A stretch of DNA of 32,659 nucleotides from Bacteroidota bacterium (lineage in GTDB: Bacteria; Bacteroidota; Bacteroidia; Chitinophagales; Chitinophagaceae). The notes under the pieces were generated by a model. That model was not told where the DNA came from and ran no database searches. It saw only the letters and a list, made by a program, of their open reading frames with translations. The position numbers and the translations under genes are program-made. The DNA is taken from positions 1-32,659 of the forward strand of contig JAKAKY010000006.1 in NCBI GenBank assembly GCA_021824365.1, in the 5' to 3' direction. Numbering within the stretch: the first letter of the stretch is position 1; every line of letters starts with the position of its first letter. Shown here one piece after another: positions 1 through 32,659 of the stretch.

Positions 1-148
1 TTTTTACATTTTTGTTATAAAAATAAAATTTACTTTTCATAGTACATAACAATTTTAAATGTTTTTTAAATATTTTAATATAAATAGTATATTGCCGGTA
101 TTCTCTGTTTAATAGTAAGCAAAATTGCTGTCAGGTGCAGCCTTGTTT

Positions 149-349
149 CTATTGGTTGTTTAAGTTTAAACAATCAATTCCATCATCCTTTCGTAAACCA
201 ATGGTAATGGGTGTTTTGTTTATATTGGCAAATACCTCATTCATTTTGCCATCCTATTGCGTAGTGTCATCAATTGGTGAATAACCGGTTACAAAGAAGT
301 TATATGCAATGAATAGGGGATAATACTGTACCTTTCGTTGCTTTAATTT
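149..349 (-). pseudogene. Possible decayed gene fragment with internal stop
   Basis: On the minus strand one frame stays open from about 349 down to a TAG at 149-151, broken only by a TAG at 254-256. The peptide before the break includes FFVTGYSPIDDTTQ. After the break, in the same frame, it continues DGKMNEVFAN, then KTPITIGLRKDDGIDCLNLN. The mix of residues looks like real protein rather than translated AT-rich noise, and the two halves share a frame, so a single stop-generating mutation in a former gene end is plausible. The second half faintly recalls tails of some FtsX-type permeases, but I cannot assign a family. Chance remains a real alternative because the stretch is short. Confidence 0.3.
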
Positions 350-480
350 TTATTAATTATATAATAAAATTTCTTTTTATTTCTTCTTTCAGTCATTCTT
401 GAAGTAACATATCATGCACGCATTTTACATGTTTAGGGTAGGATAAAATGACCTATACACACTTTCTCCTGCCATCTCAG

Positions 481-488
481 TAATTTTG
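481..488 (+). promoter_or_regulatory. Candidate Bacteroidota -7 element upstream of dinB
   Basis: TAATTTTG fits the Bacteroidota -7 consensus TAnnTTTG and lies 13 bases before the polymerase IV start codon. No convincing -33 TTTG element was found at the usual distance, so support is partial. Confidence 0.3.
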
Positions 489-501
489 CTGCTGCTATTG
501 T

Positions 502-1656
502 ATGAATCAGCCACAGCGTTATATTGCCCATTTTGATTTAGACTCATTTTTTGTGAGTGTGGAAGTCATTAAAAATCCTGCACTGCAACATCGGCCTGTT
601 TTGGTAGGAGGTAGCAGCGAAAGGGGTGTAGTAGCAGCCTGCAGTTATGCAGCCCGTAAATTTGGTATACACAGTGCCATGCCTGTGAAGCGTGCTTTAC
701 AGCTATGCCCCCATGCAATTGTGTTGCCCGGTTCTTATAAAGATTATAGCCGTTTTTCTAACCGGGTTACCAATATCATTGCCCGGGCTGCACCTGCCTT
801 TCAAAAGGCCAGTATCGATGAGTTTTATATTGATTTAACCGGGATGGATGCTTTTTTTAATCCCTTGCAATGGACGATTGATTTGCGTCAACAAATTATG
901 GATGCCACGGGTTTGCCTATTTCTTTCGGGTTGGCTACCACCAAATTAATTGCCAAAATTGCTACAGATAAAGCCAAACCTAACGGATACCTGTTTGTGC
1001 AGCCCGGTAAGGAAAAGGATTTTTTAGTGTCTTTGTCTGTCCAAAAAATTCCGGGTGTAGGTAAGCATACCTTGCCTGTTTTGCAGCATATGGGTATTTA
1101 TACCATTCAGGATATACTTCAATTTACACCACACCATTTAGAACAAAAGTTGGGCAAATGGGGGCAAACCCTATACCTCATTGCTATCGGCAGATATGAC
1201 ATACCTTTGGAAACCGGCCATGAAGCCAAATCTATTTCTACCGAACAAACTTTTGCTGCCAATACCACCGATAGGGCTTTTTTAGCACAAAAAATAGTAC
1301 AAATGACTGAAAAAGTGGCGTATGAATTAAGACAGGATGGGCTGTTTACCGCTTGTATAGCAGTTAAAATACGCTATGCCGATTTTACCACCAATTCTAA
1401 ACAAATCACTATTCCGCTTACCTTTTGTGACGATGAATTGATACCGGTGGCTCAGCAACTCTTGCAACAATTGCATCAACCTAACCTTCCCGTACGGTTA
1501 TTGGGGGTACGTTTGAGTGCTTTAAGCAAACACGGTCAGGCACCTGATTTGTTTCATCAAACCAATACCAAAGCTAACTTATACAAAGCAATTGATGCCG
1601 TAAAAAACAAATACGGTGTTTATGCCCTGCAAAAAGGAGGAAGCCTGAAACGTTAA
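502..1656 (+). CDS. dinB: DNA polymerase IV (Y-family, translesion)
   Basis: An error-prone Y-family polymerase of 384 residues that extends primers across damaged template. The palm metal ligands are visible: D12 in the FDLDSFF block, and D106 and E107 in SIDEFYID. F17 sits at the steric-gate position that excludes ribonucleotides. The fingers motif TTKLIAKIATDKAKPNG follows, then a helix-hairpin-helix (KIPGVGKHTL, about 186-195) and the little-finger domain from about residue 240. Near the C-terminus, QAPDLF resembles a beta-clamp binding motif of the QLxLF kind. Length fits the family. The ATG start places the FDLD motif close to the N-terminus, as usual. The gene stands alone; the next gene begins 106 bases later. 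No LexA-type operator was recognised. Identification is secure. Confidence 0.97.
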   Translation: MNQPQRYIAHFDLDSFFVSVEVIKNPALQHRPVLVGGSSERGVVAACSYAARKFGIHSAMPVKRALQLCPHAIVLPGSYKDYSRFSNRVTNIIARAAPAFQKASIDEFYIDLTGMDAFFNPLQWTIDLRQQIMDATGLPISFGLATTKLIAKIATDKAKPNGYLFVQPGKEKDFLVSLSVQKIPGVGKHTLPVLQHMGIYTIQDILQFTPHHLEQKLGKWGQTLYLIAIGRYDIPLETGHEAKSISTEQTFAANTTDRAFLAQKIVQMTEKVAYELRQDGLFTACIAVKIRYADFTTNSKQITIPLTFCDDELIPVAQQLLQQLHQPNLPVRLLGVRLSALSKHGQAPDLFHQTNTKANLYKAIDAVKNKYGVYALQKGGSLKR

Positions 1657-1704
1657 ATTTTAATGAACCCCCAATTTATTAATCTACTGAATTAGTAGAG
1701 TATT

Positions 1705-1712
1705 TATCTTTA
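1705..1712 (+). promoter_or_regulatory. Candidate -7 element upstream of the peroxiredoxin gene
   Basis: TATCTTTA is close to the Bacteroidota TAnnTTTG consensus and lies about 50 bases before the peroxiredoxin ATG, leaving a plausible leader. A matching -33 element was not found, so this is weak. Confidence 0.25.
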
Positions 1713-1762
1713 CACTTTCATTTTTACCCGGATTGATTTATTAACCAAAAAAATAGAACACT

Positions 1763-2401
1763 ATGAGCTTACGTTTAGGCGACACAGTACCCAATTTCAA
1801 GGCAAAAACTTCTATTGGCAACATTGATTTTTATGAATACTTAGGCGATAGCTGGGGTATTTTATTTTCACATCCTGCTGATTATACCCCCGTTTGTACT
1901 ACCGAGCTGGGCAGAACAGCATTATTGAAAGCCGAATTTGATAAGCGGAATACCAGCGTATTGGCTTTAAGTGTAGATGATGTGGAAAGCCACAAAAAAT
2001 GGATTAGCGACATCAATGAAACCCAGCATACCCATGTTGATTTTCCGATTATTGCCGATGAAGATAAACAAGTGGCTACATTATTTGATATGATTCATCC
2101 CAATGCTTCAGAAACACATACCGTTCGTTCCTTGTTTATTATCGGGCCAGATAAAAAATTAAAATTATTCATCACTTATCCGGCTTCTACAGGCCGTAAC
2201 TTTAATGAAGTATTACGTGTGTTAGATTCATTGCAGTTAAGTGCAAAATATCCCGTAGCTACACCTGCTAACTGGAATCCGGGTGAAGAGGTCATTATAG
2301 GACTGGGAGTAAGCACTGAAGAAGCACCTGCTAAATTTCCTAAAGGGGTAAAAGTGGTAAAACCTTATTTGCGTTATACCCCACAGCCTGATAAAGATTA
2401 A
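1763..2401 (+). CDS. 1-Cys peroxiredoxin (Prx6 family)
   Basis: A cytoplasmic thiol peroxidase of 212 residues that reduces hydrogen peroxide and organic hydroperoxides. The active-site block PADYTPVCTTE holds P38, T42 and the peroxidatic cysteine C45. The conserved arginine lies in HTVRSLF near residue 122. C45 is the only cysteine in the protein, so there is no internal resolving cysteine and the enzyme must be the 1-Cys type, depending on an external thiol. The long C-terminal extension (about 165-212), with PANWNPGEEVI, is typical of the Prx6 subfamily and forms the dimer arm. The gene is monocistronic: a terminator hairpin follows 25 bases after the stop codon. No OxyR-like site was recognised. 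Identification is secure; the physiological reductant is unknown. Confidence 0.96.
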   Translation: MSLRLGDTVPNFKAKTSIGNIDFYEYLGDSWGILFSHPADYTPVCTTELGRTALLKAEFDKRNTSVLALSVDDVESHKKWISDINETQHTHVDFPIIADEDKQVATLFDMIHPNASETHTVRSLFIIGPDKKLKLFITYPASTGRNFNEVLRVLDSLQLSAKYPVATPANWNPGEEVIIGLGVSTEEAPAKFPKGVKVVKPYLRYTPQPDKD

Positions 2402-2426
2402 TACCTTTTTTCATTATACTTGTTAT

Positions 2427-2454
2427 AAGGCCCTGATTCTTCGGGGCTTTTTTT
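2427..2454 (+). terminator. Rho-independent terminator after the peroxiredoxin gene
   Basis: AAGGCCCT (2427-2434) pairs with GGGGCTTT (2443-2450) over an 8-base loop, with two wobble pairs, and runs into seven T residues. Its place just after the stop codon separates the peroxiredoxin from the amidohydrolase. Confidence 0.85.
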
Positions 2455-2508
2455 GTGCAGTTACTAGTTTAATTCCTTAACTTAACCCCTTCAACCAAAC
2501 AAATTGAT

Positions 2509-3783
2509 ATGAAAAAAATGCTACTCTTATCACTGCTGTTTTATCAAATGGCGGTTGCTCAAAAAACCATTATTTACTGCGGAAAATTAATTGATGTAAA
2601 CAAATTATCTGTACAGCAGGGCATGTCCGTTATTATACTGAGCGATACAGTTGCCGATATTCAAAAAGGCTTTGTAACTGCAGCGCCAAATGATAAAGTA
2701 ATAGATTTAAAAAAGTATACCGTTATGCCGGGTTTGATTGATGCACATGTGCACTTAGAAAGTCAAACCAGTCCCGATGCCATGATGAAACGGTTAACCC
2801 AAAACCCTGCCGATATTGCTTTTCAGGCAGCCGTATATGCCAAAACAACATTAATGGCCGGCTTTACCACTGTGCGTGATGTAGGCGGCAGTGGTGTAAA
2901 TATTGCGCTTCGTAATGCGGTTAATAAAGGGTTGGTGATTGGCCCCCGGATTTTTACGGCTGGTTCCATTATATCTACTACCGGCGGACATGGCGACCCT
3001 ACCAACGGATTAAAAGAAGATTTAATGATGATTCCGCAGTTAAATGCAAATGTGGTGAATGGGGATGATGAATGCAGAAAGGCTGTTCGGCAGCATTATA
3101 AAGATGGAGCCGATTTAATTAAAATTACTGCCACCGGTGGTGTATTAAGTTTAGAGAAAGATGGCGCCGGCGCTCAGTTTACAGAAGATGAAATTAAAAC
3201 CATTGTGGAAACGGCGAAAGATTATGGTATGCGGGTAGCTGCACATGCACATGGCCCTGAAGGCATGAAGCGGGCAGTATTGGCCGGTGTTACTTCCATT
3301 GAGCATGGAACATATATGACTCCGGAAATTATGGAGCTAATGAAGGAAAAAGGTACTTATTTAGTGCCTACCATTATTGCCGGAAAATCAGTAGCTGATT
3401 CAGCCATTAAAATGCCCGGATATTTTCCGCCTATTATTCGTTCAAAAGCCATTCAAATCGGTTCAGTTATTCAGGCTACCTTTGCAAAGGCTTATAAAGC
3501 CGGTGTAAAAATTGCTTTTGGTACCGATGCTGGTGTATACAATCACGGAAAAAACTGGATGGAATTTGGCTATATGCACGAAGCAGGTATGCCTGTTTTA
3601 GAATGTATTAAAGCCGCTACCGTTAGTGCCGCCAATTTAATTGGTGATACTAAAATTGGCAGCCTTGAAAAAGGAAAATTTGCCGATGTAGTAGCGGTGG
3701 ACGGCGACCCTGTGCAGGATGTAAATGTAATGGGCAAAGTAGTGTTTGTGATGAAATCCGGTAAAGTGTACAAATCAGAATAA
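2509..3783 (+). CDS. Secreted amidohydrolase (imidazolonepropionase/prolidase-like)
   Basis: A 424-residue metal-dependent hydrolase of the amidohydrolase superfamily. It starts with a signal peptide (cleavage likely after MAVA, before Q18), so it acts in the periplasm or outside. Binuclear metal ligands are all visible: H80 and H82 in DAHVH, K205 in DLIKITATGG (the carbamylated lysine position), H246 in AAHAHG, H266 in SIEHGT, and D340 in FGTDAG. The C-terminus returns to the small beta-sandwich (GKFADVVAVDGDP). This pattern matches the Xaa-Pro dipeptidase/imidazolonepropionase-like group, many of which hydrolyse peptides or N-acyl amino acids; the actual substrate cannot be read from the sequence. 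It stands alone between two terminators. Family very sure, substrate unknown. Confidence 0.92.
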   Translation: MKKMLLLSLLFYQMAVAQKTIIYCGKLIDVNKLSVQQGMSVIILSDTVADIQKGFVTAAPNDKVIDLKKYTVMPGLIDAHVHLESQTSPDAMMKRLTQNPADIAFQAAVYAKTTLMAGFTTVRDVGGSGVNIALRNAVNKGLVIGPRIFTAGSIISTTGGHGDPTNGLKEDLMMIPQLNANVVNGDDECRKAVRQHYKDGADLIKITATGGVLSLEKDGAGAQFTEDEIKTIVETAKDYGMRVAAHAHGPEGMKRAVLAGVTSIEHGTYMTPEIMELMKEKGTYLVPTIIAGKSVADSAIKMPGYFPPIIRSKAIQIGSVIQATFAKAYKAGVKIAFGTDAGVYNHGKNWMEFGYMHEAGMPVLECIKAATVSAANLIGDTKIGSLEKGKFADVVAVDGDPVQDVNVMGKVVFVMKSGKVYKSE

Positions 3784-3805
3784 ACGAATAATATTTTTTT
3801 TAAAT

Positions 3806-3842
3806 GGAATGCTGTAATACGTCAACGGCATTCCGTTTTTTT
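3806..3842 (+). terminator. Terminator between amidohydrolase and LytTR genes
   Basis: GGAATGC (3806-3812) pairs perfectly with GCATTCC (3828-3834), followed by a T run to 3842. It ends the + strand amidohydrolase transcript. The hairpin also abuts the stop codon of the convergent regulator gene and may act in both directions, although the minus-strand T run is interrupted. Confidence 0.85.
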
Positions 3843-4572
3843 AAATCCCCAAAACAAATTTTAAGCGCATATAGCCACTTTTGCTTACAGGTAGTTGTTG
3901 GCCTGTACTCAATGTGGCAGCATAATTTTCTTTTTCATACAATTCAATTTTGGTAATGAGCTGCAGGTTTACCATATAAGAGCGATGAATTCTGGCAAAT
4001 TGTTGCTGAGAAAGCGTTTGTTCAAAATATTGCATGGTTTTTTTCTTTAAATAGTTACCTTCTTTCGTTACTATTTTTACATAATCATCCGCCGCTTCCA
4101 GGTAGTGTACTTGTGTAACCGGTATTATTTTTATTTTTGATCCATCCTTCACTACAATTCGATTGGTTTCCTGTGGTGTAGCGGCTAATGTTTCTAACAA
4201 CGTACCTGTATTGGTGCTGACTTTCTGGCTCAGCACTTTCTGAATGGCTTTATCAAACCGTTCGCGGCTAAAAGGTTTCAACAAATAATCAAAGGCATTT
4301 TGTTCAAAAGCTTTAATGGCAAATTCTTCAAAGGCAGTGGTAAAAATAATGGCTGCATTCGTTTCTACTAATTCTAATAATTCAAAACCATTTATTTTGG
4401 GCATTTGTATATCTAAGAATAATAAATCCGGCTGGTATTGCTGTATTAGTTTTGCTGCTTCAAAGCCATCGCCACATTCTGCCTGTAAATGAATAGAAGA
4501 ATAGTGTTGCAGGTACTCTTTGATAATACTTCGTGCCAGTGGTTCATCATCTATAATAATACAATTCATCAT
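3841..4572 (-). CDS. LytTR-family response regulator
   Basis: A 243-residue response regulator. The receiver domain (about 1-120) has the acidic pair DDE at 8-10, phospho-acceptor D54 in LLFLDIQMP, a conserved threonine in IIFTTAF and lysine in YLLKPF. The C-terminal half (about 140-243) is a LytTR DNA-binding domain with KIIPVTQVHYLEAADDYVKI and the RIHRSYMVNL motif. It begins 1 base after the stop codon of the adjoining sensor kinase, so the two are co-transcribed and form a cognate pair. Two ATG codons in tandem are possible starts. Targets are not identifiable; in this phylum such pairs often control envelope or transport genes, and a LiaF-like gene lies upstream on the same strand. Confidence 0.96.
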   Translation of the reverse strand: MMNCIIIDDEPLARSIIKEYLQHYSSIHLQAECGDGFEAAKLIQQYQPDLLFLDIQMPKINGFELLELVETNAAIIFTTAFEEFAIKAFEQNAFDYLLKPFSRERFDKAIQKVLSQKVSTNTGTLLETLAATPQETNRIVVKDGSKIKIIPVTQVHYLEAADDYVKIVTKEGNYLKKKTMQYFEQTLSQQQFARIHRSYMVNLQLITKIELYEKENYAATLSTGQQLPVSKSGYMRLKFVLGI

Positions 4573-4573
4573 A

Positions 4574-5629
4574 CTAAGTGGTTGTAGGGGTTTTGCGTTG
4601 TGGAATAAGTAGTGTGGTTATAAATTCAGTATCGGTATTTTCAATGGTTAATAAATCGTTTCTGCCGAATAATAACCAAAGTCGGCGTTTTACGGCTGAT
4701 AATCCAAAGCCGGTTCCGGGTAAAGTAACAGCAGTGGATGCATCATAAGGATTTTGAACGGTAATGACTAATTGTTCATTTTGGTTGCTTGCCTGTATGC
4801 CAATGGTTACTTCACCAATGGTATCATACAAACCAAATTTAATAGCATTTTCAACCAATGGCTGCAATAACAATGAGGGAAGTGTTAACGGTAAGGCATT
4901 GCTGTCTGCTTGTATGTTGGTTAACATTCTATGTCCAAAACGCACCTGTTCAATAGAAAGATACAACCCAATATAGGATAATTCTTCTTCTAATGTATTC
5001 CATTGGTCTTCTTTGCGCAATGTGCCTCTCAAAAATTCAGATAGTTGTTGTATCATTTCTCTGGCTTTTTCAGGTTGTACAGTAGTTAAAGCACTGATGG
5101 AATTTAAGCTATTGAATAAAAAATGGGGTTGCAGTTGTTGGCGCAGTTTAGATAGTTCTGCTTCTTTAGCTAATTCAGCAATACTTTGTTGCCGGGCTTC
5201 TGTTTTCAACCAATCTATTTGTGTATACCAAATTAAGCCGGCTAATGTAATGCAGCCCATCATCAAAAACCCAAATGCAAAGCGCAATAATAACGTTGTT
5301 TTTAATAATTGAATATATGCTGCATTGTTTTGAAAAATATGCTTTAGCATGAATTGTACCAGGATGGCCCATGCTAAGCTTAATACAAAGCTGACTACAA
5401 TAATGTACCAGTATTTTTCTTTTTTGGGTAAATAGTAGCGCATGTTATTGATGACTAACCAGGAGCAGGCAAACAACAAAATATTGCCGGCAATGCTATC
5501 TGTAATAGCGATTACCGGGTTTATTCCGGCTATCAATAACATATTCCATTGCAATATTATCCAAACTAACCACCAGATAATGATTGCGGGTACATTTCCT
5601 TTGCCGTGTAAAAAAGATTGGGTCACTGT
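4574..5629 (-). CDS. LytS-like sensor histidine kinase
   Basis: An integral-membrane histidine kinase partnered with the LytTR regulator. Four membrane segments come first (starting at PAIIIWWLVWIILQW), then a short coiled linker, the His_kinase block QPHFLFNSLN with the phospho-accepting histidine, an N box (LQPLVENAIKFG) and a G box (GTGFGLSAVKRRL). An upstream in-frame extension to 5794 exists, but it would overlap most of the end of the DUF4288 gene and begins at TTG. I chose the GTG at 5629, whose product begins (fMet)TQSFLHGKG, giving about 351 residues, four bases past the DUF4288 stop codon and just before the first membrane helix. The start is the uncertain part; the function is not. 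The sensed signal is unknown. Confidence 0.92.
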   Translation of the reverse strand, partial: TVTQSFLHGKGNVPAIIIWWLVWIILQWNMLLIAGINPVIAITDSIAGNILLFACSWLVINNMRYYLPKKEKYWYIIVVSFVLSLAWAILVQFMLKHIFQNNAAYIQLLKTTLLLRFAFGFLMMGCITLAGLIWYTQIDWLKTEARQQSIAELAKEAELSKLRQQLQPHFLFNSLNSISALTTVQPEKAREMIQQLSEFLRGTLRKEDQWNTLEEELSYIGLYLSIEQVRFGHRMLTNIQADSNALPLTLPSLLLQPLVENAIKFGLYDTIGEVTIGIQASNQNEQLVITVQNPYDASTAVTLPGTGFGLSAVKRRLWLLFGRNDLLTIENTDTEFITTLLIPQRKTPTTT

Positions 5630-5633
5630 ATTA

Positions 5634-5990
5634 CTAAATGGTTTGTGGTTGTAATGAATTAGCTTCTGTAACCTGTACTGCTTTTTTTTGAGTAATATAT
5701 AAATAGTATTCCGCATCATCAACTTCTTTAATACAGGATGCAATTTCAATGCCATCTGTTGGAGATTGAATATCATATAAAGCTGTAATGCCAATGAACT
5801 GCCACTGTACGGGTTGTTGGTGGATATTCATGAAACAATCTTCCTCATTTTTGCCCAGATTATTGGCTTTTTCCAATGCCTCTTGACTGCTGTTAGCATA
5901 AAACAATCTAATTTGTTCATCAAATTGCGGTGTATGGTTTCCATCGCCGCAAATAATTCTGAAAATCATTTTTGTAATATAGCAGTTCAT
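5634..5990 (-). CDS. DUF4288 family protein
   Basis: A 118-residue soluble protein with no signal peptide. The opening MNCYITKMIFRIICGDGNH followed by PQFDEQIRLFYA is the hallmark of DUF4288-like proteins, small proteins of unknown biochemical function. Central residues include EALEKANNLG and a run of aromatic and acidic residues around PVQWQFIGI. It is the first gene of a three-gene unit with the LytS-like kinase (4-base gap to the proposed kinase start) and LytTR regulator, which suggests a link to that signalling pathway, but this is only inferred from position. The ATG start gives the family's usual N-terminus. Confidence 0.85.
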   Translation of the reverse strand: MNCYITKMIFRIICGDGNHTPQFDEQIRLFYANSSQEALEKANNLGKNEEDCFMNIHQQPVQWQFIGITALYDIQSPTDGIEIASCIKEVDDAEYYLYITQKKAVQVTEANSLQPQTI

Positions 5991-6100
5991 GGTTTGCTGT
6001 TTAAAGCAGGTTAAGTAAAATAAGCTGCTCTTTATAAATTTTTTTGTTGTTTTGCTGCTGTGTGCTATTCAATATTTCCTGCGCTGTATAAATTTCACTT

Positions 6101-7036
6101 TTAGAATTTCATTTCAACTGCCGCCAGTGTTTGTTTTACTGCTTCTCTATTGATAGTAGGTACATAGCTGAAGTGCCGATTAAACTTTGTACTATCAAAA
6201 TAATAATCCCTGTCGTATTGATAACACATTTCACTCAACTCTTTTAATATTGGAATAAAAAGTCCCAGTGTTTGAATGCCCCATTTGGGTAATACCTGAT
6301 ATTGATTTTTTGCATGCATTTCTTCTGCAAATAATTGAATCCATTCTTCTCCGGTAATTTTTTGAGGATCAGTTGGAAGGTTCCAAATTTGGTTATAGGC
6401 AGCAGGTGTATTGCCCAATAACGCAGTTCCTTTTCCTAAATCCGGTGTATAACCCATGCTGTGTATTGCTTTGGCATTACAAACCCATTGTGCTTTTTTA
6501 TTCTTTCTCAAATTATTATAAACCATGATCATGAGCATGCTTTTGTTAATGACACTACCAAAAAAATCGGGAGAACGGGCAATGATGGCATCTAAGGTTT
6601 GACTTTCAATGCTGTTAAGTATAAGTTTGTTTACTTCAGCACGTACTTCCCCTTTTTTACTGGCAGGACTAATGGGCGATGCTTCCGTTATGTGGTTAAC
6701 ATTATCTCCGCCAATGGCATATACGTTATCGAAAAAAACGAGCCTGGCCCGGTATTGTACACAAGCATCTATCACGTTTTTTACCAAAGGTGGCCACATT
6801 TGTTGCCAAACTTTTGTGTTGTATTCCAGGCCAATTAACAAATAAACAATTGCACTGCCTTCTATGGCTTTAAATACCTCTTCCCGGATAAAAAGATTGG
6901 CCGATAGTAGTTCATCTGTTGCATTTACTTTTTTTGGGTTACGTGCAACTAATCGTATGTCTGATGTATAATTGGGTAATTCTTTAGCCAGTTCTAAGCC
7001 AATAGCACCACCGGCACCTAATATTGTTTGTTTCAT
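6101..7036 (-). CDS. NAD(P)-binding epimerase-like protein (atypical SDR)
   Basis: A protein of about 311 residues related to NAD-dependent epimerases/dehydratases. The N-terminal Rossmann motif is TILGAGGAIGLELA, a GxGGxxG pattern that binds the dinucleotide, and IRLVARNPKK suggests preference around the second strand. Further family blocks are VYLLIGLEYNTKVW, LVFFDNVYAIGG and IIARSPDFFG. The tyrosine in FDNVY lacks the lysine four residues on that ordinary SDRs use, so it is an atypical member. The frame extends upstream to 7063, but starting at MKQTILG (7036) places the nucleotide motif at the very N-terminus as in relatives. It stands between the DUF4288 operon and the LiaF-like gene on the same strand; substrate unknown. 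Confidence 0.88.
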   Translation of the reverse strand: MKQTILGAGGAIGLELAKELPNYTSDIRLVARNPKKVNATDELLSANLFIREEVFKAIEGSAIVYLLIGLEYNTKVWQQMWPPLVKNVIDACVQYRARLVFFDNVYAIGGDNVNHITEASPISPASKKGEVRAEVNKLILNSIESQTLDAIIARSPDFFGSVINKSMLMIMVYNNLRKNKKAQWVCNAKAIHSMGYTPDLGKGTALLGNTPAAYNQIWNLPTDPQKITGEEWIQLFAEEMHAKNQYQVLPKWGIQTLGLFIPILKELSEMCYQYDRDYYFDSTKFNRHFSYVPTINREAVKQTLAAVEMKF

Positions 7037-7104
7037 TTTTCCTGATTTGTTGTATACATTCATTGATGGCTGTGATTAAAAAAATTTACGCCAATGCAAC
7101 ACCG

Positions 7105-7851
7105 TTAATAATTTCTGATTTCAACACCTGCAAATACAGCCGAACCTTTTAAAATAAGTACTTTATTAAGCGTATCTACATTAATGGTGCTTTGATTACG
7201 TTTGTCATCTACACCATGAAATACGCCATCCATCTCATTTTTAACGGTCCAGCTTTTGGGTACTACTAATTTTATACCCCCAAAAACTGCTTCTATTTGC
7301 AGGCAGGCAGGTGCTTGAATATCGGCTTGTGTACAATCTATTTCCACACCTCCAAATACACAGTTGATTTTACCTCCTGAAAATTTTTTTGAAATAACAC
7401 TACGTTGTACACCACTAAAAATGGAATTAATGTTTAAGTAATCTTCTTCGCTGGTAATACCTGTTGGTGTGTTGGTAATGGTGCTGTACGTATTTTGTTC
7501 TTGTCTCATTCTTCTGCCACAACCACCACCGGTTCTTTTAGGTTTTAATACAAAAATGATACCTGCCACAATTAAAAAAGCCGGCCAAAAATATTGATGG
7601 AAAGAAGCATCAGCTAATTCCTGGTCAATGAGAAAAAAACTGCCAATGGCAATGAGGATTAGCCATCCAAAATTTTGAAAGCGATGTTTGATGCCCACTA
7701 AAATGCCAATAGCAATCAGTAGCATTTGCCAGGAAAAAATCCAGCCAGGAATGGGGTATCCCATTTTATAAGCCAATAATAATAAGCCGCCAATAATTAA
7801 AAAAATACCGGTGAAAACCCGGTTGTTGGTGCGTTCGAATGAAGGATTCAT
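7105..7851 (-). CDS. LiaF-like membrane protein
   Basis: About 248 residues. The N-terminal half has four membrane helices (for example VFTGIFLIIGGLLLLAYKMG, a DUF5668-like LiaF transmembrane domain). After a glycine/arginine-rich linker (GGGCGRRMR), the C-terminal half is a LiaF-like beta-helical domain with repeats such as INSIFSGVQR, INCVFGGVEIDC and IEAVFGGIKLVVP. In Firmicutes LiaF restrains a cell-envelope stress sensor. Bacteroidota relatives commonly sit near LytS/LytTR pairs, and one such pair lies 1.5 kb downstream on the same strand, so an envelope-sensing role is reasonable but inferred. I preferred the ATG at 7851 over the in-frame start at 7890, because MNPSFERTNN leads directly into the first helix. 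Confidence 0.87.
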   Translation of the reverse strand: MNPSFERTNNRVFTGIFLIIGGLLLLAYKMGYPIPGWIFSWQMLLIAIGILVGIKHRFQNFGWLILIAIGSFFLIDQELADASFHQYFWPAFLIVAGIIFVLKPKRTGGGCGRRMRQEQNTYSTITNTPTGITSEEDYLNINSIFSGVQRSVISKKFSGGKINCVFGGVEIDCTQADIQAPACLQIEAVFGGIKLVVPKSWTVKNEMDGVFHGVDDKRNQSTINVDTLNKVLILKGSAVFAGVEIRNY

Positions 7852-8006
7852 GTTCTTGTATTTTAATAAGGCAAAACTAAAGCTACTCATTTCTTCTGAA
7901 AATAGCAGTTAGGCAGATGAAGGTAAGCGGGCGGTAAATGCCGGAAAATAGGCGGTGAATAAAAAATGGAAGGGATTGAATCAGTCAAGATCAATTATTT
8001 TTGTTC

Positions 8007-8417
8007 ATGCCATTACCTAAATTCCTAAAAGCATTTCTGTTTATTTTGTTGGCGTTATTTTCCTGTCAGCATCAGCAGAACAGGAATGTCGACAAAACTA
8101 TAACCGGCATTACACAGCTATTGAATAATGGTCATTTCAATTCCCATCCATCTGTTATTCGTTATTCCCGCCATGCTCGTTGCAGAATGGAATGCCGACA
8201 CATTACCGTAAAGGAAATAGCAGAAATTATACAGCATGGTAAAATTGATTATCGTAAAAGCCAATTACAGGCCGATGATTGCCATAAAAGATATGCCTTA
8301 GAGGGTAATACGGATAAAAATCAATACCTGCGCATTATTGTAGCCGAATGTAATGATGTGGTAACCGTTATTACTTGTATTGATTTAAAAGAAGAATGGC
8401 CCTGTAGCTGCTACTAA
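8007..8417 (+). CDS. Secreted DUF4258 lipoprotein
   Basis: About 136 residues. A hydrophobic leader ends in the lipobox-like LALFSC, so the mature protein probably begins at a lipidated cysteine. The rest is a DUF4258 domain: YSRHARCRMECRHITVKEI, then GKIDYRKS, YALEG and a beta-rich end (IIVAECNDVVTVITCIDL). DUF4258 proteins are small RelE-like-fold proteins, usually cytoplasmic and of unsettled function. Here the leader and six to seven cysteines, ending in WPCSCY, suggest an envelope or oxidising location. A TTG at 8001 is in frame, but ATG at 8007 is the more likely start. It stands alone between oppositely oriented genes, with no antitoxin-like partner beside it. Confidence 0.8.
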   Translation: MPLPKFLKAFLFILLALFSCQHQQNRNVDKTITGITQLLNNGHFNSHPSVIRYSRHARCRMECRHITVKEIAEIIQHGKIDYRKSQLQADDCHKRYALEGNTDKNQYLRIIVAECNDVVTVITCIDLKEEWPCSCY

Positions 8418-8465
8418 CGGTGATGTATTGATGTTAGTCATTAAATGAAACAGATATGCTTGTGC

Positions 8466-10793
8466 TTATCTGCCACTGATAATGACAATTTTAGTTGCTA
8501 CTTTTTCCTGTCCGTTTACCTGGTTGCGGATCAATACTAAGTACACACCACTGGCTACCTTTTCGCCTTTATAGTTTAAGCCATTCCATACGGCTTGTCT
8601 GCCCAATGCATGTGTTTGATATACCAATCTGCCCGATAATTCGGCAATTTTTACCAATGCATTTTCGGTAACACCTCTAATGGCAATCGTTCCGGAATAG
8701 CCCGGGGGAACAGGATTGGGAAACACCAATACACTATCGTTAGTGGCAGTGCCTTCGGTAGCTGTGCTGCGATAGCTGCTAATACCTGTAAATGTGCTAA
8801 TGAATACCTCTCCGGTATTGGGCTGAATGGCTATTTTTTGAATGTTATTGTCAGGCAAAGGTGAATTAGCTGCCGTAAAATGTTGTAAAATTTTATCGCC
8901 TTCGGATGAAACCAGCCATAAGCCATTGTTAGTGCCAACCCATTTCCGGTTAGCACCGTCTACGGCCATACACTTTACCTGTTGACCCTGAAACAAATAA
9001 CCGGCAAACTGGTCTTGTTGAATCACCGGCCAAACAGCATCACAAGGTTGTTGAAAATAATTAGTGGCACATTGTATTACACCAATACCATTATCGGTGC
9101 CTATCCAAATAAAACCATTTTTATCTTTTGCTACACAATACACGTTGTTACCTGGTAAATTTCCTTTACCAATACCTGTTTGCAGTAATTGCCACTGATC
9201 ATCATTAGTAGCATCAATACTGTTGCCATAATTGTAACAAAGCAGACCATTGTTTTTGGGGCTTACTATCCATAACTGGTTGGCATCATCCACCACAATT
9301 TGGCTTACTGCATTTTCTGTTAATGAAAAAGGAACTGAAAAGCCTTTAAAATTACCATCGGCTTTTAGTACCTGCAGGTTTTGTGCAGCACCATAATTGG
9401 CTATCCATAAATTATTTTGTGCATCAAATGCCAATCCACTGATTCTATAGCTGGTTGGGTCGCCAATGGCGGGTTGTAAAGATGAGTTGCTTTGTTTATA
9501 AATTTGAAAATTATTTCCATTCAGTTGCACCAAGCCACCGCCGTAACTGCCTGCCCAAATACTGCCATCTCTATTATCGGTGGCTAAAGTAATAAAGTCG
9601 AGGGTAGTGTCTAAAACCGGATTGGTATATGCGCCCACATCGCTCCAAATACCATCCTGCAAAATATAAATGCCATTTCGGTTGTATAAATAGTTCCAGG
9701 CATTGTTAACACTGCCTGCTGCTACATAGAGTGTTTGTTGGTTAAACACCATATCGCCACTGGCTGGCCCTAATGGGCCATTGGGTATATACCGTTGATA
9801 ACTGTTATTGCTAAAGGCAGATAATCCTCCGTAATAATCTGCAATCCAGGTAGTATTATTCGCCATAATCGCATCCTTCGGAAAGGATACTACGTTAGGT
9901 ACGGCAATGGTATTGATAATATGGGCATTTGCTGCTACTGTAATTACCCGGCTATTGCCTAAAGTGGTTCTTTGGCAAATTAACAGGTTATTGCCCGATG
10001 CTTCTATTTTAGTGATTGGCCAGTTGCTATCGGTATACCAAAGTGCCCATTGGTTATTCTGCAAGGTGTATATTGTATTTTGTATTTGAGCATACAATAT
10101 GCCATTGGCGGCTACAATATTATTTACTATACTTAACGGTAATCCATTGTTGCCGCTCAGATTGGTCCAGTTGCTGTAATTGGCTAAGTTGGTACCTGCG
10201 GCAGGAGCTGTTTTTAAGCCTTCATCGGTTGCTGCATAAAATTGATTATTGAATTGAATACAGGCATTAATGTTGATCTGATTGCCATTGCTACCAATAA
10301 TCCAGGTATCTTTTATATCATAGCTTTGCAGATTCGCCACAATAATACCCAAGCCGGTAGATAAATAAGCAAAACCTGCATTACAATAAACAGAGCGGAT
10401 TGTTTTATTGCCGCTGATATTGCTTCGAACAATATCACCAATATTGGTAACGATACTGCCTTTGAGTATATCTATATTACTGCTGTTATAGGCAATCACC
10501 AATTGTTTTGTAAAGTTATCCCACCCAATGGCGCTTACACCCATATCGTTGAGGCCGGTTACTTTGCTATACCTTTCTATATCGTTGTTGGCATCAATAC
10601 TGAAAACATTATTCACCGTTGCACAATACAATTTATCTCCTTGTACAACTGTAGTGGTATTTTGATAATTCAGGTGCTCCCGCCAATAGCCAATAGGTTG
10701 CAGGTTGTTTTGTGATATGCCTTGTATAACAAATAGGCACAGCAACCAACACCATTGTATACGTTTGATGAAAAGTAAAAATCTATATAACAT
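8466..10793 (-). CDS. porZ: PorZ-like T9SS beta-propeller protein with sorting domain
   Basis: A 775-residue exported protein. After a signal peptide (WCWLLCLFVIQGISQ) comes the PorZ-type N-terminal propeller, opening with IGYWREHLNYQNTTTVVQGD and continuing with KVTGLNDMGVSAIGWD and LVIAYNSSNIDIL. More propeller blades of the two-component-regulator kind follow (for example IWIGTDNGIGVI, KWVGTNNGLWLV). The last ~75 residues are a type A sorting domain: VFPNPVPPGYSG, then GRLVYQ, then KVASGVYLVLI. In Porphyromonas PorZ delivers anionic LPS to the attachment complex that anchors T9SS cargo; in other Bacteroidota the linked glycolipid may differ. It is the last gene of a packed minus-strand unit, 20 bases after the FtsX-like permease. 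Orthology is judged from domain layout and N-terminal motifs. Confidence 0.85.
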   Translation of the reverse strand: MLYRFLLFIKRIQWCWLLCLFVIQGISQNNLQPIGYWREHLNYQNTTTVVQGDKLYCATVNNVFSIDANNDIERYSKVTGLNDMGVSAIGWDNFTKQLVIAYNSSNIDILKGSIVTNIGDIVRSNISGNKTIRSVYCNAGFAYLSTGLGIIVANLQSYDIKDTWIIGSNGNQININACIQFNNQFYAATDEGLKTAPAAGTNLANYSNWTNLSGNNGLPLSIVNNIVAANGILYAQIQNTIYTLQNNQWALWYTDSNWPITKIEASGNNLLICQRTTLGNSRVITVAANAHIINTIAVPNVVSFPKDAIMANNTTWIADYYGGLSAFSNNSYQRYIPNGPLGPASGDMVFNQQTLYVAAGSVNNAWNYLYNRNGIYILQDGIWSDVGAYTNPVLDTTLDFITLATDNRDGSIWAGSYGGGLVQLNGNNFQIYKQSNSSLQPAIGDPTSYRISGLAFDAQNNLWIANYGAAQNLQVLKADGNFKGFSVPFSLTENAVSQIVVDDANQLWIVSPKNNGLLCYNYGNSIDATNDDQWQLLQTGIGKGNLPGNNVYCVAKDKNGFIWIGTDNGIGVIQCATNYFQQPCDAVWPVIQQDQFAGYLFQGQQVKCMAVDGANRKWVGTNNGLWLVSSEGDKILQHFTAANSPLPDNNIQKIAIQPNTGEVFISTFTGISSYRSTATEGTATNDSVLVFPNPVPPGYSGTIAIRGVTENALVKIAELSGRLVYQTHALGRQAVWNGLNYKGEKVASGVYLVLIRNQVNGQEKVATKIVIISGR

Positions 10794-10813
10794 GTGGTAA
10801 AGGTAAATGGGTA

Positions 10814-12007
10814 TCAGTTATTTTCTTTTTGAATATAGTGTTGAATAGTAACAAAATTAACTATCCACAACACAACTAAAAATACAAGTGCGGTAGCAAA
10901 GGTATATGCTGAAAGTATATGGCTGATGAACATGTATTGTTGTTGTAACCAACTTGCAACCCAATACTGCAGTAGGCCTATAATGAGAACCGCGCCCATC
11001 ATGATAAATATATTAGGCGGGAAAAAACGCCACATTAAAAACTGCCTTAGTTGTTTTGGTGCAGCCCCCAGGGTAATGAGTAATTGAATTTCCTCTTTGC
11101 ATGAAGCAATGGTTAACTGAATAAACAATGAAAAGATGAGTAGTGCAAATAATAATAAAATGATACCGGTAATCCAACTAATGCGTACCACCATATTAAC
11201 GATTTGGCGATATTTACTAAAGCGGGTTTTGTCGGCATCGGTAGTTAGTTGGTGTGCTTTTAAATATTGCACCAATGCCGGATTGCCAGGGTCTTTGGTT
11301 CGAATCACCACCCTGGATGGTTGCAAGGCATTATCGGTGGCATATTGTGTGTTGGCCCGGTGCATAAATGATTCCGGCACAAGTAAGGAAGTAATTCTAT
11401 CACTAAACCCAACCACTTTTCCTTTTAATGATACCATGCCATTAGGGGTTTGAATATTCACCTTAAACACAATCATTTTTACAATTTCCTGTGTTAACTG
11501 TGGCAGGTTTTGCGATAATGAAAATTGAAAATTATAAAAGTCGAGAAACAAATTGGGTGCAATCATGGGAACAATCTCTTCGCCCGATGCCCAATGCCAT
11601 TGTGAACTGTCTACATCAATGAATGCCGCAGGTACACTTTCAAACGAAATATCGGTATAAAAAGGAAACTGGCTGCTATAGCTTTGAATAGAGGCTTTGA
11701 AGCGACTGGGTGTTAAAATGCCTACAGCATCTACAAAAGGTTGTTTTTTTAAATCTTCAATAGCGGCAGCAGATAAAGTGGTATTACCATAATTGGCATT
11801 GTTAAGTTGTTTGTTTACTACCAAAAAATTAGCCACACTATCCTGGTTGCTTTTGTTATGCAACAAATCATTGTAATTGGCTTGTAACTGTACTGCAGAT
11901 AAAATGAGTAACAGCGCAGCCGATAGCCCAATAATGGCTAATAACAGGCGTAACCTGCCCGAGGCGGTTTTTATAATTTTTTTTAATATGTTATTCCATT
12001 CTTTCAC
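10814..12007 (-). CDS. FtsX-like ABC transporter permease
   Basis: A 397-residue inner-membrane protein with the FtsX/MacB/LolE layout: one N-terminal helix (LRLLLAIIGLSAALLLILSA, about 20-40), a large extracytoplasmic domain of about 220 residues, then three helices, the first around ISWITGIILLLFALLIF (about 275-300). The cytoplasmic coupling segment ASCKEEIQLLITLGAAPKQL after that helix is typical of FtsX proteins. The start is GTG, whose G overlaps the last base of the ATPase stop codon (TAGTG), so translation is probably coupled. Substrate unknown; proteins of this class handle lipoproteins, peptides or cell-wall hydrolase activation rather than small nutrients. Neighbouring DUF4836 lipoprotein and PorZ-like genes point to envelope work. 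Confidence 0.88.
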   Translation of the reverse strand: MKEWNNILKKIIKTASGRLRLLLAIIGLSAALLLILSAVQLQANYNDLLHNKSNQDSVANFLVVNKQLNNANYGNTTLSAAAIEDLKKQPFVDAVGILTPSRFKASIQSYSSQFPFYTDISFESVPAAFIDVDSSQWHWASGEEIVPMIAPNLFLDFYNFQFSLSQNLPQLTQEIVKMIVFKVNIQTPNGMVSLKGKVVGFSDRITSLLVPESFMHRANTQYATDNALQPSRVVIRTKDPGNPALVQYLKAHQLTTDADKTRFSKYRQIVNMVVRISWITGIILLLFALLIFSLFIQLTIASCKEEIQLLITLGAAPKQLRQFLMWRFFPPNIFIMMGAVLIIGLLQYWVASWLQQQYMFISHILSAYTFATALVFLVVLWIVNFVTIQHYIQKENN

Positions 12008-12657
12008 TACAGTTGTAAAGTTTGGTGGTAAGAAAAATGTTCATCATCATCTAAATCGGTTAATATAAAACCGGCACTTTTTTTGGTACATTCTTCGGCA
12101 ATTAAGGCAGCAGCTTTTGCCGTGTTTTTTCGGTCAAGGTGACTAAAGGGTTCATCCATTAATAACCAGTTAAAGGGTTGCATCAGGGCGCGGATAATAG
12201 CAATACGTTGCTGTTCGCCATAACTGCAAATGCCTGCCCGTTGGTGTAATATTTTGGTAACACCTAATGCATCGGCCATTCGGCTAATTTCAGTAGCAGG
12301 AAAATAGGGTTGTTGCATTACCCGTTTCAGTTCAATATTTTCACGGGCAGTAATGTTTGGAAACAGGCGCAGGTCCTGAAATATAATACTGATATTTTGC
12401 TGGCGTAACTGTGCTAATTGTGTAGCATTGTATTGTTGTTGTTCCTGTTGGTTCCAATATATATTACCTTTATAATCATTTCGCAGGTGATACAATAAAT
12501 GGATAAAAGTGGTTTTGCCTGAACCGCTGGGCGCTTTTATTTTAATGAACTGCCCGGGTTGGAATATTACATCTTGTAACCAAACATTGCTATGGCGATT
12601 CTCTAAGTTTGGTTTTAACGGAACAGGAACTAATTGCTCAATACGTAATTGCATCAT
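12007..12657 (-). CDS. LolD-like ABC ATPase with altered H-loop
   Basis: A 216-residue ATP-binding subunit. Visible motifs: Walker A APSGSGKTT (42-50), Q-loop Q94 in IIFQD, signature CSYGEQQR (144-151, a variant of LSGGQ), Walker B WLLMDEP (164-170) and D-loop SHLD. At the H-loop, where relatives have THD, this protein reads ILTDLDDD, with aspartate at 201 in place of the switch histidine. The protein then ends early, 15 residues later. It partners the overlapping FtsX-like permease, and starts 14 bases after the DUF4836 gene. The pair resembles the LolCDE/MacB/FtsEX group. Because the histidine is usually needed for hydrolysis, activity may be altered. Confidence 0.92.
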   Translation of the reverse strand: MMQLRIEQLVPVPLKPNLENRHSNVWLQDVIFQPGQFIKIKAPSGSGKTTFIHLLYHLRNDYKGNIYWNQQEQQQYNATQLAQLRQQNISIIFQDLRLFPNITARENIELKRVMQQPYFPATEISRMADALGVTKILHQRAGICSYGEQQRIAIIRALMQPFNWLLMDEPFSHLDRKNTAKAAALIAEECTKKSAGFILTDLDDDEHFSYHQTLQL

Positions 12658-12671
12658 GTTGTTGCTTCAAA

Positions 12672-14375
12672 TTATAGGCTACCCAATCTGGAAGAAAAAG
12701 GCACATTGAAAATAGATTCATTGGCATCACCCGGAATATTTTTTCTGGCATTCCTGTTCTTTTGTATTTGTTCGGCTATGTACGGAAATAATTGTAAAAT
12801 GCTCACCAAGCTGTTTTGTTGTGCATTTTGCATTCTGATTTTGTAAGTGCCTTTTGAAACGGTGCCATCAAATGCATTGCCTTTAATGAAGGCATCTTTA
12901 AAGGTATGTTGAATAGGTGCATTGGATTGAGTGCTTTCAATAGTAAATGCATGTATTATCTTATCAATATCGCCATAGAAGAACGACTGGCTGCCTTTCA
13001 TTTGTTGCAAAACATCATCACTAAATGCAATAGGTGCTGTATTGGATTTGTATGTTTTCAGCAAGCCGGTATCGTTGGTAATTATCAGGTTCTTATTATC
13101 ACTTATAAGCGAAATATTTACTGCTTCCATTATTTTTCCTGCCGCATACGTGTTGTTTTGTTTCACTACCCAACCCGCATCAGCAGCTTTATCCATTATT
13201 TTATGGAAACTGGCGCTATTGCCAATGGGCATATTGATTAAAAATTTACCCCAGTTATTTTTAGAAACACTGTCTTTTTTTAAATTCAGGTCAGACAGTA
13301 CCACTGCCATATCGCCGGTGAAAGCATCATATATGGCGGAGGCAGGCATTCCGGCTTTGTCTAAAAAACCATCTACCAACGGTGCCACATCTAACTGCTG
13401 TAATATACCATCTATTATTTTTGGATTGAAGGCGAGTAATATGGCCATATCAATATTTTTGGAAGGATAATGGCCTACCAACGCTGTTTTTACATTCCCG
13501 CTTTTATACGTTTCAAAAATGGCCTTCATCAGTTTGTTGGGATAGAAGTTGGTATGGGCAACAATTGCACCTTCATCAAAATTAAAAGTTGCGGTAGTAA
13601 TATTGTTATTGAGTAAATCGGCTAATTTGGGCAATTGTAACATGCCGGTATTAAAGGTATTTAATGCATCGGTGGTGGTATTGTAAAAGTAGCCATCTGC
13701 TGCTGTTTTAAACAAAGATTGCACTAAGGGCATGGCACCTAATGAGGCACTGCTACTCAGGTTATAAAAGCGGTTTACTTCTTTTTGCAGTTCATCTACT
13801 TTGCTGATAACATCAGGCTGGTTTACCTGCATGGTACTATCGGGAAATAAGCCTCTGGGTTGTTCCGTATATTCCTGCATCGTTACAATTACATCCTGTT
13901 TATTCCAGGAAACTATACCATTGCCATCCATTTGTATATAGGCATAGTTTTTTTCCTGATGAATATTTCTTCCCTTCAGGTAATCAATTGTAGTGAGATA
14001 GGCTGAAAGTTTGGCGCTATCTGTAATACCAATAATGATATTGGTAAAATTACTGAACGATTTGTTAGGGTATACTTTTGTGGTTCTGAATATAGTAAAG
14101 TGGTTATTCCAATCAATACCGGCTTTAAGTAAGTCGTTGTAATGCTGCATTAAATCGGCATTTGCCGTATCTATATGTATTAACTTACGCACAATTGAGT
14201 CGGCAGCGATACCTGCTTTCAATAATTTATTATGTAATAGCCCGGCATTGATGGAAACCATTACCGATGCGTTATTAGGAATGAGCTTCAGCTCTTTGGG
14301 AGTTTTAGAAGAGCAGGCGGCCAGCAGGCTGATACTGATAACCAGCAGGCAGTAAAAAAAAATATTACGTTGCAT
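12672..14375 (-). CDS. DUF4836 family lipoprotein
   Basis: A 567-residue lipoprotein. The leader ends with the lipobox LLAAC, giving a mature N-terminus at C21, followed by SSKTPKELKLIPNNASVMVS. That opening, in which a residue block predicts a beta strand after a PNNA turn, is typical of DUF4836, a Bacteroidota family of unknown function. The sequence is mixed alpha/beta, and blocks such as FNFDEGAIVAHTNFYPN and FTGDMAVVLSDL are recurrent in the family. It heads the unit leading to the ABC ATPase (14-base gap), FtsX-like permease and PorZ-like gene, and lies 75 bases after the GH3 fusion gene, which may be in the same transcript. Function is not assignable; an envelope role linked to the ABC system is inferred. 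Confidence 0.85.
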   Translation of the reverse strand: MQRNIFFYCLLVISISLLAACSSKTPKELKLIPNNASVMVSINAGLLHNKLLKAGIAADSIVRKLIHIDTANADLMQHYNDLLKAGIDWNNHFTIFRTTKVYPNKSFSNFTNIIIGITDSAKLSAYLTTIDYLKGRNIHQEKNYAYIQMDGNGIVSWNKQDVIVTMQEYTEQPRGLFPDSTMQVNQPDVISKVDELQKEVNRFYNLSSSASLGAMPLVQSLFKTAADGYFYNTTTDALNTFNTGMLQLPKLADLLNNNITTATFNFDEGAIVAHTNFYPNKLMKAIFETYKSGNVKTALVGHYPSKNIDMAILLAFNPKIIDGILQQLDVAPLVDGFLDKAGMPASAIYDAFTGDMAVVLSDLNLKKDSVSKNNWGKFLINMPIGNSASFHKIMDKAADAGWVVKQNNTYAAGKIMEAVNISLISDNKNLIITNDTGLLKTYKSNTAPIAFSDDVLQQMKGSQSFFYGDIDKIIHAFTIESTQSNAPIQHTFKDAFIKGNAFDGTVSKGTYKIRMQNAQQNSLVSILQLFPYIAEQIQKNRNARKNIPGDANESIFNVPFSSRLGSL

Positions 14376-14450
14376 GAAATGTATTTTATAATGTGATTGA
14401 TTGAATGCGGTAATTTTTTTTCAAAATCACATAAATATATAAAATTCCTG

Positions 14451-17423
14451 TCACTTTTCTACAGCATGATATAATACTTCCTGAATATTGGGGCGGATGT
14501 GTAAACTGAACAATAAATTGTTGTTCCTGGTGGGGTTTACATGGTTGCTTAAGAATATATACACTAAGTTTTCTTTGGGGTCAACCCATACACAGGTGCC
14601 GGTAAAGCCGGTATGCCCAAAAGTAAGGGGCGATGCATCTTTGCAGGGATAGGGATCCTTAGCTGTTGCATTGTTTTTTTCCGGTTTATCGAAACCCAGT
14701 CCGCGCCTGCTTTCAGCACTGTTATAGGCAGTAAATTCATTAATTACCTGCTCCGATAAATAGCGTTTACCATTCATTACACCTTTATTCAATAACATTT
14801 GGTATAGTTGGGCTAAATCGTATGCATCACTAAACAAACCGGCATGGCCGGCAATACCACCCAGCATGGCAGCGCCTTCATCATGTACATCGCCCCACAT
14901 TTGTTGGTTTCTGAAATGCGTTTCTACCTCTGTGGGGGCTATTTCATCCAAAGGAATTTTTTTTCGGGGCGAAAAGGTGGTAGAAATCATTTGTAAAGGC
15001 CGGTAAAACCGTTCGTTTACATATTCATTCAAACGCTGACCGGTTACTGCTTCTACTACTTTTGCCAATAAAATAAAATCATTATCGCTATACACATATT
15101 GCCCGTGGGGCAATAGTTTGCTTTGCATAATGCGGTGTAGAATAGTATCTTCCCAATCGTTACGCAGGTATAGGTTTTCAGCTACTCTTACCTGGTGGTT
15201 AGCCTTTTTTTGTGTAGAAAAATATTGCGGTAAAGGCATTCCCGTTACCGAATCAATTACTTCTTTGTAAAAACTGATGAAAGGCACTAAACCTGCCTGA
15301 TGCAGCAAAACATCTTTCAATACCAATCCGGATTTATTAGTGCCGCGTGCCACCGGCAAATAATCGCCTAAGGTTTTATGAATGTCTACCTTGCCTTCGT
15401 CTACTAATTTCATGATAGCCACTGTAGTAGCTGATACTTTGGTAACAGAAGCTAAATCGTAAACGGTTTGCAGCGTTACGGGTATTTGCCTGTCGAAGTT
15501 GGCATAGCCAAATGCTTTGTGATACACTACTTTGCCATTTCTTGCCGCCAATATTTCACAACCTGGATAGGCGCCTTTATCAACGCCCTCCTGTGCAATA
15601 CTGTCTATTTGTTGAAAGATGGAAGCATTCATTCCGGCTGCTTCGGGAGCTGTTTTGGGAAACCAGGTATTATACTGCAATCCGGTACCGTAAGGTAATG
15701 TAGCACAAACAGATACGGGCAATGTTCCTTTTGCAGTTAGGTTACCGGTTAACCATTGGTAAGCTGCCAATTGTGTATCGTAGGTATCTTCATTACAAGA
15801 TAGCAGGTTAGGTGCCGCGCATATATTGGCTATAGCATAAGGATTTCCAAAAATGAAGAAAACACTTTGCGGCAATTGTTGTAATTGCTTTAAAAGGTAT
15901 AAAGAAGGTTCATCAATATCAAAATTATGCGCAGGGCGGCGACTGTAATTGTGTAAGCCAACTATGATTTCATCATAATTACCTTTTGCAATGGTATTCA
16001 GTAAAATATTAGCTGCAGCAGAATCTGATTTTGTCTGTGGAATACTGCTGTTTAAGTTATCCATCACTTCTTTGCCCATGTTTTGTTTAGCTGCAAATGC
16101 ATAGTATTTAGCACTGTAGTTGCTTTGTAGTTGTTGTGCAATAAACGGCTCACCATTTGCGCCAATAGATACATAGGCTATTTTTTTATGCTGTTGTAAT
16201 GGTTGTAAAGTTGTATTGTTTAGTCTTAATAAAGTAAGTGCCTGTTCTGTTAATGCTTTGTTCAACGCTCCGGTGTGTTGGTTTAAATCATTCACCAGGT
16301 TAGTGGTGTCAATAGGTGTACGTTGCGCTAAGCCCATATTGTATTTCACCAGTAGCACTTTTTTCACTCTTGCATTAATATCATCCCAGCTCAATTTTTT
16401 TTGTTTGATGGCATTTAATATCAGTTCAATACTACCGGGTATATTGCCGGGTAAACATAGCATATCGTTGCCTGCAATGAGCGATTGTAAGGCTGCCTCG
16501 CCGGCAGGAAAATATTTGGCAATGCCCTGCATTTCTAAAGCATCGGTAAAAGTAATACCCTGAAAACCCAATTTGTTTTTTAATAATCCGGTTACGGCAT
16601 TTTTAGAAATGGAAGCAGCCACATGTTCTGTACTGTCAATAGCCGGTACAAATAAATGCCCCATCATTACACTACCTACACCGGCTTTAATCATCGCTTT
16701 AAACGGGTATAATTCTAATGAATCTAATTGCTCCATACTTTTATTAATAACGGGCAGGTCTTTATGTGAGTCAACTGCAACATCGCCATGGCCGGGAAAA
16801 TGTTTGGCGCATGCCATGATGTTTTCATCCTGCATTCCCTGCATAAAGGCGGTACCGTATAAGGCTACTTTGTATTTCTCTTCGCCAAAACTACGGTCGT
16901 TAATCACCGGGTTTTCAGGATTGTTATTAATATCAACCACCGGTGCATAGTTTACCTGAATACCCATCCGTTTGCATTGTTCGCCCACTGCTTTACCAAA
17001 CTGATATATGAGCGGTGCATTATCGCTGATAGCACCCATGAGCAATTGGCGCGGAAAGGGAATAACGCTGTCTAAACGCATGCCAAGCCCCCATTCGCCA
17101 TCAATGCATATCATTAATGGTGTTTTGGCTATGCTTTGGTAGTAATTGGTCAGCAAAGCCTGACGTACCGGCCCGCCCTGAAAAAAACACAAACCCCCTA
17201 CATGGTATTGTTGTACCAATTGGGTTACTGCCTGTACATGTTCTGCACCCAAATTGCTATGAGCACGCACAATCATCAGTTGTGCAATGCGGTCTTTTTT
17301 ATTCATTTTTTTAAAAGTGTGTTTTACCCATTTGTCTGCTGCCTTTGAATGCACATAAAAATTTTGCGCCTGCAATGAACAGTTTACTATTAAAAGCAGT
17401 AAAAAAGCGGGTAATGTTTTCAT
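14451..17423 (-). CDS. GH3 beta-N-acetylglucosaminidase fused to serine hydrolase
   Basis: A 990-residue exported two-enzyme fusion. After a signal peptide (LPAFLLLLIVNCSLQAQ) comes a glycoside hydrolase family 3 domain of NagZ type (about 30-380): KHFPGHG at 207-213, the Asp-His acid/base dyad D218/H220 in VDSHKDLP, and nucleophile D294 in TFTDALEM. A linker domain with a Rossmann-like look follows (about 400-580). The C-terminal part (about 595-990) is a beta-lactamase/esterase-fold serine hydrolase with SVTK (S659, K662), YSD at 778-780 and HTG at 937-939. This fusion is a recognised Bacteroidota family probably acting on peptidoglycan sugars and peptides in the periplasm. The frame extends upstream to 17531, but the ATG at 17423 begins the signal peptide. 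Substrates of both halves are unproven. Confidence 0.94.
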   Translation of the reverse strand: MKTLPAFLLLLIVNCSLQAQNFYVHSKAADKWVKHTFKKMNKKDRIAQLMIVRAHSNLGAEHVQAVTQLVQQYHVGGLCFFQGGPVRQALLTNYYQSIAKTPLMICIDGEWGLGMRLDSVIPFPRQLLMGAISDNAPLIYQFGKAVGEQCKRMGIQVNYAPVVDINNNPENPVINDRSFGEEKYKVALYGTAFMQGMQDENIMACAKHFPGHGDVAVDSHKDLPVINKSMEQLDSLELYPFKAMIKAGVGSVMMGHLFVPAIDSTEHVAASISKNAVTGLLKNKLGFQGITFTDALEMQGIAKYFPAGEAALQSLIAGNDMLCLPGNIPGSIELILNAIKQKKLSWDDINARVKKVLLVKYNMGLAQRTPIDTTNLVNDLNQHTGALNKALTEQALTLLRLNNTTLQPLQQHKKIAYVSIGANGEPFIAQQLQSNYSAKYYAFAAKQNMGKEVMDNLNSSIPQTKSDSAAANILLNTIAKGNYDEIIVGLHNYSRRPAHNFDIDEPSLYLLKQLQQLPQSVFFIFGNPYAIANICAAPNLLSCNEDTYDTQLAAYQWLTGNLTAKGTLPVSVCATLPYGTGLQYNTWFPKTAPEAAGMNASIFQQIDSIAQEGVDKGAYPGCEILAARNGKVVYHKAFGYANFDRQIPVTLQTVYDLASVTKVSATTVAIMKLVDEGKVDIHKTLGDYLPVARGTNKSGLVLKDVLLHQAGLVPFISFYKEVIDSVTGMPLPQYFSTQKKANHQVRVAENLYLRNDWEDTILHRIMQSKLLPHGQYVYSDNDFILLAKVVEAVTGQRLNEYVNERFYRPLQMISTTFSPRKKIPLDEIAPTEVETHFRNQQMWGDVHDEGAAMLGGIAGHAGLFSDAYDLAQLYQMLLNKGVMNGKRYLSEQVINEFTAYNSAESRRGLGFDKPEKNNATAKDPYPCKDASPLTFGHTGFTGTCVWVDPKENLVYIFLSNHVNPTRNNNLLFSLHIRPNIQEVLYHAVEK

Positions 17424-17744
17424 ATTCAAAAAATAGTTTTTGTGGGTGGATGGATGCTGCTTTGTACAAACAGTATTTGTATTTGCAGGGGTGGCAGACA
17501 AGTTTGGTTGGTTGATGAATGTTGTAGACATATTTTGAAACGATGATGGTATTTTACAATTAATCGTTTAAAAAGAATGGCGCTAAAGATAATGTGCATT
17601 GCCCATCGGCAATGGCCACAATTTAACAAAAACAGGCAAAAAGCCGAATTATTTTGCAGGAATATACAGGAGTGGTCATAAAAAAACGCCGTGTGTTGAT
17701 GCAGTGCGGCGTTCATATATAAAATTTAGTATAAAAAAAAGATA
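17424..17744. other. Intergenic region between GH3 fusion and DUF5606 genes
   Basis: About 320 bases without a gene I can support. It holds the terminator of the DUF5606 gene at 17680-17713 and, on the minus strand, must carry the promoter of the GH3 fusion gene. A 96-codon minus-strand frame here overlaps the terminator and has no protein-like composition. Nothing else was recognised. Confidence 0.6.
17680..17713 (-). terminator. Rho-independent terminator of the DUF5606 gene
   Basis: Read on the minus strand, AACGCCG (17713-17707) pairs perfectly with CGGCGTT (17691-17685) and is followed by a T run. It begins about 30 bases after the stop codon of the DUF5606 gene and isolates it from the GH3 fusion gene. 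Confidence 0.88.
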
Positions 17745-18164
17745 TTATCCTTCAGTTGCTACTTCTTCCGAATCGGAAAGTTCGGGTAATTCAATAGCAA
17801 TATCATTTTGTTTGATGATGCCGTACCAGCGCACCATTTTCTTCATATCGCTGGCATACACCCGGTCAAAATCCATTTCAGGATATACTTTTTTGAAGTA
17901 GTTCAGGATGGCTTTGGGGTCTTTTTCTGAGGGTATTACTTCTGAACTTTTATCCATCGCTTTAAACACTTCCACTAAGTTCACATTTTCACGAACGGTA
18001 AATATTTCGATGCTTTCAATATGCGAAAAATGATGAACGCGGCTGCTCACAAATTTGGTGATATTGTCATCTAATGAGCGCACAATAGCCCCATCGGTTT
18101 TACTGCCTGCCAGTTCAAACAAACCACTCATACCTGAAATAGCAATTAACTTTCTATATTCCAT
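17745..18164 (-). CDS. DUF5606 family protein
   Basis: A soluble protein of about 139 residues, conserved across Bacteroidota but uncharacterised. The N-terminus MEYRKLIAISGMSGLFELAG followed by KTDGAIVRSLDD and KFVSSRVHHFSHIESIEIFT is the DUF5606 signature. The middle (NVNLVEVFKAM) and the helical end (DPKAILNYFKKVYPEMDFD, VRWYGIIKQNDI) also fit, and the tail is acidic (LPELSDSEEVATEG). There is no signal peptide or membrane segment. The frame extends to 18212, but the ATG at 18164 gives the family N-terminus. It has its own terminator and a long upstream region, so it is probably a single-gene unit. Confidence 0.9.
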   Translation of the reverse strand: MEYRKLIAISGMSGLFELAGSKTDGAIVRSLDDNITKFVSSRVHHFSHIESIEIFTVRENVNLVEVFKAMDKSSEVIPSEKDPKAILNYFKKVYPEMDFDRVYASDMKKMVRWYGIIKQNDIAIELPELSDSEEVATEG

Positions 18165-18666
18165 ACTTCCTATTTTATTGGCTGCAAAGTAAGGGGAAAG
18201 ATGTAAAAACAATCATAAACATTTTTGGATGATGGTATTTGTGGTAGCAGCAGTATGCTTAAATAAGTGCTGTCTAACCTTGGGTATAGTTCCCGTTTCC
18301 GATGTTATATATTCATGGGAATATATTGCAAAACTGACAGGCAACAAAATCGATACATGTTCGATACAAATTCGGTTTTCAACGCTGTTGAGTCGAATCT
18401 TTTTCGAAGCGGGTGGATAGCTGGTAAAGTATTATTTTTATGACGAAGTGGCAGGTGTGGTGGGTTTGAGAGATGAATTAAATAACCAAATAATATGATA
18501 AGAGGTAGTCATGGCCCATCTTTCTATTATTGATAGGTGTTTACAATTCACTCCTCTTTTTCTTTGCCACCTGCTCCAAACTCATTAATTTCATACCTGC
18601 TTGCAGCCATATGCCATTTAGGGCATTGCCTGTTTCATTCCTAACATAATCAATCAGCAAACGCTT
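18165..18666. other. Long divergent intergenic region
   Basis: About 500 bases between the divergent DUF5606 and DUF1080 genes, so it should hold both promoters. A + strand frame at 18229-18420 is not protein-like overall. A short peptide-like stretch (YYFYDEVAGVVGLRDELNN) occurs at about 18429-18485 but is only about 20 codons between stops. No clear hairpin, tRNA or repeat was recognised. Confidence 0.55.
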
Positions 18667-19608
18667 ATGAAAAAGCTATCTTTCCTTACACTTTTTTTGG
18701 TTTGTATCAGTATTAAATCCAATGCTCAGGTAGTTATCCCACCGGAAGGTTCTCCTTTAGAAGGCAGATGGGATATGGTATTACAGGTTAACGGTAAGGC
18801 ATTGCCTTCCTGGCTGGGGGTATATCATTCCGGGTTGAAAACTTTGGTAGGACAATTTGTTGGCCCCGGCGGTAGTGCCCGGCCTATTTCGGAAGTGTTT
18901 TTTGAAAACAATCAAATGCATTTTGCCATTCCGCCACAATGGGAACAATCCAACAAATATTTATCCATGGAAGGTACCTTACAGGGCGATAGTTTGGCAG
19001 GCACCGGTATTAGTAGTGAAGGGGAACATTTTACCTGGTCGGCACACCGGGCACCCGGTCTGCATCGGGATAAACCCATTGTTTGGGGACAGCCGATTAA
19101 ACTCTTCAACGGTAAAAACCTCAGTGGCTGGCATGCAATGGGGAAAAACCAATGGGTGGTTGAAAATGGGGTTTTAAAAAGCCCGCATTCGGGTGCTAAT
19201 TTAGTGAGCGATAAAGTATTTAATGATTTTAAACTGCATATTGAATTTCGTTATCCCACAGAAAGTAACAGCGGTGTGTATTTACGCGGACGATATGAAG
19301 TACAGATTATAGACAGTAAAGGCAAAGAGCCCGCCGTGGGTTTGTTCAGCGCCATTTACGGCTTTATTGCACCGAGCGAAATGGTGGCCAAATCGCCCAA
19401 TGAGTGGCAGTCGTATGATATTACTTTGGTGGGAAGAATGGTCACCGTGATTGCCAATGGCGTAAAAGTAATTTGCAACCGCGAAATACCCGGCATTACC
19501 GGTGGTGCATTAGATAGTAAGGAAGAAAACCCCGGCCCCATTTATTTTCAGGGTGATCATGGTCCGATTGAATTTCGGAATATTGTGATTATACCGGCGA
19601 AAGAGTGA
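18667..19608 (+). CDS. Secreted DUF1080 (3-keto-disaccharide hydrolase-like) protein
   Basis: A 313-residue protein with a signal peptide (FLTLFLVCISIKSNAQ). Residues about 25-135 form an extra beta-rich N-terminal domain (EGRWDMVLQVNGK, AIPPQWEQ). Residues about 140-310 are a DUF1080 concanavalin-like domain: IKLFNGKNLSGWHAMG, WVVENGVL, LHIEFRYPTESNSGVYLRG, YEVQIID, EWQSYDITLVGRMV and the ending GPIYFQGDHGPIEFRNI. DUF1080 proteins include 3-keto-disaccharide hydrolases and are common in carbohydrate-degrading Bacteroidota and Planctomycetes. Catalytic specificity cannot be read here. The gene stands alone, followed by about 175 non-coding bases. Confidence 0.92.
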   Translation: MKKLSFLTLFLVCISIKSNAQVVIPPEGSPLEGRWDMVLQVNGKALPSWLGVYHSGLKTLVGQFVGPGGSARPISEVFFENNQMHFAIPPQWEQSNKYLSMEGTLQGDSLAGTGISSEGEHFTWSAHRAPGLHRDKPIVWGQPIKLFNGKNLSGWHAMGKNQWVVENGVLKSPHSGANLVSDKVFNDFKLHIEFRYPTESNSGVYLRGRYEVQIIDSKGKEPAVGLFSAIYGFIAPSEMVAKSPNEWQSYDITLVGRMVTVIANGVKVICNREIPGITGGALDSKEENPGPIYFQGDHGPIEFRNIVIIPAKE

Positions 19609-19784
19609 GCTGCCACTGTTACTAATTTGTAATTGGATAAACTCAAATGGCTAAAAGCTTTTATTAAATAAAAAATTAGTTATCACATAATAATTTAAAA
19701 GAAATTTAAGCCAAATAAACTGTTCTCTTCTCTTATCTTCACTCGCATACTGACGAAATTAAATTAATTTAAATAGATGAGGTA

Positions 19785-20492
19785 GTGAAGGTAAAATTAT
19801 TGTTTTCAATTTTGTTGTTATGCTTTTTTGTTCGTGTGCATGCACAATGGGTACTAAATTTTGGAACCGCTGCTACCGTACAACCCAAAAATTTTGTTTT
19901 TATTAGTGGAACAGGCGGACAGGTTACATATATTAAAAACCCAAACACGGCAAATTTTACTCCTTTTTTAGCACATGCAGGGATACGAGTAGGTGTTTTA
20001 AAAAATTTAGATATAGGTTACAGGCTTTGTACAATTCTTTTGCCATGGACAGCCATAGGCCCAACTTTAGGAAGTGCCATTGATGCGAAACTGCGATTAA
20101 CCAATAATACAGCGCCATACCAAATTGCAGTGATTGCAGGCGGTGGTTATGCTTATTTGAAAATATTTGACAATCATAAATCTGCCTGGTCTCCCGGTAT
20201 GGCTTTATCTATAACAAAACAGTTAAATAAAACTACATCAATTACTTTCAATAGCAGGCTTTTGCAAACAGTTTTACCAACGGCAGTAGGTGGAAAAATG
20301 GATAATTATGTAAATGTAATTGGCGAAAGTATTGGCCTATCGGGTAACCTGAATTCAGTAATAGGCATTATGCCCGAAATAGGTATTTTTCATTTAACTG
20401 GAAAAATAAATAATATTGAAAGTAATGGTATAGGGCTTCAGGCAGGTATTGTATTGAAAGTTGATTTTAAAAAGACCACTGCTGCCAGGTAA
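19785..20492 (+). CDS. Secreted protein of unknown function, possible beta-barrel
   Basis: 235 residues with a signal peptide (VKLLFSILLLCFFVRVHAQ). The start is GTG; no in-frame ATG lies between it and the upstream stop. The mature part alternates polar and hydrophobic residues with many glycines (GIRVGVLKNLDIGYRL, IAVIAGGGYAYLKI, GIGLQAGIVLKVDF) and ends in a strand near the C-terminus, which suggests an outer-membrane barrel of eight or more strands. I cannot assign a family. It lies alone between the DUF1080 and propeller genes, with no operon partner. Confidence 0.7.
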   Translation: MKVKLLFSILLLCFFVRVHAQWVLNFGTAATVQPKNFVFISGTGGQVTYIKNPNTANFTPFLAHAGIRVGVLKNLDIGYRLCTILLPWTAIGPTLGSAIDAKLRLTNNTAPYQIAVIAGGGYAYLKIFDNHKSAWSPGMALSITKQLNKTTSITFNSRLLQTVLPTAVGGKMDNYVNVIGESIGLSGNLNSVIGIMPEIGIFHLTGKINNIESNGIGLQAGIVLKVDFKKTTAAR

Positions 20493-20702
20493 TTGCCGTT
20501 ATGACCAATCATCGTTTGTCCTTCCTGATTTGATTCCACAAATTGAGTTCGAACTTGTGAATTGGCTTCTTCCTTACAGCAATTTTACTGATTTGAGCAG
20601 ATTGGAGGATTAACCGTAATTTATCTACCTTTTTTCTCTTTTTCATGTTTTATGAAGCTTTAAGTAGCCATTCATTCATTTTTTAACTATCACCTTCCTT
20701 TT

Positions 20703-21749
20703 ATGAAACCATGTATATATTGTAACAGGAGTCGTTCAGTTGTTCGATTGGTGTTGATTTTACTGAGTTGCACAATTACTGCCCATGCACAAACAGCTAC
20801 ACAACGTATTTTATTAGCCATTTCAAAAGCCAGTCATACATTGGCCATGGTAAACCCGGAAAATCTGCAAGTAATTGCACAAATTCCGGTGGGTAGTGAT
20901 CCGCATGAAGTAATTGCCTCTGCAGATGGCAAAACGGCATATGTATCTATTTATGGTGGTGGTACTTTACATACATTGAATGTAATTGATTTGGTGGCTC
21001 AAAAACCTTTACCCGATATAGATACCCAACCATTATTAGGTCCGCACGGTCTCACCTTTGTAAATGGTACACTCTGGTTTACTGCAGAAGGCTCTAAATG
21101 TGTGGGCCGTTATAATCCTGCCAATCAGCAATTCGACTGGGTGATGGGTACCGGGCAGGATAGAACACACATGATATATGTTACACCCAATGGCAAAGAA
21201 GTGTATACAACCAATGTTGCTTCCGGCACGGTGAGTGTTTTATCAGAAACCATGTTTACGCCATTTACCGGGGCACCGGCACACAAAGACTGGACACAAA
21301 CCATTATACCTACTGCAAAGGGAGCGGAAGGAATGGATGTTTCGCCTAACGGGGAGGAATTATGGACTGCTTCTTCAGAGAATGGAAATATTTATATCAT
21401 TCATCTTACAACAAAAAAAGCAGCAGCCATTATTGATGCAAAGATTGCAGGCGCTAACCGTTTAAAATTTACACCAGATGGTAAAATGGTGTTTATTTCA
21501 AGTCTTAAAACAGGCTATTTAGCTATTTATGATGCCAATACCCATAAAGAAATAAAAAGATTAGCATTGGGCCGTGGGGCTGCCGGTATATTAATGGATG
21601 CTGTTCAACAACAGGCTTTTGTGGCTTGTTCTGCCGATGATTATATTGCAGTGATTGGCCTGGGCCGATCAACAATAGAAGTATATCAATATTGGATAGG
21701 ATGTGTAATTTTTTTTGACGCATCCATCAAAGCTTTTATTTTCTGCTAA
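20703..21749 (+). CDS. YVTN-type beta-propeller protein with divergent C-terminus
   Basis: 348 residues with a signal peptide (LVLILLSCTITAHAQ). It is a seven-bladed propeller of the YncE/cytochrome-D1-like class: repeats include LAMVNPENLQVIAQIPVGSD, PHEVIASADGKTAYVS, HMIYVTPNGKEVYTTNVASG, GMDVSPNGEELWTA and RLKFTPDGKMVFISS. These proteins are periplasmic or exported; no enzyme activity can be deduced. The last blade starts normally (FVACSADDYIAVI), but from about residue 317 the sequence departs from the usual ending (IDL, then EV, IxxG, EPDGLAW) and finishes in an unrelated hydrophobic tail, consistent with a frameshift or deletion near 21650-21700. The stop lies 35 bases before the hemolysin III ATG. 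Confidence 0.85.
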   Translation: MKPCIYCNRSRSVVRLVLILLSCTITAHAQTATQRILLAISKASHTLAMVNPENLQVIAQIPVGSDPHEVIASADGKTAYVSIYGGGTLHTLNVIDLVAQKPLPDIDTQPLLGPHGLTFVNGTLWFTAEGSKCVGRYNPANQQFDWVMGTGQDRTHMIYVTPNGKEVYTTNVASGTVSVLSETMFTPFTGAPAHKDWTQTIIPTAKGAEGMDVSPNGEELWTASSENGNIYIIHLTTKKAAAIIDAKIAGANRLKFTPDGKMVFISSLKTGYLAIYDANTHKEIKRLALGRGAAGILMDAVQQQAFVACSADDYIAVIGLGRSTIEVYQYWIGCVIFFDASIKAFIFC

Positions 21750-21783
21750 CTTTATAGGATTGTATTCTTTTAAAGCAATAGCC

Positions 21784-22425
21784 ATGCCACATCATGCCAC
21801 ATCTCCAAATACTTTAAAGCAGGAAATTGTGAATAGCATTATTCATGGCTTTGGTATTATTTTTGGCATAGTGAGTATACCGATATTAATTGTATTGGCA
21901 TTTAAAAGCAACCATACACCCGGTGTGATTGGCGCTGCTATATACGGATTTTGTTTTTTACAACTCTTCACCTTTTCTACCTTATACCATGGCTTTCAAA
22001 ATGTACAAATAAAGCGGGTATTGGAAATATTAGATCATATTAGTATTTATTTTCTGATTGCAGGAACGTATACACCTTTTTTGTTAATCTACCTGCACAA
22101 TAAGTTTGGCATTAGCTTATTAGTAATACTTTGGAGCTTAACTGCAATTGGTATTGTATTCAAAATATTTTTTACGGGAAAATGGAATATCATTTCCACG
22201 TTTATTTATATTGGAATGGGTTGCATTTTGTTGGTTGGCGGAAATACATTTTTTGTCACCATCCCTATACCTGTAATAACCATGATTGTAATAGGCGGCA
22301 TGCTTTATTTAATGGGTGTTGTATTTTATTTGTGGGATAAATATCCCTATAACCACGCTATCTGGCATTTTTTTGTATTGGCTGCTGCCGTTTGTCATTA
22401 TGTAGCTATTTTATTAGCGGTGTAA
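21784..22425 (+). CDS. Hemolysin III family (PAQR/TrhA) membrane protein
   Basis: About 213 residues with seven predicted membrane helices. Family motifs are all present: EIVNSIIHGFG at the N-terminus, FSTLYHGF, LDHISIYFLIAGTYTPF, and H-x3-WHFFVLAAAVCH at the end. The serine, aspartate and three histidines are those that bind zinc in the PAQR fold. Bacterial members (YqfA/TrhA) influence membrane lipid homeostasis; the name hemolysin is historical. The frame runs upstream to 21715, but the ATG at 21784 gives the usual N-terminus and avoids overlap with the propeller gene. The following beta-lactamase starts about 50 bases after its stop, so the two may be co-transcribed. Confidence 0.94.
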   Translation: MPHHATSPNTLKQEIVNSIIHGFGIIFGIVSIPILIVLAFKSNHTPGVIGAAIYGFCFLQLFTFSTLYHGFQNVQIKRVLEILDHISIYFLIAGTYTPFLLIYLHNKFGISLLVILWSLTAIGIVFKIFFTGKWNIISTFIYIGMGCILLVGGNTFFVTIPIPVITMIVIGGMLYLMGVVFYLWDKYPYNHAIWHFFVLAAAVCHYVAILLAV

Positions 22426-22475
22426 TTTGTAATTTAACACCGTTATTCTGCTTTTATACTTTTTATTCAGATTTC

Positions 22476-23222
22476 ATGAAACAGTTACAATACATAGGTT
22501 TGATGTTTTTATTTGCACTTATTTTTTGTCAGATAACAATGGCACAACAAAAACATGCACCGCTTACCATTAGGCAATTGCACGGAGATTTTTATGTATA
22601 CATCACTTATGGTAACGTAGATGGATTGCTGTATCCCGCCAATGGAATGTATGTAGTTACCCGTAAAGGGGTTGTATTATTAGATACGCCATGGGATACC
22701 ACACAATTCCAACCTTTATTAGATAGTATTCAAAACCGTCACCATCAAAAAGTAGTATTGTGTATTGCTACGCATTTTCATGCCGACCGAACCATTGGGT
22801 TGCCTTATTACGCAACAAAGGGAATAGCTACTTACAGTTCAAAAGCAACACAAGACTTCTGTAAAGCAAAAAAGGAAGGGCTTGCTGAGCATGTGTTTAC
22901 GAAAGATACCGTTTTTACTGTGGGTAATTATCGTTTTCAAACATTTTATCCGGGTGAAGGGCATAGCAGCGATAATATAGTTGTTTGGTTTCCCAATGAT
23001 AAAATATTGTATGGTGGATGTTTCATTAAGAGTAAGGAAACAAATAATATCGGTAATCTGTCTGATGCCAATGTGCCTGCCTGGCGCACTTCTATCCAAA
23101 AAACCATCCGGCAATTTCCAAAAACTGCTTATGTAATACCCGGACATTTAGACGGGTATGGTACAGATAATTTACAACATACAGCACAGTTGGTTGATAA
23201 TTATCTGAAAAAGAATGAATAA
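22476..23222 (+). CDS. Subclass B1 metallo-beta-lactamase
   Basis: A 248-residue periplasmic zinc enzyme that hydrolyses beta-lactam antibiotics. A signal peptide (about 1-23, ending TMAQ) precedes the fold. All zinc ligands of subclass B1 are seen: H100, H102 and D104 in ATHFHADR, H163 in GEGHSSDN, C182 in YGGCFIKS and H224 in VIPGH. K185, which contacts the substrate carboxylate in B1 enzymes, and N194 in GNLSDAN are also present, as is LLDTPWD. The layout resembles the BlaB/IND/JOHN group of Bacteroidota. The ATG at 22476 is preferred over upstream in-frame codons because it starts the signal peptide. It has no mobile-element neighbours and appears intrinsic to the chromosome. Activity spectrum cannot be predicted. 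Confidence 0.93.
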   Translation: MKQLQYIGLMFLFALIFCQITMAQQKHAPLTIRQLHGDFYVYITYGNVDGLLYPANGMYVVTRKGVVLLDTPWDTTQFQPLLDSIQNRHHQKVVLCIATHFHADRTIGLPYYATKGIATYSSKATQDFCKAKKEGLAEHVFTKDTVFTVGNYRFQTFYPGEGHSSDNIVVWFPNDKILYGGCFIKSKETNNIGNLSDANVPAWRTSIQKTIRQFPKTAYVIPGHLDGYGTDNLQHTAQLVDNYLKKNE

Positions 23223-23294
23223 ACCTAATTTCAATCATGTTATAATCAATAAAAAAGCAACTGATACCTGTTTAACTTATTTAAAAAAAACAAT

Positions 23295-24254
23295 ATGTTT
23301 AAGTTTTTACCACTGCTTGTATTCATAGGGTTATACAATTTCACTTCGGCAAATGCACAAACAGATACGCTTTTTCAGGAAACTCCTATTACATTACATA
23401 GCTATACAGGTAATATCGGAGGTACATTAACCTTGCCAGGTATGCAGCAAAAAATGCCGGTAGCATTAATCATTGCGGGTTCAGGCCCAACCGATCGGAA
23501 TGGTAATAATAGCAGGATGAAAAATGAAAGTTTGAAAATGTTGGCCGATAGTCTGGCAAAGCATGGCATTGCTTCCGTTCGCTATGATAAACGTGGCGTT
23601 GGTGCCAGCAAAGATGCCTTGAAAAGTGAAGCGGACATTCGGTTTGAAGATTATGTGGAAGATGCAAAAAGTTGGATTGATTTACTGAGACAAGACTCCC
23701 GTTTCACTAAGGTAATTGTAGTTGGACATAGTGAAGGCTCGCTGATTGGCATGTTGGCTGCAAAGGATAATGCCAATGCATTTGTGTCGGTTGCCGGTGC
23801 CGGTAAACCTGCCGGAGCAATACTGAAAGAGCAATTAGCCGGTCAGCCGGAAACCATTCGGCATATCATATATACTGATATTGATACGTTAGAAACTGGT
23901 AAAACATTGCAGTACGTCAGCCCCTTACTGTATGCCTTATTCAGGCCTTCGGTACAACCTTATTTAATTTCGTGGTTTCGGTATAATCCGGCTACTGCTA
24001 TTCAGCAATTAGGCAGTATGCCTGTATGCATTATTCAGGGTACAAATGATATTCAGGCAAATGAGGGAGATGCAGAATTGTTGGCAAAGGCAAATCCAAA
24101 AGCAATACTGGTGATCATTCCGAATATGAACCATGTTTTTAAAATGGTTACCGGAGATAGAAATGCCAATATAGCTACCTACAATAATCCGCAACTACCC
24201 ATCAGCGAACAATTGGTGTATGCACTGGTAACATTCATTTACCCGTTACATTAA
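23295..24254 (+). CDS. Secreted alpha/beta hydrolase
   Basis: 319 residues with a signal peptide ending NAQ. The alpha/beta fold shows the oxyanion region LIIAGSGPTDRNGNN, then VRYDKRGVGAS, the nucleophile elbow GHSEGS (serine), an acidic residue in IIQGTNDIQ and the catalytic histidine in PNMNHVFK. This matches the serine aminopeptidase/acyl-esterase-like group, acting outside the cytoplasm on esters or peptides; the substrate is unknown. It follows the metallo-beta-lactamase by 72 bases and may share its transcript. Convergent with the MFS gene, 21 bases after its stop, with no clear terminator seen between. Confidence 0.92.
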   Translation: MFKFLPLLVFIGLYNFTSANAQTDTLFQETPITLHSYTGNIGGTLTLPGMQQKMPVALIIAGSGPTDRNGNNSRMKNESLKMLADSLAKHGIASVRYDKRGVGASKDALKSEADIRFEDYVEDAKSWIDLLRQDSRFTKVIVVGHSEGSLIGMLAAKDNANAFVSVAGAGKPAGAILKEQLAGQPETIRHIIYTDIDTLETGKTLQYVSPLLYALFRPSVQPYLISWFRYNPATAIQQLGSMPVCIIQGTNDIQANEGDAELLAKANPKAILVIIPNMNHVFKMVTGDRNANIATYNNPQLPISEQLVYALVTFIYPLH

Positions 24255-24275
24255 GCAGTGATTAACAAATTGCAA

Positions 24276-25583
24276 TTAATGCAGTACCACAGTGCTTTCC
24301 ATATTTTCTAAAGCAATGCCTTTGGTTTCGGGCATCATTTTCCATACATACAACAATTGTAACACCATCATAAAAGCAAAGAAACCAAAAATGAGGGTCC
24401 CTGATACAGTTGCTGCGAAAAAGGGAAATACCTGAGCAACCAAAGCAGCAAATGTCCAATGTGTTAAACAACCAAACGAAGTTCCACTGGCACGGATGGC
24501 ATTGGGAAAGAGTTCAGATAAAAATACCCATATTACTGCACCCTGCCCAACAGCATGCGCTGCAATAAAAATAAAAACATAATACACAATCATGCTGTGA
24601 TTGGAGCTGTTAAATGCAATGGCAATTAATGATAAAGAAATAATATATCCGAAAGAGCCGATAAACATTAAAGTTCTGCGGCCAAACTTATCGATCAGCG
24701 ACCAGCCAATGATGGTAAAAATTAAATTAACCACACCTATGCCCACTGTTGAAAACAAAGCAGCACTGCGGCCAATACCGGCCATTTCAAACACTTTTGG
24801 GGCAAAATAAATAATGGCATTGATGCCGGAAAGTTGGTTAAAAAATGCAATGAAAAAAGCCAGTAACAACAATCGGGTATTCTTTTTCTGAAACAGTTTT
24901 TCTGTATTAGAACTAACCGAGTTTTTAATACGTTCAATTAAATGGTCGGTAGTATCTTCTGTTAAGGCCAAAACTTTTCTGGCAGTAGCATCATCTTTTT
25001 TATACAATACTAACCAACGGGGTGTTTCCGGGGTAAACAACATTAATATGGAAAATGCGGCAGATGGTATGGCCACTACACCCAGCATCCATCGCCAGTC
25101 GTTTTTCCCATCAAAGCCCTGTAATAAGTAATTAGAAAAATAAGCAATTAAAATACCGGCCACCACATTTAATTGAAAAGATATCACCATTCGGCCTCTG
25201 TATTTAGCAGGTGCTATTTCAGAAATATAAACCGGCGCTACTACTGATGAGGCGCCAATACTTAATCCGCTAACAAAACGAAAAATCATAAATGCATATA
25301 CGTTGGTAGAAACGGCTGCACCTATGGAAGTGGTTAAAAATAAAATACCAATCCAGAATAAAGATTTTCTCCTGCCTATTTTATTGGCGGGGATATTACC
25401 CAATGCAGCTCCAAACGCAGTTCCATACAATGCCATGGCAATGGCGGTTCCATGCATCCAGTTACTGAGTTGCCATAGTTCTTGTATGGCCTGTTCTGCA
25501 CCGGAAATTACGGCTACATCCATACCAAACAATAAACCACCTAAACCAACGGTAATTGACCATAAAACCAATTTTTTATTCAT
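24276..25583 (-). CDS. Sugar-porter MFS transporter
   Basis: A 435-residue inner-membrane symporter with 12 helices. Sugar-porter signatures are clear: GRRKSLFWIG between helices 2 and 3, RFVSGLSIGASSVVAPVYISE, the central PETPRWLVLYKK, NQLSGINAIIYFAPKVFEMAG in helix 7, DKFGRRTLMF, and PETKG near the C-terminus. It belongs with XylE/GlcP-type proton-sugar carriers. The glutamine-leucine-serine motif (NQLSGIN) indicates hexose or pentose transport; which sugar is not determined. It lies 53 bases after the ferredoxin-CDGSH gene on the same strand, so co-transcription is possible but functionally unclear. Confidence 0.94.
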   Translation of the reverse strand: MNKKLVLWSITVGLGGLLFGMDVAVISGAEQAIQELWQLSNWMHGTAIAMALYGTAFGAALGNIPANKIGRRKSLFWIGILFLTTSIGAAVSTNVYAFMIFRFVSGLSIGASSVVAPVYISEIAPAKYRGRMVISFQLNVVAGILIAYFSNYLLQGFDGKNDWRWMLGVVAIPSAAFSILMLFTPETPRWLVLYKKDDATARKVLALTEDTTDHLIERIKNSVSSNTEKLFQKKNTRLLLLAFFIAFFNQLSGINAIIYFAPKVFEMAGIGRSAALFSTVGIGVVNLIFTIIGWSLIDKFGRRTLMFIGSFGYIISLSLIAIAFNSSNHSMIVYYVFIFIAAHAVGQGAVIWVFLSELFPNAIRASGTSFGCLTHWTFAALVAQVFPFFAATVSGTLIFGFFAFMMVLQLLYVWKMMPETKGIALENMESTVVLH

Positions 25584-25636
25584 GTGGCAAATTTTTATTT
25601 GAGACCCATCAATTGAAAGGGTGAAATTTAATTATT

Positions 25637-26089
25637 TTATTCTGATGGCACTATACCATCTTTAAAGCCTGCCTTTTTGTGAGTGCCATCGCAAAAGGGT
25701 TTATTATCCGATTGGCCGCATCTGCAAAAAGCAGTCACTTTATTTTTTCTGGTTTCATGACCAAAGGCATCTTTTATCAGTACATTTCCATACACCAATA
25801 AGGGTCCGCTGGGAACTGCTTCTAATTTGGTTTCCGCCTGTACTTCAACAGAATGTTCATCCTCTTCATCATTGTTGTAATAAGATAAAGCGCCTGAAGG
25901 GCATTGATTTACTTGTGCCATTAATTGTGTGGTATCTGTATGCTGCATATTAATCCAAGGTTTTAATACAGTATTAAATACTAGTGGTAATCCACGTACA
26001 CAAATACCCGAATGAATGCAAACGCCCGGTTTCCATACAATGGTAATTTCACCATTAGAATATTTTTTGATCATGGTTTCTTTATTCAT
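25637..26089 (-). CDS. Ferredoxin-like (Fer4_19) plus CDGSH iron-sulfur protein
   Basis: 150 residues in two iron-sulfur parts. Residues about 10-75 are a Fer4_19 domain with the pattern GVCIHSGICVRGLP-x-VF and, later, QCPSGAL; it holds three cysteines. After an acidic linker comes a CDGSH zinc-finger-like domain (about 95-145) with CRCGQSDNKPFCDGTH, the C-x-C-x2-S-x3-P-x-C-D-G-T-H signature for a [2Fe-2S] cluster. Redox or cluster-transfer roles are likely, with no specific partner known. Its ATG overlaps the OsmC stop in an ATGA, so translation is coupled with OsmC, suggesting a joint role in oxidative stress. The MFS gene follows. Confidence 0.92.
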   Translation of the reverse strand: MNKETMIKKYSNGEITIVWKPGVCIHSGICVRGLPLVFNTVLKPWINMQHTDTTQLMAQVNQCPSGALSYYNNDEEDEHSVEVQAETKLEAVPSGPLLVYGNVLIKDAFGHETRKNKVTAFCRCGQSDNKPFCDGTHKKAGFKDGIVPSE

Positions 26090-26487
26090 GGTGATGTATT
26101 TAAAGTAGTATGAATGTGCATGGTGCCCGATAAAATTTTATGAATAGGGCAACGGTTAGCAATATATAACAGGCGTTCCTCTTGTTCTGAAGTAAATGTT
26201 CCGGATAATTGAATACTTCGTTCAATCTGTGTACCTTTTTCAGGATCTGCTTCTGTGGTAATATTTACCTGTACCTGTATACCGATAATTGACCATGCTT
26301 TTCTATCGGCATACATTCTCAATGTAATGGCAGTGCAGGTGGCCAAACCGGCTAACAATAATTCATGCGAATTCATTCCTTTTTGTGTACCGCCTGCTTC
26401 TAAATGTTCATCGGCTATGAAGGTGCCTGATGGTGTTTCTAAAATAGTACTGTATTTTTCCTGATGGATAGTAGCTATTACTGACAT
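26086..26487 (-). CDS. OsmC family peroxiredoxin-like protein
   Basis: A cytoplasmic protein of 133 residues. The two catalytic cysteines of the OsmC/Ohr family are visible: C51 in LLAGLATCTAIT and C113 in NRCPIHKIL. The opening ATIHQEKYSTIL and MNSHELLLAG are also typical; length is at the family average. Such proteins reduce organic hydroperoxides using a thiol-based mechanism. It overlaps the downstream ferredoxin-CDGSH gene by an ATGA, indicating an operon, and starts 114 bases from the two-component regulator, with its own leader. Which OsmC subfamily (YhfA-like or Ohr) is not settled. Confidence 0.93.
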   Translation of the reverse strand: MSVIATIHQEKYSTILETPSGTFIADEHLEAGGTQKGMNSHELLLAGLATCTAITLRMYADRKAWSIIGIQVQVNITTEADPEKGTQIERSIQLSGTFTSEQEERLLYIANRCPIHKILSGTMHIHTTLNTSP

Positions 26488-26601
26488 GGGTAAGGTTTGG
26501 TATATAAATGTACCAATCTAAATTCAATTGAAACAGAAATATTGTTTTTGTTTTTACTGGAATACTACTGCAGAAGAACTGGTGTAAGTGGCTGAGAACT
26601 G

Positions 26602-27216
26602 TTATAGAAATCCTTTTTTTACCGCAGCATGAATTAAAGCCGCTGTATTTTTAACGTTGAATTTGGTGAGAATGTTTTTTCGATGGGAGTCTACCGTAGT
26701 GGTACTAATAAAAAGCCGTTTACCAATTTCCGGATTCGTTAATCCTTCTGCAATGAGCGCCAATACCTCTTTTTCCCGAAGTGTTAATATTATTTCATCA
26801 TCAGGCTGATAGCGGAGTGTTTGGGCTGCCTCGAAACTAAAATAAGATTTCCCTTTCATGGTCATCTCTATGCATTCTAACATTTCTTTGGTAGAAGCAT
26901 TTTTCAGCAGGTAGCCGGAAGCGCCATTTTCTATCATTTTTTTAATAAAACTTTGCTGATTAAATGTACTTAATGCCACCACATTTACGGATGGATATTT
27001 TTCTTTAACGGTTTTGCATAGTTCAATACCGCTGGTATCGGGTAAATTAATATCCATTAAAATGATATCGGGTAATTGTTGTTGTAAAAATGCCATACAT
27101 GATGATGCATTCATAGCATGGCCTACCCATTCTATATTTTTTTCATGTTGTAGTAAGGCATGAATACCTTCTATCACCATGTAATGATCATCTACTATAA
27201 ATAATTTAGTTATCAT
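26602..27216 (-). CDS. NarL/LuxR-family response regulator
   Basis: 204 residues. The receiver domain (about 1-120) has the acidic pair in FIVDDHY, phospho-acceptor D55 in IILMDINLPDTSG, and the switch lysine in GYLLKNAS. The C-terminal HTH (about 140-204) reads LTLREKEVLALIAEGLTNPE, then KRLFISTTTVDSHRKNIL, the classic LuxR motif. It overlaps the upstream kinase by an ATGA, so the two are translationally coupled and form a cognate pair. Binding targets are unknown. Confidence 0.96.
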   Translation of the reverse strand: MITKLFIVDDHYMVIEGIHALLQHEKNIEWVGHAMNASSCMAFLQQQLPDIILMDINLPDTSGIELCKTVKEKYPSVNVVALSTFNQQSFIKKMIENGASGYLLKNASTKEMLECIEMTMKGKSYFSFEAAQTLRYQPDDEIILTLREKEVLALIAEGLTNPEIGKRLFISTTTVDSHRKNILTKFNVKNTAALIHAAVKKGFL

Positions 27217-29177
27217 ACCTTCAATTCTATGTGAATAGAAGTGCCTTTTTCCGGTGCTGATTGAATATTAACCTTGCCTTTCAAATATTCTATCCTGCTA
27301 CGTATGTTATTCCATCCCATGCCTTTAGCATAATGGTAAGCATTTTCAGGCATTCCTTTTCCGTCATCCTCCACCGTAATATGTATAATGGGAGCATCAT
27401 AGCTAATTTGCACAATAGCCTGTTGGGCTGCTGCATGTTTTAATATGTTGTTGATGAGCTCTTGTGCAATTCTATACATGTTGATGGCAATGGTTTGCCC
27501 AAATAGTTTATCTTGTATACCAATGCTTTGGTATTTAATTTGAAGGGCACCGGTTTTATTGGTTTGCTGGCATAAATCTTTTAATGCGGCATCTAACCCA
27601 AATTTTAGAAGTGCTTCCGGCATCATATTGTGTGCAACCCTGCGCATTTCATTGATGGATGAGTCGAGCATATCAATACTTCTTTCAAATGCCTGCTGAT
27701 TTTCAGGTGTCATGATTAAATTTTGTTTCATATGGCTCATAGTGTATTTTATTCCTGATAACATACCGCCTAATCCATCATGTAAATCTTTTGCCAAACG
27801 GGTACGTTCTTGTTCTTCTCCCTTTAATACCGCTTCTGCTGCAGCTAACTGCTGTTGGGTTTCTAATTCAATTATTCTTTGTTGTTGTAAGGCTTGTTTG
27901 TGTTTGTAATTACGATACGATAATGCACCAATGATAAAAAAAGTAATAGATGCACCAATTAATATGTAGTTCCATATTTTATTTTGTTGCAATTCCAATT
28001 GTTGTAATTTTTTTTCAGCTTCTAACTGGCTAATTTGTAATTCTTTGTTGGTATTTTGGTATTTGGCCTCTAATTCGTATAAATAGTTCCGGTTACTTCT
28101 GGCATCTAATGAGTCTTTGAGTATGGTAAATTCTTTTAAGTAACTGAATGCCTGTGGTAGGTTACCTAATTTCTCTTCTACAATCACCATATTTTCCAAA
28201 CCATATTTTGTAATTTGGTCTAACCCCGATTTCCGTGCTAAGTCAATTGATTTTGTTAAATACGCTTTAGCCTCAGTGTAAGCACCTTTTTGCATGTAAT
28301 CAAAACCAATTTCTTCCATCGTGGCAATAATTTCATATTGGTTATGAATTTTTTCCATCAATTCCAACGCTTTTTTTCTATTGTTGATGGAGGAATCAAA
28401 TTGTTGTTTTCCTTCAGAAAAATATTTACCAATCAAATTATAAGTTTTTCCCTCTCCATAATTATTTTGAAGTGTATGCGCCAATGCCACATTTTTTTTC
28501 AATGGAATTAATACACTGTCAAATTGTTTCAATGCTAAGTGGATAGACATTTCCTGATTAATGGCAATAATAGTTTTTCCGGGATCATTTAATTTTACTG
28601 CAGCTTTGTTTGCTTCTTTAGCATATTGCAACGCATGTTCATTATCATTTAAAAATGAATAGATGGTAGCCAGATTGATATAAGGGAAAAAGAAAAGTCC
28701 TTCTTCATGAATTGATTTAAAAATATTGGCTGCTTCTAAATATTGAATGGTGGCTGAATCGTATAGCTGGCGTTGATGATAAAGCACTCCATAATTATGT
28801 GTTAATAATCCCTTTTGCTTAATGAATAATTTGTCTTTTTCATTTTTTACTATGCTATATGCTTTGTCATAAAAAAATTTACCACTATCGGTAATAGCTT
28901 TATCTACATATAAAACACCTCTTAATCTATACGCAATAGATAAGCCAAGTTTGTAATTTGTTTTTTTAGCCAGTAGAATAGATTGCCAGGCTAATTCTGC
29001 TGCTTTTTCCGGATTTAAAAATTGCAACTTGCCAATTATATCATTCATTCGGTTTACTTTGGCGGTATCATTCGGAAGGTATTGTAATGCATTCTGTAAA
29101 CTGTCTACTTCTCTTGTTTGCGCAAATGAAACAAAGCGTACTATTAAAAATAAATAGATAAAATAAATTTTTTTCAT
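27213..29177 (-). CDS. TPR-containing sensor histidine kinase
   Basis: 654 residues. A signal peptide (IYFIYLFLIVRFVSFAQ) is followed by a periplasmic tetratricopeptide array (about 25-350, for example LQYAKEANKAAVKLNDPGK, AYLTKSIDLARKSGL), a coiled segment, one membrane helix (about 397-416, IWNYILIGASITFFIIGAL) and a second coiled segment. The kinase core has HisKA_3 (RTRLAKDLHDGLGGMLSGI, with H) and HATPase (IAQELINNILKHA, then DDGKGMP and GMGWNNIRSR). This is the common Bacteroidota sensor layout paired with LuxR regulators. The ATGA overlap with the regulator gene confirms the pair. The TPRs likely bind a protein or peptide signal that cannot be named here. Confidence 0.95.
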   Translation of the reverse strand: MKKIYFIYLFLIVRFVSFAQTREVDSLQNALQYLPNDTAKVNRMNDIIGKLQFLNPEKAAELAWQSILLAKKTNYKLGLSIAYRLRGVLYVDKAITDSGKFFYDKAYSIVKNEKDKLFIKQKGLLTHNYGVLYHQRQLYDSATIQYLEAANIFKSIHEEGLFFFPYINLATIYSFLNDNEHALQYAKEANKAAVKLNDPGKTIIAINQEMSIHLALKQFDSVLIPLKKNVALAHTLQNNYGEGKTYNLIGKYFSEGKQQFDSSINNRKKALELMEKIHNQYEIIATMEEIGFDYMQKGAYTEAKAYLTKSIDLARKSGLDQITKYGLENMVIVEEKLGNLPQAFSYLKEFTILKDSLDARSNRNYLYELEAKYQNTNKELQISQLEAEKKLQQLELQQNKIWNYILIGASITFFIIGALSYRNYKHKQALQQQRIIELETQQQLAAAEAVLKGEEQERTRLAKDLHDGLGGMLSGIKYTMSHMKQNLIMTPENQQAFERSIDMLDSSINEMRRVAHNMMPEALLKFGLDAALKDLCQQTNKTGALQIKYQSIGIQDKLFGQTIAINMYRIAQELINNILKHAAAQQAIVQISYDAPIIHITVEDDGKGMPENAYHYAKGMGWNNIRSRIEYLKGKVNIQSAPEKGTSIHIELKV

Positions 29178-29356
29178 ATACTTTCCTTACACGCATGAGA
29201 CGCTTCAACAAATTAAGCATTTTATCAACGTCCTGCTTATCCCCCTTTTAGGTGATTTTATCTGTTTACAGGAAATATCCTGCTTTTAAGGGATTGATAA
29301 AACAACATTGACAGTTCATTTTTACATCATCATTAAAAAATAAAAAACCATACATC

Positions 29357-29806
29357 ATGAAAAAGTTATTATTTATCCTGCCGGTCTTTTTTTTCGGTCT
29401 TGCCGTGAATGCACAGCAAACAGAAGACGATATCTATGTAGGCAAAAGCAGAACGTTTGGAAACTATAAAGGAACCGGTATCGTTTATGCCAACTCCAAG
29501 CCCCTGCCTGGTATGGATAGAAATGTAAAACAAATTAAAGGCGGGTCAAACGTAACCGGCATCGTAGTAAAAGTTGAGTGGTGCGAAGAAGATTGTATGA
29601 CAGTGTGGGTAAAAAAAGATGATGGAACTACAATTTCAATTGGAACAAAAGACTACGGTTTTACTGTTCCTAAAGATATAGTGGGAAAAAGAATTAATAT
29701 AGAAGGAATAGACCCCGCCAGGCCCATCCGTGAAAGAAGGACTGTGACAAAAGAGTATCAGAAAGACATTCAGTTTGTGGCAACAGGTATAAAGATTATG
29801 GACTAA
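29357..29806 (+). CDS. Secreted DUF4920-like protein
   Basis: 149 residues with a signal peptide (LFILPVFFFGLAVNAQ). The mature part shows DUF4920-like blocks: a two-cysteine motif WCEEDCMTVWV, where the family usually has CKxxGCWM, then KDYGFTVPKDIVGKRINIEG and the ending DIQFVATGIKI. DUF4920 proteins are small exported beta-rich proteins of unknown function. It is the first gene of a + strand run of secreted-protein genes (58-base gap to the next). The base usage of this run has more C-ending codons than the genes before it, by eye. The match is from memory of motifs. Confidence 0.78.
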   Translation: MKKLLFILPVFFFGLAVNAQQTEDDIYVGKSRTFGNYKGTGIVYANSKPLPGMDRNVKQIKGGSNVTGIVVKVEWCEEDCMTVWVKKDDGTTISIGTKDYGFTVPKDIVGKRINIEGIDPARPIRERRTVTKEYQKDIQFVATGIKIMD

Positions 29807-29864
29807 AAAAGTGTAAAAGAGCCATTAGAAAAATAGCTATTGGTTACATTCTAAATAATTGACG

Positions 29865-30362
29865 ATGAAAAAATATATTCTCCGGTTTTCCATAGCAATG
29901 ATCACTATTGTTTCGGTTGGCTTTGCCCAAACCAACAGCTTTGATGTATTCACCTATCAGCCACCGGAGTTTTTTACCAAAAGTGAATTACCGGCAATGG
30001 TACAATTTAATTTGACCAATAATGATGGCAGTTTCTGTACTATTATATTGTACAAAAGTATGCCTGCCAAAGATGATATGCTAAAAAATGTAACCAGCCA
30101 GTGGAATGAACAGGTGGTAAAGCGATTAAGTAAAGCAGATAAAAAGCCAGGCAAAGTTTACACACAGCAAATGTGGGATGGATGGGCAACTGCATTAGCG
30201 ATTGGCAATTTTTATCAAAACAAAAAGAAGTGCGTTGTGATGCTGTATTCATTCCGAAAAAATAAAACAGCTGCCTGTGGCGTATTTGCTTTCAGCGATA
30301 AATCTTTTAAAGGACCGGTAGAACTATTTTCAAAAAACCTTCACCTAATAAATAACAAATGA
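29865..30362 (+). CDS. Secreted protein of unknown function
   Basis: About 165 residues with a signal peptide (FSIAMITIVSVGFAQ). No family is recognised. The mature part begins SFDVFTYQPPEFFTKSE, has a beta strand series (FCTIILYKSMPA), a tryptophan-rich middle (QWNEQVV, MWDGWATALAIGNF) and a second strand series (KCVVMLYSFRKNKTAACGVF). The frame opens at a TTG at 29859, but the ATG at 29865 gives MKKYILRF, the usual leader. It overlaps the next gene by an ATGA (30359-30362), so the two are translated together. Confidence 0.75.
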   Translation: MKKYILRFSIAMITIVSVGFAQTNSFDVFTYQPPEFFTKSELPAMVQFNLTNNDGSFCTIILYKSMPAKDDMLKNVTSQWNEQVVKRLSKADKKPGKVYTQQMWDGWATALAIGNFYQNKKKCVVMLYSFRKNKTAACGVFAFSDKSFKGPVELFSKNLHLINNK

Positions 30363-30826
30363 AAAAGTATTTTTTATTCCTGTTTTGCTTTCTGCTTTCA
30401 GCAACCATCGCTTCTGCACAGTCAAAACCAAAGACTCCCGTAAAAAACAATATGCAGGCGTTGCAAAAACTGTTAACCGGAACTGGCCTGCCTTTCAGAA
30501 TGGTTAACGACAGCCTTGCAGCCATACCTTATGGAGGCGAAAACATTACATCGTACCAGGTAGTAGTGCAAAAGGTGGGTGATTTGTATATTATTTATAC
30601 CAATCTTACAGAAGCCCTGCCAGGAAAAATTGACGAAACAAAATACAAATACCTGCTACAGCAAAACGATCATTATGATGTGGTAAAAATAGGAATGAGT
30701 GCAGATGATAACACAGTGTACTTAAGAGCCGATATTTATAAAACAGCTACTACTTCAGCGATACTGACGAGGATTATAAAACAAGTTGCCAATGTTGCCA
30801 ATATTGTAGCCGGAGATATGAAATAA
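30359..30826 (+). CDS. Secreted YbjN-like protein
   Basis: 155 residues with a signal peptide (FLFLFCFLLSATIASAQ). The mature part, from about 33, reads NMQALQKLLTGTGLPFRMVN, then SYQVVVQKVGDLYIIYTNL, KYLLQQNDHYDVVKIGM and a helical end. This alternation resembles the YbjN/type-III-chaperone-like fold (helix, strands, then helix). Resemblance is weak and structural, so function is open. Translation is coupled to the preceding gene by the ATGA; the next gene starts 28 bases on. No catalytic residues are apparent. Confidence 0.72.
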   Translation: MKKYFLFLFCFLLSATIASAQSKPKTPVKNNMQALQKLLTGTGLPFRMVNDSLAAIPYGGENITSYQVVVQKVGDLYIIYTNLTEALPGKIDETKYKYLLQQNDHYDVVKIGMSADDNTVYLRADIYKTATTSAILTRIIKQVANVANIVAGDMK

Positions 30827-30854
30827 AATTCGCTAAATAAAAAAATTATTTACA

Positions 30855-32659
30855 ATGAAAAAATATCTTCTTGCATTTGTCCTGCTTCTTCTAATGACAG
30901 TTGCTTTTGCACAAACCAAACCTAAATCAAAAGAAAAACCCCCCACCCAAAAAGAGATGAATGACATGATGAAGGAAATGCAAAAAGCAATGGATGAGAT
31001 GAGTCCGGAAGATAAAAAGATGATGGATAGCATGGGTATTAAAATGCCTTCAACAAAAACAATTCCCAAACTAACCGATAAACAATTGGCTGATGCATGG
31101 GAAGATGAAAACCGTATTGTGCCTAAACGAGATGCTGTACGTATTGCCGCCATACCAAAAGCAGTTACGGATTCAAAAATGGGAGCGTATATAGCAGCAG
31201 TACAAAATAAATTAGCATCAACTTTTAAACCCGAAGTGATAACAATGGGAAATAAAGTGTATGACTATGTAAAGTCAAACAGTAAAAGCACAGGCCAGGC
31301 AGGTAATATGGCGATGGGTCTTTGGATGGCGGGCAAGCCGGAGATAGCTTTATATGTTTTAGGAAAATTATGTGCAGCAGATGCCGGCAACACCGATAAC
31401 CTCAGTAATTATTCGGCTATGCTTTCCATGCAGGGAGCACAGCATCTGGCTATTCCTATTCTCAATAACCTCAATGCTAAATATCCAAAAAACAGTACGC
31501 TGCTTAATAATCTCGGGCAGGCGTGGTTTGGTCTTGGCGAAATTGGTAAAGCCGAAAAATACATTGATAGCGCCATACATATCTACGCTTATCACCCGCA
31601 GGCTAATCTTACTAAATCATTGATAGAAGAAAGCAAGGGTAACAAGCAAGGAGCCATTGATGCCGCTAAACGCAGTATTGCAAAAGCCTACAGCATGGAC
31701 AAAGAAAACCGTTTAAACAAGTTGGGTTACAAACTCCAAACTAAAGATGTAGCCTGGGATAAGCCCATGCCACAAGATGCACTGGGACTGGAGAAATTTA
31801 AATGGCCCGATTACCCTATGAATGTTGAAGAAAGCGAAGTGTTGGAAGTTGAATGGGATGCATTTAAGAAAAAATGCCAGGAGGATTTAGAAGAATTGAG
31901 AATGCAGGAGAAAACCCTTGAAAAGCAAGTGGAGGAAGCAAACAATGTGCGGACAAAGCAATTACCGCAGGTAGGTCAAAGAGGGATAATGGTTTATCTC
32001 TTTCCACCCCTTGCACATAAAGCCATGGCAAAACTCAGTTACCTCGTTGTTGACAAAGACGGGCATATTGCATTCTCGCACCAGAAAAAAGCACAGGCAG
32101 TAGCCAATGCAAACATTGAGATAGCAAAGTTCGAAGACATACTCTCCAACCAGATAAAAGTACTGAACAAACAATACGAAGATGATTTCGGAGAAGGCAA
32201 GCCAAACCCATTTGATGCTGCCTGCGCCGACTATAACAAGGCAAGCAATTCCTTTCTGAGTTCATCTAACACATTATTGCGGGATGCATTCGTTGATTTT
32301 CTTGGTTTCATGCGACGCAAGATCAATAATGAAATGTATTACTATCAATATACAATGTGGCCGGAAAATTTTGAATTAGCAAAAGTTCAGGCAAAGATGA
32401 GTTGGCTCTCGTTATTAGTGAATCAGAACCCGAGGTTCAAAGATAAAAATGGCTGGTGTCAGGACAAGATTGATTCGGCAGAAGGAAAACCTTTCAAGCT
32501 GTCAAAATTTGATGATATAGCTTGCCAGTACAAAGCTACTATGGATTTAAAAATAATAAAGTTTACAAACAACTGCAGCCGCATGACCAGTGAGTTTGAT
32601 TTTATGTTTCTAAACTATGTTAGAAAAGATGATTTTGAGCGGGCAGAAGGTGACACTTA
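30855..32659 (+). CDS. Large secreted TPR protein, cut by window end
   Basis: An open frame of 601 codons runs to the window edge without a stop, so the C-terminus is missing. It starts with a signal peptide (LLAFVLLLLMTVAFAQ), then a Met-rich segment (about 35-65) with MNDMMKEMQKAMDEM and SPEDKKMMDSMG. Next comes a PKRDAVRIAAIPK motif, then tetratricopeptide repeats (about 150-290; for example LLNNLGQAWFGLGEIGKAEK and IDSAIHIYAYHPQAN). Past a coiled segment (about 335-380) lies a long alpha-rich domain with several cysteines and NNEMYYYQYTMW. No family for the later domain is recognised. It sits 28 bases after the YbjN-like gene in the same run. It is likely a periplasmic or surface scaffold. 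Confidence 0.8.
   Translation, partial: MKKYLLAFVLLLLMTVAFAQTKPKSKEKPPTQKEMNDMMKEMQKAMDEMSPEDKKMMDSMGIKMPSTKTIPKLTDKQLADAWEDENRIVPKRDAVRIAAIPKAVTDSKMGAYIAAVQNKLASTFKPEVITMGNKVYDYVKSNSKSTGQAGNMAMGLWMAGKPEIALYVLGKLCAADAGNTDNLSNYSAMLSMQGAQHLAIPILNNLNAKYPKNSTLLNNLGQAWFGLGEIGKAEKYIDSAIHIYAYHPQANLTKSLIEESKGNKQGAIDAAKRSIAKAYSMDKENRLNKLGYKLQTKDVAWDKPMPQDALGLEKFKWPDYPMNVEESEVLEVEWDAFKKKCQEDLEELRMQEKTLEKQVEEANNVRTKQLPQVGQRGIMVYLFPPLAHKAMAKLSYLVVDKDGHIAFSHQKKAQAVANANIEIAKFEDILSNQIKVLNKQYEDDFGEGKPNPFDAACADYNKASNSFLSSSNTLLRDAFVDFLGFMRRKINNEMYYYQYTMWPENFELAKVQAKMSWLSLLVNQNPRFKDKNGWCQDKIDSAEGKPFKLSKFDDIACQYKATMDLKIIKFTNNCSRMTSEFDFMFLNYVRKDDFERAEGDT

Follow-up and report, generated by a model that had tools for sequence, protein, structure and literature searches.

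An exported-protein array with a candidate dedicated two-component system and repeated predicted operators in a Chitinophagaceae genome

Results

Organisation of the locus

The window analysed here, 32,659 bp long, is contig C71 in full, one of 287 in a draft genome of 2.9 Mb. Near its right end, open reading frame calls place four genes on the plus strand, the last of which runs off the window end. All four encode a Sec signal peptide ending between A and Q, which corresponds to the "Q-rule" of Bacteroidetes (PMC5837995), and genes 2 and 3 overlap by an ATGA (30359-30362). A preliminary description, made from the letters of the DNA, had seen here four same-strand secreted-protein genes with one ATGA overlap, divergent from a TPR sensor kinase; both points are borne out by the reading frames, signal peptides and domain matches, and a LuxR-type regulator gene adjoins that of the TPR-HisKA_3 kinase. 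The features are as follows.

26602..27216, minus strand: response regulator with receiver and LuxR/GerE-type DNA-binding domains (Pfam Response_reg, GerE), recognition-helix D176; co-located with the array in most loci
27213..29177, minus strand: sensor histidine kinase with signal peptide, TPR sensor region, transmembrane segment, HisKA_3 and HATPase_c (Pfam; hydropathy); conserved divergent position
29240..29259, no strand: predicted operator 1, TCCCCCTTTTAGGTGATTTT, 63 bp from the kinase start codon; its motif occurs in kinase/array intergenic regions
29278..29297, no strand: predicted operator 2, TCCTGCTTTTAAGGGATTGA, ending 59 bp before gene 1 and starting 38 bp after the start of operator 1
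29357..29806, plus strand: gene 1, exported DUF4920 protein, 149 aa, lineage-specific (Pfam; relatives not at gene 4 loci)
29865..30362, plus strand: gene 2, exported protein of predicted PsbP/Mog1 fold, 165 aa, short form of family F02 (AlphaFold2, Foldseek)
30359..30826, plus strand: gene 3, exported orphan, 155 aa; no relative in 58 related genomes and no Pfam match above cut-off
30855..32659, plus strand: gene 4, exported TPR protein, 601 aa in the window (open), 713 aa in total with the last 112 aa on contig C237
31077..31724, plus strand: predicted TPR superhelix of gene 4, residues 75-290 (AlphaFold2 model of the relative at locus L018, Foldseek TPR matches); conserved block
31725..32489, plus strand: variable middle module of gene 4, residues 291-545, long helices, with a history unlike that of its flanks (block identities; AU tests)
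32490..32659, plus strand: start of the strand-rich domain that ends gene 4 (residues 546-713; invariant C557 and C574); DNA about 83% identical to that of the tandem copy

The run had also been expected to continue past the window, and a search of the genome with gene 4 indeed extended the assembly beyond position 32659: the reversed contig G000:C237 overlaps the last 165 bp of the window with 163 identical positions and prolongs the run by about 14 kb with further exported proteins. Read in the window direction, C237 completes gene 4, after which come an exported protein of 328 aa (family F06), a PD40 propeller protein, the second copy of gene 4 with 717 aa, a pair of F03 proteins, a protein of 121 aa, gene 2 in a long form of 478 aa (F02), an Hcp-like protein that has a signal peptide, an M48 peptidase and a second copy of PD40 that is broken. 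No contig extending beyond C237 was found in this draft genome. The codons of the four genes, described earlier as richer in C than those of their neighbours, are so only weakly: third-position C amounts to 18-20%, where the kinase and regulator have 15%, yet genes across the window span 14-24%. We do not take the C-rich codons as a sign of foreign origin, since their values lie inside the window's own range.

Genes 2 and 4 define the recurring locus

A member of the gene 4 family is encoded by 93 of 394 host-family genomes, spread over 43 of 101 genera, and in an order-wide sample of 248 genomes all 16 genomes with a gene 4 match belong to that family. Among the 40 gene 4 loci whose upstream sequence exceeds 4.5 kb, 27 have the kinase in divergent position upstream, counts that come from related and hence non-independent genomes. 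In 26 loci only plus-strand genes stand between kinase and gene 4, and in 24 the regulator was scored as well. The pairing is common, not obligatory, since 13 of the 40 loci have no kinase nearby. At least one of seven partner families was present in 46 of 50 gene 4 loci, namely F02 (34 loci, within 12 kb), F03 (12), F06 (9), an OmpA form of F03 (9), PD40 (6), fibre proteins (6) and Hcp-like proteins (5). Q-rule signal peptides were found in 65% of array genes versus 20% of the other genes at the same loci.

The gene order of the window recurs in part. Genes 2 and 4 are found together in relatives, whereas genes 1 and 3 are not, and it is thus genes 2 and 4 that belong to the recurring locus. 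Seven of 59 relatives encode F02, and all seven also have gene 4 or the kinase locus. Gene 1 is a DUF4920 protein, as the preliminary description had it (PF16267, residues 65-119, 30.2 bits against a gathering cut-off of 25); its family occurs in 22 of 59 genomes, with no match at a gene 4 locus in any other genome. The proposed YbjN likeness of gene 3 was not confirmed: no YbjN match appeared in Pfam or NCBIfam at E ≤ 1, so that a YbjN identity is without support from sequence models, and the match to CesT (0.034) falls below cut-off. Genes 1-4 as a fixed four-gene unit are ruled out, gene 3 being an orphan and the relatives of gene 1 lying elsewhere.

Predicted fold of gene 2 and relations of its partners

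Gene 2, previously listed as an unknown protein, is without a Pfam match, and no PsbP/Mog1 family model of Pfam picks it up; nor does any Pfam family convincingly reach gene 2 or its long forms. Its AlphaFold2 model (pLDDT 80) points to a PsbP/Mog1 fold. Foldseek matched the model to PsbP (1v2b, 1v2b_B; E = 5.8e-4, TM 0.57-0.61), MTC28 (4pws; 3.6e-4) and EagT6 (6xrf; 7.9e-4), and PsbP, mycobacterial MTC28 and LpqN and the Eag chaperones all have a fold like the one predicted here, although sequence identity to these proteins is only about 6-15%. Function does not follow from the fold alone. PsbP-fold proteins include secreted proteins of mycobacteria as well as type VI Eag chaperones.

Profile searches of F02 and F03 against PDB and Pfam returned nothing convincing save OmpA in some F03 members. 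The Hcp-like protein on C237 matches PF05638 (T6SS_HCP) with 38.3 bits against a cut-off of 23.5; unlike Hcp it has a signal peptide, and as no other T6SS family occurs within the array we do not assign the array to type VI secretion. Domain kinds of PorE (PG1058), which we take to join TPR, WD40-like propeller and OmpA-type domains, are also found among the array proteins. In the array, by contrast, such parts are distributed over different proteins; in gene 4 and its copy TPR alone is seen, with neither propeller nor OmpA domain, and gene 4 is not a PorE protein by this measure. PorE is a multidomain component of the type IX secretion system (PMC5053529); no model of that system was significant for the array proteins, and no sorting-domain model was among their NCBIfam matches, the C-terminus of gene 4 being covered through its tandem copy.

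Gene 4 combines a predicted TPR superhelix with a middle of different history

The earlier reading of gene 4 as a Met-rich TPR protein stands for its Met-rich N-terminus; the TPRs themselves stay under Pfam cut-offs by sequence and become clear in the predicted fold of a relative. The AlphaFold2 model of that relative (locus L018) contains a confident TPR superhelix (residues 90-290, mostly pLDDT 65-94), matched by Foldseek to consensus TPR, OGT and MamA (E = 4e-6 to 1e-4), and by this route a TPR superhelix is predicted for gene 4 as well. Beyond it the model shows long helical hairpins and then a low-confidence strand-rich end; no fold is claimed for the C-terminal domain, where pLDDT is mostly below 50 in the L018 relative. 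Apart from generic TPR, the gene 4 family matched no named family. All 47 sequences compared have cysteines 457, 535, 557 and 574 without exception, which suggests two disulfides.

The match between the two gene 4 copies is uneven along their length: the N-terminal and TPR part is 62-73% identical and the end 73-86%, while the middle reaches no more than 21-35%. For its middle, gene 4 has its closest match in the relatives at L018 and L019, whose ends are just 32-38% identical to those of gene 4. With clades chosen after these identities had been seen, the AU test rejected a sister relationship of gene 4 and its tandem copy for the middle (dlnL 190, p = 7e-63). The tree of the C-terminal domain, in contrast, joins the two copies with a support of 100 and rejects a grouping of gene 4 with L018/L019 (p = 2e-5), as does the tree of the TPR part (p = 6e-4). 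The block trees differ, and we therefore regard gene 4 and its copy as mosaics with shared ends and unrelated middles, in which either the middle was exchanged or the ends were homogenised. A second case, at L028/L113/L122, was suggested by identities and dropped, as the trees do not reject a common history.

The contigs C71 and C237 meet inside this repeat-like part of gene 4, where the copies are about 83% identical in DNA and the overlap has 2 mismatches in 165 bp; it is nevertheless very improbable that the join, on which the tandem copy and the mosaic depend, arose from misassembly, given that the order gene 4, F06, PD40 past the join recurs at L019 and L092, that both copies have intact frames and that the mosaic can already be seen within C71 itself, where residues 546-602 share 86% identity with the copy.

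A kinase and regulator resembling FimS and FimR

The preliminary description had treated the divergent kinase as a neighbour. It is part of the system, together with the regulator. The latter is of the LuxR/NarL type (PF00072 Response_reg, 6.5e-25; PF00196 GerE, 9e-20). The kinase contains Pfam TPR_12, HisKA_3 and HATPase_c domains with an intact DLHDGLG box, a signal peptide ending between A and Q and, by hydropathy, a single transmembrane segment near residue 401. This is a FimS-like layout, with a TPR sensor bounded by signal peptide and transmembrane segment and followed by a kinase core. In Porphyromonas gingivalis, FimS/FimR pair a periplasmic TPR sensor kinase with a regulator over a cluster of exported surface proteins, FimR binding directly to the mfa1 promoter and also to the first gene of the fimA cluster (PMC11053733, PMC1974823). 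Here, too, a TPR sensor kinase and a DNA-binding regulator stand beside an exported-protein cluster, and FimS/FimR is the nearest studied parallel to how the system may work. It is not filed as a FimS member because the kinase scores 58.6 bits against a FimS model cut-off of 600 (NCBIfam NF053520). Two further differences are that no fimbrillin-type gene was recognised in the array and that the predicted operators are paired and repeated inside it.

Predicted operators recur before array genes

The gaps between kinase and array share a strong motif. With a 20-bp matrix it is recovered from almost every one of the 40 loci, often twice, and the predicted operator is an imperfect palindrome of 20 bp, two copies of which lie in the 179-bp divergent gap of the window. 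Where a locus has two sites they are spaced 37-39 bp start to start in 14 of 23 cases. Over 1.18 Mb of loci the matrix gave 56 kinase-proximal matches and 32 elsewhere, compared with 3 in shuffled sequence; as it was trained on kinase-proximal regions, only the matches elsewhere are independent. Most of these 32 precede array genes, including arrays with no kinase nearby (L019, L101, L112, L113 and L123). Intergenic sites lie at most 250 bp from a start codon in 79 of 83 cases, and those nearest an array gene typically end 43-51 bp before it.

Whole-genome searches gave a similar picture. A pattern built from the two window sites matched exactly at those two sites only, as it must by construction, and with up to two mismatches at five further places in the genome (control, none). 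Looser matches elsewhere in the genome were set aside, those inspected lying inside genes and looking like chance. A strict degenerate pattern had 16 matches in eight whole genomes and none in the reversed control. Those outside genes at arrays are in the window, on contigs C11 and C15 of genome G219 and at two loci of genome G331; the remainder, inside genes or at a distance from array genes, are probably chance matches.

It is improbable that the motif is an RNA stem-loop or promoter element rather than an operator. Its imperfect palindrome some 45 bp before start codons would suit such an element, yet both copies in the window gap are oriented alike though the flanking genes run in opposite directions, the 37-39 bp spacing is fixed, no other promoter of the eight genomes contains the strict pattern and the half-site type tracks the recognition helix of the regulator. 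Two kinds of site occur, CC(C/T)...GG and CAT...ATG, with half-sites agreeing within sites (Fisher p = 8e-6, the sites not being independent). At CCC-type loci the recognition helix has TVD/E, at CAT-type loci TVN. In 28 of 29 loci the operator type agrees with regulator residue 176, a position that presumably aligns with a base-contacting residue of NarL. Residue 176 changes just once on the regulator tree, however, and an independent-pairs test found one pair; the correlation rests on one clade, with no statistical support beyond it. Locus L091 is suggestive of the same link: in the TPR and middle blocks its gene 4 shares 75-82% identity with that of L093, yet its regulator falls in the N176 clade and its site has an AT-type 3' half.

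Discussion

We regard the run in the window, with fair though far from full confidence, as the upstream end of an array of exported proteins that has a two-component system of its own in control, with a kinase that senses the periplasm, a regulator that switches the genes directly and an assembly centred on the TPR protein. Control of the array by the kinase and regulator has good support from the sequence. The TPR domain of the kinase would sense a periplasmic ligand or protein and the kinase would phosphorylate the adjacent LuxR-type regulator, which, we infer, binds the two 20-bp sites in the divergent gap and the copies before inner array genes. It would thereby switch the array directly, and probably its own operon too; that the switch is activation is a guess. 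The products would leave by Sec and signal peptidase I and act outside the cytoplasm in variable composition. Their constant element would be the TPR protein with its putative disulfides, and its partners would be PsbP-fold proteins of the gene 2 family, OmpA/lectin-like, beta-propeller and Hcp-like or fibre-like proteins. An assembly around gene 4 is probably bound to the envelope; both its physical existence and its purpose are inferred. The ends of gene 4 may hold the shared assembly while the middle meets a variable partner, an arrangement in which exchange of the middle with retention of the ends is expected. Because partner content varies so much, a single fixed complex is unlikely, and some partners may be independent members of the regulon.

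The earlier suggestion of an undescribed envelope complex thus holds for a conserved cluster of exported proteins, present at tens of loci, and fails for the four window genes as a unit; a physical complex would be an extrapolation from the cluster. We found no description of the cluster in the literature. That it represents a family-wide envelope system, with a dedicated two-component system and operator and a modular exported assembly whose core TPR protein swaps its middle in lineage-specific variants, is a tentative and somewhat doubtful extension.

The array could instead be a loose regulon of unrelated exported proteins, an envelope-stress or growth-state output held together by control alone and forming no assembly, and we consider this a serious possibility, if a less probable one. 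Partner content differs between loci, genes 1 and 3 are lineage-specific and inner genes often have a predicted operator of their own, all of which would be expected of such a regulon. The recurrence of gene 4 as a core that co-occurs with F02, F03 and F06 well beyond the kinase (46 of 50 loci) argues instead for an assembly, and TPR and OmpA/lectin domains fit scaffolding and anchoring. Rather unlikely, in our view, is a polymorphic surface system for contact with other cells, be it in adhesion, recognition or competition, in which the middle of gene 4 would be the variable specificity part. Tandem divergent gene 4 copies with a mosaic middle, the patchy presence of the family and the YadA-head/Peptidase_S74 fibre proteins, Laminin_G and exported Hcp-like proteins of some arrays point that way; the window's array, on the other hand, contains no toxin, immunity or known adhesin domain, and no outer-membrane export signal in the form of a T9SS domain match.

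New in this array are the paired predicted operators, repeated before inner genes and before arrays without a nearby kinase, the difference at residue 176 between regulators of the two operator types, the mosaicism of gene 4 and its invariant cysteines. About a quarter of the sampled family genomes carry gene 4, though its partners are mostly unnamed proteins, and scattered hypothetical genes are here united in a single regulon for which a regulator, an operator and a core protein can be proposed, which makes their function testable. The contrast of N with D/E at residue 176 gives a concrete prediction of regulator-operator specificity, and gene 4 is a natural example of how modules may be exchanged in an exported scaffold. 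In another genome of the same genus (L046) the kinase, the regulator and the neighbouring OsmC and CDGSH proteins occupy the matching site and a lone OmpA-type F03 gene is found where the array would stand.

Variation among related loci

In a genome of the same genus (G001), the genes for OsmC, CDGSH, the LuxR-type regulator and the TPR-HisKA_3 kinase identify L046:1-19001 as the same chromosomal site as that of the window. The predicted operator pair is present there, and the array is replaced by a single OmpA-type gene of partner family F03 only.

Arrays and regulators seem to have been re-paired, as judged from a comparison of L091 and L102 with L093. In the array of L091 and L102, gene 4, which encodes the exported TPR protein, is similar to that of L093, yet the regulator and predicted operator of L091 are of the other type.

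At L021:1-5719, a single regulator lies between two kinase genes, both from the same family, and this set adjoins a fibre-type array. In some arrays (L047, L021), fibre proteins lie between the kinase and gene 4; that of L021 combines YadA-head repeats with Peptidase_S74.

L109:4748-7987 encodes a 1080-aa member of F02, the gene 2 family (predicted PsbP/Mog1 fold), with an additional Fibrobacter succinogenes major domain. The final gene of C237, the contig overlapping the window end, is a second copy of the PD40 propeller partner (L022:1-1378); it is split over several frames, and its tail, at the end of the contig, does not resemble the PD40 family. This gene appears to be a copy in decay.
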